Source: Roseimicrobium gellanilyticum (GTDB lineage Bacteria > Verrucomicrobiota > Verrucomicrobiia > Verrucomicrobiales > Verrucomicrobiaceae). From it: 64,000 bases of DNA. The stretch is taken from positions 186,001 through 250,000 of the forward strand of contig NZ_QNRR01000006.1 of assembly GCF_003315205.1 (NCBI RefSeq), in the 5' to 3' direction. Below are positions 1 through 64,000 of this stretch, one piece after another (the stretch's first letter is position 1; every line of letters begins with the position of its first letter). Under the pieces are notes generated by a model. That model saw only the letters and a list, made by a program, of their open reading frames with translations. It made no database searches and was not told where the DNA came from. Made by a program: the position numbers and the translations under genes.

Positions 1-487
1 CCTCGCCAATGCTCTCCGTCACCTGGCGGAAGCGCCGCTCACTGTCACGCAGCGCCTCCTCAGCCTGCTTGCGGTCGGTGATGTCCTGTCCGGTGCCCAG
101 CATCTTCACCACCCGGCCACTGGCATCGCGATCCATGGCGCCACGGCTGTGCACCCAGCGTATCGCGCCATCCGGCCGCACGATGCGGTACTCGATGTCA
201 TAGGGCCTCAGTCCCGCGATGGCCTCCGCGTAGTGCTTCCGGCACCGCTCCCGGTCCTCGTCGTGAATGACTTCCAGCAGGTCCGTCAGCTTCAGCCGGC
301 GCTGGGGCGAAATGCCGAAAATGCGGAAAATCTCCTCTGACCAGGTGACATTTTGGGTCTGCAGGTCCAAGTCCCAGTGGCCGATGCGGGCCATGCGCTG
401 GGCCTCCTCCAGTCGGCGCTGACTCTCCTGCAGCGCTTCATTGAGGCGCTGCAGTTCAGAGGCATCCCTTTCCTGCGTCACTTTCAT
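1..487 (-). CDS. PAS-domain sensor protein, C-terminal part cut off by the window edge
   Basis: About 162 codons are visible reading leftwards off the window edge. Residues 1-30 form a short charged helix (QRLNEALQESQRRLEEAQ). A full PAS_3-type fold follows, with the usual start ARIGHWDLDL, the central IHDEDRERC and the closing GTGQDITDRKQAEEALRDSE. A second PAS unit begins at RRFRQVTESIGE. Such PAS chains normally sit in front of a histidine kinase or a GGDEF domain, but the output domain lies outside the window, so the role is limited to signal sensing. The ATG at 485-487 has no clear ribosome site and the frame stays open upstream, so the true start may lie further right. Confidence 0.8.
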   Translation of the reverse strand, partial: MKVTQERDASELQRLNEALQESQRRLEEAQRMARIGHWDLDLQTQNVTWSEEIFRIFGISPQRRLKLTDLLEVIHDEDRERCRKHYAEAIAGLRPYDIEYRIVRPDGAIRWVHSRGAMDRDASGRVVKMLGTGQDITDRKQAEEALRDSERRFRQVTESIGE

Positions 488-664
488 TTCCTTCAACGAC
501 AACCCCTTGCTGCTATGCGGGTGAGAGAACTTGGGCTTCCCACGGATTCTTGCCGCTAGCAAGAAATCCCGGCTTTCGCTCCCCACATTTGAAGCAGCGT
601 TTACAAAAGGCGGTCACGATGAGGGTAACTTTACTCTGAATTGCGGAAAAGACGCCTCTTTGCT

Positions 665-910
665 TCCAGAAAAAGAAGCTGCCCACCGGGTGCATGCAAT
701 CAGCGCAGCCTTTCCCCGGAGCCTGGTGAGGGGCAGCAAGTGTGCATGGCATGCTGCCGGCCCGGGGATGTTCGCTGCTTGAAAGGATCACAATGCTCCC
801 CGGTGGGCAGAGTGCTTCGGCCTCCTGGTTCAGGGGAGGCAGCTGCCCGTGCGGCGGCAATCTCACAGACTTGGTCTCCTGTGAAATCAAGCACACCGCA
901 CGGGACTGCT
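665..910 (-). ncRNA. Candidate structured non-coding RNA or leader in a 518 bp gap
   Basis: The 488-1005 gap has no convincing gene but is full of paired segments. A perfect 12 bp helix joins 679-690 with 799-810. Inside it, 714-723 pairs with 759-767 apart from one bulged base, and 732-738 pairs with 752-758. Outside it, 820-825 pairs with 835-840 and 846-854 with 896-904. On the minus strand the 12 bp helix is followed by CTTCTTTTT (670-678), which looks like an intrinsic terminator. That suggests a transcript of about 240 nt running leftwards towards the PAS gene. I do not recognise the family; it does not show the RNase P, tmRNA or SRP core motifs. The strand is inferred only from the T run. 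Confidence 0.35.
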
Positions 911-978
911 TGGTTTGGGGTTTGACTAAAGGTCCGCCTAAATCGTTTTTACGATAGGACTTGTTTCCTTTGCGTCTT

Positions 979-993
979 ATAAGCAAAACCTAT
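979..993 (+). promoter_or_regulatory. Candidate LysR-type binding site
   Basis: The 15 bp site has the ATA-N9-TAT form of a T-N11-A LysR box and lies 13 bp before the ATG of the LysR gene. Partly overlapping copies of TATAAG (980-985 region and 991-996) make the site direct-repeat-like as well. The position fits autorepression by the LysR product. Support is pattern and position only. Confidence 0.35.
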
Positions 994-1005
994 AAGCTGC
1001 CCCAC

Positions 1006-2049
1006 ATGGAATTGCGGCACCTCCGCTACTTCATCGCCGTGGCAGAAGCCTTGAGCTTCAGCAGGGCCGCCACGCGACTGCGCCTGTCCCAGCCCTCACT
1101 AAGCACCCAGATACGTGATCTGGAAACGGAACTTCACGTGAAACTTCTGGAACGTGACCGGAGCAATGTCTCCCTCACGGATGCCGGCACCGTCTTCCTG
1201 AAGGAAGCGCGCAGCGTGCTCGCCCGGGCGGAGAAAGCGGTGGCGCGTGCGCGTGAGGCCGCTGCCGGCATCACCGGAGAGCTGCGCATCGCCACCGTGG
1301 ACCTGCTCACCATCAAGTTCCTCCCCGGCAGCCTCACCCGCCTCCATTCCTCCACGCCCACCGCCAAGGTGCATGTGCAGGAGCGTGCGCCTTCCGAGCA
1401 GCTTCCCCTTCTGCAGGCGGGCAAGATTCACGTCGGCTTCGTGCCCATGCACTTCGCGCGACTCGCGGCGGGACGCGGACTTGGCAAAGTCGGCATCATC
1501 CACTGCCCGCTCGCCGTCATGATGTCCGCCTCGAACCCGCTGGCGAAGAAACCCGGCCTGCATCTGCTGGAACTGGCGGACAGCACCTTCATTCACATCA
1601 CCATGTTCGGCTCAGATGCGCAGCGCATGTGGACGGAGGAAATCTGCGAGTCGATGGGCTTCGTCGCCCGCATCGGCACCAGCGCCACCACGGTGGACAA
1701 TCTCATGAGCCTGGTCTCTGCCGGCGCTGGAGTGATGCTCATACCCATCGTGGCCCAGCGCCCGGAGACACCCGGTGTCGTGGTCGTGCCCCTGCTGGAC
1801 AAGGGCCTCGATTACGAGCTTCACATGATGTACAACCAGAAGTTCCCCTCAGACCTGCGGGATACCTTCATGGAAATCGTGAAGGAGGAAGTCATCAAGC
1901 TGGGACCGGAGTACTCGCCGCTGGCGGAAGGCGCACCCTCTGCCACCGCCAGGGCGAAGAGCAATCACAAGCGCGGCCACAACGGCCATGAGAACGGCAG
2001 TGGTGGTGGCAACGAGAATCACGCTCGCACCAGCAAGGCACGGAAGTGA
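1006..2049 (+). CDS. LysR family transcriptional regulator
   Basis: The protein has 347 residues. Residues 1-60 are a classic LysR winged helix (MELRHLRYFIAVAEALSFSR, then AATRLRLSQPSLSTQIRDLE). The rest is a periplasmic-binding-protein-like inducer domain. The C-terminal 40 residues are an unusual Lys/His/Asn/Gly-rich tail (HKRGHNGHENGSGGGNENH) that family members normally lack. I chose the ATG at 1006 because the family start MELRHLRYF begins there; upstream in-frame codons add no domain. No divergent enzyme gene sits next to it, so the inducer cannot be guessed. A candidate binding site lies just upstream, as expected for autoregulation. Confidence 0.9.
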   Translation: MELRHLRYFIAVAEALSFSRAATRLRLSQPSLSTQIRDLETELHVKLLERDRSNVSLTDAGTVFLKEARSVLARAEKAVARAREAAAGITGELRIATVDLLTIKFLPGSLTRLHSSTPTAKVHVQERAPSEQLPLLQAGKIHVGFVPMHFARLAAGRGLGKVGIIHCPLAVMMSASNPLAKKPGLHLLELADSTFIHITMFGSDAQRMWTEEICESMGFVARIGTSATTVDNLMSLVSAGAGVMLIPIVAQRPETPGVVVVPLLDKGLDYELHMMYNQKFPSDLRDTFMEIVKEEVIKLGPEYSPLAEGAPSATARAKSNHKRGHNGHENGSGGGNENHARTSKARK

Positions 2050-2125
2050 CCATGCACGTGACGTCGCGATGACAGTCCCGCACTTTTCAGATGCCACGCG
2101 CGCGTGGCCCCGCCATACTTTCCGC

Positions 2126-3703
2126 ATGACCCCTGCCCCGCTGCGGCTCGTTTTTCTCCTCACGCTTTCCTCAGGCCTCACTGCCGTGGCCCTGCTGCCT
2201 GCTCCAGCCAAGGCGCAGGAGCCGCCGCCCGCCGCCACCAGCAAGCCCGGCGATGACCCGGCCTATGCCCAGCTCGAGCTGCTCACCCGGGCCATGGAAA
2301 TCATCCGCCAGAACTATGTGGATGAGAAGAAGGTGAATTACGAAATGCTCGTGGAAGGCGCGCTGGAAGGCATGCTGCGCAAGCTGGACCCCCACTGCGA
2401 GTACATGGGCCGCTCCCTCTTCGAGGAGATGCAGCAGGAGCAGCGCGACACCTCGGAAGGCGTCGGCATCACCATCGCCCTGCGTGAGGGCACCCTCACC
2501 ATCATCACGGTGCAAGAGAATGGACCCGCCGCGAAAGCCGGCGTGCTGCCCAATGACCAGATCATCCGCATCGGAGAAGTGCTCACGGACAGCATGAGCA
2601 CCATGGAAGCGGTGCAGCATCTCAAGGGGAAAGCAGGCGAGCCCATCCGCATCACCGTGCGCCGCCCGGGCACGAAGCAGTTCCTCGATTTCAATCTGGT
2701 GCGCCAGGCGCTCCATGAGAGCTCCGTGCGGGATGCCATGCTGCTGCATGACCGCCTCGCCTCACCGTGGAAGATTGGCTACGCACGCATCACCGAGTTC
2801 ACCCAGAACACGCCCAAGGACCTGGGCAATGAACTCGACAAGCTGGAGAAGGCTGGCATGCAGGCCTTCGTGCTCGACCTGCGCAACAATCCCGGCGGCC
2901 TCATCGACTCCGCGGTGGGTGTGTGTGGCGAATTCCTGCCGCCGAATACGGTCGTCGTGACTACTGAGGGCCGCGTGGCTTCGCAGAATCCCCCGCCCTA
3001 CCGCACGCCTTCACGCACTGGCAAAGCATTGCGCAAGTACCCCCTCACGGTGCTCATCAACCACGGCAGTGCGAGCGGCTCTGAACTCGTGGCCGGTGCT
3101 CTGCAGGACCTGAAGCGCGCCATCATCGTGGGCACCACCAGCTTCGGAAAAGGCTCGGTGCAGACCATCCTGCCCATGAAGAACGGAGCGGCCATGCGCC
3201 TCACCACCGCGAAGTACTACACCCCCGCCCACCGCACCATCCACGAGAACGGGGTGGAGCCGAACATCGTCTCCTCCCTCACCAGCGAGGAGGAGGGCAA
3301 AATCATGCAATGGCGCGCAGACACCTCCTCCGGTGAAGCGCGTGGGCTGGACCTGGCCAAGCTCGGCGACCGCCAGCTCGAGCGCGCCACGGATGTACTG
3401 AAAGGGGTGCTGGTCTATCAGCAGTTTGAGAAGCCCTCCTCCCCTGCCGCTCCGGCGCCCTCCCCCGCAAGCGCTGCACCTGCCCCCGCCACTGGCAAAC
3501 CAGGCGAGACCAAACCCGCTCCCAAAGCCGCACCTGCCCCGAAGCCGAAGCCTGCGCAAGTGCCCGACAAGATTCCACCACCCGCACCAACAGCGACACC
3601 TGCACCCTCAACGCCCACTCCCGCGCCTGTGCCTGCACCCACTCCTTCTTCCACACCTCCCAAGGACGAGAAGAAGCCGACGGCTCCGCCTTCCCAGAGC
3701 TGA
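2126..3703 (+). CDS. S41 family C-terminal processing protease
   Basis: This 525-residue exported serine protease is of the CtpA/Prc type, which trims or degrades periplasmic proteins from their C-terminus. Residues 1-30 form a signal peptide ending AKA. A PDZ domain spans about 110-185 (SEGVGITIALREGTLTI). The protease core runs from about 215 to 385. The catalytic pair appears to be Ser317 in GSASGSEL and Lys342 in SFGKGSVQ; their 25-residue spacing matches the family. From about 435 on there is a Pro/Ala/Lys-rich tail of roughly 90 residues, probably a spacer in the periplasm. The start at 2126 is the ATG that opens the signal peptide. Confidence 0.92.
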   Translation: MTPAPLRLVFLLTLSSGLTAVALLPAPAKAQEPPPAATSKPGDDPAYAQLELLTRAMEIIRQNYVDEKKVNYEMLVEGALEGMLRKLDPHCEYMGRSLFEEMQQEQRDTSEGVGITIALREGTLTIITVQENGPAAKAGVLPNDQIIRIGEVLTDSMSTMEAVQHLKGKAGEPIRITVRRPGTKQFLDFNLVRQALHESSVRDAMLLHDRLASPWKIGYARITEFTQNTPKDLGNELDKLEKAGMQAFVLDLRNNPGGLIDSAVGVCGEFLPPNTVVVTTEGRVASQNPPPYRTPSRTGKALRKYPLTVLINHGSASGSELVAGALQDLKRAIIVGTTSFGKGSVQTILPMKNGAAMRLTTAKYYTPAHRTIHENGVEPNIVSSLTSEEEGKIMQWRADTSSGEARGLDLAKLGDRQLERATDVLKGVLVYQQFEKPSSPAAPAPSPASAAPAPATGKPGETKPAPKAAPAPKPKPAQVPDKIPPPAPTATPAPSTPTPAPVPAPTPSSTPPKDEKKPTAPPSQS

Positions 3704-3780
3704 AGTGCGCTGCACGTTTCTGATTCAAAGACGCACTCTCCGAAAAGACCCGTGCCACACGCGCGTTTCCCAACCCTGCC

Positions 3781-5079
3781 ATGATCCGGTCCCTGCTCAC
3801 CTCCACCGCCCTGCTTGCTCTCACCACCGCGTCCTCGCTTCATGCTGAGGAATGGTCCCGCTTCCGTGGTCCCAACGGCACCGGTGTGGGTGATGCGAAA
3901 AACCTCCCCGCCACCTTCGACGACAGCAACACCGCCTGGTCGGTGAAGCTCGGCAAAGGCTGGTCCTCCCCCGTGCTGTGGAAGGACAAGGTCATCGCCA
4001 CCGTGGAGACAGACGGCGGCCATCGTGCCGTGATGTGCCTCAGTGCCGTGGATGGCAAGACGCTGTGGAAACATGAGGAGGCCTTTCAGAGCCACCAGCA
4101 GCACAAGTTCAATTCCTTCGCTTCCAGCTCCCCCTTCGTCGATGCCGAGCGCATCTACATCAACTGGACCAGCGGCGACTCCGTGGCCGCCCTCGCTCTC
4201 GACCATAGCGGCAAACCTCTCTGGCGCCGTGAGAACCTCTCCCCATATGTCCATGAGCACGGCTCCGGCTGCTCCGCCATCGTGGCAGATGGCGTGATGC
4301 TCATCCGCTCCGAATTCTCCCTGGAGAAAAATGGCAAAAGCCTCGCCACTCCAGAGCAGGTGGACTGGAAGCCCAGCCTGCAGGGCCTTGATGCCGCCAC
4401 CGGAAAGACCTTGTGGAAGATTGACCTGCCTCACACCATCAATCCCTACAGCACCCCCGTGGTGCGCGACCTGCCTGATGGGAAGAAGGAATTCATCGTG
4501 GCCAATACCACCAGTGGTGTGATGGGATTGGATACCAAGACCGGCAAGATCAACTGGCAGCACAATCCCGGCCTCCGCCAGCGCAGCGTCGGCTCCTTCG
4601 TCCTGGCCAACAACCTCCTCTTCGCAGCCTTCGGCTCGGGCGATGGCGGCAAGGAAAGCGCCCTGCTGAAGCTCGGCAATGGCAAGGCCGAAGAGGCCGG
4701 CTCCATCATCAAGAACATTCCGTATGTGCCGACTCCTCTGCTCATCGGCGACCGTCTCTACATGCTCAAGGACGGCGGCATCCTGACCTGCCTGAAGTGG
4801 CCCTCCGGTGAGGAAGTCTACAGCGAGCGCGTGGTCGGCGGCAGCGGCGGCAGCACCAAGTACTTCGCCAGCCCCGTGGCATCCGATGGAAAAATTTTCT
4901 GCTGCTCCCAGACCGGCGAAGTCGTTGTCGTGAAGGCCGGTGACCAGTTCGAAATCCTCGCTGCTAACAAACTCGACAGCCCCATCAACGCCACCCCCGC
5001 CATCGGCCACGGCCGCATCTACGTGCGCACGCAGGACTCGCTGTACGCCATCGGCGCAAAGACGCCGGTGCTGCCGTAG
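3781..5079 (+). CDS. Secreted PQQ-binding-like beta-propeller protein
   Basis: The protein has 432 residues with a signal peptide (MIRSLLTSTALLALTTASSLHA) and a mature end EEWSRFRGPNGTG, which is the hallmark of the PQQ-like propeller proteins common in Planctomycetes and Verrucomicrobia. Repeated blades carry the pattern of aliphatic strands followed by D-x-x-TGK-x-x-W (LDAATGKTLWKIDL, LDTKTGKINWQHN). The fold is shared by BamB and quinoprotein dehydrogenases, but there is no sign of the quinoprotein active-site residues, so a scaffold or binding role is more likely than catalysis. It follows the S41 protease by 77 bp on the same strand and could be cotranscribed. Confidence 0.85.
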   Translation: MIRSLLTSTALLALTTASSLHAEEWSRFRGPNGTGVGDAKNLPATFDDSNTAWSVKLGKGWSSPVLWKDKVIATVETDGGHRAVMCLSAVDGKTLWKHEEAFQSHQQHKFNSFASSSPFVDAERIYINWTSGDSVAALALDHSGKPLWRRENLSPYVHEHGSGCSAIVADGVMLIRSEFSLEKNGKSLATPEQVDWKPSLQGLDAATGKTLWKIDLPHTINPYSTPVVRDLPDGKKEFIVANTTSGVMGLDTKTGKINWQHNPGLRQRSVGSFVLANNLLFAAFGSGDGGKESALLKLGNGKAEEAGSIIKNIPYVPTPLLIGDRLYMLKDGGILTCLKWPSGEEVYSERVVGGSGGSTKYFASPVASDGKIFCCSQTGEVVVVKAGDQFEILAANKLDSPINATPAIGHGRIYVRTQDSLYAIGAKTPVLP

Positions 5080-5195
5080 TCGCCACCTTTCGAGGTAGCC
5101 ATCAGTCGCCGAAGGCCTTGGACTGCGCGCAGCCTGCTGTGGCGATTGTCATTTCTCCGAATCACACCACTCCTCGACAATGGCTCTCCGGAACC

Positions 5196-5307
5196 GCTGC
5201 CTGAAAGGCAGCAGGATCCCGCAGGGCGGGACCAGGGTTAGGGAGCCTCAGCGACCGACACCCTGGGTAAGCGAATAAAGATGCTCGATCCTGAAGGGGT
5301 CGCGGAG
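5196..5307. repeat. Dispersed three-hairpin repeat, copy A
   Basis: This is one of three copies in the window (others at 14719-14809 and 25319-25425). It has a first hairpin GCTGCCT-GAA-AGGCAGC, a central pair CAGGGT/ACCCTG around 21-24 bases, and a last hairpin GATCC-TGAA-GGGGTC followed by GCGGAG. The central 36 bases are identical to copy B, while the first stem differs in sequence but keeps pairing. It fills most of the gap between the propeller gene and the next gene. Confidence 0.8.
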
Positions 5308-5325
5308 TCGTGATACGCTGCGCAG

Positions 5326-5931
5326 GTGAATCATCCTCCTGCACCCCTCTGGCCCTGGCAAAAAGTGCTCTCCCAGCGCATCGAAGCCGTCCACAGCACG
5401 TGTGCCGGTATTGAAGGCGCAAATTACCGCGTCGTGGGCATCGAATTAGAGAATTGTGTTGTCCTCAATCTCTCCCATCCTCACGAGCTCTACGACATTG
5501 ATTCCACGACGGTTCACGCGAACTTTGATCACGAGTTCGGAGACGGGGAACTTTCTTCCGAGCAGATTGCTGGCAGCACCCTGCGCGCGCTGCTGTACAT
5601 GTACCTTCCTACAGGACGCTATCTCTACGTAGCCATCCTGAATGACGGGACCTATCTGACCGCTAATCCTGCCTTCAACTACACGGAGTTTGCCTTTGGT
5701 CACTTCGATGAGTGGAAGCCGGAGGCAAAATCGCGACTGCCCTACGGCAACAATGAATTCCTTTCACTGCCGTTCTTCAACGCCTGGACTCATGAGCGCG
5801 TGAATCCGTTTGCCATTCAATGGAAGCCTCGCGCGATCATCGAAGTCTCACAATTCACCCACCATGAGAAGGACATTGCTCATCTCCACCATCGTCTTGG
5901 GGATTGCCGCCCCTCTAGCCATCGCCGCTGA
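5326..5931 (+). CDS. Hypothetical protein
   Basis: This 201-residue protein starts with GTG directly after repeat copy A. It has no signal peptide or membrane segment. The middle (about 50-150) alternates hydrophobic and polar residues with many aromatic positions, suggesting a beta-rich soluble fold. I do not recognise a family. The last 22 codons overlap the start and signal peptide of the next gene in another frame. The tail HHEKDIAHLHHRLGDCRPSSHRR looks like read-through of that sequence rather than a conserved terminus, so the original stop codon may have been lost. Confidence 0.55.
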   Translation: MNHPPAPLWPWQKVLSQRIEAVHSTCAGIEGANYRVVGIELENCVVLNLSHPHELYDIDSTTVHANFDHEFGDGELSSEQIAGSTLRALLYMYLPTGRYLYVAILNDGTYLTANPAFNYTEFAFGHFDEWKPEAKSRLPYGNNEFLSLPFFNAWTHERVNPFAIQWKPRAIIEVSQFTHHEKDIAHLHHRLGDCRPSSHRR

Positions 5932-6238
5932 TCCGCCGAAACCAACAGAACCGATCTTCCTCAAACCGGCGGATCCTCCGAAAATAGAGGTGCCTGATCG
6001 CTATGAAGGAATGATCATCGAGATCGCAGCTGACGGCACGCTGCAACTCGACGGTGAACCGCTGCCTGACCTCTCCGGACTCGATCAAAGGCTCGCTCGC
6101 TGGGTGACCTCAGTGAAGTTCATCTCTCCACGCATCGTTCTCGACCCTACCGTCCCATCCAATAATGTAAAACGGCTCCGAGAAATCATCCTCATTGTCC
6201 GCAAACACACGGAAGTCTACGACGTGCCCCTCCAGTAA
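5864..6238 (+). CDS. Exported protein with an ExbD/TolR-like periplasmic fold (tentative)
   Basis: The protein has 124 residues and a clear signal peptide (MRRTLLISTIVLGIAAPLAIAA). The mature part reads like the periplasmic domain of ExbD/TolR: a strand with ADGTLQLDGEPL, a helix, a strand FISPRIVLDPTVPSNNV, a helix KRLREIILIVRKH and a final strand. Unlike real ExbD it has a cleavable signal instead of a membrane anchor, and no ExbB is nearby, so a transport role is not supported. The start at 5864 is the only ATG opening the signal peptide and lies 68 bases inside the previous reading frame. Confidence 0.55.
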   Translation: MRRTLLISTIVLGIAAPLAIAADPPKPTEPIFLKPADPPKIEVPDRYEGMIIEIAADGTLQLDGEPLPDLSGLDQRLARWVTSVKFISPRIVLDPTVPSNNVKRLREIILIVRKHTEVYDVPLQ

Positions 6239-6244
6239 CGTCCT

Positions 6245-6535
6245 ATGCACCCTGTAGAAACCTCCGCGAGAGTTATCGGAAGCATGATCCAAGGCACGGA
6301 AATCATTGGCCCTTGCTGGGATCGCCTCCCTGATGAAAAACGGGACCTGCTGATTCGAATGTGGCAACACTTCATCCAGCAAGACCCCATGAGCGCCGCG
6401 GAGAACATCATGAACACCCTCTCGTCCCATCCGGATCTGCAGGATGCATGGAACGTATTGAGTCCATCCATTCAGCAAGTTCGAGGAAATGCCATGCGAG
6501 TGATAGCTGTAGGCACGATTACTCGCCAACTCTAA
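6245..6535 (+). CDS. Small hypothetical helical protein
   Basis: The protein has 96 residues, is mostly helical, and lacks a signal peptide and membrane segment. It starts 7 bases after the preceding stop, so it is probably cotranscribed with it. No motif is recognised; the sequence LPDEKRDLLIRMWQHFIQQ looks amphipathic. Reality as a gene is supported by the tight spacing and by protein-like composition, not by homology. Confidence 0.45.
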   Translation: MHPVETSARVIGSMIQGTEIIGPCWDRLPDEKRDLLIRMWQHFIQQDPMSAAENIMNTLSSHPDLQDAWNVLSPSIQQVRGNAMRVIAVGTITRQL

Positions 6536-6550
6536 ATTGTCGTCCTCTCC

Positions 6551-7012
6551 ATGACCCCCATCACCGGCTACCGCCTCATCACCCCGGAGGACCTTTCATG
6601 GCGCCCCTCCAACCAGATGCTCATCCCCAACGCGGACTACCTCGAACGCACCGGAAGCCAGCTCCTCGGCGCACGTCTCTGGCGTTACCCAGCCATGAGT
6701 GCCGGCACCTGGCACAAGCACATCTGCGCGGAGGAATTCTACTTCGTTCTCGAAGGCACCGGTCGCATCCGCATCGGTGAAGACACCCTCACCGTCCCTA
6801 AATACGGCGCCGTCCTCGTAGGCCCCGAGATGCTGCGGCAGGTTTTCAACGACACCGAAACCGAAACCCTCTGGCTCATCCTCGGTGCACCAGACAACGA
6901 ATTCGCTCCCGGCGAACCTTTCGACATCAAACGCTTCTATCCAGAAGACCCCAAGCAATTGCCCAAAGAACTCGAAGGCGTGAACTGGCCGCCGGCACCC
7001 CAAGGAGGTTAG
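6551..7012 (+). CDS. Cupin domain-containing protein
   Basis: This 153-residue single-domain cupin carries motif 1 at about residues 55-77 (WHKHICAEEFYFVLEGTGRIRIG), which supplies the usual two His and one Glu metal ligands. The second motif (PKYGAVLVGPEMLRQVFND) is weaker and its His is replaced, so metal binding may be incomplete. Such small cupins act as sugar isomerases, dioxygenases or simple binding proteins; the substrate cannot be read from the sequence. The stop codon TAG at 7010-7012 lies inside a dispersed hairpin repeat, so the last residues (QGG) come from the repeat. Confidence 0.8.
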   Translation: MTPITGYRLITPEDLSWRPSNQMLIPNADYLERTGSQLLGARLWRYPAMSAGTWHKHICAEEFYFVLEGTGRIRIGEDTLTVPKYGAVLVGPEMLRQVFNDTETETLWLILGAPDNEFAPGEPFDIKRFYPEDPKQLPKELEGVNWPPAPQGG

Positions 7013-7054
7013 GCGTCCTCGCCTGACAGTGGGAGTTAGGCTTTCCAGCCTGAC
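7004..7054. repeat. Paired-hairpin repeat, copy 1
   Basis: Two short hairpins stand in tandem: AGGCG-tcct-CGCCT and AGGCT-ttcc-AGCCT, each followed by GAC. A second copy at 28817-28866 keeps the layout but has stems GGGCG/CGCCT and GGGCC/GGCCT. Retained pairing with changed bases points to selection on the fold. This copy overlaps the 3' end of the cupin gene and contributes its stop codon. Confidence 0.7.
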
Positions 7055-7199
7055 CGAACATGTGCCTCAAGCTCCACAACCCCAAGTGGCCTTCCCCCGC
7101 GTAACTACGCAGACTTCGTCCCCCCATTTCTTCCATCTGGATTTTCCGAAACAGCGCGTGCACTTTCGTCGCCACCTCGAAGCGCACCACACCGCCTCC

Positions 7200-7670
7200 A
7201 TGCCCCCAACCAAAGGACTCAGCTTCATCGCCGCCATCGAGGCCCTCAAGGGCGCCCTCGTCCTACTGGCAGGCTGCGGTCTACTCACCCTGATACACCA
7301 TGATGTGCATGCGGCTGCGGAAGCCCTCGTGCATCGCTTCCACCTCAACCCCGCGCACGAGATCCCCAAGGTCTTCATCCAGGCCGCCGGCACGGTGAAC
7401 GATTCACGCATCGAGTTCCTGGCCGTCTGCGCCGCCGCTTATGCCACCGTGCGCTTCATCGAGGCTTACGGCCTCTGGAAAGGCCGCCGCTGGGCCGAAT
7501 GGTTCGCCGCCATCAGCAGCGGCATCTACATTCCTCTCGAACTCTCCGAACTCACCCATGGCATCAACTGGCCCAAGGTGACCATCCTCGTGATCAATGT
7601 CATCGTTCTGGCGTACATGATCTATGTGCTGGTGCAGGGTAAGAAGAGTCAGCAAGGCACGAATATTTGA
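7200..7670 (+). CDS. DUF2127 membrane protein
   Basis: The protein has 156 residues with about four membrane helices: IAAIEALKGALVLLAGCGLLTL, a segment around FLAVCAAAYATVRFIEAYGL, AEWFAAISSGIYIPLEL and VTILVINVIVLAYMIYVLV. The signature RFIEAYGLWKGRRWAEWFA is typical of DUF2127 proteins, whose function is unknown. I chose the ATG at 7200, where the family homology begins; the open frame upstream is low-quality sequence next to the hairpin repeat. It ends 4 bases into the frame region of the next gene, so the two may be cotranscribed. Confidence 0.8.
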   Translation: MPPTKGLSFIAAIEALKGALVLLAGCGLLTLIHHDVHAAAEALVHRFHLNPAHEIPKVFIQAAGTVNDSRIEFLAVCAAAYATVRFIEAYGLWKGRRWAEWFAAISSGIYIPLELSELTHGINWPKVTILVINVIVLAYMIYVLVQGKKSQQGTNI

Positions 7671-7711
7671 GATACCCTCGGGAACGTAACGCGCACATTC
7701 CCCATTTGCCC

Positions 7712-8155
7712 ATGACCGCTCGAGTGAAATGCCGCAAGTGCCCGGCCATGATCCTTGAGATCACCGTAGCGACTTACCACGGAACCTGTCCCGCATGCGC
7801 TCGCACCAAAGGGGCTGCCAATCGGCTGAAGCAGTTCTGGGACTACCTCTGTGCGTGCTGGATGGTGGGGTGGATGTGCTTGATGTTGCCTTTTCTCCTG
7901 ACGTTTCTTGGAATCAGAAGGGTTTGGAGATGGCAGCGGTTCCCTTTCAACAAACGCGCCATGCTTCAGGGAATCCAACACTACTACCCAGACCGAAAAG
8001 AAGCCCGCAATTACTTGAATGGGGTCATTGATGGATATTGGGATTGCGAACCAGAATATCCCACCCTCGGCCGACCTGGAATGCCACACGATTTCGGCAT
8101 GATCGCTGGGGGTCGTCTGCGGCGTGGTGAAATTTCTCCTTCAGAAATTCCTTGA
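7712..8155 (+). CDS. Hypothetical zinc-ribbon membrane protein
   Basis: The protein has 147 residues. The N-terminus holds two Cys pairs (VKCRKCP at about residues 5-10 and GTCPACA at about 23-29), the usual layout of a zinc ribbon. One hydrophobic segment follows (LCACWMVGWMCLMLPFLLTFLGI), then a basic stretch and a soluble tail rich in aromatic residues. No family is recognised. The start at 7712 is set by the ATG just before the first Cys pair; an upstream in-frame ATG would overlap the preceding stop region and add no domain. Confidence 0.6.
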   Translation: MTARVKCRKCPAMILEITVATYHGTCPACARTKGAANRLKQFWDYLCACWMVGWMCLMLPFLLTFLGIRRVWRWQRFPFNKRAMLQGIQHYYPDRKEARNYLNGVIDGYWDCEPEYPTLGRPGMPHDFGMIAGGRLRRGEISPSEIP

Positions 8156-8229
8156 TGCTTTCGACCGGTTGCCTCTTACGCTGAAGGCGTAGAAGAGGCA
8201 CAGTAACGAGCCTCTCAGGACGCAAACGC

Positions 8230-9816
8230 TCACTCCCCCCGCGTCTCCACTTCCTCCGCCCCCTTCACCGCCACGACCGCCATCACCTTCAGCAGCACTG
8301 CACCTGCTGCATAGCCGATGGTAAACTCCGGCGCCGCGGTGAACCACGCGAAATGATTCTCCACCCCGGCGGGTGTGAGCTTGTAGGAATGAATCAATCC
8401 CACCGAGGAGAAGAACGACGCCACCAAGAGCCACATCGCCGCCGCCTGGAACTTGCGATCAATCACAAATGCCATCACCGCCGGATAGATCACCGAGGTG
8501 ATGAGGAACCCCTGGCTCAGGGCAATCACGCCATAAACATACAGATTGGGTGCGAACTTGTCCGCCGTGCCCGCCAGGCTCGTGCCAGCCACCCGCAGGG
8601 TGGTTTCAATCTGCACCAGCAGCCACGCCGCCAGCGACGGAATGAGCCCCATGGCGACGGCCAGCGCATGCGGCTTCGGACTGGCTTGAAAGGCCTGCGC
8701 CGTCATCACGATGCCAATCCACAGCAGAATGCCCAGCGTGGCTTCCAGCGGCACCACCTGCAGCACGTGTCCCGCCGCACCCAGCACGGCCAGCACACAG
8801 ATCACCGTGCCATTCATCCACGAGTATCCCCAGCGCGCGCCCATCGCCTTCCAACCCGGATGCCCGATGTACAGTGTGGTCGCAAACGGGCTGCCCAGAC
8901 AGGCAGATACGATGCTGCCAACGCCATTCGCCACGAGTGAGGGCGCAGTGTCATACTTGTCTCCCGCCGCCTCCGCGCTCTCCAGGCACTGCAGGGACCC
9001 GATGATATTGAAAAGGCCCATGGGGAAAATCACCGCCATGTAGCTCCACCCCACCTCGGAAAAGAGGAACCCAAACAAATCTCCACCCGACCAGTGCGGC
9101 ACATGAAAGCCAATGGGCTCCACCGACGGGCTGCTCCAATCCGGGGCCAGTCCTCGCGCACGCAACAGCCACGCCAAGCCCGTGCCCAGCACCACCGCCA
9201 CGAACCCTGCTGGCAATCCCAGCGGCAACTTCAGCTTCGCCGCATAGCAGAACAGAATCAGCAGCATGGGCAGCACACCCACCGACGGCATCGCAAAAAG
9301 CTGGAACACGAACCCCATCGCGATGAACGTCACCGCAATGCCCGCCAGCGAGGACAGCAAGGCCGCACGCGGTGCGTGTGCCCGCAGCGCCCGCCCAAAC
9401 GCCGCGCCGATGAACTCCATGACGCCGCTGATGAAACACGCAAACAGCCCCGCCTTCCACGCCAGCGAGGCATCGCCCGTCTGCCGGTAGATGGGCGCCA
9501 TGATGAAGACGATGTAGGCAAACAAGCTGACCGTATTGATGCCGTATGGCATCGCCGTCACGTCATCACGTCCCTCCCGCTTCGCCAGCCGCCATGCCTG
9601 CCATGCGTAGAAAAAATTCCCCACCAGGATGGACACCGCCGCACCCGGCAGAATCTTCGAAGTCACCTCCCCCGGCGTCATCCCACAGAGCACCGGGCAC
9701 AGGTGATAGATCAGCAGGAGCTGTAGCAGGTTGTCGACAAACAGTCCGAAGAAGCCATCGAAGTCACCCTTGGTGACGCGGAGGAGTCCGGGAGAAGAAG
9801 AGGCAGAGGCGGCCAT
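8230..9816 (-). CDS. NCS2-type (xanthine/uracil family) permease
   Basis: This 528-residue membrane protein has about 12-14 hydrophobic helices. The N-terminal FGLFVDNLLQLLLIYHLCPVLCG and the mid-protein LVANGVGSIVSACLGSPFATTLYIGHPGWKAMGAR correspond to the helix 3 and helix 10 regions of the nucleobase/ascorbate transporter fold. It belongs to the divergent branch of this superfamily that is usually annotated only as putative permease, so the substrate is not predicted. It stands alone, 60 bp downstream of ligA on the same strand. Confidence 0.8.
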   Translation of the reverse strand: MAASASSSPGLLRVTKGDFDGFFGLFVDNLLQLLLIYHLCPVLCGMTPGEVTSKILPGAAVSILVGNFFYAWQAWRLAKREGRDDVTAMPYGINTVSLFAYIVFIMAPIYRQTGDASLAWKAGLFACFISGVMEFIGAAFGRALRAHAPRAALLSSLAGIAVTFIAMGFVFQLFAMPSVGVLPMLLILFCYAAKLKLPLGLPAGFVAVVLGTGLAWLLRARGLAPDWSSPSVEPIGFHVPHWSGGDLFGFLFSEVGWSYMAVIFPMGLFNIIGSLQCLESAEAAGDKYDTAPSLVANGVGSIVSACLGSPFATTLYIGHPGWKAMGARWGYSWMNGTVICVLAVLGAAGHVLQVVPLEATLGILLWIGIVMTAQAFQASPKPHALAVAMGLIPSLAAWLLVQIETTLRVAGTSLAGTADKFAPNLYVYGVIALSQGFLITSVIYPAVMAFVIDRKFQAAAMWLLVASFFSSVGLIHSYKLTPAGVENHFAWFTAAPEFTIGYAAGAVLLKVMAVVAVKGAEEVETRGE

Positions 9817-9876
9817 GCGGTGGAGATGAAAGCAGGATGTGTGCGAGCTGGCAAAGGCTGCCGCTGCTCCGTGGCA

Positions 9877-11892
<2,016 letters not shown>

Positions 11893-12303
11893 TCAGGGTT
11901 CGCAAGGCTGCTTTTGTTTCATCCGGATGCCCGGCACGCACAGCAGCACCATTCCGAAGAGCGAACCGAGAATCCCACCTGCCGAATCCGCCAGCCAGTC
12001 TCCCAAATCATTGCCACTGCGGTTGGGAATGAAGGTCTGATGGAACTCATCAAACGCGCCCACGAACGCCGCGAAGAGCAGCACCAGGAGCGCCGTCTTC
12101 AGCACCGTCCTTCCGGGATTCTTCAGACGCAGCCCCACGAAGAGACACAGCGAGCCCAGCGTGAAATACCCGGCGTGGTAGACCTTGTCCCGATCGTCGA
12201 ATTCCGGGCCTGGAGGCTGCAGGTGGGACTGGTTGGACAGCACAAAGAGCGCGACAAACCAAATGGCGACAGCAAGGAACCAGAAACCGGGACGGCGAAG
12301 CAT
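11893..12303 (-). CDS. VanZ-like membrane protein
   Basis: The protein has 136 residues from the ATG at 12303 (154 from the upstream ATG at 12357). There are about four membrane helices. The VanZ family signature is present: DKVYHAGYFTLGSLCLFVGL, then AFVGAFDEFHQTFIPNRSGNDLGDWLADSAGGILGS. VanZ-like proteins are widespread; in enterococci one raises teicoplanin resistance, but most have no known role. It follows ligA's start by 24 bases on the same strand, reading towards ligA. The shorter start is preferred because the first helix begins right after it. Confidence 0.8.
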   Translation of the reverse strand: MLRRPGFWFLAVAIWFVALFVLSNQSHLQPPGPEFDDRDKVYHAGYFTLGSLCLFVGLRLKNPGRTVLKTALLVLLFAAFVGAFDEFHQTFIPNRSGNDLGDWLADSAGGILGSLFGMVLLCVPGIRMKQKQPCEP

Positions 12304-12550
12304 GGGATGGGAAAGCAAAAATCTCGTGGTAGAGCCCGCCTTGCGCAAGCGTGGCACCGCACTTTGAAGGTTTTGTCCATCCTAGACGCCCCCTTTCCCT
12401 CGGACGGCAAGGGGACTCATCCCTCTCCTACGCTCGGTCACAGGCCCATTTTTGGCAGTTCAGCGCACGAATTTATCGACACAATCTTTCTAGGAATTTT
12501 GATTGTTGTTAACTAATCCATGCGCTTAAAGTCCGGCTCCTAATCCACAC

Positions 12551-13057
12551 ATGAAACTGTCCTCCCTCCTCTCCCTGGTCGCCTGCCTTGCCTTCACCTC
12601 CGTCGCCTCCGCCGACACGACGACCATCCATTACCCCGACGAGGAGAACGCAGTCTTCACCGTGACCGCTCCGGATGACTGGGAATTTGAAGCTGGCACG
12701 GAAGACGACCCCTACTGCACCCTCACCAAGGAAGACACCGTCCTCTACTTCAAGACGGTCGAAGGCACCGAAGAAGCTCTCACCGAGGCCATCGAAGAAA
12801 CCTACGAATATGTGAAGGAAACCTACCCGAAGGCAGAACTGCCCAAGCCCGAGGAAACCAAGATTGATGGCAAGCCCGCCCTCGCCGCTGCCGGCAAAGG
12901 CAAGGACGAAGACGGCACTCCCACAGAGTTCGGTTTCGCCTGGGTCTTTGTTGGCAAGGGCAAGATCGCTGAGATCTGGTTTGAATCCGCCGACACCGAC
13001 AAGAAGATTGTCGAAGAAGCCGTGAAGATTCTGAAGTCCTTCAAGGCTGGCAAGTAA
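12551..13057 (+). CDS. Secreted acidic protein of unknown function
   Basis: The protein has 168 residues with a signal peptide MKLSSLLSLVACLAFTSVASA. The mature part is strongly acidic (many Asp/Glu runs such as DEENAVF, EAGTEDDPY) with alternating strands and helices. The pattern TAPDDWEFEAG followed later by an ALAAAGKG loop and a terminal amphipathic helix (KKIVEEAVKILKSFKAGK) resembles small periplasmic or outer-membrane lipoprotein-like folds, but no family is recognised. It is monocistronic: it is followed by a good intrinsic terminator and preceded by an AT-rich stretch (12470-12540) suitable for a promoter. Confidence 0.75.
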   Translation: MKLSSLLSLVACLAFTSVASADTTTIHYPDEENAVFTVTAPDDWEFEAGTEDDPYCTLTKEDTVLYFKTVEGTEEALTEAIEETYEYVKETYPKAELPKPEETKIDGKPALAAAGKGKDEDGTPTEFGFAWVFVGKGKIAEIWFESADTDKKIVEEAVKILKSFKAGK

Positions 13058-13081
13058 GCTGCCGCAGCGTTGATTTCTCGA

Positions 13082-13115
13082 GCCTCTCTTCTGCACTACA
13101 GGGGAGAGGCTTTTT
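13082..13115 (+). terminator. Intrinsic terminator
   Basis: A GCCTCTC/GAGAGGC stem (13082-13088 with 13104-13110) is followed directly by five T. It lies 25 bases after the stop of the secreted acidic protein gene. Confidence 0.85.
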
Positions 13116-13183
13116 GTCGCCCCGAATCACAGCCGGGTCAGAGGACTCAACTTCCACTGTCAGACAGTAGGTCTAGCTCCCGG

Positions 13184-13453
13184 CTAGTCCTTCATCTCCT
13201 CTTCCATCCGCTCACTGAGCCATTGCTTGATCATGCTCTGGTAGTTCAGGTAGCGGCGGCGGGCGATGCGCTTGATGCGGCTGAGCATGCGCGGGTCGAA
13301 CCGCAACGTGATCGTCGTGCTCTCACGCACATCCGGGCGGTGCATGGAACTCTGCATCAACCGCGCATCCAACTGGTGCTCGGACCAAAACTTGGCCTCA
13401 TCCTCTTCGGTTTCGAAGTGGGGGAGTTCGCTCCAGGTCCGGACAGATTTCAT
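13184..13453 (-). CDS. BrnA/CopG-type antitoxin
   Basis: This 89-residue protein is the second gene of a toxin-antitoxin pair. The C-terminal part (about 45-85) is a ribbon-helix-helix DNA-binding domain: strand STTITLRFDPRM, then LSRIKRIARRRYLNYQSMIKQWLSERMEEE. The N-terminal acidic half (LPHFETEEDEAKFWSEH) is the usual toxin-wrapping segment of BrnA-like antitoxins. It lies 27 bp downstream of the BrnT-like toxin gene in the toxin-first order typical of brnTA. By family knowledge it neutralises the toxin and represses the operon. Confidence 0.82.
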   Translation of the reverse strand: MKSVRTWSELPHFETEEDEAKFWSEHQLDARLMQSSMHRPDVRESTTITLRFDPRMLSRIKRIARRRYLNYQSMIKQWLSERMEEEMKD

Positions 13454-13480
13454 GAGAGGTAGATGGCGGCCAGGGTGCGC

Positions 13481-13762
13481 TTAGAGGTCCTCGGATTTCT
13501 TCCGTTCGTAGAAGTGATCCTCCTCCGGGGTCATGGGACGCGACAGGATCACGCGGTAGCGCTTCCCGTCCGTCCAGAAGATGCTGAAGATGCCCTTCCC
13601 CGCGAGCGACTTGCCCAGGGAGAAATATCGTGCCTCGCGCGGACTGTCGCTTTCACCATCCGGCAGGAACTTGAGGGCAAAGGGGTCCTCGAACGTCTCC
13701 TCAATGTCCTTGGGGGGCAATTGGGAGAGGTCGAATGGGACGTCGAGCCAGTCAAATTCCAT
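13481..13762 (-). CDS. BrnT-like ribonuclease toxin
   Basis: The protein has 93 residues. The fold signature of BrnT is visible in order: a start MEFDWLDVPFDLSQL, then IEETFEDPFALKFLPD, an EARYFSLGKSLAGKGIFSIFW strand pair, YRVILSRPMTPEEDHFYERKK at the end. BrnT is a RelE-like RNase that stops growth when free. The opening motif is diverged compared with the usual WDxxKxxxNxxKHGV, so activity is likely but not certain. It is first in the operon with the CopG-type antitoxin. Confidence 0.78.
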   Translation of the reverse strand: MEFDWLDVPFDLSQLPPKDIEETFEDPFALKFLPDGESDSPREARYFSLGKSLAGKGIFSIFWTDGKRYRVILSRPMTPEEDHFYERKKSEDL

Positions 13763-13783
13763 GCGTCTATCGGCGGGGCATGT

Positions 13784-13791
13784 GTATATAC
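13784..13791. promoter_or_regulatory. Candidate antitoxin operator
   Basis: A perfect 8 bp palindrome GTATATAC within TGTGTATATACGTG lies 22 bp upstream of the toxin start. Ribbon-helix-helix antitoxins bind such short palindromes over their own promoter. No experimental or comparative support is available here. Confidence 0.35.
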
Positions 13792-13808
13792 GTGAATTTC
13801 AAAGCATT

Positions 13809-14186
13809 CTAGGATTGATACTGGATCAGTTCAATCTCGTATCCTTCCGGAGCATCAATGAATGCAAAAACTCCGCTGCTGCTCTTGGTGGGTCCGTCGG
13901 AGAGGGGATAGCCCTTGGAGGCGGCATGCTTGGCAAAGGTCTCCAGGTCCTTCACCTCGAAGGCCAGGTGCGTGAGGTCGGGCCCTACCACCACCGGACC
14001 ACTGGCCGGATAGCTGCAGATCTCGATAAGCTCCTCGCTCTCTGGCGCCTTCAGAAAGACCAGCTCAGAGCCACGCGGGGACTTGTGCCGCTTCACCTCC
14101 TCGAGCCCGAGCACGTCCTTGTAGAAGGAGATGGTCTTCTCCAGGTCGGTCACTCGATACCGGGTGTGTAGAAGTTTTGAAACCAT
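13809..14186 (-). CDS. Glyoxalase/VOC-fold protein, lactoylglutathione lyase-like
   Basis: The protein has 125 residues. Two beta-alpha-beta-beta-beta units of the vicinal-oxygen-chelate fold are visible. They start with LLHTRYRVTDLEKTISFYKDVLGLEEV and with DLTHLAFEVKDLETFAKHAAS. Metal ligands fit His7 (TRYRV context), Glu from ELIEICSY, His from LTHLAF and Glu from GYEIELIQ. This resembles glyoxalase I (GloA), which isomerises methylglyoxal hemithioacetal. The family is promiscuous, so the substrate is a guess. Confidence 0.8.
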   Translation of the reverse strand: MVSKLLHTRYRVTDLEKTISFYKDVLGLEEVKRHKSPRGSELVFLKAPESEELIEICSYPASGPVVVGPDLTHLAFEVKDLETFAKHAASKGYPLSDGPTKSSSGVFAFIDAPEGYEIELIQYQS

Positions 14187-14326
14187 GGGTGAGGAAAAGG
14201 GTCGCGAATGCGTTGCGCCCGAGAGCGCCCGTCACTTGTCCCTAGTACATCCAGCCGGAAAAGCACGCAGCCTTTCATAAAAGTTTTCTCATCTGTTGCT
14301 GCCGGGGTTCGGATAAGGCAGTCTTC

Positions 14327-14692
14327 ATGCCAAGGAACATGCTCACGTTCAGGAAAGACCGCTGGCAGGGGAATGGCTGGCCCAGCATCGATATCGATCC
14401 CGCGGAGGCCCGTTATTTTCCCCGGCTGCTGGCCCACCTCATCGCCACCTACGGGGCAGCACCGACCAGCGTGGTGGAGACCTTGGATGGCTACATCGCC
14501 GACCTCACCCTCCTCGGCACGGAAGTCCAGGTGCTGCTGGATACCTGGACCTTCTCCTTCGCCATGCCGGATGAATCCGTTCGCGACCGCCTCCTGGCAG
14601 AGCTGGAACAGCTTCCTGCGGAATACTTCGAAGATGCCGCGTCCTTTTCCAGCGACTGCTTCGAAGCGAAGTTCAGAAGATTGGCCGATTGA
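14327..14692 (+). CDS. Hypothetical protein
   Basis: The protein has 121 residues from the ATG at 14327; an internal ATG four codons later could also serve. It is soluble and acidic, with a predicted helix ARYFPRLLAHLIATYG, strands IADLTLLGTEVQVLLDTWTFSFAMP, and a terminal helical part. I do not recognise the family. It stands between the divergent VOC gene and repeat copy C. Confidence 0.6.
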   Translation: MPRNMLTFRKDRWQGNGWPSIDIDPAEARYFPRLLAHLIATYGAAPTSVVETLDGYIADLTLLGTEVQVLLDTWTFSFAMPDESVRDRLLAELEQLPAEYFEDAASFSSDCFEAKFRRLAD

Positions 14693-14718
14693 TGGTCACC
14701 AGCATGTTGCTTGGACCG

Positions 14719-14809
14719 CCGACCCGAAGTTGCTGCCCAGAGTTCGCGAGCCTTAGCGGCCGACACTCTGGGTAAGTCGCCCTCCCTACCAACCCCGAAA
14801 GGGCGGAGG
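14719..14809. repeat. Dispersed three-hairpin repeat, copy C (diverged)
   Basis: This is a shorter, diverged member of the family at 5196-5307 and 25319-25425. The central stem is CCCAGAGT/ACTCTGGG here and CAGGGT/ACCCTG in the others, so a base change on one arm is matched on the other. A last hairpin with ACCCCGAAAGGG and GCGGAGGAGC follows. The first hairpin is degraded. Confidence 0.65.
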
Positions 14810-14899
14810 AGCAGGTACCATGGCGGCAATGGCAAAAGATGGCTGGCAAGCCCGCACCACCGCGCTATAGCCTGCGGAACGCAACCCACTTCCTCACCC

Positions 14900-16405
14900 A
14901 TGTCCTCCCTTTTCATTGGCATCGACAGCGGCACGCAGAGCACCAAGGCCATCGTGCTCGACCTCGAGTCCGGCCAGATCGTCGCCCACGCCCATCGCAA
15001 GTATGATCTCATCGAAGGCCTGCCCGCAGGTCATCTCGAGCAGCATCCCTCTGAGTGGATCACCGCGGTGGAAGGCTGCATCAGTGAGTGCGTGGAGCAC
15101 CTCGGCGACAGACGGAAGGACATCGCCGGCATCGGCGTGAGCGGCCAACAGCACGGCCTCGTGGTGCTGGACAAGGACGACCAGGTCGTGCGCCCCGCGA
15201 AGCTCTGGTGCGACACCTCCACCGCACCGCAGTGCGAGCAGATCGCGCATGAGTTCGGCGGTCAGCCCGGCTGCATTGCCCTCGCAGGAAATGCCATCCT
15301 CCCCGGCTACACCATCCCGAAGCTCCTTTGGCTGAAACAGAACGAGCCGCAGAACTTCGCCAAGGTCACCTCCATCCTGCTGCCGCATGATTACATCAAC
15401 TTCTGGCTCTCCGGCGTAAAGCGCATGGAGTACGGCGACGCCAGCGGCACCGGCATCCTCGATGTCCGCCAGCGCACGTGGAACCGCGAGATTTGTGACT
15501 TCGTGGATGAGCGTGTGCTCAGCATGCTGCCTCCGCTCGGCTCCTCGCAGGAAGTGCATGGCACCATCCGCCCCGAGCTCGTGAAAAAGTGGGGCCTGAA
15601 TGACAACGTGATCGTCAGCGCCGGGGGTGGAGACAACATGATGGGCGCCATCGGGACCGGGAATGTGAAGCCCGGCATCATCACCGCCAGCTTCGGCACC
15701 AGCGGCACCCTCTACGGCGTGGCAGATGCTCCCGTGGTGGATGGCCAGGCCGAAGTCGCCGCCTTCTGCGACAGCAATGACCTCTGGCTGCCGCTCGTGT
15801 GCACCATGAACGTGACCGTCGTCACCGAGCAGGTGCGCGAGATGTTTGGCTGGACCATTCCCCAGCTCGAAGCCGCCGCTGCCGAAGCCCTGCCCGGCGC
15901 GGAAGGTCTTCTCTTCCTCCCCTATCTCAATGGCGAACGCACCCCTAACCTGCCCAATGGCACCGGTGTGATCCACGGCCTGCGCCCGGGTAACATGAAC
16001 CCGCGCAACCTTGCCCGCGCCGCCATGGAAGGCGCCACCCTCGGCCTCGCTTATGGCCTGCAGCGCTTCCGTGAGCTCGGCATGAATCCCGCTGAAATCC
16101 GCCTCACCGGCGGCGGCTCCCAGAGCAAGGCATGGCGCCAGCTTGCCGCGGATATCTTCAATGCCGAGGTCGTCACCCTTGCCACCGCGGAAGGCGCGGC
16201 CCTCGGCTCCGCCATCCAGGCCGCCTTCGCCCTGCAGAAGCGCGACGGCAAAGCCACGAACATCGAGGAACTCACCTCACGTCTCGTGACCCTGGATGAG
16301 AGCACCCGCTGCCGTCCGGATCCCGCACGCGTCGCGCTCTATGCTGAAAAGCTCGAGCAGTTCAGCAGGCTCACGCAGCGTCTGCGCGAGGTGGAGTATC
16401 TTTGA
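14900..16405 (+). CDS. xylB: Xylulokinase
   Basis: The protein has 501 residues of the FGGY carbohydrate kinase family and phosphorylates D-xylulose to feed the pentose phosphate pathway. The N-terminal ATPase start IGIDSGTQSTKAIVLDLESG, the substrate motif IGVSGQQHGLV with HGL, and the C-terminal TGGGSQSKAWRQLAADIFN match XylB rather than glycerol kinase. I chose the ATG at 14900 because the kinase fold begins immediately; upstream in-frame sequence is repeat copy C. No xylose isomerase or transporter sits nearby, so the gene is a lone copy here. Confidence 0.92.
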   Translation: MSSLFIGIDSGTQSTKAIVLDLESGQIVAHAHRKYDLIEGLPAGHLEQHPSEWITAVEGCISECVEHLGDRRKDIAGIGVSGQQHGLVVLDKDDQVVRPAKLWCDTSTAPQCEQIAHEFGGQPGCIALAGNAILPGYTIPKLLWLKQNEPQNFAKVTSILLPHDYINFWLSGVKRMEYGDASGTGILDVRQRTWNREICDFVDERVLSMLPPLGSSQEVHGTIRPELVKKWGLNDNVIVSAGGGDNMMGAIGTGNVKPGIITASFGTSGTLYGVADAPVVDGQAEVAAFCDSNDLWLPLVCTMNVTVVTEQVREMFGWTIPQLEAAAAEALPGAEGLLFLPYLNGERTPNLPNGTGVIHGLRPGNMNPRNLARAAMEGATLGLAYGLQRFRELGMNPAEIRLTGGGSQSKAWRQLAADIFNAEVVTLATAEGAALGSAIQAAFALQKRDGKATNIEELTSRLVTLDESTRCRPDPARVALYAEKLEQFSRLTQRLREVEYL

Positions 16406-16423
16406 TTTTCCGCATCGCGCTAC

Positions 16424-17065
16424 GTGGCAAAAATTCGCATCATCAAACGTCCCGGCAAAGCGGTCGCATGGCTCATCCGCGCCATCGGCAACACCCTGCG
16501 CTTCCGCTTCATCAATCATGCCGGCATGGCATATCCCACGGACGAGCGGCACATCTGGGTCTTCTGGCACAACCGCATGTTCCTCATCCCATACCTGCGT
16601 GAGACACTCATCCCTGGACAGGAGGGCGCCTTCCTCACCAGCCCCAGCGGTGACGGCCAGGTGATTGCGGACGCCTGCTCGGATTTCAAACTCAAACCCG
16701 TGCGCGGCAGCAGTTCCCGCCGTGGTGCCCAGGCCATGGTGGAGCTGGCGAACTACGTGAAGAGCGGCCACGACATCGGCATCACTCCCGATGGACCCCG
16801 CGGCCCGAAGTACCAGATGAACCTCGGCGTCATCAAGCTCGCCCAGCTCACCGGCGGCAAGCTCATGCCCGTGCACATCCGCTTCGACCGCGCCTTCCGC
16901 TTCCGCACCTGGGACGGCTTCCTCCTCCCCCTGCCCTTCAGCGGCGTCGAAGTAGAGTTCGGCACCCCCTACACCGTCCCCCGTCGCATGACCGAAGAAG
17001 AATGCGAAGCCCAGCGCTTGGCCCTTGAGAACATCATGGTCGAGGGGACGCAAGAAGACCGCTGA
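16424..17065 (+). CDS. DUF374 lysophospholipid acyltransferase family protein
   Basis: This 213-residue protein starts with GTG, 18 bp after xylB. It has the DUF374 pattern: IWVFWHNRMFLIPY (HxxxxF/N catalytic-like motif), GAFLTSPSGDGQVIADACSDF, VRGSSSRRGAQAMVEL and GITPDGPRGPKYQMNLGVIKLAQLTG. The family is related to LpxL/PlsC acyltransferases and in other bacteria adds an acyl chain to lipid A precursors. Here the exact acceptor is unknown. Shared strand and close spacing to xylB are probably incidental. Confidence 0.82.
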   Translation: MAKIRIIKRPGKAVAWLIRAIGNTLRFRFINHAGMAYPTDERHIWVFWHNRMFLIPYLRETLIPGQEGAFLTSPSGDGQVIADACSDFKLKPVRGSSSRRGAQAMVELANYVKSGHDIGITPDGPRGPKYQMNLGVIKLAQLTGGKLMPVHIRFDRAFRFRTWDGFLLPLPFSGVEVEFGTPYTVPRRMTEEECEAQRLALENIMVEGTQEDR

Positions 17066-17100
17066 CAAGGACCCCTGATGAAAGATGCCGGACGCGGCCC

Positions 17101-17190
17101 TGGGAGCACTGGCCTCTGGCCGGCGTATTTGCAGCTTGGCCATCCGAGACCCAGCGGCCCAAAAACGCCGACGGGACGTCAGCGCTCCCA
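17101..17190. repeat. MITE-like element with terminal inverted repeats
   Basis: The 90 bp segment begins TGGGAGCACTG and ends CGTCAGCGCTCCCA; the ends pair over about 11-14 bases with one mismatch. Inside are CCGGCGTATTT and CGCCGACGGGACG segments that can pair (CCGGCG/CGCCG). It contains no gene. The layout fits a miniature mobile element or REP-like sequence. Only one copy is seen in the window. Confidence 0.6.
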
Positions 17191-17296
17191 GAGCCGCTCG
17201 ATCTATTTTTGATCTGCCGTGCCCTCTCCGAAAAAGCATTTGCACCCCCCTTGGCGTGCGTGTATCCACTCCCCCGGCTTCCAGAAAGCCATCCCC

Positions 17297-17371
17297 GCGC
17301 GGTTAGCTCAGTGGTAGAGCATTACCTTGACATGGTAGGGGCCACAGGTTCGAACCCTGTACCGCGCACCA
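17297..17371 (+). tRNA. tRNA-Val(GAC)
   Basis: A complete cloverleaf with an encoded CCA. The acceptor stem is GCGCGGT/ACCGCGC, the D arm TAGCTCAGTGGTAGAGC, the anticodon loop TTGACAT with anticodon GAC (Val, codon GUC), and the T arm ACAGGTTCGAACCCTGT. The discriminator base is A. No integrase or partial 3'-end copy is seen next to it. Confidence 0.97.
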
Positions 17372-17523
17372 TTTCTCCACCCAGGACGTTGGAGACGTGG
17401 CACCCACCCGCGGCTTTGGCAATTCACGCCCATCTTCGTGCTTGCCGGACGATTTCAGACCGTCTCAAAATCCACGGCATTGGCCATCCCCTTCCTCGGC
17501 CCGTAACCCCAAGCCCCTCAACC

Positions 17524-18096
17524 ATGCCCGGCACTGGATCCAAAAAGAAGCTGTCGCCCGACCAGCGCGAGTCCCTGCTCAGCACCTTGCGCGCCCGCTT
17601 CGACAAGCACATGAACCGCCACAAGGGCATCGCGTGGGCCGACGTACAGGCAAAGCTCGAAGCCAGCCCCGACAAGCTCTGGTCCCTCAGCGAAATGGAA
17701 CGCACCGGCGGTGAGCCCGACGTTGTGGGGCATGACAAGAAGACCGGCGAGTTCATCTTCTTCGATTGCTCCGCGGAAAGTCCCACCGGCCGACGCAGCA
17801 CCTGTTTCGATCGCGAAGGCTGGGAATCCAGAAAAGAAGCCCGTCCGGAAAACACCGCCACGGACATGGCGAACGAGATGGGCATCGAACTCCTGACCGA
17901 GGAGCAATACCGCGAACTGCAGAAGCTCGGGAAGTTCGACCTGAAAACCTCCAGCTGGGTGCAGACACCTCCCGAGATTCGGAAACTCGGCGGCGCCCTC
18001 TTCTGCGATCGTCGCTACGACCACGTCTTCACCTATCACAACGGCGCGCAATCCTACTACGCCGCCCGGGCCTTCCGAGGCTCGCTGAGAGTCTGA
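17524..18096 (+). CDS. DUF4256 protein
   Basis: The protein has 190 residues and matches the DUF4256 pattern of unknown function. Characteristic stretches are LLSTLRARFDKHMNRHKGIAW, GEPDVVGHDKKTGEFIFFDCSAESPTGRRSTCFDREG, LLTEEQYRELQKLGKFDLKTSSW and ALFCDRRYDHVFTYHNGAQSYYAARAFRGSLRV. There is no signal peptide. It starts about 150 bp after tRNA-Val on the same strand. The start at 17524 places the helix KLSPDQRESLL near the N-terminus as in family members. Confidence 0.85.
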   Translation: MPGTGSKKKLSPDQRESLLSTLRARFDKHMNRHKGIAWADVQAKLEASPDKLWSLSEMERTGGEPDVVGHDKKTGEFIFFDCSAESPTGRRSTCFDREGWESRKEARPENTATDMANEMGIELLTEEQYRELQKLGKFDLKTSSWVQTPPEIRKLGGALFCDRRYDHVFTYHNGAQSYYAARAFRGSLRV

Positions 18097-18148
18097 ACGC
18101 AACTCCTCGCCTTCTCTTCAACTCCCACCGACGCACCACCACGCACGC

Positions 18149-18727
18149 ATGAATCCCAAGGTCGATTCCTTCCTGAAGAAAACCAAAACATGGCGGGAGG
18201 AATTCGAAGCAATGCGTGAGATCATCCTCACCCTTCCGTTGACCGAGGAACTGAAGTGGGACAAGCCCTGCTACACGTTTCAAGGCAGCAATGTGCTCAT
18301 CATCCAGGGCTTCAAAGAATATTGCGCTTTGATGTTCTGCAAAGGCGCCCTGCTGAAGGACACCAAGAGTCTCCTCATCAAACCCGGCGAGAACACCCAG
18401 GCCGCCCGCCAGATGCGCTTCACCAGCGCCCGTGAAATCACCAAGCTGGCCCCCACGATCAAGTCCTACATCCGCGAAGCCATGGATGCTCAGGAAGCCG
18501 GTCTGGAAGTGCAGTACAAAGAAACCTCCGAGTTTCCCGTTCCCGACGAACTCACGAAGGCGCTGGCCAAAAACTCCAAATTGAAGGCTGCCTTCGAAGC
18601 ACTCACCCCCGGAAGACAACGAGGCTACCTCCTCCATTTCGCCGCCGCCAAACAATCGAAGACCCGCGAGTCCCGCATCGAAAAGTGCGCACCGCAAATC
18701 CTCAAAGGCAAAGGTCTCCAGGATTAG
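18149..18727 (+). CDS. YdeI-like DUF1801 protein
   Basis: The protein has 192 residues. The N-terminal DUF1801 fold is marked by WREEFEAMREIILTLPLTEELKWDKPCYTFQGSNVLIIQGFKEYCALMFCKGALLKD. The C-terminal part (PVPDELTKALAKNSKLKAAFEALTPGRQRGYLLHFAAAKQSKTRESRIEKC) is the YdeI/OmpD-associated domain. Members are small soluble proteins reported in stress-linked regulons, but no biochemical role is settled. It is a separate gene 52 bp after the DUF4256 gene. Confidence 0.85.
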   Translation: MNPKVDSFLKKTKTWREEFEAMREIILTLPLTEELKWDKPCYTFQGSNVLIIQGFKEYCALMFCKGALLKDTKSLLIKPGENTQAARQMRFTSAREITKLAPTIKSYIREAMDAQEAGLEVQYKETSEFPVPDELTKALAKNSKLKAAFEALTPGRQRGYLLHFAAAKQSKTRESRIEKCAPQILKGKGLQD

Positions 18728-18761
18728 TTCGACCAAGATCTCCACCGCCACTCACACCGGA

Positions 18762-19352
18762 ATGAGCACACCCCGCACTCACTTGAGTTTGGAAGAACGC
18801 GTTTACGCGGCCTCAAAAGCGGCATTTTCCGCAGTGATCAAGGCGCATCCGGATCAGAATTTCTATGCCTTCGGCCTGTTCACTGACGATTCTCTCCAAT
18901 TCCTGCATGCTGTCGCGAATACCGAAGAGGCGCTGACCGAGACAGTCAGGCGTTACAAAAAGGAAGTCGATCCCCAATTCGGCTGCACGTCGACGCATGC
19001 TGGAATGCGCTGGGCATATGGAGACTGGGGATTCTTCCCCGAAATAGCCGACGAGCACTTCATCGAAATCAACGATATTGTGCGCGCAAATTTTGACCTG
19101 CCCTCGGAGCAGTTTGCGGCGGCTGTAGAACCAATGTGGCTCGCCGTTCTGACCGGCCTCAAGAGACTGGAGCAGGAGCACTTTTTTGGAGAAGGTCATA
19201 CTCGCTCCAAAATCACATTGCTGGTCGTCGGGGACCTGCCGCCGGAGTTCGTCGAGTCCTGGGTTCGAGAGCTAAATCCGTCCGATGTTGTGGAGCGATA
19301 CGTAAGTTGGGATGCCGATGCGCCTGATTCTCCGGGCGGCTCTCAACAATGA
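18762..19352 (+). CDS. DUF4303 protein
   Basis: The protein has 196 residues. The pattern KAAFSAVIKAHPDQNFYAFGLFTDDSLQFLHAVANTEEAL, followed by RWAYGDWGFF and a later WLAVLTGLKRLEQEHFFGEG, fits DUF4303, a family often found in polymorphic-toxin and contact-dependent loci as a possible immunity protein. No toxin gene is next to it here. The last 13 codons overlap an upstream extension of the next gene's frame, but that gene's real start lies after the stop. Confidence 0.7.
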   Translation: MSTPRTHLSLEERVYAASKAAFSAVIKAHPDQNFYAFGLFTDDSLQFLHAVANTEEALTETVRRYKKEVDPQFGCTSTHAGMRWAYGDWGFFPEIADEHFIEINDIVRANFDLPSEQFAAAVEPMWLAVLTGLKRLEQEHFFGEGHTRSKITLLVVGDLPPEFVESWVRELNPSDVVERYVSWDADAPDSPGGSQQ

Positions 19353-19425
19353 CAGGCCAGACAGACGCTACAACCAATTCCGGGAAGCTGTTGCCAGTCG
19401 TGCTGGCGCACCTCTGCGCTCACGC

Positions 19426-20100
19426 ATGAACCACTTCGACGATCCCCAAGCCGTCTCGCGCTATGCGGAAAATCCGCCCCGTCTCGTGCCAGGCTTCGCA
19501 GACCTACAACGCATGACCTCGCTGCTCCTCGCCGAGCGCACTCCCGAGGACGCCCGCGTGCTGGTGCTCGGTGCTGGCGGAGGCCTTGAATTGAAGGTCC
19601 TAGCCGAAGCCCACCCGCAGTGGACCTTCGATGGCATCGACCCTTCCGCTGAAATGCTGAGGCTCGCGACCGCCACACTCGGCCCATCACTCAGCAAGCG
19701 TGTGCACCTTCACGAAGGCTACATCGATGTCGCACCGGAACATCCTTTCGACGCCGCGTCCTGCCTGCTGACTCTGCACTTCATTCCCGCAGATGAACGC
19801 CTCCGCACCCTCAAGGAAGTTCACCGTCGTCTGAAGCCCGGCGCCCCATTTGTCGCCGCCCATCACAGCATCCCGGAAGGCAAGGACGAACGAGACCTCT
19901 GGCTCTCCCGCTACGCTGCATTCGCCATCTCCTCCGGCGTCGAGCGCGCTCACGCAGAGTCCGCCCGCACTGCCATCGGCGAAAAGCTTCCCATCCTCTC
20001 ACCCGAGCACGACGAGGCCCTGTTGCGCGAAGCGGGTTTCACCAGCGTCAGCCTCTTCTACGCCGCTTTCACCTTTCGGGGATGGGTGGCGTATGCCTGA
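19426..20100 (+). CDS. Class I SAM-dependent methyltransferase
   Basis: The protein has 224 residues with a Rossmann methyltransferase fold. Motif I is VLVLGAGGGLELKVLAE (about 42-58), motif II follows as TFDGIDPSAEMLRLA, and post-motif strands include FDAASCLLTLHFI and the usual LKEVHRRLKPGAPFVAAHHS. Such proteins methylate small molecules or tRNA; the acceptor is unknown. The start at 19426 (MNHFDDPQAVSRYAENPP) is preferred because upstream in-frame residues overlap the DUF4303 gene and lack the fold. Confidence 0.82.
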   Translation: MNHFDDPQAVSRYAENPPRLVPGFADLQRMTSLLLAERTPEDARVLVLGAGGGLELKVLAEAHPQWTFDGIDPSAEMLRLATATLGPSLSKRVHLHEGYIDVAPEHPFDAASCLLTLHFIPADERLRTLKEVHRRLKPGAPFVAAHHSIPEGKDERDLWLSRYAAFAISSGVERAHAESARTAIGEKLPILSPEHDEALLREAGFTSVSLFYAAFTFRGWVAYA

Positions 20101-20285
20101 CCTCAAACGGGGATAACACATTCACATCGAGCGCATTTGTTTGGAATTCGAAACGTGAGCGCCACCCCTTAGTCGGCGGGAACCAGGTAAAAAGTTCACC
20201 AAATCCACCGCCCCCGGTCGCATTCGACGCGGCGTATTCGTCATCACGGTGAGATGCAACTGCTCGCCCATTGCCCCGAAAAAAA

Positions 20286-20321
20286 CCGTCTGGACGGCTT
20301 GATTTCCGACCGTCTGGACGG
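20286..20321. promoter_or_regulatory. Two tandem TetR operators
   Basis: Two identical 12 bp palindromic sites CCGTC-TG-GACGG lie at 20286-20297 and 20310-20321, 24 bp apart centre to centre. The second ends one base before an ATG at 20323. Size, symmetry and position just before the tetR gene fit autorepression by the TetR protein and control of the linked efflux genes. Confidence 0.7.
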
Positions 20322-20340
20322 TATGCATCCGGCAGACTGC

Positions 20341-20931
20341 ATGATTCGCCCTCCACATCCCCTCAAGGACGTCCTGCTCGACGCAGCGGAAACCGTGGCC
20401 GCCAGAGAAGGGGTTTCCCGCCTGACGTTTGACGCAGTGGCTTCCGAGGCAGGCGTGAGCAAGGGAGGGCTGCTCCACCACTTCTCCAACAAGGATCACC
20501 TCATTGAGGCCATGGTGAAGCGCACGGCGGACGCCTGGCGCAAACATTTCACCGAGTCCTATCAGAGCGTGCCTGAAGGTCCCGGCCGCATGGCACGCGC
20601 CATCCTGAAGTGCTGTCTCACAGATGCGCAAACCTGGACGGAGCAGCTCCGGCGCAGCTATGCCGCTGTCTTCGCCGCGCTCGCGCATGACCCGGCGCTC
20701 ATCCAGCCCATGCGCGAGGCCTATGCCGACCTCTATCGCCTCGTGGCCGAAGATGGCCTGCCCACCAACGTGAGCGAGACCGTGGTCACCGCCATTGATG
20801 GTCTCTGGCTGCACTGGGTGCTTCGACTTCGTCCCGTGGATCAATCCGTCATGGATCGTCTCCGCGCCTCCCTGGAAACCCTGCTTAACAATGCCGTGGC
20901 TGAGAAAGAAAAGGCCGGCGCTCTCAAATAA
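20341..20931 (+). CDS. TetR/AcrR family repressor of the adjacent efflux pump
   Basis: The protein has 196 residues from the ATG at 20341. The N-terminal helix-turn-helix is canonical (LLDAAETVAAREGVSRLTFDAVASEAGVSKGGLLHHFSNKDHLIEAMV). The C-terminal ligand domain is variable, as expected. An alternative ATG at 20323 abuts the second operator, so a normal leader favours 20341. The two operators upstream and the RND genes 18 bp downstream suggest it represses tetR-adaptor-permease and is relieved by a pumped compound. Confidence 0.88.
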   Translation: MIRPPHPLKDVLLDAAETVAAREGVSRLTFDAVASEAGVSKGGLLHHFSNKDHLIEAMVKRTADAWRKHFTESYQSVPEGPGRMARAILKCCLTDAQTWTEQLRRSYAAVFAALAHDPALIQPMREAYADLYRLVAEDGLPTNVSETVVTAIDGLWLHWVLRLRPVDQSVMDRLRASLETLLNNAVAEKEKAGALK

Positions 20932-20949
20932 CCCCCCAAAGCCCAAATC

Positions 20950-22062
20950 ATGAGTGCTGCACGTTGGATCGCATCCGTTGTGTTGATTGGAGCCGTCGCC
21001 TCTGGTGGCTACGCTCTTGCCGCGTGGAAACGCAACTCCCTTGAGCAGGCTGCCGCCGCGGCAGCCAGCCAGCCCGAGCCCATGGAGTCGGTGATCGTTG
21101 CCGTCGCCGAACAGCGCGAGCACCGCCGGACCACCACGTCCATCGGTACCGTGTTGGCGCTGCGCTCGATCACCCTGCGCAATGAACTCGCTGGCACGGT
21201 GGAGAAGGCAACCCTCGTACCCGGTCAGATCGTAGAGGCGGGTACTGTGCTCGTGGCCCAGGATATCTCCGTGGAGCAGGCGGAACTGAAAGCGCAGGAG
21301 GCACAGGCCTCACTCGCCGAGGCCACGCTGAAGCGCATGAAACAGCTCTCAGAAAACAAGGCGGCACCGGAGATGGAACTCGATCGCGCGCAGGCCGAGC
21401 GTGATGTCGCACTTGCTCAGGTGGCCCGTACGAAAGCGGTGATCGCCCGCAAGATCATCCGCGCCCCCTTCCGCGCTCGCGTGGGCATGGCGGATTTGCA
21501 CCCCGGTCAGTACCTCGAAGAGGGCACCGAGCTCACGACGCTGCAGGGTGTCGATGGTGCGGTGCACGTGGACTTCACCGTGACCCAGGCCGTCTCCAGC
21601 ACGCTGAAGGAAGGATTCCCCGTGGAGATCATCAACGTGACCAATGACAAGCCTGTCACGGCAAAGATCGTTGCTCTCGATGCGCGTGTCGATCCCAAGA
21701 CACGCAACGCAGATGTGCGCGCCAGAATCGATGATGCGAATCAGGCTCCTGCACCTGGTGCTTCCGTGCGTGTCCGCGTGCCTGTCGGAGCTTCCCGCAC
21801 CGCCGTGGCGGTCCCCATCAGTGCGCTGCGTCGCGGCCCTGAGGGCGACCACGTCTTTGTGATTTCATCCGAAGCCAACGGCGCGAACCGGGCCCACATG
21901 CGCCTGGTGCAGAGCGGCGCCGTGAACGGCGACGAGGTGCTCATCGAGTCCGGTCTGAAGCCGGGCGACCGCGTGGCCGCCTCCGGTTCCTTCAAACTGC
22001 GCGAGGCTGTGCTCGTCGCGGCAGCCAATGAGGCTCCCAAGGACGCAGGCCAGGCCAACTAA
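20950..22062 (+). CDS. RND efflux periplasmic adaptor (AcrA/HlyD family)
   Basis: The protein has 370 residues. A signal or anchor helix occupies about 5-25 (WIASVVLIGAVASGGYALAAW). The biotinyl-lipoyl half-motifs LRNELAGTVEKATLVPGQIVEAGTVLVAQD and IRAPFRARVGMADLHPGQYLEEG flank a helical hairpin with heptad repeats (QAELKAQEAQASLAEATLKRM). A beta-barrel and membrane-proximal domain follow. It links the inner-membrane pump to an outer-membrane channel. No TolC-like gene is adjacent, so the channel must come from elsewhere in the genome. Confidence 0.92.
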   Translation: MSAARWIASVVLIGAVASGGYALAAWKRNSLEQAAAAAASQPEPMESVIVAVAEQREHRRTTTSIGTVLALRSITLRNELAGTVEKATLVPGQIVEAGTVLVAQDISVEQAELKAQEAQASLAEATLKRMKQLSENKAAPEMELDRAQAERDVALAQVARTKAVIARKIIRAPFRARVGMADLHPGQYLEEGTELTTLQGVDGAVHVDFTVTQAVSSTLKEGFPVEIINVTNDKPVTAKIVALDARVDPKTRNADVRARIDDANQAPAPGASVRVRVPVGASRTAVAVPISALRRGPEGDHVFVISSEANGANRAHMRLVQSGAVNGDEVLIESGLKPGDRVAASGSFKLREAVLVAAANEAPKDAGQAN

Positions 22063-22139
22063 GCAATCAAGCGAGCGGCTCCCGCCGCATCACTCTCCTC
22101 CCCACCTTCTTCCTCCACTCCACCGAGGGCCGGAATCTC

Positions 22140-25100
22140 ATGCGCTCATTTACCGACATCTTCATCAAGCACCCTGTGCTCGCGATCGTCGTCAACCTGG
22201 TGATTGTCCTCGTTGGCTGGCGGTCCATCAGCTCGCTACCCGTGCAGCAGTATCCGAAGATTGAGAGCTCCTCGATCATCATCACCACGCTGTACTACGG
22301 CGCGAGTGCGGAGACCGTGCGAGGTTTCCTCACCACCCCCATCGAGCGTGTGGTCTCGCAGATTGGTGGCGTGGACCATGTGGAGTCCACCAGCCGCGCA
22401 GGCATCAGCACGGTAACGGTTCGGCTGAAGCTCAATCACGACATCACCGCAGGCCTTGCGGAAGTCACCGCGCGTCTACAGCAGGTCCGCGCGGAACTTC
22501 CCACGGAAGCAGAGCCTCCCGCCGTGGAGGTGCAGCGCGCGGATCGACCCTACGCGACCTTCTACCTGAGCTTCAACTCGACGGAGCGTAGCGTGCCCGC
22601 CGTGACAGACTGGCTCCTCCGCACGCTGCAACCGCAGCTCGCCACACTTCCGGGTGTGCAACGTGTGACCATTGAAGGCGGTCGACAGATTGCCATGCGC
22701 GTCTGGATTGATCCCGATCGCCTTGCCGCGTTGAACCTCTCTCCCGGTGACGTGCAGGCCGCGCTGCGCCGCAACAACTTCCTCGCGGCCGTGGGACGCA
22801 CCAAGGGCAACCTCGTGGAGATCAACCTTCTTGCGAACACCGACCTGCGTTCCACAGACGAGTTCGCCAACCTCATCGTAACCGACCGCGATGGAGCCAT
22901 CGTGCGGCTCAGCGATGTCGCGAAGGTAGAACTCGGCGCCGAAGAGCCGGACATGATTGCGAAGCACAGCAAGAAGGAGGGTGTGTACCTCGGCATCTGG
23001 CCCCTCATCGGTTCCAATGAAATCGATGTGGCCAGGAATCTGCAGGAAGAGATGGACCGCATCCGCCCCAACCTGCCGAAGGACATCGAGATGTACCTCG
23101 CGTGGGATGGCACCATGTTCATGCGTGACGCGCTGAAGGAAATCAGCAAGACGCTCATCGAGACCGTGCTCATCGTCGGTCTCGCGGTGTTCCTTTTCAT
23201 GGGATCCATTCGCACGGCACTCGTGCCGCTCATTGCGATGCCCATCTCACTCATCGGCGCGGCAGCGATCATGCTGGCCTGCGGATTCAGCCTGAACCTG
23301 CTTACCATCCTCGCCATCGTGCTCTCCGTGGGCCTGGTGGTGGATGACGCCATCGTCGTGGTGGAAAACGTGGAACGCCACGTGCACGAGGGGAAGACAC
23401 GCATGCAGGCAGCACTCATCGGAGCGCGAGAGCTTCTGGGCCCCATCATCGCAATGACCATCACGCTCGCCACGGTGTATGCGCCGATTGGCTTCCAGGG
23501 AGGCCTGACTGGCTCACTCTTCCTGGAGTTCGCCATCACGCTGGCAGCCGCAGTGGTTGTGTCCGGCTTCGTCGCCCTGACACTCTCTCCCGTGATGAGC
23601 GCTCACTTCGTTCATGCCAAGGGGAAGGAAGGCTGGCTTACGCGGTTGGTGAACCGCACCTTCGAACGTGTGAAGAATGTCTACGCCAGCATGTTGGATG
23701 TGGCCCTGCAGATGCGCACCGTCATTGTGCTCGTTGCCATCGTGGTCATGTTTGCCGCCTGGCCTTTCTACATGTTCTCGGCAAAGGAACTCGCACCCGT
23801 GGAAGACCAGAGCCACATCAGCCTCTTCCTCGACACCCCTCCAGATTCCACCATTGAGGCGGCCAATCGTGAGTCACTCAAGCTAGTGGAAGCCGTGACC
23901 GCCTTTCCGGAAGCGGAGTACATGTGGTCTCTCACCGCAGGCTGGGGCGGCTTCGGCGGCATGGTGGCGAAGGATTGGAAAAATCGCGGACGCACCACCG
24001 CGGAGATGTACGGCGAAGTCTATGGCGCGGTCTCCTCCGTGCCCGGTCTCCGTGTTTTCCCGCGTCTCGACCCACCGCTTCCCACCCCCGGCCAGTATGA
24101 TGTGGAGCTGGTGCTGCAAACGAACGAGCCACTGGAGAACATGCTCCAAACCGTCGGCGAGATCATCGGCGCTGGTTTCCAGAGCGGCAAGTTCCTCTAT
24201 GTGGACACAGACCTGAAAATCGACCGTCCCGAAGCGCGGGTCATGATCGACCGCGAGCGCCTCGCGGACCTTGGACTCGACCTCGCGGGCGTGGGCCAGG
24301 AACTCGGCACGCTCCTTGGCGGCGCCTATGTGAATCGCTTCAACTACTTCGACCGCAGCTACAAGGTCATCCCCCAGATTGGCGACAACGATCGCGCCGC
24401 CGTGGGCCCTCTGCTCGATCTCAAGGTGAAGACTCCCGAAGGCGAACTCGTGCCGGTGTCCACCTTCACCAGCATCGAAGCTCACACCGCGCCACGCACG
24501 CTCAACCGCTTCCAGCAACGCAATGCCGTGCGCATCTTCGGTGGCGTGCAACCTGGCGTGACGAAGGAAGAAGGCCTGCGCGTCCTGGAAGAAGCAGCAC
24601 GAAAGGCCGGCGGCCCAGGCGTCACGCTCGACTATGCAGGCGAGTCCCGCCAGATCCGCCGTGAAGGCTCCGCACTCACCGTGACGCTCGGCTTCGCGGT
24701 GGTGCTCATCTACCTCGTGCTCGCCGCGCAATTCCGCAGCTTCCGCGATCCCCTCATCGTGCTGCTCGGCTCCGTGCCGCTCGCCATCTCCGGCGCGCTG
24801 ATGTTCACCTTCCTCGACTTCACCACAATCAACATCTACTCGCAGGTGGGCCTCATCACGCTGGTGGGCCTGATCGCCAAGAACGGCATCCTGATTGTGC
24901 AGTTCGCCAATGAACTCCAGGCGCAAGGCCTGGAGAAGATGGCAGCCCTGCGCGAGGCCTCACTCACGCGCCTGCGCCCGGTGCTCATGACCTCCGCCGC
25001 GACCGTCTTCGGCCACTTCCCCCTGGTGCTCGTGACCGGTCCCGGCGCCGAAGCACGTAACAGCATCGGCATCGTGCTTGTGACTGGGATGGTGGTGGGC

Positions 25101-25235
25101 ACCATCTTCACGCTCTTCGTCGTGCCGGTGTTCTACTCACTCATTGCCGGACGCCACCAACCGGAACTCGACACGGACAATCTCGAGGAAGAAACGCCAG
25201 TTCCCGCCCTCATCCCAGCAGGAAGCGCTGCGTAA
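22140..25235 (+). CDS. RND efflux transporter permease (HAE1/AcrB-like)
   Basis: This 1031-residue inner-membrane pump has 12 helices and two large periplasmic loops. The proton-relay motif in helix 4 is GLVVDDAIVVVENVERH, with two adjacent Asp. The N-terminus FTDIFIKHPVLAIVVNLVIVLVGW and ETVRGFLTTPIERVVSQIGGVDHVES are standard. The C-terminal half repeats the pattern (LITLVGLIAKNGILIVQFANELQ). It uses proton influx to expel hydrophobic drugs. It follows the adaptor by 77 bp and is under the same TetR operators by inference. Confidence 0.95.
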   Translation: MRSFTDIFIKHPVLAIVVNLVIVLVGWRSISSLPVQQYPKIESSSIIITTLYYGASAETVRGFLTTPIERVVSQIGGVDHVESTSRAGISTVTVRLKLNHDITAGLAEVTARLQQVRAELPTEAEPPAVEVQRADRPYATFYLSFNSTERSVPAVTDWLLRTLQPQLATLPGVQRVTIEGGRQIAMRVWIDPDRLAALNLSPGDVQAALRRNNFLAAVGRTKGNLVEINLLANTDLRSTDEFANLIVTDRDGAIVRLSDVAKVELGAEEPDMIAKHSKKEGVYLGIWPLIGSNEIDVARNLQEEMDRIRPNLPKDIEMYLAWDGTMFMRDALKEISKTLIETVLIVGLAVFLFMGSIRTALVPLIAMPISLIGAAAIMLACGFSLNLLTILAIVLSVGLVVDDAIVVVENVERHVHEGKTRMQAALIGARELLGPIIAMTITLATVYAPIGFQGGLTGSLFLEFAITLAAAVVVSGFVALTLSPVMSAHFVHAKGKEGWLTRLVNRTFERVKNVYASMLDVALQMRTVIVLVAIVVMFAAWPFYMFSAKELAPVEDQSHISLFLDTPPDSTIEAANRESLKLVEAVTAFPEAEYMWSLTAGWGGFGGMVAKDWKNRGRTTAEMYGEVYGAVSSVPGLRVFPRLDPPLPTPGQYDVELVLQTNEPLENMLQTVGEIIGAGFQSGKFLYVDTDLKIDRPEARVMIDRERLADLGLDLAGVGQELGTLLGGAYVNRFNYFDRSYKVIPQIGDNDRAAVGPLLDLKVKTPEGELVPVSTFTSIEAHTAPRTLNRFQQRNAVRIFGGVQPGVTKEEGLRVLEEAARKAGGPGVTLDYAGESRQIRREGSALTVTLGFAVVLIYLVLAAQFRSFRDPLIVLLGSVPLAISGALMFTFLDFTTINIYSQVGLITLVGLIAKNGILIVQFANELQAQGLEKMAALREASLTRLRPVLMTSAATVFGHFPLVLVTGPGAEARNSIGIVLVTGMVVGTIFTLFVVPVFYSLIAGRHQPELDTDNLEEETPVPALIPAGSAA

Positions 25236-25318
25236 CGGAACACCCCTGGTCAGCATTGTCGACCCTTGCACGCATAGACACAAAGCAGCTCGCAAGCATA
25301 TCCATCGGTCCCGCAGCC

Positions 25319-25425
25319 GCGCCCTGAAGGGGCGCAGGAGCGCAGCCCAGGGTTAGGGAGCCTCAGCGACCGACACCCTGGGTGCGACAACAAAAATAAG
25401 TTTTGACCCTGAAGGGGTCGCGGAG
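25319..25425. repeat. Dispersed three-hairpin repeat, copy B
   Basis: The copy has GCGCCC-TGAAG-GGGCGC as its first hairpin, the same central 36 bases as copy A with CAGGGT/ACCCTG arms, and GACCC-TGAA-GGGGTC plus GCGGAG at the end. It lies between the RND permease and the convergent FHA gene. The first stem differs from copy A (GCTGCC/GGCAGC) but still pairs. Confidence 0.8.
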
Positions 25426-25447
25426 ACTTAAGCCTCGCCTGACCGGC

Positions 25448-26281
25448 CTAGTTATTCGCGTCCATCATCATGGCGCCACCACCTACAGGAGCGGGTGTTG
25501 CCGGAGCAGGATTGCCCGCGCCCGGCGCCGGAGTTGGCGTCGCCGGCGCTGCGGGAGCAGCACCGCCGGCTGGAGCAGGTGATGGTGCCGGCGCGCCCTC
25601 AGCAGGCTTTTCCGGTTCCGAATGTTTTTCCACACCGGACTCCGTTTTTTCACGCGCCTTCATCAGCACGTCCTTCAGCAGGAATCCACCGGTGACCACG
25701 CCGTGGCGCACATGCAGGCCGATAAGAAACGCCAGCAGGAGGAAGAAAAGAAACGTCAGGAATCCCGCGCAACCGGTAGACTCCTTGTACTGTACCGTGC
25801 GTGAATACGAAGGCGAGCGGCCGCGCACGCCAGAGGTGCGCGCCATTTGTGCCACCTGCTGGGCAGACCTGCCGCTGCCTTTTGTGGAAGATACGGTGAC
25901 GCCTGAGGTTGCACTGCTCGGCGGAAGAGCCGGGGCTCCCGGAGGGAGCTTGGAGAAACTTGGCAGCGGAGTCACTGTCGGGATGGCCGGTGCATCCGTC
26001 AGATGCACAACGGCCGGGACATCGCCGAATGAAAGCTGGTCACCATCCTCGAGCTTGGCTTCCTCCACTTCCACGCCATTGACTTTGGTGCCATTCGTCG
26101 TGCCATGATCCTGCACGTAATAGCTGTCTCCACGGCGCTTCACCGTGGCATGATGGCTGGACACAGACGCGCTGGGAAGCACCACGATGCTGTCGGCATG
26201 CCTGCCGATCGTGATGACATCGGAGTCGAGCTCCGTCTCTATTTCAGTACCGTCCTCCAGCGTAAAAACAAGGCGCGCCAT
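25448..26281 (-). CDS. Membrane-anchored FHA-domain protein
   Basis: The protein has 277 residues. An FHA domain occupies about 1-95 with the phosphothreonine-binding residues in place (Gly26-Arg27, Ser42-His43, Asn63-Gly64, Asn68-Gly69). A Ser/Thr/Pro-rich linker leads to one membrane helix at about 172-190 (CAGFLTFLFFLLLAFLIGL). The rest is a Pro/Ala/Gly-rich tail, presumably in the periplasm. FHA domains bind pThr peptides, so the protein would sense Ser/Thr kinase signals on the cytoplasmic side. No kinase is adjacent. Its N-terminus resembles that of the giant FHA protein at 35957-41704. Confidence 0.82.
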   Translation of the reverse strand: MARLVFTLEDGTEIETELDSDVITIGRHADSIVVLPSASVSSHHATVKRRGDSYYVQDHGTTNGTKVNGVEVEEAKLEDGDQLSFGDVPAVVHLTDAPAIPTVTPLPSFSKLPPGAPALPPSSATSGVTVSSTKGSGRSAQQVAQMARTSGVRGRSPSYSRTVQYKESTGCAGFLTFLFFLLLAFLIGLHVRHGVVTGGFLLKDVLMKAREKTESGVEKHSEPEKPAEGAPAPSPAPAGGAAPAAPATPTPAPGAGNPAPATPAPVGGGAMMMDANN

Positions 26282-26402
26282 GGTGCGTGCGATGAAAGAC
26301 GGGTTTTTGCCGTCAGCAAGTTTTCGTTTGAACTATCGGGTGCAAACTGAGGCGTGATCGTTATAGTGGCGGACTGGCCAACTGGAATCCGTCAGCGTAT
26401 CC

Positions 26403-26906
26403 ATGAGTGTGAACGACTTTCCCCATCCCTCACGCCTCTCTCCACGGGCAGGTGCCTGCCTGCCATTGCGCCGATTTCTGGGCGTTCTCGCCGCCTGCGT
26501 CCTGATGCCCTTCGCTCCTGTCCGTGCCGATGAAGCATCCCAAGTAGAAGAAGCACTCGTCGAACTCGCCAAGACTCAGGAGTCCCAGGGGTTTGATTTC
26601 CGTGCGGACATCTGGGAACGCGAACTCTCACCCGACGTGGGCAAGGCCGTGCGCATCCAGCTCTTCAAGGGTAACGAATACCGGGTGTGTCTCGCCGTGT
26701 CTCCGAAGAGTGGCGTGCAAATCGCCTCCCAAGTGCTGGATGCCGAGGGCAAACCCATCGAATCCAAAGCGGAAAAGACTGCTGGTGGCTGGGGGGTGAC
26801 CCTGCATGTGACCCCCAAACGGACCGGCGTGTACATGGTAACCGTGCGCCATGCCGGTGGCCCCCAAAAGAAGGCCCTGTGCGCCATGATTTCCGGGTAC
26901 AAATGA
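26403..26906 (+). CDS. Exported hypothetical protein
   Basis: The protein has 167 residues with a long N-terminal signal region whose hydrophobic core is FLGVLAACVLMPFAPVRA. The mature domain is beta-rich (VRIQLFKGNEYRVCLAVS, VTLHVTPKRTGVYMVTVRHAGG) and resembles small periplasmic sandwich domains, such as pre-peptidase C-terminal or C2-like folds. No family is assigned. An ATG at 26403 gives a rather long n-region; a later start is possible but there is no ATG before the hydrophobic core. Confidence 0.65.
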   Translation: MSVNDFPHPSRLSPRAGACLPLRRFLGVLAACVLMPFAPVRADEASQVEEALVELAKTQESQGFDFRADIWERELSPDVGKAVRIQLFKGNEYRVCLAVSPKSGVQIASQVLDAEGKPIESKAEKTAGGWGVTLHVTPKRTGVYMVTVRHAGGPQKKALCAMISGYK

Positions 26907-26933
26907 TTCGCTGAAATACTCGCTGCATCCCGT

Positions 26934-26962
26934 TTGACACGGCGCTGATCGTGCCTTAAACA
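26934..26962 (+). promoter_or_regulatory. Sigma-70-type promoter of rpsT
   Basis: TTGACA at 26934-26939 and TAAACA at 26957-26962 are separated by 17 bp. The start codon of rpsT follows 27 bases after the -10 element. The consensus fit and spacing are good. Confidence 0.7.
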
Positions 26963-26989
26963 CTCCGCCCCGCATTTCACACCCGCTTT

Positions 26990-27259
26990 ATGCCGAACAT
27001 CCGCTCTTCCGAAAAAGACGTCCGCCGTATCAAGGCACGCACCGCGCGCAACAAGGCCACCAAGAGCCGTGTTCGCACCCTCCGGAAGAAAGTCCTCGCG
27101 GCGATCGCCAGCGGTGACTCCAAGGCCGCTCAGGAAGCCTACAACAACTTCGCTTCCGCCGCTGACAAGGCCGCCAAGACGAGCACCCTTCACAAGAACA
27201 CCGCCTCCCGTCTCAAGAGCCGGGTGGCCCAGAAGCTCGGCAAGACCGCCAAGGCCTGA
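26990..27259 (+). CDS. rpsT: 30S ribosomal protein S20
   Basis: The protein has 89 residues and is strongly basic, with the S20 start MPNIRSSEKDVRRIKARTARNKATKSRVRTL and the C-terminal GVL-like helix ending in LKSRVAQKLGKTAKA. S20 binds 16S rRNA early in 30S assembly. The gene is monocistronic: it has a promoter just upstream and an intrinsic terminator 43 bases after the stop. Confidence 0.95.
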   Translation: MPNIRSSEKDVRRIKARTARNKATKSRVRTLRKKVLAAIASGDSKAAQEAYNNFASAADKAAKTSTLHKNTASRLKSRVAQKLGKTAKA

Positions 27260-27302
27260 GGCCGAGGCACTCGCCAGACAATTCCAACCCTTGCGGGCAA
27301 GA

Positions 27303-27332
27303 GGCGCGGTATCACACCGCGCCTTGTTTTTT
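27303..27332 (+). terminator. Intrinsic terminator of rpsT
   Basis: A perfect GGCGCGGT/ACCGCGCC stem with a five-base loop is followed by TTGTTTTTT. Confidence 0.9.
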
Positions 27333-27397
27333 CCAGGCGTGAGCCGTGAGTCCCCCGCTTGACATGGCGCGTATTCAGTAAGACATCCCAACCAAGC

Positions 27398-27622
27398 ATG
27401 AGCGACTCCAAAGAACGGTTGAAGCAAGCGGCCAAGATTCTGGAACAACCGTCCGACTATAAGGTGTGCGAGGGCTGCGGCTCCATCGTCACCCTGCGAA
27501 CTTTTCACTGCCCGAGCTGCCACGGCTACCGGTTCGATGAAACCGCCGAACGCGTGATTGCCCAAGCCCAAATGCTGGCCAAGCGGAAGGCCAATTCCGT
27601 CCTGTCTTCGGACATGGCCTGA
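27398..27622 (+). CDS. Small zinc-ribbon protein
   Basis: The protein has 74 residues. Four cysteines form two CxxC knuckles (VCEGCGSI and HCPSCHGY), separated by about 13 residues, so a single zinc ribbon is expected. The flanks are helical (KERLKQAAKILEQ and ERVIAQAQMLAKRKA). The family is not recognised; small ribbons of this kind often assist transcription or translation. The start at 27398 opens with MSDSKERLK. The gene is followed by two terminator-like hairpins. Confidence 0.7.
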   Translation: MSDSKERLKQAAKILEQPSDYKVCEGCGSIVTLRTFHCPSCHGYRFDETAERVIAQAQMLAKRKANSVLSSDMA

Positions 27623-27645
27623 TTTTTCTGTCTCAGAAGCACCCT

Positions 27646-27671
27646 GGCCGGTGGAACCGGCCCCTTGTTTT
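27646..27671 (+). terminator. Intrinsic terminator
   Basis: GGCCGGT/ACCGGCC with a three-base loop is followed by CCTTGTTTT. A second, weaker hairpin GCGGAG/CTCCGC with TTCTTTTTT follows at about 27676-27713. Confidence 0.75.
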
Positions 27672-27834
27672 CCATGCGGAGCCCGTCTTTTGAGGGCCTC
27701 CGCCTTCTTTTTTGAGGGGCCATAATTGCCCTGCTTTTGAGGGAGTTCGGTGTGTACGGCGTACCGACGACACCCCTGCGGGCAAAAATGTTCAATTTTA
27801 GGGCACTTTTCGTGCCCGATCGTGCGAAAAAAAC

Positions 27835-27862
27835 TTCACAGCTGGGAAAAGCTCGCTACTTT
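27835..27862 (+). promoter_or_regulatory. Candidate promoter of the TorF-like porin gene
   Basis: TTCACA at 27835-27840 and TACTTT at 27857-27862 are 16 bp apart, giving a leader of about 95 bases. The 27623-27964 gap otherwise holds the terminator hairpins and a hairpin GGGCAC/GTGCCC at 27801-27817 just upstream. The promoter match is moderate. Confidence 0.4.
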
Positions 27863-27964
27863 CGGCGCTCGAAATACACCTTTTCCGACGTCACGGATTC
27901 GTCCGTGGAGCTGGCAGTGGTGGTATTTCAACCGACTAACACCAACCAAACCAAAACACACTGC

Positions 27965-28735
27965 ATGAAACTCCGCTCCCTGCTTACCCCGGCACTGTCG
28001 CTGCTGGCCGCGTCGGCTTTCGCCGGCTCCCCTGGCAAGGCTCCCGTCCCGGTTCAGGCTCCTGCCGCTGAAGAACCCCTCGGCATCACGGCCTCCATCG
28101 CTTACGACTCACACTACGTGTTCCGTGGCGTGCTGTTCGCTGAGAACCTGGTCTCCACCTCCCTGGACGCCACCATCCCGGTGACCGACGTGATCTCCGT
28201 CAACGCTGGCGCCTGGTTCGGCACCTCCGCTGATGACTCCGGCGTGTTCGGCAACCCTCCTGGTTCCTTCCATGAGCTCGACCTCTATGGCGCCGTGATG
28301 GCTGACCTGGGCGCCGTGAACGTGGGCCTCAAGTACACCCACTACTTCTACTTCGGCGACGTTGAGTCCGGCGTGGAAGACGTGAATGAACTTGGCATCG
28401 TGGCTACCGCAGCCCTCGGTCCTGTGGACGTGAGCGGCGGCGCTTACTACGACTGGACCACCGAAGGCTTCTACTTCGAAGTCGGCGTGTCCCACACCTT
28501 CGCGATCACCGACCGTATCAGCCTCGTCCCCGGAGCCCTCGTCTCCCTCGGCGATGACTACTACGGCGTGAGCAGCTTCAACCACGTGAAAGTGGGCGTT
28601 GCCGCTCCGATCAAGCTGACCAGCACCGCTACCCTCACCCCCTACATCGCTGGCAACCTTCCTCTGGAAGACCTCGATGACGCCGGTGAAGAAGACCGCA
28701 TCTACGGCGGCGTGAGCCTCAGCATCACGTTCTAA
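27965..28735 (+). CDS. TorF-family putative porin
   Basis: The protein has 256 residues with a signal peptide MKLRSLLTPALSLLAASAFA. The mature part has repeated amphipathic strands with aromatic ends (GITASIAYDSHYVFRGVLFAENLVS, HELDLYGAVMADLGAVNVGLKYTHYFYFGD) and a terminal Phe (VSLSITF) as in outer-membrane barrels. The opening phrase SYDSHYVFRG is typical of the TorF/TIGR02001 family. Acidic residues dominate (low pI), in line with an outer-membrane channel. It is flanked by a promoter candidate and a strong terminator and is probably monocistronic and highly expressed. Confidence 0.82.
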   Translation: MKLRSLLTPALSLLAASAFAGSPGKAPVPVQAPAAEEPLGITASIAYDSHYVFRGVLFAENLVSTSLDATIPVTDVISVNAGAWFGTSADDSGVFGNPPGSFHELDLYGAVMADLGAVNVGLKYTHYFYFGDVESGVEDVNELGIVATAALGPVDVSGGAYYDWTTEGFYFEVGVSHTFAITDRISLVPGALVSLGDDYYGVSSFNHVKVGVAAPIKLTSTATLTPYIAGNLPLEDLDDAGEEDRIYGGVSLSITF

Positions 28736-28781
28736 TTCACTTGGAACACCTTCTCTGAGCTCGAAAGAGTTCAAAGTACCC

Positions 28782-28811
28782 AGCCCTCCGGAGCAATCCG
28801 GAGGGCTTTTT
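28782..28811 (+). terminator. Strong intrinsic terminator
   Basis: A perfect AGCCCTCCGG/CCGGAGGGCT 10 bp stem with a six-base loop is followed by four more T. It lies 47 bases after the porin stop. Confidence 0.92.
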
Positions 28812-28816
28812 CATTT

Positions 28817-28866
28817 AGGAGGTTGGGCGTCCCGCCTGCCAATGGACGCTGGGCCTCCGGCCTGAC
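28817..28866. repeat. Paired-hairpin repeat, copy 2
   Basis: The layout matches copy 1 at 7004-7054: GGAGGTTGGGCG-tcc-CGCCTG followed by GGGCC-tcc-GGCCTGAC. Both stems differ from copy 1 in sequence but keep pairing. It sits right behind the porin terminator. Confidence 0.7.
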
Positions 28867-28920
28867 GACAAACGACGAAGAACGCGCGCCGCACCATTGC
28901 CGCCTCCCCAGCAGCCCTCC

Positions 28921-28960
28921 GCATCTCCGCATCTCCGCATCTCCGCTTCTCCGCTTCTCC
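28921..28960. repeat. 8 bp tandem repeat
   Basis: Five head-to-tail copies of GCATCTCC or GCTTCTCC (three of the first, then two of the second), trailing into diverged units to about 28978. The repeat is in the gap between the porin and the convergent TPR gene and encodes nothing. Confidence 0.8.
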
Positions 28961-28983
28961 GAGTCTCTGCCTCTGCGCCCACC

Positions 28984-29631
28984 TCACCACCCCCGCAGCT
29001 TCACATGCACCTGCGACACCTTCCCCATGTAGTGGTCCATTTTGTACTCCGTCGCAGACTTCACCATGTGCGCCTTGGCCTTCTCCTTCTCACCGAGCGC
29101 CTCATAGTACAGCCCGAGATACAGGTGCGCATAGCACAGGTGATTCTTCTTCACCTCCTCACTCCCATCATCGGCAGACGCCGCCTTCAGCACGGCCTCT
29201 TCACTTCCTTTCCCCGCGAAGAGATCATGCACCTCCTTCATCGGCACCCGTGCATCGCCTGAGATGGGAATCAACACCTTCCGTGCCGCCTCCACCCCCT
29301 CGGACTTCGCCACGCAGATGAAATGCCACGCCGCATTCTCCACGTCATTGCTATTCACCGTCTGGTGCAGCTCGAATTGCTTGCGTCCCTCCTTGTAGTC
29401 CTCCGCATAGTACAGAGAAAGCCCCCGCTGCCAGAGCTGCGGTGCTGCGGTAGGCTCCAGTGAAATGACCTTGTCGAACGCCACGACCGACTCCTTGGGT
29501 TTCGCGTCAAAGAATGCCTGCACTCCCTCCCGAAACCACGTATCCGCATTCTTCTCCTGCCCGCGAGCCATCGAACTCAGCAGAAGCAGGGCACAAAAGC
29601 CAAGGACACAGGGGATGAAGGGACGTTTCAT
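28984..29631 (-). CDS. Exported TPR-repeat protein
   Basis: The protein has 215 residues with a signal peptide (MKRPFIPCVLGFCALLLLSSMARG). The mature part contains TPR-like helical pairs: DTWFREGVQAFFDAKPKESVVAFDKVISLEPTAAPQLWQRGLSLYYAEDYKEGRKQFELH, then HLYLGLYYEALGEKEKAKAHMVKSATEYK. Overall it resembles periplasmic TPR adaptors such as the NlpI group. The start at 29631 is the ATG opening the signal peptide. It begins 11 bases after the stop of the large heme-protein gene, so the two are cotranscribed. Confidence 0.78.
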   Translation of the reverse strand: MKRPFIPCVLGFCALLLLSSMARGQEKNADTWFREGVQAFFDAKPKESVVAFDKVISLEPTAAPQLWQRGLSLYYAEDYKEGRKQFELHQTVNSNDVENAAWHFICVAKSEGVEAARKVLIPISGDARVPMKEVHDLFAGKGSEEAVLKAASADDGSEEVKKNHLCYAHLYLGLYYEALGEKEKAKAHMVKSATEYKMDHYMGKVSQVHVKLRGW

Positions 29632-29641
29632 GGGATGCTGA

Positions 29642-32600
29642 TTACTTTTGCCGGATGTAAGACAAAATGTCAGCCACATGCTGCGGCGTCAGCAACATTT
29701 CCAAACCCTCCGGCATCAGGGATTTGGTATTGCCACCCTGCTTGGTGATATCCGCACGCAGAATCGTCTCCAGCCCCCCGGTCGTGCGCACGGTCAGACT
29801 GTTGGGCGTTTCCTCCGTCACGAGTCCAATGACATCACGCCCCTGCTTCGTGGTAATCGTCTGCGTCGTGTAGCGCGCCTCGACCGCGCGGTTCGGATCC
29901 ATGATGGCCTCGATGATCTGCTCCACCGGCTTCGCCGCCACCATGCCCAGGTCCGGTCCGATTTCCACGCCTTCATTCTTCAGCCGATGACACGCGGAGC
30001 AGAGGTTCGTGTACAGCGCATGACCTGTCGTGGGATTGCCCGTGAGTTGCGCCGCACTGCCATACTGCTTCACCACCTTCTCGCGGTCCGGATTGGCATT
30101 GGTGAGTACCATGGGCGCCGGCGCGGCAGCGCGTTTCGGCTCCGCCTTGAGCGCCGTCTGCCAGGTCTTGATGTCGGCGGCCAATTCCTTCTCATGCCTG
30201 GGCACGGCGGTAAGGATCGCCGCGAGCACATCCTTGTTTCCTTCATCTCGCTTGGCCAGCGCCCGCAGCACCCTGGGCACACGCACATCGGAAGACTCCC
30301 CCAGCGAGAGAGCCACCTGCACTCGCACACGGAGGTCCGGGTCTTCTGCGAGCTTGCAGACCTGCGCCAGGATTTCCTCTTCTCCCAAATGAGCTTCGCT
30401 GAGCTTCACCGCATGCACCCGCGTCAGAGGCAGGGACGACTTCAGTGCAAACTCCAGATCTGCGGACTTGAGCTCTCGCAGGGTATGCAGTGTCCAGAGC
30501 GCCCGCACGTTGACCACATCAGGAAATGGAGGCGGCACCTCCGCGGAGCCTTCCACCATGCCTGAGGCAATGGGCGCGGCTTCGGTGGCATTCCGCTCGA
30601 TGAGCAATCGCTGCGCCGTGTCCGCCTTCCAGCCGTTGTTGCTGCCCAGGTTGTAGATCAGGGAGACATTGCTGCCCGGGTCCCAGGCAAGCCGGTCCTC
30701 TCCTTCCCAAGGATAGACAACCCTTTCCTTTTCCAGACTCTCGGGCCGGATGCGATAGATCCTCCCCTTGTCCTCACCTGCACGCAGATCCATGTGCGCC
30801 TGCATCTGCTTGGGAATCCACTCCGGATGCTCCAGCACGAGTCGATACATATCCACCACATAGAGACATCCATCCGGGCCCGTGCGCGCCATGGTTGGGC
30901 GGAACCACGGATCCTCACTGGCGAGGAACTCACTGTCCTTCTCATCTTCGGCGCGATGTCCGGTGAAACTGATGCCGTCCGGCTGCAGCACTTCGCGATG
31001 CACCAGATTGTTTGCCGGCTCGGGTACAAAGATGGAGTTGCGATAACCTTCGCCAAACACCGTGTCACGATAAGGCATGGCATTGCACGCGGAGGTCAGC
31101 GTATTCACAGCATCCGGCCAATTCAGCCTGCGCATCTGCGTGGCAATGGGAAAGACGCGCTTGTTGTCGTCACCTGTGTTCATCACGCGACGCAGGGTCG
31201 GCACAGCGAGCTTGGGGTTCCTTGCCACATAGCGCTCATCCATGAAGTAGTGCCAGCCCATGGAGCTGTTGCTGGAGCCAAACCAGTTCCCGGCATCATC
31301 GCGCCAGCGGCCGCATTGGGTCTTTCCTGGTTGGAGTTGAAACTCCCGCGTGACGGGATTGAACCGGAAGTCGCGTCCACTCAGGTCATGCACAGCGCCG
31401 CCCTTCACCGATTGAATCGTGCCGCCACTGTCCCCATTCGCCCCGTAGAACCAGCCATCCAGTCCCCAGCAGAGGCCGTTTGCCAGGTGCTGTGAGTTCC
31501 CCTTGTTGAATCCGACGTACCACGTCTCCCGCACATCAGCCTTGCCATCACCATTGGTATCCGCAGCAAAGAAGAGCTCGCCACCTGCGAGTGCGAAGAT
31601 GCCATTCTTCCATGGTGCCAGGCCGGTGGGATTCTGCAGTTCATCCAGAAACAACGAGGCCTTGTCGTAGACTCCGTCACGATCGGTGTCCTCAAGGATC
31701 TTGATGCGGCCACCGGGCTTCCCCTGGCCATCCACGCCCAGTGGATAGTCCGCCATCTCCACCACCCACATGCGGCCCTTTTCATCCCAATCGATGAAGA
31801 TGGGATCCTGCACCATCGGCTCCTGAGCCACGAGCTCCGCCACGAAACCCTTTTTGACACGAAGCGCGCGCAGCGATTCCTCTGGACTGCGCGGTGGCGG
31901 CCCCGGCTGCTTGAGAAGCTGCTCATAGGTGATGCGTCGCACCACGCCTGGCAGCCTGTCCGTGTCCTCATTCTGCACCCACATGGATCCGTGCTTGAAC
32001 CACACACCGTTGTTCGTGCCATCGGCCCGCACGATTTGTGGAATCGAGTTGGCATCGCCCGCCTTTCCTTCACGCATGACAAAGGTCCACCCCACACGCC
32101 AATCCACGTTCTTCTTCTCGGTGGGATTGTAGATGTACACACCGTAGCGCTCGGCATTGGAGAAGACGATGTCATCATGGCCATCGCCATTGAGATCCAC
32201 GAAGCGCACCCCGTTGTCGCGCCCCTGCGCGTCCACCACCTTCACACCTTCAGGCAGCGGAGCCTCGGCCATCTTGCGTGGCTGCGGACGATGCTTGCTG
32301 ATGTCCAGCTTCGCCAGCCTGTCCCCCGCCTCCTTCATGCTGAGAAAGCGCACTCTCTTCCCATACTTCGTGTGCGCGTACTGGATGAACTCCACCATCT
32401 GCGACGCCTGGATCCAGCCGTGCGGATGAATGCACAGGTTCATCATGCCCTTCTTGAGCACAATGATATCGAGCGCCGCCTTCCAATCATCCACGGTCGC
32501 ATCGTTGTTCTTCCCCTGGAAATTCTGCGCCAGCCAGTCACTCGGCATGGTGATGGGCAGTTCCCAGCAACGCTCACCAATCACATACGGGTAAGGATAG

Positions 32601-33310
32601 TCCTCGATGTAAGTCCCAAAGTTCTGCATGGACTTCACCACATGCGCCGGCTGGGGGTTGTAATACTTCCAGAAACGTTCGCGCCCCTGGGCATCCATGG
32701 TGAGTTCCTGAGGCACGGATTTGTCCTTGCTGGTCAGGATGCACGCCACCGAGGAATCCAGCGTGAGGAAGTTCCCCACAGATGTCTTCTTGTGGAAGAT
32801 CTCCGCATAGAAGCGCGGGCTCGGGCTGTTCATGGAGTCGCAGCACGGCATGCGATAACACACCGGCTTTCCTCCGGGGATCTGGCTGAGCAAATCTATG
32901 CACCCATCCACCGTCGCCTTCGCCGCGGCGAAGTCCCCTTTCTGCAGCAGCGGACACGGGTGTTTCAAGGTGTGCACCTCCATGCTCACCCCTTCCTTCA
33001 GCCACACCTGAAGCTGCGGATCATCCGGCGGCACTTCACACGTAAAGATGCTGAACGGTGCCCGCCCACCGCTCACCTCCTTCAGCTTTTCCAGGATAGG
33101 GCGAATGAAGGCTTCGTACTTCGCTGTGTCCCGCATGTCATCGATGGAGATTGTGATGGCAGCGTCGACACCCTCTTCACCAATCCACTCAGGGGTGGTC
33201 AGCTTGGGCGAATCACGTTCCGGCCAGAACGGATCCACTTCGTTGCCCTGCACAGGCAGTGGACCTGTCAGAAACACCAGGGCAGACGCGAGGAACAAGA
33301 CACGGAGCAT
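29642..33310 (-). CDS. PVC-type heme-binding dehydrogenase fused to a polysaccharide deacetylase domain
   Basis: The secreted protein has 1222 residues, with a signal peptide (about 1-23). The order of domains is: NodB-like polysaccharide deacetylase (about 45-300) with ISIDDM and the metal pair in EVHTLKHPCP; an FG-GAP-like calcium repeat (VRFVDLNGDGHDDIVFSN, about 350-370); a PVC-type membrane-bound dehydrogenase beta-propeller (starting SPEESLRALRVKKGFVAELVA); a HEAT-like helical part; and a C-terminal cytochrome c domain with one heme motif CSACH. This last part matches the Pirellula/Verrucomicrobium heme domain. Such proteins are thought to oxidise sugars or polymers in the periplasm. 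The start at 33310 opens the signal peptide. Confidence 0.9.
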   Translation of the reverse strand: MLRVLFLASALVFLTGPLPVQGNEVDPFWPERDSPKLTTPEWIGEEGVDAAITISIDDMRDTAKYEAFIRPILEKLKEVSGGRAPFSIFTCEVPPDDPQLQVWLKEGVSMEVHTLKHPCPLLQKGDFAAAKATVDGCIDLLSQIPGGKPVCYRMPCCDSMNSPSPRFYAEIFHKKTSVGNFLTLDSSVACILTSKDKSVPQELTMDAQGRERFWKYYNPQPAHVVKSMQNFGTYIEDYPYPYVIGERCWELPITMPSDWLAQNFQGKNNDATVDDWKAALDIIVLKKGMMNLCIHPHGWIQASQMVEFIQYAHTKYGKRVRFLSMKEAGDRLAKLDISKHRPQPRKMAEAPLPEGVKVVDAQGRDNGVRFVDLNGDGHDDIVFSNAERYGVYIYNPTEKKNVDWRVGWTFVMREGKAGDANSIPQIVRADGTNNGVWFKHGSMWVQNEDTDRLPGVVRRITYEQLLKQPGPPPRSPEESLRALRVKKGFVAELVAQEPMVQDPIFIDWDEKGRMWVVEMADYPLGVDGQGKPGGRIKILEDTDRDGVYDKASLFLDELQNPTGLAPWKNGIFALAGGELFFAADTNGDGKADVRETWYVGFNKGNSQHLANGLCWGLDGWFYGANGDSGGTIQSVKGGAVHDLSGRDFRFNPVTREFQLQPGKTQCGRWRDDAGNWFGSSNSSMGWHYFMDERYVARNPKLAVPTLRRVMNTGDDNKRVFPIATQMRRLNWPDAVNTLTSACNAMPYRDTVFGEGYRNSIFVPEPANNLVHREVLQPDGISFTGHRAEDEKDSEFLASEDPWFRPTMARTGPDGCLYVVDMYRLVLEHPEWIPKQMQAHMDLRAGEDKGRIYRIRPESLEKERVVYPWEGEDRLAWDPGSNVSLIYNLGSNNGWKADTAQRLLIERNATEAAPIASGMVEGSAEVPPPFPDVVNVRALWTLHTLRELKSADLEFALKSSLPLTRVHAVKLSEAHLGEEEILAQVCKLAEDPDLRVRVQVALSLGESSDVRVPRVLRALAKRDEGNKDVLAAILTAVPRHEKELAADIKTWQTALKAEPKRAAAPAPMVLTNANPDREKVVKQYGSAAQLTGNPTTGHALYTNLCSACHRLKNEGVEIGPDLGMVAAKPVEQIIEAIMDPNRAVEARYTTQTITTKQGRDVIGLVTEETPNSLTVRTTGGLETILRADITKQGGNTKSLMPEGLEMLLTPQHVADILSYIRQK

Positions 33311-33410
33311 CTGGACGAAACGCCGCACCCGGCTGGAAAATGTCAGGTCCCTGCATCGACAATCTTCCCTGCTGAAGCTAGGCTTTGCAGCGCAACTCAC
33401 AAAGGTCCTG

Positions 33411-33896
33411 ATGCCAGGTATCAAAGACAGTCTCTCGAAGGCCTGCCGGGTGATTGGCATACTTGCCTTGATGGCGGCTGTTCCCCTCTTGCTCTGGCTC
33501 GGCACACAGGAGGTTCATTGGTCCTTCCCGACCCTTCAGATCAACAGCCCTGCCGCAGGCCGGGAATTGGAACGAGCCGTTTCGTTCCTGGTCGAGAAGG
33601 TGGAGGAGCGTCTGCCAGACTACATTGTCCGCTACGACTCCACTTCGGACAGCTACACCTTCACTCCCAAAAGTGGCGGCACGCCTGAGGCCGTCACCTC
33701 GGCCGAACTCAAACAATACGTGCAGAATGGCAACTTCCGAGAGCGCACCTTTGGGTTCGTGGTGCCCGCCGATCCAAGAGCTGAAGCTCCGAAAAACACC
33801 TACGATCCTGCCTCGCCACTGCGCGCGGCCCTGGGCGTGGGAGGTGCCAAGTTGGAGTTTATCGTGGAGACAACCCAGAAACCGCCGGGCTTCTGA
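33411..33896 (+). CDS. Hypothetical membrane-anchored protein
   Basis: The protein has 161 residues with one N-terminal membrane helix (VIGILALMAAVPLLLWLG). The rest is soluble and outside, with a charged helix RELERAVSFLVEKVEERL and a beta-rich part (YIVRYDSTSDSYTFTP). Unrecognised. It is divergent from the large heme-protein gene, with 100 bp between starts that must hold both promoters. Confidence 0.6.
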   Translation: MPGIKDSLSKACRVIGILALMAAVPLLLWLGTQEVHWSFPTLQINSPAAGRELERAVSFLVEKVEERLPDYIVRYDSTSDSYTFTPKSGGTPEAVTSAELKQYVQNGNFRERTFGFVVPADPRAEAPKNTYDPASPLRAALGVGGAKLEFIVETTQKPPGF

Positions 33897-33909
33897 AAGC
33901 GCCTCGTCC

Positions 33910-34368
33910 TCAAATCGGCCCAAAGACCTTCTCCCGCACGGCCACCACGGCATCCAGCACATCGTTCGCCTCAGCACGGAGCTTGGCGTTGAGGCTGCTG
34001 GTGGCTCGGTTGTAGCGTTTGTACAGGAAGGCCAGACGCGTCCGGACCTCGTCCTTGCTCATCTTCGCAGTGACACCGCAAATCTCCTCAGGCGACGGCC
34101 CCACCGGTTGCGCCGGGGCCTTAGGTTGCAGTGCCTGCGGTTGAGCGGGCGCTGGTGCCGGTGTGGGACTCTCAGGAGCAGCCGGCGCCGATTTCTTTGC
34201 CTCTCCTTCAGTAGGTGCCAGCGGCACGGGTGCGCGGGATGATTTCTCACGTCCCACGCTGGTCACCTTGGAGAGGACACTATCCCCATTGCTGCCATTG
34301 CGCGACTGGGCTGGCTTCTCCGCAGGAGCCTCCTTGGTTTTGAAGATGGTCTTGAGCTTCTCGAACAT
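33910..34368 (-). CDS. Small Pro/Ala-rich protein of the Hsp70 operon
   Basis: The protein has 152 residues. The first 90 are disordered and rich in Pro, Ala, Ser and Lys. The last 60 form a helical domain (SPEEICGVTAKMSKDEVRTRLAFLYKRYNRATSSLNAKLRAEANDVLDAVVAVREKVF). It lies 27 bp after the Hsp70 gene. The helix order (a first charged helix, then RLAFLYKRYNRATS, then a longer helix) recalls a J-domain core, but the HPD tripeptide that activates Hsp70 is absent. A client or regulatory adaptor of the Hsp70 is the best guess. ATG at 34368 fits the start MFEKLKTIFKTK. Confidence 0.6.
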   Translation of the reverse strand: MFEKLKTIFKTKEAPAEKPAQSRNGSNGDSVLSKVTSVGREKSSRAPVPLAPTEGEAKKSAPAAPESPTPAPAPAQPQALQPKAPAQPVGPSPEEICGVTAKMSKDEVRTRLAFLYKRYNRATSSLNAKLRAEANDVLDAVVAVREKVFGPI

Positions 34369-34395
34369 GCTGGGGGAGGGTTTCAAAAGTTCTCG

Positions 34396-35883
34396 CTACT
34401 CAATGCGCAGTTGCCGCAGCATGGAGCCGCGGTTCTCCAGCTCCTCATCCGTGAGGATGCCGGCGCCCTTGTAGGTCACGGCGATTTCCTGGGAGCGACC
34501 GCTTTCTTTGTCTACCACGAGGGCGCGCACACGCTGGTTTTCATCGTAGCTATAGGTCACTGCCACCTCGCATCCCGCAGGACGATTCGGTGGCACTTCG
34601 AGCGTGATCTTGCCAATCACATCCACGAAGCGCGGGTCCTCATCTTCACCTTGCGTGATGTCCACCTCAATGAAACGCTCGTTGGCATCGGAGGTGATGT
34701 AGATCTGCGTGTGCGAGCAGGGGATGGGTGTGTTCTTCGGGATGACGATCGAGTTCTTCACCCCCTCCTCACCCGTGGTTTGATTCACGATGTAAGCCAG
34801 GGTGCCATAGCTGGCATTGCACACTTCGCGCACGCGCGCGGACTTCCTTGCGAAGAGCGCCGCGCCCAGGGCCACGGCTTCATCCACATTGCCGCAAGAC
34901 TTGGGCGCCTTGCCAAAGAAACGTTCCAGCGCGATCTTCACCTTCGGGATGCGGGTGGAACCTCCCACCAGCACGACGTGATCGATGTCCCTGGGCTTCA
35001 GATTCACCCCTGCGAGCGCCTGCTCCACCAGCATGATGGCGCGGGTGAGCAGCTTTGTCACAAGCCTCTCAAACTGATCCCTGGTGAAGTCGATGCGCGC
35101 AATGCCATTCACATCGTTGCCGATGGTGTCATTCACGCGCTGCAGCTTGCTGAGCATCTTCTTCGCATCCTCGGCCGCATTCAGCACACGGCGGCGCTGG
35201 CGTTCATCCGTGAAGAGCTCGGCGCTGGTCTGCTTGCGATACTCATCCGCATAGAGATCCAGAAGCTGTTCGTCAAAGTTTGAACCTCCGAGGTGGCGGG
35301 CGCCTTCACTGGTCATGATGCGGAAGCCGTCGCCATCCACCTCGAGAATCGTCACATCCAGCGTGCCTCCGCCCAGATCAAATACCAGCACCTTGCCACG
35401 CACCCCCTGGCTGTGTGCGTAGTACACCGCGGCGGCGGTTGGTTCATTCACCAGGCGCCGCACCTTCATGCCGGCCATCTCGCTCGCAGCAATGGTGCTC
35501 TTGCGTGCCAGCTCATTGAAGTTCGCCGGCACTGTGATCACCGCCTCCTTGATGTCACCCACAATGCGCGAGCACTCACGCTTGAGCTTGCTCAGAATCA
35601 GCGCGGAGACTTCCGCAGGCGTCCACTTCTTCCCGTCGATCTCCACGAAATAATCCGGGTCATCCATGTGCCGCTTGATCTGGTAGATCGTACGGTTGGG
35701 ATCCCCGCCATCGCGAGCGGAACTGCCCACCAGCTTCACCTCCTCATGCGCATCAAAGTAGACGACTGAGGGCGTTAGCCGTTCTCCGTCTGCATTGGGG
35801 ACGATTTCAGGATGTCCATCCGGCTTGAGATAAGCCAGACCAGACAATGTGGTGCCGAGGTCGATGCCGACAAATTCCGCCAT
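34396..35883 (-). CDS. Lidless Hsp70 (DnaK-like) chaperone
   Basis: The protein has 495 residues against about 640 for DnaK. The ATPase domain is complete: GIDLGTTLSGLAYL (phosphate 1), VITVPANFNELARKSTIAASEMAG, NEPTAAAVYYA, FDLGGGTLDVTILEVDGDGF, VVLVGGSTRIPKVKIALERFFG. The linker and beta-sandwich substrate domain follow (about 385-480, IPKNTPIPCSHTQIYITSDANERFIEVDITQGED). The helical lid that would close over the peptide is missing; only a short charged end (ILTDEELENRGSMLRQLRIE) remains. It should bind clients weakly and release quickly unless a partner substitutes for the lid. It is second in an operon behind a GrpE-containing giant. Confidence 0.92.
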   Translation of the reverse strand: MAEFVGIDLGTTLSGLAYLKPDGHPEIVPNADGERLTPSVVYFDAHEEVKLVGSSARDGGDPNRTIYQIKRHMDDPDYFVEIDGKKWTPAEVSALILSKLKRECSRIVGDIKEAVITVPANFNELARKSTIAASEMAGMKVRRLVNEPTAAAVYYAHSQGVRGKVLVFDLGGGTLDVTILEVDGDGFRIMTSEGARHLGGSNFDEQLLDLYADEYRKQTSAELFTDERQRRRVLNAAEDAKKMLSKLQRVNDTIGNDVNGIARIDFTRDQFERLVTKLLTRAIMLVEQALAGVNLKPRDIDHVVLVGGSTRIPKVKIALERFFGKAPKSCGNVDEAVALGAALFARKSARVREVCNASYGTLAYIVNQTTGEEGVKNSIVIPKNTPIPCSHTQIYITSDANERFIEVDITQGEDEDPRFVDVIGKITLEVPPNRPAGCEVAVTYSYDENQRVRALVVDKESGRSQEIAVTYKGAGILTDEELENRGSMLRQLRIE

Positions 35884-35956
35884 GATTCGAGGGTTGAACT
35901 GAAGATCCTTAGCAGGATTCGCAGATCAAGACAAGCAACCGAAGCGGTATGAGCCA

Positions 35957-38900
35957 TTATTCGCTCGAAGTCTTGACCTCGACCTTGCGTAGAATCATTT
36001 CCCGGGCGCCATCAGGAGAATAGACGAAGCCAGGGCGGTAACTCTCTACGACACGCGGCCGCTGCTCACCGGTGACGTTCTCCACCACGGCAATGCGCTG
36101 ACGGAGAGCCACATCGACCTCAGTGCCTGAATCCACGCGGAACTCAGCGATGCCATGCTGGGAAAGAATATCTGCGAAGGACGCCCTCAACGTGCGAAGC
36201 TGCTGCTCCACTCCGTCCTGACCCGTGCCCGTGTAGCGCTGAATCAGAATGTCTATAAGGTCCAGTCTTTTGATAAGATCGTTGGCAAACAAGATGACGG
36301 TCTGCTCATCCGCGGCAGCAGACAGACCTCGCGAAAGGATGTCATGTTTCTGCTGCATATCCGCGATGCGCTCCTTCATCCTCGAAGCCAGCGACGTCTC
36401 CTCACGCTTGAGCTGATCACTGAAGAGCTGCTTCATCCCATCGAACTCACCACGCAGGCGCTCCACCATGCGGCGGTTCTCCTCTTCAGCCTGCTCACGT
36501 TCGCGACGCAGTTCTTCCTCGCGCCGCGTGTCCCGTTTGATGCTCTCCTCCAGCGCGGTAAGCCGCACCTGCAGACCCAGCTCCTGCTCGGCCATGCCGG
36601 CAAGGCCGCGATTCATCTCGCGCCTGCGTTCTTCCGCAAGCTCGAGTGCTTCGTTGATGGAGAGGATCTTGTCGCCGTTGCGGAAAAGTTCAGAGTAGCG
36701 CGACTCCGCTGCTGCAAACTTCTGCCGCAGAGCTTCGCCCGCTGATTCCTCTTCCTGGAGCTGTCGACGATGATTTTGCAAGGTGTTGACCAGGGCTTCC
36801 TCCTGCTGACGCAGGTTCTCGAAAGCCTTCTCCATCTCGGCAAGACGCGCTGCGGCGGCAGCTTCCCGTTCCTCGTGGCGCGCGCGCGCCGCGGCGGTGC
36901 TGGCCTTGAGCTCTTCCTCTTCTGCTTTCAGGGAGGCCATGCGCACAGTGGCCTGCTCTTGCTGGGCTCGCACAGCCGCCATTTCCTGCTCCACAGCCAC
37001 ACGCGACTGCTCCAGTTCCGCGCACTTTGCAGTGACGGCTTCATGGCGGGCGGTGGTCGCTGCGAACTCATCGTTCAGCATCTTCACCTTCGACTCCTCA
37101 CGTGCACGCTCGGTCTGGATGGCTTGGAGCTCTTCACGCACCTTGGCCATCTCCGCGGTGACTGCGGGAATGCCTGCGCGCACAGCCTTCTCTTCCTCCT
37201 GTGCAGCCAACACACGGCTCTCGACCTCGGCGCGCTTCGCATCCATCTGCTGGATGGCAATGGACACCCGCTCGAATTGCTTCGTGGCTTCCGCAACTCG
37301 CGCTTCCTCCGCCTTCGCACGACGGGATTGCTCATCCGCCTTGGCGCGGTCCACGGTCTCCTGGGTCGTCAGACCGGCAATGTCGCGGCGCAGCTTTTCA
37401 CGCTGCTTCTCGAGATCGGCAATGTTGCGTTCTTCCCCTGTGCGAAGCTGCTCGGTGGCCTTGAGGGCGGCCTGTGCTTCGCGCACCCGGTTTTCGAGAT
37501 CCTGCAGGTCAGCAAGGCGCTTCTCTGCCGGCACCAGCTTGGCCTGCACCGCCTCGAGCTTCTTCTCGGTCGCGGCGACGTCCGCCTGGCGCGCTGCAAT
37601 CGCGGCACCCACCTGCGCCATCTCCTCGCGGATGCCGACGGCACGATGGTTCTCAGCTTCGGCGAGCTGCTTCGCGACTTCGATCTCGCGCTTCGCCTGC
37701 TCCTGTTGCTGGCGCAGAGCGTCGAGCTGCGTGCGCTGGCCTTCCATCTCCTGCTTGGCGGCAACCAGGGCTTGATCGAGTTGCGTCTTCTCCTGCGTGG
37801 CCGCCGCAAGTCGCTGCGTCTCTTCTGCCGCTTGGCGTTCGAGCGTCTGGAACGCTTCCTTGGCTCCGGCAACCTTCTGCTCAATGTCGCGGAACTCCGC
37901 GATCTGACTCTCAAGCTCCAGCCGCTTTCTGGAGGCAATGGCGAGCTGGTCTTCGACACTGGCCAGCTCTGTTTGCTTCAGCGCGAGCACACGACCCGCC
38001 TCTCTTGCTGCAGCCTGATTCTCTCCGATCAGCGCAAACTGCGCGCTGGAATCCTGGGACAGCTTGGCAATGTTCTCCTGCAGGAATTCCTGTTGCTGCT
38101 TGTGGGTCTCGATGGAGCGCTGCAACTCCGCCGTCTTCGCCGCGAGTCCCTCCTGCTTCTGCTGCTCCAATTTCGCGCCTTCCAGCGCCAGCTTGAGTTT
38201 GGCCTCAGCATCCTCCTGGCCCTTGTTGGTCGCAGCAAGGAGGTCACGCGCGGAAGCGATCTTGCTCTCGGTGTCCTTCAGCGAGGCGAGCTGCTTGTCG
38301 ATTTCCTCGCGCTTCGTCTTGAACTCTTCGAAGGCCTTCTTCTCGGAAGCGACCTTCTGCTCCATCTCGGCAAGCGCCTTCTCTGCCTCGGTGGTGCGAG
38401 TCGCGAGTTTGGTCTCGGTCTCAGTCTTCTTGGCCTCGATATCTGCCAGCAGCTTGCGGGTCTTCTCGGTCGCCGTGGTCAGCTCTGCCACATTCTCTTC
38501 CAGACCAGCACGCTGACGGGAGAGTGTCAGCACCAGGAGATGCTGCGCAGCGCCCTTCTCGGCGGAGGCGGAAATTTCCTGCTCGCGCTCTTCGCGCTGC
38601 ACACTGAGGGTCGCAATCTGCTCCTGAACACGGGCTCGCTGCTCTTCCAGAGCCTGCACCGTCTTCGCAGAATCTTGAAGCTTCGTATCCGTGGAGGCGA
38701 GGTCGGACAGCTTGCGCATGACCTCCTCTTCCTGACGGCGCAACTGCTCGAGACGTTCTTCGGAGGAACGCGCGGCGCTTTCCATGTCCGACACGACGCG
38801 CTCGAGTTCTGCTCGTCTTGCCCCCAGCGCCTTTTCACCCTCTGCCGTGGTCGCACGCAGTTCTTCCAGGCGGGCACGCTCGGCTTCGTTCTCCTTGCGG

Positions 38901-41704
38901 ACAGTCTGCAGGGCTGCCTGCGCCTCCTGTTCGCGAGCCGCAATCTCCTTCAGCACGCTTTCCTGCGCGCTCACTCGCCCTGCCACCTCGCTCAATTCGC
39001 GGGTGCGCTCATGCATCTGCGCGGAAAGCGAAGTCAGCGATGCCTCCGCCTCGTTGCGCCGGGCCTCCACGGCCTCCAGTCGGGGTCTGGTCTCCACCAG
39101 CACCTTCTCCAGTTCGCGGAGTTCGTTGATTCTTCCCGTGAGTGCCGCAAGGACCGCGTCCATCGACTGGACCTTCCCCTCGGCATCACGCGCCTGTTGC
39201 TCGCGCTCGGCGGCAGCCTTTTCCAAGGAGGCCTGCTTCTCGGCAAAAGCTTTTTCCAGTTCCATCTGGCGCGCTGCCGCCGCAGCTTCCGCCTGGGCAA
39301 TCGCATCCTTGGCCACGGCCAGCTTTGCTTCGCGGTCGGTCAGTTCCCTCTGGACCGTCTCCATTTGGGTGGAGGCTTTGGTCTGCTGCACGATCACAGA
39401 AGCCAGCTTCTCAGCCGTCTGGGCCATCTCCGTCCTCTCCTGATCCTGCTGCGTGCGCAGGCGCGCAAGGGCAACTTCAGCAGCCGTTTGCTGCTCCTGG
39501 ATCAGTTTGAGTGCTTCATTCGCAGAGGCGAGACGGTTGTCCGTACCGGCAAGCTCCATCAGGCGGGTCTCGGCAGCGTTCCGCTTCGCTTCGTGCTCAG
39601 CCACGCGCATGTCGAGCACACGCAATTGCTCTTCACGCTGACTGATGGCCAGCTCCGTCGCGCCCTTCCGCTCCTCCAGCGCCTTGGCAGCCTGGTCAGA
39701 CTCGTTCCGCATCGACTGGAGCCGTTCCTGGGCAGCGGCCAGTTCCGCCTGAAGCGCGCGAACGCGCTCCTCCGTCATGCCATGAGCTTCCTGCGATTGA
39801 TTGGCCTTCGTGGCAGCGTCACGCAGACGCGTCTCCGCCTCGCGTGTCTGTTCAGCCACGGTCTGCTGGAGCTTCCTCGCGGTCTCAACTTCTTCACGGG
39901 CCGCGGCGAGGCGTGCGTTGACTTCAGCCAGATCTCTTTCCCTTGCAGTACGCTCGTTGAAGAGACCGGCAATGTTCTCCTCCAGATCCTTCTGCCGGGA
40001 CTGCATGGTGCCCACGGACCTGTTGAGATCATCCACACGGGAGGCAGCAGCCGCAGCCAGTGCAGCATCATTGCTCTCGCGCGTGGACACGTCACGAGCC
40101 ATCACAGAGATCTTCTCCTCCGCTTCGCGGATATCACGGGCCAGCTTCGCGAGATAGGCTTCCGCTTCCTGGCCTTCACGACCGGCACGTTCGCGCGTGC
40201 GCATTTCCGCGGCACGGTGCTCGGCAATCTGGGCCTGCACGGCATTCAGCTCCACAAGAGACTGATTGAGCTCCCGCTGCACCTCGGCGAACTGCATCCT
40301 CGCGTGCACCACTTCCTCTGATTCCGCACGTGCATCTACGGGCGCTGGGACCGGAGCGGCTGGCGGTGTCGGGGCCGGGGCCGGGGCTGGCGGCGCGGCT
40401 GCACCGGTTGACATGGAGCCCGGAGGCAACGGTGGTGTGAGGAAGCCCTGCGGAGCGTCCAGCACCAGCGGCTGCACATTCACACCCGCCGGGCCAGGAG
40501 GCACGGGAACCGGAGCAGGAGTCGGAGTCGGAGTCGGATCAATCGGTGCCACGGGCGGCATGCCCTGCACCGGAGGACTGGCAAAAGCAGCCGGCATGGC
40601 TCCGGCACCCACACGTACGCCGCGGGTGGACTTGAGCGTGGGCACCACACTCGTGTCCTTCATGGCAGGGGCCGGCCGGCCACCACCGTTTTTGTTGGAT
40701 CGAGCCGCAGGCGGCACGATCGCCTGATTCTTGGGATCGCCGGCCGCAGTGTCTGTGCTGCGATCAAGGGACTGAAGTTGCGGCGGCTTGAAAGACATCG
40801 CCCCAAGACCTACGCGCACGGAACGCGTCGCCTTGAGTGTGGGCACGGCACTCGTGGCGGTGGACGGCGCCTGACGCCCGCCAGCCGTCCTCATGGAAGG
40901 CTGCTGCGGAGCGGGCTGCGGTGCGAGTTGAGGAGGGGCTTGCGGTGGCGCGGGCGGCGGCGCAGGGAGCGGCGGGGCTGCCGAGAGCGACGCAGGCGGC
41001 GGCATGGCAGACAAGCCCTGCGGTGCCGCAAACGTGAGCGGAGCGTCACTCAACCCAACGGGAGGAGCCATGCTAAGGGAGGAGGGCGCGGCTGGCTCGA
41101 AGGTGATGGGAGCGGTCGCAGGAACACCGTCTTCCTCACGGTTCGCCGGCTTGGCGGGTGGACTGCCGAAGCGGGCGGCACCCGACGACGCAGGTGCGGA
41201 AAACGGCATTTTGCTATCGCGCAGTACCGGCACGGCACTGGTAGCCGCCATGGCAGCCTGATGTCCCTTGCCGCCTCCGTTCCTGACGGAAGCCGCACGC
41301 TCCGTGAGCTGCACCGCCTCGGTCTTTGACTCGGGTGCGCCACTCTGCTGGGCTTCACGCTTCTTCTCTTCCACGGATTTGCCGCTGCCTCTCGGCTGGC
41401 CGTTCTCCGTGTCCTGGGAATCCTTGAATTTTGCCTCGAGTCCACCAAAGCGAACCTTGTCACCCGGGCGCAGTACCGCACGCTCAACGCGCTTGCCATT
41501 CACAAAGGTCCCGTTCGACGACTTGAGATCAATCACCTCATAGCTGCCATCAGGTCGACGCGTCAGTTCCGCGTGAAAGCTGGAGATTTGGGAGCTGTCG
41601 ATGACGATTTCGTTGCGGCTGTTCCTCCCTAAAGAGAGTCGCGCATCTTCGAGGTCGAAGATGAATTCGTTACCGTTGTTGAGGTTGAAAGCCAGATAAG
41701 GCAT
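35957..41704 (-). CDS. Giant FHA / coiled-coil / GrpE-like protein
   Basis: The protein has 1915 residues. Residues 1-95 are an FHA domain with the pThr-binding residues (Gly26-Arg27, Ser42, His44, Asn64-Gly65, Asn69-Gly70). Residues about 96-460 are a Pro/Ala-rich linker with three TS-A/V-VP-T/V-L motifs at Thr155, Thr284 and Thr351. Residues about 461-1800 are an almost continuous coiled coil with no Pro. The last 110 residues (from about 1806) look like GrpE: LIKRLDLIDILIQRYTG, a GVEQQLRTLRASFADILSQHGI helix, then short strands ending RPRVVESYRPGFVYSPDGAREMILRKVEV. GrpE domains release ADP from Hsp70, and the next gene is an Hsp70. The antisense strand also carries a long open frame, which I treat as a shadow. 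Confidence 0.85.
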   Translation of the reverse strand: MPYLAFNLNNGNEFIFDLEDARLSLGRNSRNEIVIDSSQISSFHAELTRRPDGSYEVIDLKSSNGTFVNGKRVERAVLRPGDKVRFGGLEAKFKDSQDTENGQPRGSGKSVEEKKREAQQSGAPESKTEAVQLTERAASVRNGGGKGHQAAMAATSAVPVLRDSKMPFSAPASSGAARFGSPPAKPANREEDGVPATAPITFEPAAPSSLSMAPPVGLSDAPLTFAAPQGLSAMPPPASLSAAPPLPAPPPAPPQAPPQLAPQPAPQQPSMRTAGGRQAPSTATSAVPTLKATRSVRVGLGAMSFKPPQLQSLDRSTDTAAGDPKNQAIVPPAARSNKNGGGRPAPAMKDTSVVPTLKSTRGVRVGAGAMPAAFASPPVQGMPPVAPIDPTPTPTPAPVPVPPGPAGVNVQPLVLDAPQGFLTPPLPPGSMSTGAAAPPAPAPAPTPPAAPVPAPVDARAESEEVVHARMQFAEVQRELNQSLVELNAVQAQIAEHRAAEMRTRERAGREGQEAEAYLAKLARDIREAEEKISVMARDVSTRESNDAALAAAAASRVDDLNRSVGTMQSRQKDLEENIAGLFNERTARERDLAEVNARLAAAREEVETARKLQQTVAEQTREAETRLRDAATKANQSQEAHGMTEERVRALQAELAAAQERLQSMRNESDQAAKALEERKGATELAISQREEQLRVLDMRVAEHEAKRNAAETRLMELAGTDNRLASANEALKLIQEQQTAAEVALARLRTQQDQERTEMAQTAEKLASVIVQQTKASTQMETVQRELTDREAKLAVAKDAIAQAEAAAAARQMELEKAFAEKQASLEKAAAEREQQARDAEGKVQSMDAVLAALTGRINELRELEKVLVETRPRLEAVEARRNEAEASLTSLSAQMHERTRELSEVAGRVSAQESVLKEIAAREQEAQAALQTVRKENEAERARLEELRATTAEGEKALGARRAELERVVSDMESAARSSEERLEQLRRQEEEVMRKLSDLASTDTKLQDSAKTVQALEEQRARVQEQIATLSVQREEREQEISASAEKGAAQHLLVLTLSRQRAGLEENVAELTTATEKTRKLLADIEAKKTETETKLATRTTEAEKALAEMEQKVASEKKAFEEFKTKREEIDKQLASLKDTESKIASARDLLAATNKGQEDAEAKLKLALEGAKLEQQKQEGLAAKTAELQRSIETHKQQQEFLQENIAKLSQDSSAQFALIGENQAAAREAGRVLALKQTELASVEDQLAIASRKRLELESQIAEFRDIEQKVAGAKEAFQTLERQAAEETQRLAAATQEKTQLDQALVAAKQEMEGQRTQLDALRQQQEQAKREIEVAKQLAEAENHRAVGIREEMAQVGAAIAARQADVAATEKKLEAVQAKLVPAEKRLADLQDLENRVREAQAALKATEQLRTGEERNIADLEKQREKLRRDIAGLTTQETVDRAKADEQSRRAKAEEARVAEATKQFERVSIAIQQMDAKRAEVESRVLAAQEEEKAVRAGIPAVTAEMAKVREELQAIQTERAREESKVKMLNDEFAATTARHEAVTAKCAELEQSRVAVEQEMAAVRAQQEQATVRMASLKAEEEELKASTAAARARHEEREAAAAARLAEMEKAFENLRQQEEALVNTLQNHRRQLQEEESAGEALRQKFAAAESRYSELFRNGDKILSINEALELAEERRREMNRGLAGMAEQELGLQVRLTALEESIKRDTRREEELRREREQAEEENRRMVERLRGEFDGMKQLFSDQLKREETSLASRMKERIADMQQKHDILSRGLSAAADEQTVILFANDLIKRLDLIDILIQRYTGTGQDGVEQQLRTLRASFADILSQHGIAEFRVDSGTEVDVALRQRIAVVENVTGEQRPRVVESYRPGFVYSPDGAREMILRKVEVKTSSE

Positions 41705-41891
41705 GATTTAGAGTCAGCGGGACTGCAATATTTATTAAATTTAGGTATGGTTTTTTTCCGAGGCAACGCAAACGTGCCTCAATTAAGGCTTAGTTGTCAT
41801 TTGCACGGCATCCGGAAAATCCCTCATACGCGATTGGCTTGTGCCGGCCTCTCGACTGTGCCCGGGCTCCACCGCGACCACACCACAACGC

Positions 41892-42683
41892 ATGAACCTC
41901 CTCCCCCTTAGTTGGTTTCGATACACCCTCTTGTTTCTTCTAAGCGTCGTTAGTTTTGGCTCTTATGCACACGCTCTGAACGACGCCGACCTGCAGCGTA
42001 TTGGGAAGCGTATCTGGCAGAATGAATGTGCTGGCACCGTCGAAGGACTGACAAGCTGGAACTCGGGTGAGAACTTCGCCTCCCTCGGCATCGGTCATTT
42101 CATCTGGTATCCGGAGGGCGTGGACGGTCCCTTTGAGGAAAGCTTTCCCAAGCTCGTGCAATGGTTTCGCCAGCGAGGCGTGAATTTGCCCGCATGGCTG
42201 CTCTCCACCAAAGACTGTCCGTGGCCCAATCAAGCCGCCTTTGCCAGGGACCGTGAAGGCAGCCGGCAGAAGGATCTCCGGAAATTGCTCGCCTCAACGA
42301 TCAGCGAGCAGACCTTGTTCATCATCGCGCGGCTCGATCAGGCCGCTCCCCGCCTGGTGCAGGCAGCCGGAAAGAATGGGGCCCTGGTCGAGCGGAACAT
42401 CGCCTTCCTGCGCCAGACGGCGGCGGGAAATTTTGCCCTCATTGACTATGTAAACTTCAAAGGCGAAGGCCTGAATCCCAAGGAGCGCTACAAGGGTGAG
42501 GGCTGGGGCCTTCTCCAAGTTCTCATCAACATGCGCCCGGCAGATGCAGCCAGCGCCCCCGCCGCTTTTGCAAAGTCCTCCCAGCAGGTGCTGGCCCGTC
42601 GCGTGGCCAACAGTCCCGCCGAAAGGGGCGAAAAACGCTGGCTCGCAGGCTGGAGCAACCGCTGCGCCGCATACGCAAAGTAA
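41892..42683 (+). CDS. Secreted lysozyme-like protein (tentative)
   Basis: The protein has 263 residues with a signal peptide (FRYTLLFLLSVVSFGSYAHA). Residues 27-60 read IGKRIWQNECAGTVEGLTSWNSGENFASLGIGHFIWYP. The E-x-n-SLGIGH order resembles phage T4-type lysozymes, where a Glu is followed by T-x-GIGH. The rest is helical with long amphipathic stretches. I infer a peptidoglycan-active enzyme but cannot assign the family. It is divergent from the giant FHA gene with 187 bp between starts, and stands 44 bp before the ndk promoter. Confidence 0.55.
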   Translation: MNLLPLSWFRYTLLFLLSVVSFGSYAHALNDADLQRIGKRIWQNECAGTVEGLTSWNSGENFASLGIGHFIWYPEGVDGPFEESFPKLVQWFRQRGVNLPAWLLSTKDCPWPNQAAFARDREGSRQKDLRKLLASTISEQTLFIIARLDQAAPRLVQAAGKNGALVERNIAFLRQTAAGNFALIDYVNFKGEGLNPKERYKGEGWGLLQVLINMRPADAASAPAAFAKSSQQVLARRVANSPAERGEKRWLAGWSNRCAAYAK

Positions 42684-42727
42684 AATGACTCCTGGCAGAG
42701 AGTTCGCAGGAATCCTGCGGCCACTTC

Positions 42728-42756
42728 TTGACTACCCCACGGGCTTGACCTAAACA
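42728..42756 (+). promoter_or_regulatory. Sigma-70-type promoter of ndk
   Basis: TTGACT at 42728-42733 and TAAACA at 42751-42756, 17 bp apart; the start codon follows nine bases after the -10, so the leader is short or absent. Confidence 0.6.
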
Positions 42757-42765
42757 CCCCGCCCC

Positions 42766-43191
42766 ATGTCCGCGCAAACGACCCTCATCCTCCTCAAGCC
42801 CGACTGTGTCTCCAAAGGCCTCTGCGGCGAAGTGCTCAAGCGTTTTGAAAGCGCCGGATTCGTCATTCGCGGCATGAAGATGATCCAGCTCACGGACGAG
42901 GTGCTCAAGGATCACTACTCCCACATTGCGGACAAGCCCTTCTTCCCCGAAGTGGCCAACTTCATGAAGAGCGTACCGGTGATCGCCCTCGCCCTCAGCG
43001 GGGATAATGTCATCGAGCGCGTGCGCACCCTCCTTGGACCCACGGACTCCCGCAAGGCGGACAAGGGCACCATCCGCGGTGACTACGGCGGCGACATGAT
43101 GGTCAACGTGGCCCACGCCTCCGACTCCCCCGAGAACGCCGAAGCCGAGCTCAAACGCTTCTTCAAGGCGGACGAGATTTTCGCCCGCTAG
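42766..43191 (+). CDS. ndk: Nucleoside-diphosphate kinase
   Basis: The protein has 141 residues, normal for the family. It transfers gamma-phosphate between nucleotides through a phosphohistidine, here His117 in NVAHASDS. The start TTLILLKPDCVSKGLCGEVLKRFESAGF and GPTDSRKADKGTIRGDYG are the usual motifs. The gene has its own promoter directly upstream. Confidence 0.96.
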   Translation: MSAQTTLILLKPDCVSKGLCGEVLKRFESAGFVIRGMKMIQLTDEVLKDHYSHIADKPFFPEVANFMKSVPVIALALSGDNVIERVRTLLGPTDSRKADKGTIRGDYGGDMMVNVAHASDSPENAEAELKRFFKADEIFAR

Positions 43192-43260
43192 TTGCTGCCC
43201 TCCACGCTGCGGGATCACTGGGATAAGGCATTTCCAGCCCGACGGGATGTGCCGAAAAAG

Positions 43261-43290
43261 TTGACAATGGGAGCACACGCCCCCTAAACT
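43261..43290 (+). promoter_or_regulatory. Sigma-70-type promoter of the PUR-family gene
   Basis: TTGACA at 43261-43266 and TAAACT at 43285-43290, separated by 18 bp, 52 bases before the start codon. A purine-rich ribosome site (AGGAGGAA) follows at about 43334-43341. Confidence 0.65.
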
Positions 43291-43342
43291 CCACCCAAAC
43301 CCGGCATATCAGGAGCCCGCAGCAGCAGCAACAGGAGGAACG

Positions 43343-43597
43343 ATGAGCATGTTTGGATTCGGTGGTGATGATCAGCAGCACCCGCGCGGCGCGCCCCCGC
43401 TGCATAGTGAGAAGATCGTTGGAGAAAGAAAAATCTTCTTTCTCGACCTGAAGGAAAACGACCGGGGTCGCTTCATCAAGATCACGGAGGATGTACGTGG
43501 CCGCAGGGACACCATCATGCTCCCCATGGAGAACGCGGAGGAGTTTCTCGACGCTCTCCAGCGCATTCTCCAGGTGCATCGCGAGGGGGAGGAATAG
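43343..43597 (+). CDS. PUR-family single-stranded nucleic-acid binding protein
   Basis: The protein has 84 residues. The core KIVGERKIFFLDLKENDRGRFIKITEDVRGRRDTIMLPMENAEEFLDALQRIL is one PUR repeat as found in bacterial Pur-alpha homologs, which bind single-stranded DNA or RNA and pair as dimers. The N-terminus (MSMFGFGGDDQQHPRGAPP) is flexible. A ribosome site precedes the start at 43343 and a promoter lies upstream. A weak hairpin (ACGCCG/CGGCGT at 43605-43625) follows. The role is unknown in this phylum. Confidence 0.85.
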   Translation: MSMFGFGGDDQQHPRGAPPLHSEKIVGERKIFFLDLKENDRGRFIKITEDVRGRRDTIMLPMENAEEFLDALQRILQVHREGEE

Positions 43598-43697
43598 CCC
43601 CCACACGCCGCGATTGGCACGGCGTTTCGCCTTCGGTGGCAAAGTGTAACCGCGGACACAGGCGGGGCGTCGTTGATCATGTGCCCTTGCCGCGTCC

Positions 43698-44315
43698 ATG
43701 TCAGCCCCTCCCCCCTCCAGCCCCGATCTTTCCGACCTGGTGGCAAGGGTACGTGACGAGCGGTGCGAACGCTCGGCAAAGACCCTGGTGGAGCGCCTCT
43801 ACCCGCTGGTCCTTCGCATCGTCAGAGCCCACCTCCCGCGCCGCAGCAGTGAAGAGGATCTCGCCCAGGAGGTGTTCATGAAAATGTTTGCCCGCATCGA
43901 GCAATGGCGGGCCCAGATGCCCTTTGAGCACTGGGTCTCGCGCGTGGCCGTCACCACCTGCCTGGACGCCCTGCGCCACCAGAAACGCCGACCCGAGCTG
44001 CGCTGGTCCGACCTCAGCGAAACCGAGGCGGAAATGCTGGACCACGTCCTGCATGATGAGGCCGATACTGGAGCTGGTGATACCGTGGGCGCACGTGAAC
44101 TCGCCCACAAGCTCCTGGAAACCCTGAAGCCGGCGGACCGCCTCGTCCTGACGATGATGGACATGGAAGGTCGTTCCGTGGCAGATGTGCAATCTGCGAC
44201 CGGATGGAGCGCCACTCTTGTGAAGGTGCGCGCCTTCCGTGCCCGGCGTAAACTGAGAAAAGCCTTCGCCGCACTCGAGTCCGCGTTTACTCCTTCTCCC
44301 TCTCCCGCCTCATGA
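43698..44315 (+). CDS. ECF-like RNA polymerase sigma factor
   Basis: The protein has 205 residues. Region 2 is clear (SAKTLVERLYPLVLRIVRAHLPRRSSEEDLAQEVFMKMFARIEQWR, with the DLAQEVFM core), followed by FEHWVSRVAVTTCLDALRHQKR. Region 4 is LLETLKPADRLVLTMMDMEGRSVADVQSATGWSATLVKVRAFRARRKLRKAF. Region 3 is absent, as in ECF factors. It heads a three-gene chain with ATGA overlaps, so the downstream membrane proteins are the likely regulators of its activity. Confidence 0.9.
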   Translation: MSAPPPSSPDLSDLVARVRDERCERSAKTLVERLYPLVLRIVRAHLPRRSSEEDLAQEVFMKMFARIEQWRAQMPFEHWVSRVAVTTCLDALRHQKRRPELRWSDLSETEAEMLDHVLHDEADTGAGDTVGARELAHKLLETLKPADRLVLTMMDMEGRSVADVQSATGWSATLVKVRAFRARRKLRKAFAALESAFTPSPSPAS

Positions 44316-44617
44316 AACATCTCCGCGATCATGACCCCGATCGGCCCTGGGTGAGCCTGGTCTACAAGGCCTCGCAGGCTCCAGAGCCCGATGCGGAAGC
44401 TCCCCTCGGCTTCGCCACACGCGTGGTGGCGCAGTGGAAGACCCTTCCACGCGAGGCATCAGTCGCCTTGCTGGAATGGCTCACGATGCGCGGGCTCGCC
44501 GTGGCGGTACTCATCCTGCTGGGCAGCGCGGCCCTCAGCTACGACACGCTGCTCGGCATCTTCACCGGGGAGACAGCCTTGGCAGGCGGTTGGTTTGATT
44601 CGTTGCTGACCCTATGA
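44312..44617 (+). CDS. Membrane protein, candidate anti-sigma component
   Basis: The protein has 101 residues with one membrane helix (LAVAVLILLGSAALSYDTLLGIF). The N-terminal half is charged and cytoplasmic-like. The start overlaps the sigma factor stop by four bases (ATGA), so the two are translationally coupled. Position and topology fit an anti-sigma partner, but there is no zinc-binding anti-sigma motif, so this is inference only. Confidence 0.6.
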   Translation: MKHLRDHDPDRPWVSLVYKASQAPEPDAEAPLGFATRVVAQWKTLPREASVALLEWLTMRGLAVAVLILLGSAALSYDTLLGIFTGETALAGGWFDSLLTL

Positions 44618-45096
44618 GACTCTTCCGCCACTGGAAAATGATCCTGGGCCTCATGGCCATCTTCGGTGCCGGCGTGGGCACCGGATGCATCGGCACGGTG
44701 GTGGCCCTCCACCGCATCTTCACCCGTCCCCAGCCTCAGGACATGTGGGTGAATGCCCGGCTCGCGGACATGGAGCGGCGCCTCAAGATCACCCCTGAGC
44801 AGAAGCAGCGCCTCCGTCCCATCGTAGAAAGTGCGGACATGCGCATCCGCGACATTGGCGGAGAATCCTATGAGCGCCTCGTGAATGTCGCGCAGAAGAC
44901 CTCGGAGGACATCGCCCGGGAACTCACCCCGGAGCAGCGCGAGGAATTCGACCGCCTGCGCCCTCACGTGATCTCCATCCTGCGAGATCTGACCCAGCGC
45001 GAAATCACCGTGCGCTCCCACAAGGCAGGCGTACCACCGACCCCCAAGTCCAAACCTACTGGACGACCCGAGCCTGTTTCAAGTCGGCAAAGATAA
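44614..45096 (+). CDS. Periplasmic heavy-metal-sensor-like (CpxP/ZraP-type) protein
   Basis: The protein has 160 residues. The N-terminal hydrophobic segment (MILGLMAIFGAGVGTGCIGTVVAL) anchors or exports it. The body is helical, with two LTPEQ-type turns (RLKITPEQKQRLRPIVE and ARELTPEQREEFDRLRPHV) like CpxP and ZraP. Such proteins sense metals or envelope stress. It overlaps the preceding gene by four bases and thus belongs to the sigma-factor operon. Its 3' end overlaps the convergent PIN-protein gene by 41 bases. Confidence 0.7.
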   Translation: MRLFRHWKMILGLMAIFGAGVGTGCIGTVVALHRIFTRPQPQDMWVNARLADMERRLKITPEQKQRLRPIVESADMRIRDIGGESYERLVNVAQKTSEDIARELTPEQREEFDRLRPHVISILRDLTQREITVRSHKAGVPPTPKSKPTGRPEPVSSRQR

Positions 45097-46123
45097 GACG
45101 GCCGGCGGAGGTGTGCGTGACACCGCTCACCACAATGGCCACCGTGTCCCCGATGAACTGGGACGCATAGTTCACCACAATCATCGCGCCATCCGGCAGA
45201 TAGCCCACGGCCTGGTGCTTCTCCTTGCCTGACTTCACCAGGCTGATGTCCAGTTCATCACCGGCGCCCACTTCTGGCTGGAGAGCTCTGGCGAGGTCAT
45301 TGAGATTCAACACCGTCACATTGCGCACACGGGCGACTTTCCCGAGATTCACATCATTGGTGAGCAGGCGGGCATTCAGTTCATGGGCCAGTGTCACCAG
45401 CAGGGCATCCACCGGGCCAGCTTCAACCGTGCCCGGTGGAGACTCGTGGATGGTGAGCTCGATCCCCTTGGTATCGCGCAGCTTCTGCACTGAATCCAAG
45501 CCCCTCTTTCCTCGCGAGCTCTTCATCGGATCGCGGGAGTCGGCCATACGCTGCAACTCATCGAGTACAAAGCGTGGCACGACCAGGTTGCCCGAGAGGA
45601 ATCCCGTTTCGTACACCTGCGGCACACGCCCATCGATGATTACATTCGTGTCCAGCAGCATGGGCTCGCCTTCGGAGGCATCCCTGCGAAAGCGCACGTA
45701 AGGGATGATGAAGGAAAACTGGTCACGATCACTACGCAGCGCGAGGGTGATTCCGAGGAAACCGAAGATCAGGTACAGGCAGATCTCCACCACACTGCGG
45801 ATGGATTCCGGATCCTCCAAGCTGCGGAACCACGGCAGATCCATGATGCCGATCTTGGTGACAAGCCACGCACAAAAGAGACCCACCAGGAGGCCAAACG
45901 TGCCAAAGGAGAATTCACGGAAGGTGAACTGAGCCAGGAGCGAGTCCACCAGCACGAAGAATCCGCCCACCACCAGGCCAATCAACGTGCCAACCCATAT
46001 CTCTGCATGAAAGCCTGCGGCGATAGCACCGCCAAGGACAACCGCGAGCGTCAGAAAGAGCGCCCGCGCGAGCTTGATGGACCAGGGTACTTGCACGCGC
46101 GAATGTGACGGGGTCACCCGCAA
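45056..46123 (-). CDS. PIN/TRAM-domain membrane protein (YacL-like)
   Basis: The protein has 355 residues. About four membrane helices lie in the first 130 residues (LARALFLTLAVVLGGAIAAG, WVGTLIGLVVGGFFVLVDSLL, FGLLVGLFCAWLV, IRSVVEICLYLIFGFLGITLAL). A PIN nuclease domain follows (EPMLLDTNVIIDGRVPQVYET, with later acidic residues GPVDALLVTLA and LLTNDVNL). A TRAM domain closes the protein (about 300-355). The family is typified by B. subtilis YacL; its RNA targets are unknown. The start codon is TTG at 46121-46123; GTG codons further in are alternatives. Confidence 0.85.
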   Translation of the reverse strand: MRVTPSHSRVQVPWSIKLARALFLTLAVVLGGAIAAGFHAEIWVGTLIGLVVGGFFVLVDSLLAQFTFREFSFGTFGLLVGLFCAWLVTKIGIMDLPWFRSLEDPESIRSVVEICLYLIFGFLGITLALRSDRDQFSFIIPYVRFRRDASEGEPMLLDTNVIIDGRVPQVYETGFLSGNLVVPRFVLDELQRMADSRDPMKSSRGKRGLDSVQKLRDTKGIELTIHESPPGTVEAGPVDALLVTLAHELNARLLTNDVNLGKVARVRNVTVLNLNDLARALQPEVGAGDELDISLVKSGKEKHQAVGYLPDGAMIVVNYASQFIGDTVAIVVSGVTHTSAGRLIFADLKQARVVQ

Positions 46124-46179
46124 GTTTCAAGTAATGAGATGGGGAAACAAGATTCAAATCTCGCCGCGGGTCCACTACT

Positions 46180-47253
46180 TCACCGGCGGAAAAGCCCCGA
46201 GCGCTTCTCAGGCTTCTGGGGTTGGGGCTGCTGTTGTGGCTGGGTCTGGGACGGCTTCACCTGCTGTTCCCCCGCCTTGTCCTTGTACCAGAGAATGCCC
46301 TTCTGCCGGAGATTGCTGATGAGCATCGAGAACTCGTTCTTCAAGGAACGGTCATGAATAAGGGCAGGCAACAACCCCTCCCCCTTGCGCAGATCCGTGC
46401 CCACCTTGCCCAGGGATACCGCAGCCTCATCGATGGACTTGATCGCCTTGTCCGCATTTCCCATCACCGTGTCCGCCTTGCCAGCTGCAGATTCGATTTT
46501 GCCTGAGGCGTTGCCAAGCTTGGTGACGATCGGATCAAACTTCTGGGCTGCCAGCTGCATGGACTTGGCAGCCTCCTTGAACGAGGCCACGGCTTCCTTC
46601 ACGTCCTTGCTGGTCTCCTCGCCCAGCGTCTTTTCGTCCAGACGCTTCAGGACACTGTTGAGGTGGGCAAAGGATTCCTTCAGTTCCTTCATGTTGTCAT
46701 CTCCCAGTGCCTTGCCGTTGATCTTGTCGAGCGACACCCGGAGGTCCTTCACCGCGAGTTTGATTTCAGCGAGCACGTCTTCCGCCTGCTTGCCCAGGTC
46801 CTTGGCAGAATCCTGCAACGCACCAAGGCCGGTGGCGCCCACCACGTTCTCCTTGGGAAGCTCGGTGCCGGGTTCGATGTAGGTCTGCTCCTTGGATCCC
46901 GTCGTCCGGATTTCAATGAAGGAATCTCCCAGAAGGCCCGCCGTACCGATGCCGAACTTGGCGTCCTTGGGAATTTTCACCGAGTCATAGATCTCCAGCG
47001 TGATGAGCACCCCCTTGAAATCCGCATCCAACACGGGCTGACGGGGCACCTTGCCCACTTTGGAACCGCCCAAGCGCACAGGCGTACCGTCGCGAATGCC
47101 TGTCCCATCCGGGAATGGCACCACGATTTCATAAGAGGTCTTGAAAAGCTCCCGGACACTGCCGAACTGGAGCACCAACAGTGCAATCAGCAGCAGGCCG
47201 ATGGTGAGGAACAGCCCCACCAGCAGCTCGGTTTTCTTGTCGCGTTCTTCCAT
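46180..47253 (-). CDS. mlaD: MlaD/MCE-domain lipid transport protein
   Basis: The protein has 357 residues. One N-terminal membrane helix (TELLVGLFLTIGLLLIALLVL) leads to a single MCE domain (YEIVVPFPDGTGIRDGTPVRLGGSKVGKVPR, then GIGTAGLLGDSFIEIRTTG). A long coiled coil follows from about 130 to 320, then a basic Pro/Gln-rich tail. MCE proteins form hexameric periplasmic tunnels for phospholipids. It is the third gene of the mlaE-mlaF-mlaD set, 131 bp after mlaF. Confidence 0.88.
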   Translation of the reverse strand: MEERDKKTELLVGLFLTIGLLLIALLVLQFGSVRELFKTSYEIVVPFPDGTGIRDGTPVRLGGSKVGKVPRQPVLDADFKGVLITLEIYDSVKIPKDAKFGIGTAGLLGDSFIEIRTTGSKEQTYIEPGTELPKENVVGATGLGALQDSAKDLGKQAEDVLAEIKLAVKDLRVSLDKINGKALGDDNMKELKESFAHLNSVLKRLDEKTLGEETSKDVKEAVASFKEAAKSMQLAAQKFDPIVTKLGNASGKIESAAGKADTVMGNADKAIKSIDEAAVSLGKVGTDLRKGEGLLPALIHDRSLKNEFSMLISNLRQKGILWYKDKAGEQQVKPSQTQPQQQPQPQKPEKRSGLFRR

Positions 47254-47384
47254 GTTGTTGGTCCTGAATTGCTAAATGCCGGGCAGGCGATGAGGACAGC
47301 GTGGAGGAAGCGTGCCCGAGGGGGAGACAACGGGCAAGAGCTTCTGCTGAATCGGCAAAACCGAATTCTGTAATGTACCCCAGT

Positions 47385-48149
47385 TCATCCCTCGATGTCC
47401 GATTTTCCCTCGATGAAATCCTGCACGTCCTGCGCCGGGCAGTGTCGGAGTTCGTCCGGCGTCCCCAGGAAGTGAATCACCCCGCCCTTCAGCATCGCCA
47501 CCCGGTTGGAGATCTTGAAAACACTCTTCATGTCGTGCGTCACGACAATGGCCGTCATGTGATAGCGCTTCTGCAGGCGCATGATCATCTGGTCGATCAC
47601 ATCCGAGACGATTGGGTCCAGGCCTGAAGTGGGCTCATCATAAAGCACGCACGCCGGGCGCGAGATGATGGCCCGTGCAATGCCGGCGCGCTTGCGCATG
47701 CCCCCGGAGAGATTGACCGGCATCTTCTGCTTGTGGTTGGCCAGCTCGACCACATCAAGCGCCTCGTGCACGCGGTCTGTGATTTCCTTCTGGTCCTTCA
47801 CACCCGCCTCATGCAGGGGGAAAGCCACATTCTGCTCCAGCGTGAGGCTGTCGAAGAGAGCCGCGTTCTGAAAGAGGATGCCAATCTGCTTGCGCAACGG
47901 AGCGAGTTGGCGTTCGCGCAGGCCGGTGAGGCTGGTACCATCGATCTTGATGGTACCCTCGTCCGGCTTCATGAGGCCGATGAGGTGCTTCAACAGCACG
48001 CTCTTGCCCTCGCCGCTGGGACCGATGAGCACCAGCGTCTCCCCGCGATAGACATCGAGGTTCACGCCACGAAGAATCTCCTGCTTGCCTATTTTTTTCT
48101 TAAGGCCTCGGACTTCGATGAAGGGCTTGGAATCGGGGGAAAGTGCCAT
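47385..48149 (-). CDS. mlaF: ABC transporter ATP-binding protein, MlaF-type
   Basis: The protein has 254 residues: Walker A IGPSGEGKSVLLKHLIG, signature NLSGGMRKRAGIARA, Walker B CVLYDEPTSGLDP and switch His in VVTHDM. It drives phospholipid movement with the MlaE permease encoded 13 bp upstream. The only oddity is the mlaF-mlaD gap of 131 bp, which may hold a second promoter. Confidence 0.93.
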   Translation of the reverse strand: MALSPDSKPFIEVRGLKKKIGKQEILRGVNLDVYRGETLVLIGPSGEGKSVLLKHLIGLMKPDEGTIKIDGTSLTGLRERQLAPLRKQIGILFQNAALFDSLTLEQNVAFPLHEAGVKDQKEITDRVHEALDVVELANHKQKMPVNLSGGMRKRAGIARAIISRPACVLYDEPTSGLDPIVSDVIDQMIMRLQKRYHMTAIVVTHDMKSVFKISNRVAMLKGGVIHFLGTPDELRHCPAQDVQDFIEGKSDIEG

Positions 48150-48162
48150 GGAGACAGACCAG

Positions 48163-48957
48163 CTACATCGGCGTGCCGAGCGGGAAGAAATAGTTCAGCA
48201 GGATGCTCATGAAAAAATTCACGATGAGAAGCGCCAGGGAAGAGAACACCACAGCGCTCGTCGTTCCCTTGCCCACTCCCACCGCGCCATTCTCCGCCAT
48301 CAGCCCTTGGTGACAGGAAATGATGGTGATGAGAATCCCAAAGATGAAGCCCTTGATCATGCCGCAGCTCACATCCTCCATATTCGTGTGCTCCGTGATG
48401 TGGGTGATGAACCACGCATGCGGCACCGCAAAGCCCATGACCGTGACCAGATAGGAAGCGACCAGGCCGAACACGATGCACTCCGCGATGAGCAGCGGCA
48501 TGGAGACCATCATGGCAATAAATCGCGGCAGCACGAGATAGTCCACCGGATGCACCGCCATGGCGCGCAGCGCGTCGATTTGCTCAGTCACCTTCATCGT
48601 TCCGATCTCCGCCGCCATCGCGGCTCCCACGCGCCCGGTCACCATGAGTCCCGCCAGCACAGGCCCCAGTTCGCGGCACATCGCGATGGAAACAATGCCG
48701 CCCACCCCGGACTCCACTCCGAAGTCCTTGAATTTGAAGTATGTCTGAGCCGTGAAGACTGCCCCCGTGAACGCTCCGGTCACCACCACCACCACCTGAG
48801 AACCGAAGCCAATGGACACAATCTGCTGCGCCACCAGTTTCATCCGCCACACACCCGTGCGCACGGCGCCGCCAAGGTCCATCAGCAGAGCCATCAGTTG
48901 ACCCATGTAGGTCAGGAAATTCAAGAAGGCGCGGCCTGGCAATCGAAGGGCTTCCAT
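48163..48957 (-). CDS. mlaE: MlaE-family ABC permease
   Basis: The protein has 264 residues from the ATG at 48957 (274 from 48987). About five membrane helices match the MlaE fold; the signature is GQVVVVVTGAFTGAVFTAQTYFKFKDFG, followed by ELGPVLAGLMVTGRVGAAMAAEIGTMKVTEQIDALRAMAVHP. It is the first gene of the lipid-transport unit. No mlaB, mlaC or mlaA is seen, so other components must be elsewhere or absent. Confidence 0.92.
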   Translation of the reverse strand: MEALRLPGRAFLNFLTYMGQLMALLMDLGGAVRTGVWRMKLVAQQIVSIGFGSQVVVVVTGAFTGAVFTAQTYFKFKDFGVESGVGGIVSIAMCRELGPVLAGLMVTGRVGAAMAAEIGTMKVTEQIDALRAMAVHPVDYLVLPRFIAMMVSMPLLIAECIVFGLVASYLVTVMGFAVPHAWFITHITEHTNMEDVSCGMIKGFIFGILITIISCHQGLMAENGAVGVGKGTTSAVVFSSLALLIVNFFMSILLNYFFPLGTPM

Positions 48958-49026
48958 CGGGATCGGGCTACTCTTTACGTTTGGCATCATGCATCGGACG
49001 GCGGGCAAAGCAAATGCAGGGACGCC

Positions 49027-49740
49027 TCAACCTCGGGCATTTCCCAGGAGTTCCTCCACGAGTGCAGGAACTTTTTTCCCCGCCTTGCCGACAAGGTGTT
49101 CTTGGAACGCATCGGACATCGCCGTCACGTCCATGTTCACTTCTATGGTACGCGCTCCCGCGAATTTGGCGACCTGCACGAAGCCCGCCGCCGGGTAGAC
49201 GTGACCCGATGTGCCGACGGCTATGAAGATATCCACCTCATTCAGCACGGACTGAATCTCCTCCATGCGCATCGGCACCTCTCCAAACCACACAATGTGT
49301 GGACGCATCCACCCGGTGCGACGGCAAGCGCCGCACTGCAGAGTCTCATTCAGATCCAGGCCCCAAGAAATCACGTCATCGCAATGTGCGCAGCGGGCCT
49401 TGAGAAGTTCACCGTGCATGTGAATCACCTCCCGGCTGCCACCGCGCTCATGGAGGTCATCCACATTCTGGGTAATCAGGGTGACTCGCCCGGGATACTC
49501 CCTCTGAAGCTTGGCCAGCGCGACATGGGCCGGGTTCGGCTCCACTGTGGCCAAGGCTGCACGGCGGAGGTTGTAAAAGCGATGCACAAGTGCCCGGTTG
49601 CGCCCAAAGGCCTCCAGCGTGGCGACCTCCTCGATGCGGTGATTCTCCCACAGACCGTTGGCATCACGGAAAGTCGGCACCCCGGATTCCGCAGAAATGC
49701 CGGCTCCAGTGAGGATGACGATGTGGGGAGCAGTGGACAT
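49027..49740 (-). CDS. cobB: Sirtuin NAD-dependent protein deacylase
   Basis: The protein has 237 residues. The Rossmann motif VILTGAGISAESGVPTFRDANGLW, TQNVDDLHERGG and the catalytic His in VIHMHGEL are present, with a zinc ribbon (ARCAHCD and LQCGACR). Tyr56 and Arg59 in FYNLRR give the Y-x-x-R pair that binds succinyl and malonyl lysine, so removal of acidic acyl groups is likely, as for CobB and SIRT5. The ATG at 49740 starts the fold; the upstream frame is not protein-like. Confidence 0.93.
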   Translation of the reverse strand: MSTAPHIVILTGAGISAESGVPTFRDANGLWENHRIEEVATLEAFGRNRALVHRFYNLRRAALATVEPNPAHVALAKLQREYPGRVTLITQNVDDLHERGGSREVIHMHGELLKARCAHCDDVISWGLDLNETLQCGACRRTGWMRPHIVWFGEVPMRMEEIQSVLNEVDIFIAVGTSGHVYPAAGFVQVAKFAGARTIEVNMDVTAMSDAFQEHLVGKAGKKVPALVEELLGNARG

Positions 49741-49834
49741 GGAAAACTGGTTCTGTACGGGCATTGCCGGGGGTAGGCAATGGCGAGGTCTGTGACATTG
49801 CTTCTCTTCAGGCCGTGTGGCATAGTGCCTCGTA

Positions 49835-50089
49835 ATGGTGGCAATTTCCATCCACGAGCTTCACGAGCACACGGACCTTTGGGTCCGGAAAGCAGCCGCC
49901 CGTGAGGATGTCTTGATCACGGACAATGGCCACGCGGTCGCCAAAATTGTACCCATCCCCCCCGAGCCGAATACCTCGAACCCTTTCCTAACAAGAAAGG
50001 TTTTACCCGGATTTGCTGACCTACAGGCCAGCCTTTCGGGAGGCACCGACAGCAGCAAAGCAGTTTCGGAAATGCGCGATGAGCGATGA
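49835..50089 (+). CDS. Phd/YefM-type antitoxin
   Basis: The protein has 84 residues. The N-terminal DNA-binding dimer fold is AISIHELHEHTDLWVRKAAAREDVLITDNGHAVAKIVPI, typical of Phd/YefM. The C-terminal tail (FADLQASLSGGTDSSKAVSEMRDER) is the toxin-binding part. The gene overlaps the PIN toxin start by four bases (ATGA). It should repress its own promoter and neutralise the PIN toxin. Confidence 0.85.
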   Translation: MVAISIHELHEHTDLWVRKAAAREDVLITDNGHAVAKIVPIPPEPNTSNPFLTRKVLPGFADLQASLSGGTDSSKAVSEMRDER

Positions 50090-50515
50090 TCTACTTCGAT
50101 TCTTGCTACATCGCCAAATTCTATCTGGCAGAACCTGATAGCCCAAAGGTGATCAGCTTTGCCCGGCAACATCCAAATATCGCATGCCTGCTGTTGGGCA
50201 AAGCAGAAGTGCTTGCGGTGTTTCACCGCAAGTATCGAGAGAATGTAGTGGATGCGAAGGGATTTGCCTTGTTGTGCGATCAGTTTTGAGCTCGATTCTG
50301 CCCAGGGTCTCTGGCAATGGCAGCCGGTGGATGAAGCCCTGCTAACCACCGCCGCGAAGCGCATGCGCACCCTTTCGTCCAACCTATTTCTACGGTCCGC
50401 AGACGCTCTCCATTTGACATGCGCTGCAGAGAAAGGCTTTCTCGCCATTCACACCAGCGACCGTCACATGCTTGCTGCGGCACCTGCCTTCGGCCTGCTA
50501 GGTGTGACCCTGTAG
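50086..50515 (+). pseudogene. VapC-like PIN toxin with a +1 frameshift (disrupted or recoded)
   Basis: Two frames together encode a 142-residue PIN-domain toxin. The first 67 residues (MIYFDSCYIAKFYLAEPD...LLCDQF) carry Asp5 and Glu41 and end at TGA 50287-50289. Reading resumes in the +1 frame at 50288 and gives ELDSAQGLWQWQ, then Asp106 (SADALHL) and Asp125 (HTSDRHML). All four acidic PIN residues are therefore retained, two on each side. The junction is CAG TTT TGA G, where a Phe tRNA can slip one base within TTTT. This is either a recent one-base loss or gain, a sequencing error, or programmed +1 frameshifting. The pair overlaps the antitoxin by four bases. Confidence 0.75.
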
Positions 50516-50578
50516 CATCTCAAAACGTCGCCCTTCTGTGGCAATGCGCTACCCGCTACAAACCACCAGGCCGCAATC

Positions 50579-50809
50579 ATGAGCTACGACGAGTTCAAAG
50601 GAGCCATCCACCAGCGCCTGAAACTGAGCCGCCATGGAGCCACCTGGGTGGAGCTACGGGATTCTCTGGCGCTGCCCTATGACCGTCCTTGCCCCGAATG
50701 GACTCGCAGGCTGGAGGAAGAGATTGGACTGGTGCGCCGTAAGGGCTCCGGACGGGCTCTTGTCTGGTGCCTACAATCGAGCGCCCCTCCCCGAGCCCGG
50801 CAATCGTAG
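50579..50809 (+). CDS. Small hypothetical, possible winged-helix protein
   Basis: The protein has 76 residues (MSYDEFKGAIHQRLKLSRHGATWVELRDSLALPYDRPCPEWTRRLEEEIGLVRRKGSGRALVWCL). The alternation of short helices with a final beta hairpin (LVRRKGSGRALVW) resembles a small winged helix, and the Cys-Pro-Glu-Trp turn is distinctive. Similar short proteins are common in Planctomycetes and Bacteroidetes, but I cannot name a family. The stop region runs into the aconitase leader. Confidence 0.55.
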   Translation: MSYDEFKGAIHQRLKLSRHGATWVELRDSLALPYDRPCPEWTRRLEEEIGLVRRKGSGRALVWCLQSSAPPRARQS

Positions 50810-50935
50810 CCTTTATAGGTCTGCCCATTCACCACAGGCGGCCCGGCCGGGGAGCTGGCGTTGCAATGTTCCGCGCCCGCCCTTGCCTCGGCCCGGCTTC
50901 TGCTTACAGTGCTGACCCTCACCTGCTTCATTTCC

Positions 50936-53635
<2,700 letters not shown>

Positions 53636-53665
53636 GCGATACAAACGCGTTCAATGAATCACGAG

Positions 53666-53694
53666 ACGCCCGGTCAGAAATGGCCGGGCGTTTT
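53666..53694 (+). terminator. Intrinsic terminator of acnA
   Basis: ACGCCCGG/CCGGGCGT with a ten-base loop is followed by TTTT. The right arm ends three bases before the convergent lyase-like gene stop. Confidence 0.82.
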
Positions 53695-54521
53695 CATTTC
53701 GACTCGACTTTGATACCGGTGAAATCCGCCCAGCACGCCTTCTTCGGCGCCCATGTGGCATCGCCTCCACCGTGGAAGGTTTCGAAGTAGAGGGAGTCCA
53801 CGCCGAAGGTGTCCACGGTGCGCCATTCCATGTCGGTGCGCTCGACCATGAGCTTTTCTGTTTGGTCACTTAGGGCGATCCACACACGGAGAGTACCGTC
53901 GCGCTTGCCGATGGTGTTCATGGTTACGGCAAGCCGCACATGAATGGGCGTGTCCGTGGGAAAGCGGAAGTCTTCAGGGAAGGGAAAGCTGTGGCCGTAG
54001 TTTTCAGGCTGGTTCTTGTGATAGATGTAGGCTTCACCACGACCATCACGACGCCACATGAGGCGGGCGGAGAAGCCGTTGGTGCCGGTGGCAGGACGTC
54101 CGCCGCTGACATTGTCAGGACCACCACACAGGCCAGGGAGTTTGCCGCCCTTCACCCAGTCGAAGTCCTTGCTGAAGCGCACCGTGTAGCGCAGCTCGGC
54201 GCTCTGATGCGTGCCGATGGGCCAGCGCCAACCCGCGCCACCATTCTCGGGACCGATCTGGCCGGGGGCGTACGCGATACGCAGGCTCTTCGCACCATCA
54301 CGCTCCACAACAGAAACGCGGCCATCCTTGATTCCACCTTCAAAGGCGCAGCCTGGCCAGTCCTTCTTCCATTGGGGAATGGTGTAGATGCCGGAAGCAC
54401 CCTGAAGAATCACCGCTTTTAAAGTGGGCTCAGCAGCATCGGCGGGTGTCATTTCGAAGTGACAGAGTGCCAGGGCGATACACAGCAAGTGTGAGGCGAA
54501 CGTCTTCAACAGCTTCATCAT
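53694..54521 (-). CDS. Secreted polysaccharide lyase family 14-like protein
   Basis: The protein has 275 residues (274 from the second ATG) with a signal peptide (LLKTFASHLLCIALALCHFEM...ADA). The beta-jelly-roll hallmarks of PL14 are visible: ELRYTVRFSKDFDWVKGGKLPGLCGG, GTNGFSARLMWRRDGRGEAYIYHKNQPENYG and GTLRVWIALSDQ. These enzymes cut alginate or other uronic-acid polymers by beta-elimination. The exact substrate is unknown and the catalytic Tyr/Lys pair cannot be pinned without alignment. It overlaps acnA's terminator by three bases. Confidence 0.78.
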   Translation of the reverse strand: MMKLLKTFASHLLCIALALCHFEMTPADAAEPTLKAVILQGASGIYTIPQWKKDWPGCAFEGGIKDGRVSVVERDGAKSLRIAYAPGQIGPENGGAGWRWPIGTHQSAELRYTVRFSKDFDWVKGGKLPGLCGGPDNVSGGRPATGTNGFSARLMWRRDGRGEAYIYHKNQPENYGHSFPFPEDFRFPTDTPIHVRLAVTMNTIGKRDGTLRVWIALSDQTEKLMVERTDMEWRTVDTFGVDSLYFETFHGGGDATWAPKKACWADFTGIKVESK

Positions 54522-54621
54522 TCCGAGCAGAAGTCCTCAGGCAATACCTTTATGGTTGCACTTTGTGACACGTTTCAGACAATAGGAGCATCGCACGCAA
54601 GACATCCCTGCCTGACCGGCC

Positions 54622-54939
54622 ATGCACCTCGCCGATCAAGATCCGCTAGATCCCAATCCGGATGAACCGGTGAAGATTCCGATCACGGACACGCTGGATC
54701 TGCACACCTTCCGCCCGAATGAAATCGGCGACCTGCTGCCGGACTATTTTGCGGAGTGCATCCGCCACGGCATCCTCGCCGTGCGCGTGGTGCATGGGAA
54801 AGGCACGGGAACCTTGCGTACAGGAGTGCATCACCTGCTGAACAAGCTGCCCGAAGTCGAGTCATGGCAGTGGCCTGCAGGTGAACAAAGCGGTGGCTGG
54901 GGCGCAACGTGGGTGTACCTCAGGCCGGATGCGGCGTGA
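54622..54939 (+). CDS. Smr-domain protein
   Basis: The protein has 105 residues. The Smr core is present: LDLHTFRPNEIGDLLPDYFAECIRHGILAVRVVHGKGTGTLRTGVHHLLNK, with the LDLH and the HGKGTG loop that mark nicking or RNA-binding Smr domains of MutS2 relatives. It is free-standing. The flexible acidic start (MHLADQDPLDPNPDEPVKIP) is unusual but short. A long foldback element follows 20 bp after the stop. Confidence 0.85.
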   Translation: MHLADQDPLDPNPDEPVKIPITDTLDLHTFRPNEIGDLLPDYFAECIRHGILAVRVVHGKGTGTLRTGVHHLLNKLPEVESWQWPAGEQSGGWGATWVYLRPDAA

Positions 54940-54959
54940 GGCGAACGGAGGGGCTGTTT

Positions 54960-55102
54960 CGCAGGGAGCGGCACTAGCCTTAGTGCCGGTGGTAGGCAAA
55001 TGGGGGTGCGGAGCCTCTCTTTGGATGCTCGAGAGAGGCTTCTTCGCGATTCGTCACTACCACGCCACATATGACGGCACTAGGCTAGTGCCGCTCCCTG
55101 CG
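54960..55102. repeat. Long foldback element with nested palindromic ends
   Basis: The 143 bp element has 27-28 bp inverted ends (54960-54987 with 55076-55102, one extra base in the left arm). Each end contains its own palindrome GGCACTAGCCTAGTGCC (with an extra T on the left). Inside, GTGGTAG pairs with CTACCAC, and GCCTCTCT (55013-55020) pairs with AGAGAGGC (55032-55039). The whole element can form one long hairpin or two cloverleaf-like ends. It carries no gene and resembles a MITE or REP-type mobile sequence. Confidence 0.85.
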
Positions 55103-55124
55103 AACCACTTCGTTTGCCGCTGAC

Positions 55125-56060
55125 TCAAGTTTTTGCACCTTCCTTCTTCCTCCCCAGCGCCGCCTCCACACAAAACACCGCCACACCCGCCCAGATGCAG
55201 GCAAAGGAGACCATCACGCCGAGCGTCACAGGCTCCTTGTACATCAGAGCGCCAATCAAGAACTGGCCCGTGGGTGCGATGAATTGCAGCAGACCCAGCG
55301 TACTGAAACGCAGATGCCGCGCCGCATGGGCAAAAGTCAACAGAGGTGCAGCGGTGCACGCGCCGGCGAGGAACATGAGGAACCAGTCCCCCGCGCTTCC
55401 GGTGGCCGCCAGTGGCCGGCTTTCTGAAGCAATCCACACCAACCCGCCGAGTGCCAAGGGCAGCACGATCACGGACTCCATCGCCAGACCTGTCAGCGAG
55501 CCCAGAGGCGACTTCCGCCTCGCCAATCCATAGGCCGCAAACGTGAGAGCCAGCGCGAGGGCAATCCACGGCAGACGCCCCACCAGAATCACCTGCAGCA
55601 GCACTCCGGCTGCCGCGAGTACGATGCTCACGATGCGCCAGCGAGAAATATTCTCCCCCAGCAGCACGCGGCCAATAGCCACATTGAGCAGGGGATTAAG
55701 AAAGTAACCAAGGCTCGCCTCAACAATGTGCCCGTGCTGGTTCGCCCAAATGAAGAGCGACCAGTTCACGGTGAGCAACGCGGCGGAGAGACCATGCGCG
55801 CGCAGCAGGGCTGGCGTCTTCATCGCCTCCACCCAGGCACGCCAATTTTTCGTGATGGCAAGCAGGGGCAGTACCCACACCACCGTCCACACCAGACGCT
55901 GGAGCACCACGACGTCCGAGCCGAAACGCTGGACCAGCTTCCAATAGATGGGAAGCGTGCCCCACATGCCGAACGCCACGATGGCGCTCAGCACGGCTGA
56001 GGGCGGGTCCGGTGTTTGCCCGGATGTTTGGTTGGGTTGCCCGCCCTCTGATTCAGCCAT
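55125..56060 (-). CDS. rarD: RarD/EamA-family transporter
   Basis: The protein has 311 residues with ten membrane helices and two EamA repeats. RarD-type marks are AFGMWGTLPIYWKLVQRFGSDVVVLQRLVWTVVW, NWSLFIWANQHGHIVEASLGYFLNPLLNVAIGRVLLGE and the C-terminal FSTLGLLQFIAPTGQFLIG. The substrate is unknown; relatives are drug/metabolite exporters. It is directly downstream of msrA (15 bp) and so probably cotranscribed with it. Confidence 0.9.
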   Translation of the reverse strand: MAESEGGQPNQTSGQTPDPPSAVLSAIVAFGMWGTLPIYWKLVQRFGSDVVVLQRLVWTVVWVLPLLAITKNWRAWVEAMKTPALLRAHGLSAALLTVNWSLFIWANQHGHIVEASLGYFLNPLLNVAIGRVLLGENISRWRIVSIVLAAAGVLLQVILVGRLPWIALALALTFAAYGLARRKSPLGSLTGLAMESVIVLPLALGGLVWIASESRPLAATGSAGDWFLMFLAGACTAAPLLTFAHAARHLRFSTLGLLQFIAPTGQFLIGALMYKEPVTLGVMVSFACIWAGVAVFCVEAALGRKKEGAKT

Positions 56061-56074
56061 GCCTCAGGCCGGGC

Positions 56075-56692
56075 TTATTTGCCCTTGGAAAGCTCCTTCA
56101 GCTTTTTGGTAAACTTCTCCACCTTGGGCTTCACGACGGCGCAGACATAACCCTGGTTCGGATTCTTGTTCGCGAAATCCTGGTGATAATCTTCCGCGGC
56201 GTAGAAGTTCTTCAGCGGTGCGATCTCGGTGACGATGGGGTCCTTGAACTCCTTCTGGTGCTCCTTCACTGACGCCTCGGCGATCTTCTTCTGCGCGTCA
56301 TTCGTGTAGTAGATCACGGAGCGATACTGCGGGCCGGAGTCATTGCCCTGGCGGTTGAGCGTGGTGGGATCATGGGCGTACCAGAAGAGATCCACGAGAT
56401 CCTTGTAGCTCACCACCGTGGGGTCGAAGACGACCTTGATCACCTCGGCATGACCGGTGGTCTTGGTGCAGACCTGTTCATAGGTGGGGTTTTCCACATG
56501 GCCACCGGAGTAGCCGCTGATCACCTTCACCACGCCCTTGATGGGCAGGTAGCAGCCTTCCGTGCACCAGAAGCAGCCACCCCCGAGGATGGCCTCCTCT
56601 GTCTTGGCAGGAGCAGATTTTTCGTCGGCAGCGACAGCCGTTGCAGAAACGATGGCGGACATAAAGAGTGCGAGAAGTACCTTGAGTTTCAT
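56075..56692 (-). CDS. msrA: Exported peptide-methionine (S)-S-oxide reductase
   Basis: The protein has 205 residues with a signal peptide (MKLKVLLALFMSAIVSATAVA), so it repairs oxidised methionine in the periplasm. The active-site motif is GGGCFWC with catalytic Cys40. The fold follows normally (SGYSGGHVENPTYEQVCTKTTGHAEVIKVVFDP; DPTTLNRQGNDSGPQYRSVIYY). A second Cys in EGCYLPI or the C-terminal YVCAVV can serve for resolution. It is the first gene of a pair with rarD. Confidence 0.94.
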   Translation of the reverse strand: MKLKVLLALFMSAIVSATAVAADEKSAPAKTEEAILGGGCFWCTEGCYLPIKGVVKVISGYSGGHVENPTYEQVCTKTTGHAEVIKVVFDPTVVSYKDLVDLFWYAHDPTTLNRQGNDSGPQYRSVIYYTNDAQKKIAEASVKEHQKEFKDPIVTEIAPLKNFYAAEDYHQDFANKNPNQGYVCAVVKPKVEKFTKKLKELSKGK

Positions 56693-56824
56693 GGTGGGAA
56701 AACGGGAGACAGCTTGTCAGGAAGAAACGTTCGCCACCGCCCTTTCTTGGGATGGGTCATGAAAAGATGCGACTGAAAGCGGGCGGTGGATGCTGAAAAA
56801 CGCGCTCCGGTTTCCATGCCCCCC

Positions 56825-57247
56825 TCAGGTATGTCGGCTCAGGTAGCGGGCCGCGAGCTCAACCAACTCTTTCTCGTAGGTCTCGCTTGCAGCAACGGCC
56901 TGAAGCAGACGGAGGAACTCTTCCCTCGTCTGTTTGCCACAGTCCGGGGAGTTCAGCACGCGGTTCATGAGCAAAATGCCATTTAATGATGGACGCCGCG
57001 TGACTGACTGAACCAATGCCGGAATGTATGACGGATAGAAGGTCTCGATGTGATGAACAAAGGTGCCCGGAGCCCCAGCATACGACAGCGGATGCGCCTC
57101 AAAAAATTCCAGGAACGGCTGACACACCGAGCCACCAAGCTCCGGCCCTAGCGCCATTACAAGCTCATCGGCTTGAAGTTCAAACTCGTCATCGTCGGGA
57201 TCCAGCCGACCAAGACGATTTCGAAGGGTTTGTGAATCCGTCACCAT
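56825..57247 (-). CDS. Hypothetical helical protein
   Basis: The protein has 140 residues, all helical, with a pattern of short paired helices (FELQADELVMALGPELGG, VHHIETFYPSYIPALVQSVTRRPSLNGILLMNRVLN, TREEFLRLLQAVAASETYEKELVELAARYL). This resembles a small HEAT-like or immunity-type fold. No family is assigned and no toxin lies beside it. Confidence 0.55.
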   Translation of the reverse strand: MVTDSQTLRNRLGRLDPDDDEFELQADELVMALGPELGGSVCQPFLEFFEAHPLSYAGAPGTFVHHIETFYPSYIPALVQSVTRRPSLNGILLMNRVLNSPDCGKQTREEFLRLLQAVAASETYEKELVELAARYLSRHT

Positions 57248-57296
57248 TCCCGAGGTGAGTTGAAATTGGAGTGCCCTGCTATAACAGCCGATTCAT

Positions 57297-58844
57297 TCAC
57301 CCCACATTCGCTGCCCGGCCATGCCGCAGCGTCACGCGCTTCAGGCGCCACTCCAGGTCCGTCGTGAGGTCCTTCCACTCAAAGCGCCAGGTCCAGAACT
57401 CGCCGCTTTTGCCAGGGATGTTCATGCGGGCCTCGCTGCCGAGGCCGAGAACATCCTGTAGTGGGCAGATGGCCAACCGCGCCTTGCTCGCCCAGACGTG
57501 TTCAATGAAGTCCCAGTGGATCTGCGTACCGTCCGTCTTCGTGTATCCGAGGATGTTCGCACGCTCCTTCTCCACCATCTCGGCGGTGCGGGTGGTATGC
57601 TCGTCCTCACCGCTGTTGAAGTACCCCACCATGGTATCGTTGTCGTGGGTGCCAGTGTAGGCGACGCTGTTGTCCGGATAGTTCTCCGGGATGTAGTCCT
57701 CCGCGAGGGCATCCGCGCCAAAGGCGAACTGCATCACCCGCATGCCGGGCAGCTCATGACGGTCGCGCAGGGCCACCACGTCGGGCGTGATGAGGCCGAG
57801 GTCTTCCGCAATGATGGGCACCTCGCCGAGGTCTTCCTTGAAGGCCTCGAAGAGTGCATCCCCTGGCGCTTCCACCCACTGGCCATTCACTGCCGTGGCT
57901 TCCGAGGCGGGAATCTCCCAGTAGGCGGCGAACCCGCGGAAGTGGTCAATGCGAACGATGTCCACCAGTGAGAGCGTCTTGCGCAGGCGGGACTTCCACC
58001 AGGCGAAGTTGGTCTTCTGGTGCTTCTCCCAATCGTAGAGCGGATTGCCCCAGCGCTGGCCGGTCGCGGCAAAGTAGTCCGGCGGCACGCCGGCCACCAC
58101 GGTGGGATTGCCATGCTCATCCAGGTGGAAGAGACCGCGATTCGCCCACACATCCGCGCTGTCATGCGCGGCGAAGATGGGGATGTCCCCGATGATGCTG
58201 ATGTCGAGTTCCTTCGCACGCAGGCGGAGCTTGTTCCACTGACGGTGGAAGAAGAACTGTAGCACCTTCGCCGCCTCGATCTCCTCCTCCAGCCCGGCCA
58301 TCACCTCGGCCATGGCCACCTCGTCGCGCAGGGCGATGCCCTTGGGCCATTCGGTCCAGGGACGGAGATCGTATTCTCCCTTCAGGGCGATGAACATGGA
58401 CCAGTCATCCAACCACTCCGATTCACGCTGGCAGAAGGTCTCAAAGGCGCGCTGCAGCAGCGGGCTGGCGCTGCACTGCTTGATGAACTTGTGCGCGGCA
58501 TTCTTCAGGAAGGCCGTGCGAATCTCCAGCACGGCGCCGAAGTCCACGTGATCATCTGGAAACTCAGGCAACACCGCGAGGTCTGAAGGTCGAACCACGC
58601 CGTCCTTCACCAGCGAATCCAGGCTGATGAGCAGCGGATTCCCCGCGTAGCTGGACAACGACTGGTACGGCGAGTTCCCGTAGCCCGTGGGTCCGAGCGG
58701 CAGCACCTGCCAGGCACGCTGACCCATGCGATGCAGGGCCTCCAGCCACAGTTCCGCGCCCCGACCGATCTCCCCGATGCCGAAGCGCCCCGGCAAGGAC
58801 GTGGGATGGAGGAGAATGCCGGAACAGCGCGGGATGGAAAGCAT
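57297..58844 (-). CDS. malQ: 4-alpha-glucanotransferase (amylomaltase)
   Basis: The protein has 515 residues of glycoside hydrolase family 77. It transfers maltodextrin chains during glycogen or maltose use. Catalytic regions visible are VDIVRIDHFRGF (nucleophile Asp), VPIIAEDLGLI (acid/base Glu) and YTGTHDNDTMVGYF (third Asp). The N-terminus is CSGILLHPTSLPGRFGIGEIGRGA. It starts at the ATG 58844. It lies 86 bp behind sufD on the same strand, which is probably read-through rather than function. Confidence 0.94.
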   Translation of the reverse strand: MLSIPRCSGILLHPTSLPGRFGIGEIGRGAELWLEALHRMGQRAWQVLPLGPTGYGNSPYQSLSSYAGNPLLISLDSLVKDGVVRPSDLAVLPEFPDDHVDFGAVLEIRTAFLKNAAHKFIKQCSASPLLQRAFETFCQRESEWLDDWSMFIALKGEYDLRPWTEWPKGIALRDEVAMAEVMAGLEEEIEAAKVLQFFFHRQWNKLRLRAKELDISIIGDIPIFAAHDSADVWANRGLFHLDEHGNPTVVAGVPPDYFAATGQRWGNPLYDWEKHQKTNFAWWKSRLRKTLSLVDIVRIDHFRGFAAYWEIPASEATAVNGQWVEAPGDALFEAFKEDLGEVPIIAEDLGLITPDVVALRDRHELPGMRVMQFAFGADALAEDYIPENYPDNSVAYTGTHDNDTMVGYFNSGEDEHTTRTAEMVEKERANILGYTKTDGTQIHWDFIEHVWASKARLAICPLQDVLGLGSEARMNIPGKSGEFWTWRFEWKDLTTDLEWRLKRVTLRHGRAANVG

Positions 58845-58930
58845 GGCCTCAAAAGGAGCGCAAGGCGCGTGCCGTGCAAGCTGGCAGTTTCCCACCAGCA
58901 CACGGATTTCTTCATACGCTTAATCGCGCC

Positions 58931-60208
58931 TCAGAACGGTACGGCGAATTTTTCTTCAAGTCGCTGGCACACAGCCGTCTGGAGCGCCTCGTGATTCAGG
59001 CGGGTGAACACGTCCTCCAGGAAGCCAAGTGTGATCAGCGTGCGGGAAGCCTGGTCAGGAATCCCACGCGCCATGAGGTAGAAAAGCTCGTCCTTGTCCA
59101 CCGGGGAACTGGTGGATCCGTGGCTGCACTTCACCTGGTCGGCATTGATTTCCAGACCGGGCATGGAGTTCGCCTCGCAGGTGTCGCTGTTGAGCAGGTT
59201 GCGGCAGGTCTGGTAGGCGTCTGTGTAGTGCGCGCCCTCATCCACGAAGATGAGGCCCGAGAAGACGGTGCGAGCCTGGTCATCCAGCACGTTCTTGTAC
59301 AGCAGGTCGGATTTCGCACGCGGAGCCGCGTGATGCTGAAAGGTGCGCTGGTCGACCTCTTGCGTGTCATGCGGGGAGGAGACGCCGAGCATGTAGCTCT
59401 CAGCACCGGCGCCTTCCATGCGGGAGACGCTCTCATTGCGCACCCAGGCCGCGCCCAGGTTCATGAGCAAAGCGGTCGCGGTGGCGGCCTTGTGCACGCT
59501 GGCGCTGGTGAGGTGCACGGCGCGGCTCTTCAGATTCAGATCCTGCACCACTCCGTAGATGATTTTCGCGCCATCGCGCGCATGGAGGTCCGTCACGGCC
59601 ACCACGCCCTGTTCCTCGTCATCGAGCGAGCGCTGGTGCTCCAGCACGGTGATTTGCGAATTCGGCTCGCTCACGATGAGCGTGTGCGGGAACACGGAGC
59701 CGCGTCCGCCAATCCAGTGGAAAACCTCAATGGGTTTCTCCATCTGCACACCCTTCGCCACATGCAGCACGATGCCGGCACGGGTGCGGGCCTGGTGCAT
59801 CTGGGAGAACTTGATGCCGCCCAGCGACGTCTCGCGGGCCATGAAATGCTCCTGCATCAGCTCCGGCATGCGCGAGGCCGCCTCGAGCAGCGGCACCAGG
59901 GTCACGCCTTCCGGCAGTGAGCCCAGAGCCTCGGGATTCAGCAGTTCATCATTGGCAAAGATGAGCCGTACCGCGGCCTCCAGCGTGGAGGTGGACTCGC
60001 TGAGCGCACGGCCCTTGTCCGCATCACTGAGGGCAGCGACCGACTCGATGGCGAGCATGGCTTCCGCCTGCTTGACGGAGCCATAGCGCCAGTGCTCATC
60101 GGTACGGATGGGCGAAGGCATGGCAGCGAACCGTTCGCCCGCCTGGTATTGGAGTTTGCTGAACCAGGTGGCAACAGTGGCAGGGGCGGACATGAGAGCG
60201 GTGGACAT
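58931..60208 (-). CDS. sufD: Fe-S cluster assembly protein SufD
   Basis: The protein has 425 residues with the right-handed beta-helix core of SufB/SufD. The C-terminal motif GSTSSPVDKDELFYLMARGIPDQASRTLITLGFLEDVFTRL is typical, including the HGSTSSPVD turn (CSHGSTSSP). It partners SufB and SufC in the scaffold complex. The N-terminal helical region (WFSKLQYQAGERFAAMPSPIRTDEHWRYGSV) is normal for SufD. It is the third suf gene, 50 bp after sufB. Confidence 0.94.
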   Translation of the reverse strand: MSTALMSAPATVATWFSKLQYQAGERFAAMPSPIRTDEHWRYGSVKQAEAMLAIESVAALSDADKGRALSESTSTLEAAVRLIFANDELLNPEALGSLPEGVTLVPLLEAASRMPELMQEHFMARETSLGGIKFSQMHQARTRAGIVLHVAKGVQMEKPIEVFHWIGGRGSVFPHTLIVSEPNSQITVLEHQRSLDDEEQGVVAVTDLHARDGAKIIYGVVQDLNLKSRAVHLTSASVHKAATATALLMNLGAAWVRNESVSRMEGAGAESYMLGVSSPHDTQEVDQRTFQHHAAPRAKSDLLYKNVLDDQARTVFSGLIFVDEGAHYTDAYQTCRNLLNSDTCEANSMPGLEINADQVKCSHGSTSSPVDKDELFYLMARGIPDQASRTLITLGFLEDVFTRLNHEALQTAVCQRLEEKFAVPF

Positions 60209-60258
60209 TGAAAAAAGTCGTATCGAGTATCGCGAGTGAGGTTGCGGGTCCTGCGTGG

Positions 60259-61674
60259 TCAGCCCACGCTGCCTTCCATTTCCAGGTCGATGAGGCGCTT
60301 CAGCTCGACGCTGTATTCCATGGGGAACTCACGCACGAGGTCATTGATGAAGCCGTTCACGGAAAGGCTCATCGCCTCCGCCTCGGAGAGACCGCGCTGC
60401 TGCATGTAGAAGAGCTGCTCCGCGCTCACCTGGCTCACGCTGGCCTCATGCTGGGTGGCATGCTGGTTGCCGCGCACGCTGATGGCGGGATACGTGTCCG
60501 TGCGGCTGCGGCTGTTGATCAGCAGCGCATCGCACTCGGTGTTGTTCTTGCAGCCCTTGAGATGCTTCGGGATGTGCACCAGACCACGGTAGGTCGAGCG
60601 CCCCTGGCCGATGGAGATGGACTTGGAGATCACATTGCTGGTGGTCTCATCCGCGGCGTGAATCATCTTCGCGCCGGTGTCCTGATGCTGGCCGGTGTTC
60701 GCGAGGGCGATGCTGATCACCTCGCCACGTGCCTTGCGACCCTTCATCACCACGCCGGGATACTTCATGGTGAGACGGCTGCCGATGTTGCAGTCGATCC
60801 AGCGGATCTCCGCGTTCTCATGCGCAAGGCCGCGCTTGGTCACAAGGTTGAAGACGTTGCTGCTCCAGTTCTGCACCGTCACGTACTGGATCTTCGCGTC
60901 CTTCATGGCCACGAGTTCCACTACGGCGCTGTGCAGCGTGGCCGTTTCAAACTTCGGCGCGGTACAGCCTTCCATGTACATGACCTCGGCGCCTTCATCC
61001 GCGATGATGAGCGTGCGCTCGAATTGGCCGAACTGTTCGCTGTTGATGCGGAAGTACGCCTGTAGGGGATGCTTCACCTTCACGCCCGGCGGGATGTAGA
61101 TGAAGGAGCCGCCGCTGAAGACGGCGCTGTTCAGCGCGCTGAACTTGTTGTCACCGGTCGGGATGACCTTGCCGAACCACTTGCGGAAGATTTCGGGGTG
61201 CTTCTGCAGACCTTCCGTGCTGTTCACGAAGATCACGCCCTGCTCTTCCACGGCAGCCTTGATGTTCGAGTAGGCAGCCTCGGAGTCATATTGGGCCTCC
61301 ACGCCAGCGAGGTACTTGCGTTCCTGCTCGGGAATGCCCAGACGGTCGAACGTGCGCTTGATTTCCTCCGGCACTTCATCCCAGGAGCGCTTCGGCTTGC
61401 GATCGCCCGCGAGGTAGTAGCGGAACTCATCGAAGTGAATGTTCTCCAGGTCCTTCGTGGCCCAGTGCGTAGGCATGGGCTTTTCATTGAAGACCTGTAG
61501 CGCCTTCTTGCGGAATTCACGTACCCACTCGGGGTCGTTCTTCACGTCGCAGATGTAGTCGATGGTCTTCTCAGACAGACCAAAGCCCGCGTCATAGACG
61601 TGGTTCTCGGGAAAGTAGAAGTCCCCAATCGTGTCGACCTTGATGTCGGCGATTTCCTCAGTCTCGGTACTCAT
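60259..61674 (-). CDS. sufB: Fe-S cluster assembly protein SufB
   Basis: The protein has 471 residues, full length for SufB. Signatures are [89 protein letters not shown] and the C-terminal [34 protein letters not shown]. It provides the scaffold on which Fe-S clusters are built. It follows sufC by 26 bp. Confidence 0.96.
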
Positions 61675-61700
61675 GGAATGCAGAAAGTTCGGGGGTTCGT

Positions 61701-62459
61701 TCAGGCAGCCGCAGCAGCGAGTTCTTCCTTGGCCCAGTCGTAACCCTTCTCCTCAAGCTGGAGAGCAAGTTCGGGGCCGCCGCTGTGGGCGATACGCCCG
61801 TCGATCATCACGTGGACGATGTCGGGCTTGATGTAGTCCAGCAGGCGCTGGTAGTGCGTGATGACGAGGAAGCCACGGTCCGCGGAGCGCATGGCATTCA
61901 CGCCACGGGAGACGATCTTGAGCGCATCAATGTCCAGGCCGCTGTCCGTCTCATCGAGTACGGCGTACTTCGGCTCCAGCATCATGAGCTGCAGGATTTC
62001 ATTGCGCTTCTTCTCACCGCCGGAGAAGCCTTCATTCACACTGCGGGAGGTGAAGGTGCGGCTCATCTCGAGCTGGTCCATGCGGGAGTAGAGCCTCTTG
62101 TAGAAGGCCACTGCGTCGAGTTCCTCACCCTTCGGCAGGCGGGCCTGCAGGGCGGCGCGGATGAAGTTGGCGTTGCTCACGCCGGGAATCTCAAAGGGAT
62201 ACTGGAAGGCCAGGAACAGGCCGGCGCGCGCGCGCTCATCGACCGCCATGGAGAGCACATCCTGCCCGTCCAAGGTCACCGTGCCGCTGTCCACGGCATA
62301 TTCCTCATGGCCGCACAGCACCTTGCTCAACGTGCTCTTGCCAGAGCCGTTGGGTCCCATGATCGCATGGACTTCACCGGGCTTCACTTCGAGGGAGAAA
62401 CCTTTGAGGATCTGGCGGTCAGGGATGCTGGCGTGGAGGTCTTGGATGTTCAGGCTCAT
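61701..62459 (-). CDS. sufC: Fe-S assembly ATPase SufC
   Basis: The protein has 252 residues. Walker A is [16 protein letters not shown], the signature [16 protein letters not shown] and Walker [16 protein letters not shown], in the SufC-specific form. It powers the SufBCD complex. The order regulator-sufC-sufB-sufD is unbroken; cysteine desulfurase (sufS), sufU/E and sufA genes are not in the window, so the sulfur donor is elsewhere. Confidence 0.96.
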
Positions 62460-62510
62460 CTAGTGATTCGAGATTACAGATTTGAAATTTGAGATTGGGT
62501 ACGGCGGCGG

Positions 62511-62948
62511 TCAGGGCGTGGGCTTTTTCTTGGCGCACTCGGGGCAGAGACCGCGGATGGCGACGTCGAGCTTGGTCACGCGACTGCCCTTGGGCAGTCT
62601 CCAGAGCTTGGGCGCCTCGATCATGTCGAGCGGCTGCGCGTCTGCGACAGCCCCGCACTGCTCACAGTGGAAATGCACGTGATCGTTCAGATTCGCACAG
62701 AACCGGGTGGAGCTACGCTCCAGATTCACCTGACGCACCAGCTTGTGCTCTACCAACGTATCCAGGCAGTTGTACACCGTCGCCAGTGAGATACCGGGCA
62801 TCCGGTCCTTCGCGCGGATGAAGACATCCGTGGCCGTGGGGTGGTCGTGGGAGGCACGCAATACCTCATGCACAATGCTACGCTGCGGCGTCATGCGCAG
62901 GTCCGTTGGCATGGTAGGTTCTTCGTGGTCGGGCAGAGGAGCTTTCAT
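62511..62948 (-). CDS. Fur/PerR-family metalloregulator of the suf operon
   Basis: The protein has 145 residues from the ATG at 62948; another ATG at 62912 is possible. The winged helix is LRMTPQRSIVHEVLRASHDHPTATDVFIRAKDRMPGISLATVYNCLDTLVEHKLVRQV. The metal/dimer part has NLNDHVHFHCEQCGAV, with the His-rich sensing segment and a structural CxxC, and a second CxxC (LCPECAK). This pattern fits PerR/Fur. The upstream ATG at 63017 lies inside the predicted operator and is rejected as start. It is 51 bp ahead of sufC and probably controls it according to iron or peroxide. Confidence 0.9.
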   Translation of the reverse strand: MKAPLPDHEEPTMPTDLRMTPQRSIVHEVLRASHDHPTATDVFIRAKDRMPGISLATVYNCLDTLVEHKLVRQVNLERSSTRFCANLNDHVHFHCEQCGAVADAQPLDMIEAPKLWRLPKGSRVTKLDVAIRGLCPECAKKKPTP

Positions 62949-63007
62949 GGGCAACCAGGGTGAGCAAGGTGGTTGGGGAAACAGGGTACGCTCGATTGGA
63001 ATGAGAT

Positions 63008-63022
63008 CAAGAATCATTCTAA
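63008..63022 (-). promoter_or_regulatory. Per/Fur-box-like operator
   Basis: On the minus strand the site reads TTAGAATGATTCTTG, a 7-1-7 inverted repeat close to the Per-box layout with the GAATGATTC core of Fur boxes. It lies 60 bp upstream of the regulator start, where autoregulation and control of suf would act. Two positions of the outer arms do not match. Confidence 0.55.
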
Positions 63023-63118
63023 TTTCGTTCGCAAAATGGAGCTAGGGGTTGATGCTGAGAGATCCGCAGTAGGGATTGAACGATTCCCCACCAGACCATC
63101 CACTCCCCGCATCCATCC

Positions 63119-63703
63119 ATGATCGCCTTTCTGGATGTTCACTATCAAGGTGATATCGCTTATGCGGCTGCGGTAGTCTGCGACGACTTGACGGCCTCAA
63201 GCCCCACCTTGGAGAAAGTGGTCCGAGTTTACCACATCGCGGCCTACGAGCCAGGAAACTTCTTCAAGCGTGAACTTCCCTGCCTGCTGGCGGTGCTGCA
63301 GGCCTGCCCACCCGTGGACCATCTGGTCATCGACGGAAACGTGTGGCTCGATCAGGGCAACATGGGCTTGGGTGCTCATCTGTATGAAACGTTGCTGCGG
63401 AAAGTGCCCGTCATCGGCATCGCCAAGACAGCCTACCGCGGCTCGACCGATGCCCACGCGGTGTTGCGAGGGACGAGTCAGCGGCCGTTGTATGTCACGG
63501 CAGCAGGCATGGATCCTGTGGTCGTCGCGGAACTGGTGAGGCACCTGCATGGTCCTCATCGCACACCCACGCTGGTGACACGAGCGGATCAACTCTGCCG
63601 CAGATGCGGGGAGAAGCAACAAAGGCAACTCACCACCGTCAAGCAAGCCATAGCAGTTCACTGCCTCCACATTCCAGGCCTTGGTGCCCGCACATCAAAC
63701 TAA
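63119..63703 (+). CDS. nfi: Endonuclease V
   Basis: The protein has 194 residues. Motifs fit EndoV, which nicks DNA or RNA one base beyond inosine: IAFLDVHYQGD (Asp6), FFKRELPCLLAVL (Glu52), HLVIDGNVWLDQGNMGLGAHLYE (Asp72), and KVPVIGIAKTAYRG. The N-terminus is shorter than in E. coli Nfi because the usual first 30 residues are missing, so some early substrate contacts may differ. It is divergent from the Fur-like gene. Confidence 0.85.
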   Translation: MIAFLDVHYQGDIAYAAAVVCDDLTASSPTLEKVVRVYHIAAYEPGNFFKRELPCLLAVLQACPPVDHLVIDGNVWLDQGNMGLGAHLYETLLRKVPVIGIAKTAYRGSTDAHAVLRGTSQRPLYVTAAGMDPVVVAELVRHLHGPHRTPTLVTRADQLCRRCGEKQQRQLTTVKQAIAVHCLHIPGLGARTSN

Positions 63704-64000
63704 CTACTTTCGCCTACAACTGCTCCGTCCAGACGAATGTTTCGCCGCCTTTCAAACAAGGGAATCCACTTCTGTCCCTCGAACATTCCCGTGCACCAGA
63801 AGGCGGCAATCGTCATTGATGGAGTATTGTAAGGAAACAGGATTGTTCCTTCGGTCTCGTGGTCTCCGAGGGCTCTTCGTTTGGCCGCATTTCTCATCAA
63901 CTCCTTCTCACCTGGAGCAGCAGCTTCATAGACGTCGGGCAAAAGTATTTGGGCACCGACCTTTGATAGATAGCTCTTCAACTGCAGCCGTTTTGCCTCT
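63700..64000 (-). CDS. Hypothetical protein, 5' part beyond the window
   Basis: About 98 codons are visible, open to the right edge (EAKRLQLKSYLSKVGAQILLPDVYEAAAPGEKELMRNAAKRR...). The stop is at 63700-63702, overlapping the endonuclease V stop by a few bases. The C-terminal half (GTILFPYNTPSMTIAAFWCTGMFEGQKWIPLFERRRNIRLDG) is mixed in structure and matches no family I know. A TTG codon near 63981 could be a start but the frame continues upstream. Confidence 0.5.
   Translation of the reverse strand, partial: EAKRLQLKSYLSKVGAQILLPDVYEAAAPGEKELMRNAAKRRALGDHETEGTILFPYNTPSMTIAAFWCTGMFEGQKWIPLFERRRNIRLDGAVVGESS

Follow-up and report, generated by a model that had tools for sequence, protein, structure and literature searches.

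We analysed the window, i.e., a 64,000-nucleotide stretch of the Roseimicrobium gellanilyticum genome, in which three minus-strand ORFs encode a very large protein (the giant), an Hsp70 and a small third protein. The ORF list placed the trio where a preliminary description had located it, with the same intergenic gaps of 73 bp (giant / Hsp70) and 27 bp (Hsp70 / third gene, counted from its ATG start). The third ORF as called spans 33910-34386 with a TTG start; an ATG at 34368 gives the 152-aa product used here. Canonical GrpE, DnaJ and Hsp70 genes are also present, separately, in this genome. The genes and their features are as follows.

35957..41704, minus strand: FHA-coiled-coil-GrpE protein (the giant), 1,915 aa, ATG start; Pfam FHA and GrpE
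41444..41635, minus strand: FHA domain of the giant, residues 24-87; Pfam E 3.2e-20
40295..41389, minus strand: Pro/Ala-rich linker of the giant, residues 106-470; 20% Pro by composition, with three TS.VP.L[KR] motifs
36314..40294, minus strand: predicted coiled coil of the giant, ~1,300 residues (471-1797); heptad lags, few prolines, AlphaFold2 helix
36017..36496, minus strand: GrpE domain of the giant, residues 1737-1896; stalk helix, helical bundle and beta wing, from profile and predicted fold
34396..35883, minus strand: lidless Hsp70, 495 aa, ATG start; Pfam HSP70
34798..34830, minus strand: interdomain linker position of the Hsp70, REVCNASYGTL replacing the VLLLD type; Hsp70 alignment
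33910..34368, minus strand: small partner with a probable C-terminal J-like domain, 152 aa; ORF and relatives
33919..34092, minus strand: probable J-like domain, residues 93-150, with a short helix I, helix II and helix III; AlphaFold2, PDB comparison, hhalign

The arrangement of the trio is not a matter of chance, because the same gene order recurs in relatives. When the neighbourhood was surveyed across Verrucomicrobiota, as had been proposed for this locus, the giant, Hsp70 and third gene were found together and in order at 38 of the 43 named loci that could be tested (those with at least 2.4 kb downstream). The giant C-terminus was detected in 44 of 57 genomes and the third protein in all 40 searched genomes that have the Hsp70 (own genome included in both counts); among the 36 family genomes, 36 had the giant, 34 the Hsp70 and 34 the third protein. 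The conserved three-gene neighbourhood thus stood, but the partnership is not strict. Five genomes have the giant without a match for the Hsp70 or third gene (G012, a complete genome; G021, 76% complete; G037, G040 and G056), six have it on a different contig from the Hsp70 (G003, G006, G013, G019, G034 and G054), and in G041 an FHA-coil protein without detectable GrpE adjoins the Hsp70 pair. Two distant genomes show the order weakly GrpE-like gene, Hsp70, J-like gene; no FHA match was found in these two operons, and their GrpE-like genes fell under the Pfam cutoff and were not picked up at E 0.01 with the GrpE models that we built.

Wider searches used draws from the phylum that are samples and not a census. 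Query A1 matched 9 of 288 genomes: seven belong to the family, and the other two are G224 (E 5.6e-8) and G303 (E 1.7e-4). Query A3, which contains the G224 and G303 sequences, matched 14 of 387; nine of these, below E 1e-20, were the same nine genomes found with A1, and the remaining five (E 0.002-0.009) were not counted as real. Query A7 hit 14 of 387, with E up to 1e-112. Five of the hits scored 377-396 bits, which is close to the value for DnaK of this genome (338 bits).

At the N-terminal end of the giant, the FHA residues R27, S41 and N64, which we take to be the positions that bind phosphothreonine, are all present in the window copy and mostly intact in relatives. Within an alignment of 59 FHA proteins (some genomes being represented twice) R27 was kept in 56, S41 in 57, H44 in 59 and N64 in 54. 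The TS.VP.L[KR] repeat of the Pro/Ala linker was seen only in the window's giant and in a sister genome.

The description of an FHA domain followed by a coiled coil of about 1300 residues held up. Self-comparison of the giant gave heptad peaks at lags 14 and 28 and no strong internal repeat accounting for the coil length; residues 471-1800 contain only three prolines, and in the AlphaFold2 model the coil is predicted to join the GrpE stalk helix unbroken (helix 2-97 of the model). FHA-GrpE proteins among the relatives range from 294 to 2,388 aa, and coil identity is low: the median identity to the window protein over 31 loci was 29% for the coil, 52% for GrpE and 78% for the Hsp70. Such a spread of lengths with a poorly conserved coil is easier to reconcile with a tether than with a ruler of fixed length. 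Membership of the giant in the SMC proteins was considered and rejected, the SMC matches falling in the coil and far under cutoffs.

The C-terminus of the giant is, by profile and predicted structure, a divergent GrpE. Pfam GrpE scored 23.5 bits (E 5e-5) on the whole giant, under the cutoff of 25.8, and 30.3 bits (E 4.1e-7), above it, on the last 186 residues alone; the last 146 residues gave 24.8 bits, again under cutoff. Alignment of the C-terminus with 31 canonical GrpE ORFs by hhalign returned a probability of 96.1% (E 3.6e-9). The predicted structure of this end drew GrpE entries at Foldseek ranks 1-10 against the PDB (next row E 0.42), and the first six rows of VIA were all GrpE (Z 9.8-12.8), with a further GrpE entry lower at 6.8. 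The profile and structure searches that had been proposed for this domain support the proposal that the C-terminus follows GrpE. Among relatives, the whole FHA-GrpE protein exceeded the Pfam cutoff in G006 (35.4 bits) and L189 (28.4 bits); order-level relatives L046, L044 and L050 stayed under it (19.9, 21.4 and 16.4 bits), and Pfam GrpE was not listed for order-level relatives L042, L045, L047 and L049. One member of only 294 aa consists of FHA and GrpE with nearly no coil, and adjoins the Hsp70; its GrpE match (residues 170-286) scored 19.9 bits, under cutoff.

Could the GrpE match be an artefact of the coiled coil? We rejected this reading: the last 113 residues, which lie past the model's long helix, still scored 22.2 bits (E 1.2e-4, under cutoff), the giant has a single matching stretch, and the 294-aa member matches nearly without a coil.

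The Hsp70 was described as having a full ATPase and beta substrate domain and no lid, and the profile agrees. Pfam HSP70 matched residues 5-483 at profile positions 2-508 of 599 (E 5.8e-102); because the match ends at position 508, the helical lid SBD-alpha is absent, with the ATPase domain and SBDβ complete. The actin-like ATPase and SBD-beta keep their catalytic residues, including the K70 and E171 equivalents, and 38 orthologous ORFs measure 495-540 aa (mechanical starts). In an alignment of 39 family Hsp70s and 7 more distant ones, E[VI]CNxSYG stood at the linker in all 39 family members (EVCN in 38, EICN in one) and a VLLLD linker was not found there. At the equivalents of the DnaK cleft salt bridges R56 and E264 are changed, K55 is R and E267 is kept, so that one of two bridges is lost; this predicts quicker intrinsic exchange and a lower need for GrpE. 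Compared with the three other Hsp70s of the genome, the protein shows 34-36% identity over long stretches. A plasmid search with it returned 94 records; identity was 37.5-39.9% in the ten listed, and those of the ten that carry an annotation are named dnaK.

In the third protein the HPD position is occupied by N120-R121-A122. HPD was found in 0 of 31 and 0 of 15 aligned sequences, N-R-A/S standing in for it. An amphipathic N-terminus is seen in 27 of 31 sequences and is not evident in the window copy. In two distant relatives an N-terminal hydrophobic segment comes before the J-like domain; one of these two also carries a TerB domain ahead of it, with a weak DjlA match. When used as a query against plasmids, the TerB-J-like protein matched nothing. 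The altered Hsp70 linker and the missing HPD occur in the same genomes. In DnaK the HPD histidine contacts the interdomain linker (PMC8215388, in the text available).

The third protein's C-terminus is probably an HPD-less J-like domain, an assignment that is not statistically decisive and is drawn from the fold, the register and the DjlA-like context in a distant relative. The alternative, which we hold to be rather doubtful, is an unrelated helical-hairpin adaptor, in which case the operon would have no J-type component and would borrow DnaJ. Pfam DnaJ did not hit this protein. Its profile and fold scores are weak, and ribosomal and other helical proteins share them: hhalign against the J domain gave P 9.2e-4 and a probability of 22.6%, which fell to 7.7% when the two distant proteins were left out, a window over a GrpE helix scored 20.1 compared with 21.2 for J, and VIA placed two unrelated rows above the best J domain. 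Against an unrelated hairpin, however, helices I-III align in the same register, none of 150 column shuffles equalled the alignment, Foldseek ranks 1-10 were all J-domain or Hsp40 chains (best E 0.89), and the TerB carrier has its DjlA match. The earlier suggestion that this protein may replace a J-protein while lacking HPD is thus upheld as to the missing motif and made probable as to the fold, on a weak profile match.

It is also conceivable, and in our estimate unlikely, that the giant serves mainly as structural scaffold or spacer, an FHA-anchored coiled coil whose GrpE end would be a dimer cap or plain docking site, with the Hsp70 pair as cargo or an independent neighbour. Retention of the giant in G012 and the others without a match for the two genes, its separation onto different contigs, the G041 protein without GrpE, and a long, variable, poorly conserved coil would all suit such a role; yet the GrpE end is more conserved than the coil and complete in its predicted fold, the nearly coil-free 294-aa member still adjoins the Hsp70, and the two distant operons, with no FHA match, have Hsp70 and J-like genes next to one that is weakly GrpE-like. 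Least probable of all we consider a chaperone module specialised for conflict or stress response, comparable to the Hsp70-GrpE-DnaJ sets of GTPase-centred bacterial conflict systems; in about 14% of GAP1-N2 neighbourhoods, genes for Hsp70 and GrpE are reported together with a DnaJ- or TPR-fused protein (PMC7159879, in the text available). Distant relative L072 adjoins a type I restriction-like gene, and PADLOC matched LmuB to giant residues 521-1141 at 29.6 bits. The PADLOC matches to LmuB (also 15.8 bits) and JetC (12.4 bits) sit in the coil, however, with a methyltransferase match of 14.2 bits on the giant C-terminus; no match came from the Hsp70, the third protein or any scanned relative, so that PADLOC lent no support to defence-system membership. 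Nor did six scanned window ORFs outside the trio match a GTPase family, and the near-complete occurrence of the three genes among the 36 family genomes is unlike that of mobile defence genes.

We favour, as somewhat better than an even chance, a dedicated NEF–Hsp70–J-like machine in which the NEF has been turned into an FHA-steered tether. It would build on features established at the level of sequence or prediction: the domain identities, a GrpE fold, loss of the lid, a replaced linker, the missing HPD and gene linkage. The trio would be a second Hsp70 machine, apart from the canonical GrpE, DnaJ and DnaK, in which an Hsp70 would work with a nucleotide-exchange factor and a J-like co-chaperone. 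The former would be a GrpE dimer with its paired stalk helices lengthened into the ~1,300-residue coiled coil, about 190-200 nm if fully extended; the rod would end in the disordered Pro/Ala linker and then two FHA domains per dimer. The FHA end may dock on a phosphothreonine protein, and the GrpE end would bind the lidless Hsp70 and free its nucleotide; release at the docked site would permit rapid binding and release of a putative client, limited to this place. The J-like protein, lacking HPD, would then act as an adaptor or regulator, possibly in contact with a membrane, and not as the classical ATPase trigger. A bolder version, which we think quite improbable, is a kinase-steered leashed chaperone, in which a ~200 nm GrpE rod places Hsp70 at phosphothreonine sites and the Hsp70 and its J-like partner have dropped the HPD-linker trigger, leaving the cycle to be set by the tethered exchange factor instead of a J protein.

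If true, GrpE would here bear a targeting domain of its own, and lid, linker and J trigger would all have changed together in one bacterial Hsp70 machine, which could serve as a natural experiment on the parts of the Hsp70 cycle that can be spared. The family includes cultured members, such as Prosthecobacter, and with the giant present in all 36 family genomes genetics should be feasible. Among the matches listed in the open-access literature, no title or abstract described an FHA-GrpE fusion or this operon.

The GAP1-N2 conflict neighbourhoods resemble the locus in having a secondary Hsp70 set with its own GrpE and DnaJ (PMC7159879, same text), and differ in their GTPase, a family to which none of the six scanned window ORFs outside the trio matched. 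The Myxococcus xanthus MXAN_6672-mxdnaK2 operon likewise joins a GrpE homologue to a specialised second DnaK, an FHA-coil fusion and J-like gene being unmentioned for M. xanthus in the available text (PMC11019930). With DnaK, HscA and HscC the locus Hsp70 shares the ATPase motifs, the K70 and E171 equivalents and SBD-beta, but it has neither helical lid nor VLLLD linker. DjlA combines a J domain with TerB and a membrane segment, and Pam16 is a J-like protein without HPD; the third protein would, by prediction, share their J-like fold, and two distant relatives have an N-terminal hydrophobic segment, one of them with TerB as well, whereas HPD has become N-R-A/S and the window's protein has no TerB or membrane segment. 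GrpE nucleotide-exchange factors (PF01025) have the same order of stalk helix, helical bundle and beta wing, and supply all the best PDB fold matches. Their stalk is ~70 residues long, after a disordered N-terminus of 40-50, and the term FHA does not occur in the available text of the review (PMC12987570); the giant differs from them in its fused N-terminal FHA domain and ~1,300-residue coil.

From the sequence, the three minus-strand genes are best read as encoding a dedicated machine of a nucleotide-exchange factor (NEF), an Hsp70 and a J-like protein, a reading preferred because of their domain content and linkage. The ORFs and the gaps of 73 and 27 bp between them were reproduced as originally described (third gene from the ATG at 34368), and are listed here with the parts of the first product.

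35957-41704 (-), giant FHA-coiled-coil-GrpE protein, 1,915 aa
giant residues 24-87 (-), FHA domain (Pfam)
giant residues 106-470, Pro/Ala-rich segment, 20% Pro (composition)
after the Pro/Ala-rich segment, coil of ~1,300 residues (heptad periodicity; three prolines)
34396-35883 (-), lidless Hsp70, 495 aa
33910-34368 (-), small third protein, 152 aa

The proposal that the giant ends in a GrpE domain was upheld by Pfam (30.3 bits for the last 186 residues; cutoff 25.8), by profile-profile comparison and by the predicted fold. The whole giant scored 23.5 bits and its last 113 residues 22.2 bits, both below the cutoff; among whole relatives, those from G006 (35.4 bits) and L189 (28.4) exceeded it, those from L036 (22.1), L044 (21.4), L046 (19.9) and L050 (16.4) fell below it, and GrpE was absent from the matches listed for L042, L045, L047 and L049. 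Comparison of the GrpE end of 19 relatives with 31 canonical GrpE ORFs, some of whose loci overlap, gave a probability of 96.1% (E 3.6e-9). AlphaFold2 modelled residues 1701-1915 (mean pLDDT 88.6, pTM 0.50) as an unbroken helix from 2 to 97, a pair of bundle helices and a wing rich in strands; Foldseek against the PDB returned GrpE at ranks 1-10 (E 1.1e-5 to 3.3e-3), followed by an unrelated entry at 0.42. The top six VIA entries were also GrpE (Z 12.8-9.8), with rmsd of 8.6-17.6 over long flexible helices; they were followed by an unrelated row (Z 7.2) and, lower down, one more GrpE entry (6.8), and the tool cautions that Z of such size can occur among helical proteins. Because the coil enters the GrpE stalk unbroken in the model, the giant may fairly be described as a GrpE with an extended stalk.

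The preliminary description had offered the coil as a possible ruler. Among FHA-GrpE proteins whose two ends fall in a single ORF (n=59, some genomes entering twice and L143 being truncated by the end of its contig), lengths run from 294 to 2,388 aa, every short member (294-621 aa) coming from outside the family. Across 31 loci, median identity to the window copy was 61% for the FHA domain, 29% for the coil, 52% for GrpE and 78% for the Hsp70. Such lengths and identities would suit a fixed-length ruler less well than a tether or spacer that can drift in length. The FHA end is predicted to dock on phosphothreonine. The Pro-rich linker carries the motif TS.VP.L[KR] three times (residues 153-172, 282-301 and 349-368), which among the 59 proteins was found only in the window and a sister genome and is possibly a docking or phosphorylation motif. 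Antisense to the coil lies a 1,183-aa open frame (36770-40321, +), which most likely arises merely from GC-rich codon usage.

The Hsp70 does lack the helical lid, its match stopping at position 508 of 599 of the HSP70 profile. Positions are given in their presumed E. coli numbering. The family Hsp70s retain the equivalents of K70 and E171 (39/39) and the motif DLGGGT (38/39; DMGGGT in one). Where the genome's DnaK and HscA-like proteins carry the VLLLD linker, 38 of the 39 family Hsp70s have EVCNxSYG and the other has EICNxSYG; four order-level Hsp70s show close variants (EVANTGYG in one), and in three distant ones the replacement is still recognisable. In the cleft, all 39 have Arg at the K55 equivalent, Glu at that of E267 and Asp at that of R56, and none has Glu at that of E264. 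R167 is kept in 38/39 and is Gly in the three distant proteins. PMC8215388 names the two cleft salt bridges, and has the HPD histidine of DnaJ touching linker L391 and the aspartate touching R167 and Q378.

The third protein is conserved in its C-terminal 58 residues and, as originally noted, lacks HPD: the window copy has N-R-A there, with the N invariant (31/31 and 15/15 sequences). AlphaFold2 predicted one short and two long helices there (pLDDT 84-96; remainder of the protein below ~61). All of Foldseek ranks 1-10 were J-domain or Hsp40 chains, but at E 0.89-3.1 and probability <=0.75; in VIA the best J domain (Z 6.3) stood below two unrelated rows (6.7, 6.6), with ribosomal hairpins interspersed. 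Profile comparison of 15 third-protein sequences with 27 J domains put helices I-III in register with a score of 21.2 (P 9.2e-4, probability only 22.6%), falling to 18.2 (7.7%) without two distant sequences. The best of 150 column shuffles scored 18.2, short of 21.2, and reversed J gave 9.1, but one of 11 GrpE windows gave 20.1. In two distant Verrucomicrobiota genomes the J-like domain closes a larger protein whose N-terminus carries a hydrophobic segment; one of these two proteins matches Pfam TerB (E 4.6e-12) and, weakly and far below cutoff, NCBIfam DjlA (E 2.2e-4). We consider the third protein probably J-like. With HPD, VLLLD linker and lid lost in parallel, the predicted cycle would be unlike that of DnaK.

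Conservation was assessed in 57 genomes, including the window's own (36 in the family, 21 outside). The giant's C-terminus was found in 44 (36/36; 8/21), the Hsp70 at E <=1e-100 in 40 (34/36; 6/21) and the third protein in 42 (34/36; 8/21), accompanying the Hsp70 in 40 of 40; in two genomes, G039 and G051, the third protein is present but no Hsp70 passes this threshold, G051 having a partial one at a contig edge. Twenty fetched regions held the complete trio in 12 and FHA-GrpE alone in eight, in one of which (L048) the FHA and GrpE ends are in two overlapping ORFs. The expectation that the genes stay together held in 38 of 43 named loci with at least 2.4 kb downstream, where the giant is followed by the Hsp70 and then by the third gene; L138 has the third gene and a partial Hsp70, four lack both, and six further named loci were too short to judge. 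All 49 are titled as Verrucomicrobiaceae genera or Verrucomicrobia/Verrucomicrobiota bacteria, save two Akkermansia muciniphila MAGs with the trio (L123, L147), perhaps mislabelled. Divergent from the giant is a gene for a 280-aa protein (41841-42683, +), whose cluster is represented at 14 of the 36 loci that were compared and which has zero Pfam matches above cutoff.

The partnership has exceptions. G012, complete on one contig, has an intact giant with neither Hsp70 nor third gene matched; ORFs with a repeated N-terminal LPYRVSGVGWV... lie in the downstream stretch expected for them (L189). G021 (76% complete) likewise has the giant without the pair, as G037, G040 and G056 have FHA-GrpE without it. 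Hsp70 and giant are on different contigs in G003, G006, G013, G019, G034 and G054, and G053 has an extra copy of the Hsp70-third gene pair on one contig and an extra FHA-GrpE on a different one. In G041 a 1,075-aa FHA-coil protein with GrpE undetectable adjoins the pair (L190:5147-8374, -, directly upstream). These exceptions argue that the giant is of some value without this Hsp70, and perhaps it works with DnaK.

The trio is an extra set and not a replacement, since its genome also has a canonical GrpE gene, J-domain genes (four matches, three above cutoff) and three other Hsp70 genes, besides a single weak match that is MreB-like; genes with J-type sequences adjoin two of those three Hsp70s (one being L055). 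In G224 and G303 a weakly GrpE-like gene comes first, followed by one or two Hsp70 genes whose products share 40-42% identity with the window's Hsp70, and then by a J-like gene. Their GrpE-like proteins scored 16.0 and 20.1 bits with Pfam, below cutoff, and 5.9 and 11.4 bits in single-sequence scans; neither matched our own GrpE models at E 0.01, and FHA sought in them was unmatched. We infer that the three-part operon came first, FHA and coil joining GrpE later, in this bacterial order. Four other Verrucomicrobiota genomes (L183, L184, L185, L186) have a divergent GrpE gene ahead of a short Hsp70 of 520-537 aa and a protein of 533-558 aa; the latter was scanned for L183, where it contains a sulfatase-modifying-factor domain. 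With GrpE genes preceding these short Hsp70s too, GrpE-Hsp70 pairs of a secondary kind are not rare in the phylum; PMC11019930 describes one in Myxococcus.
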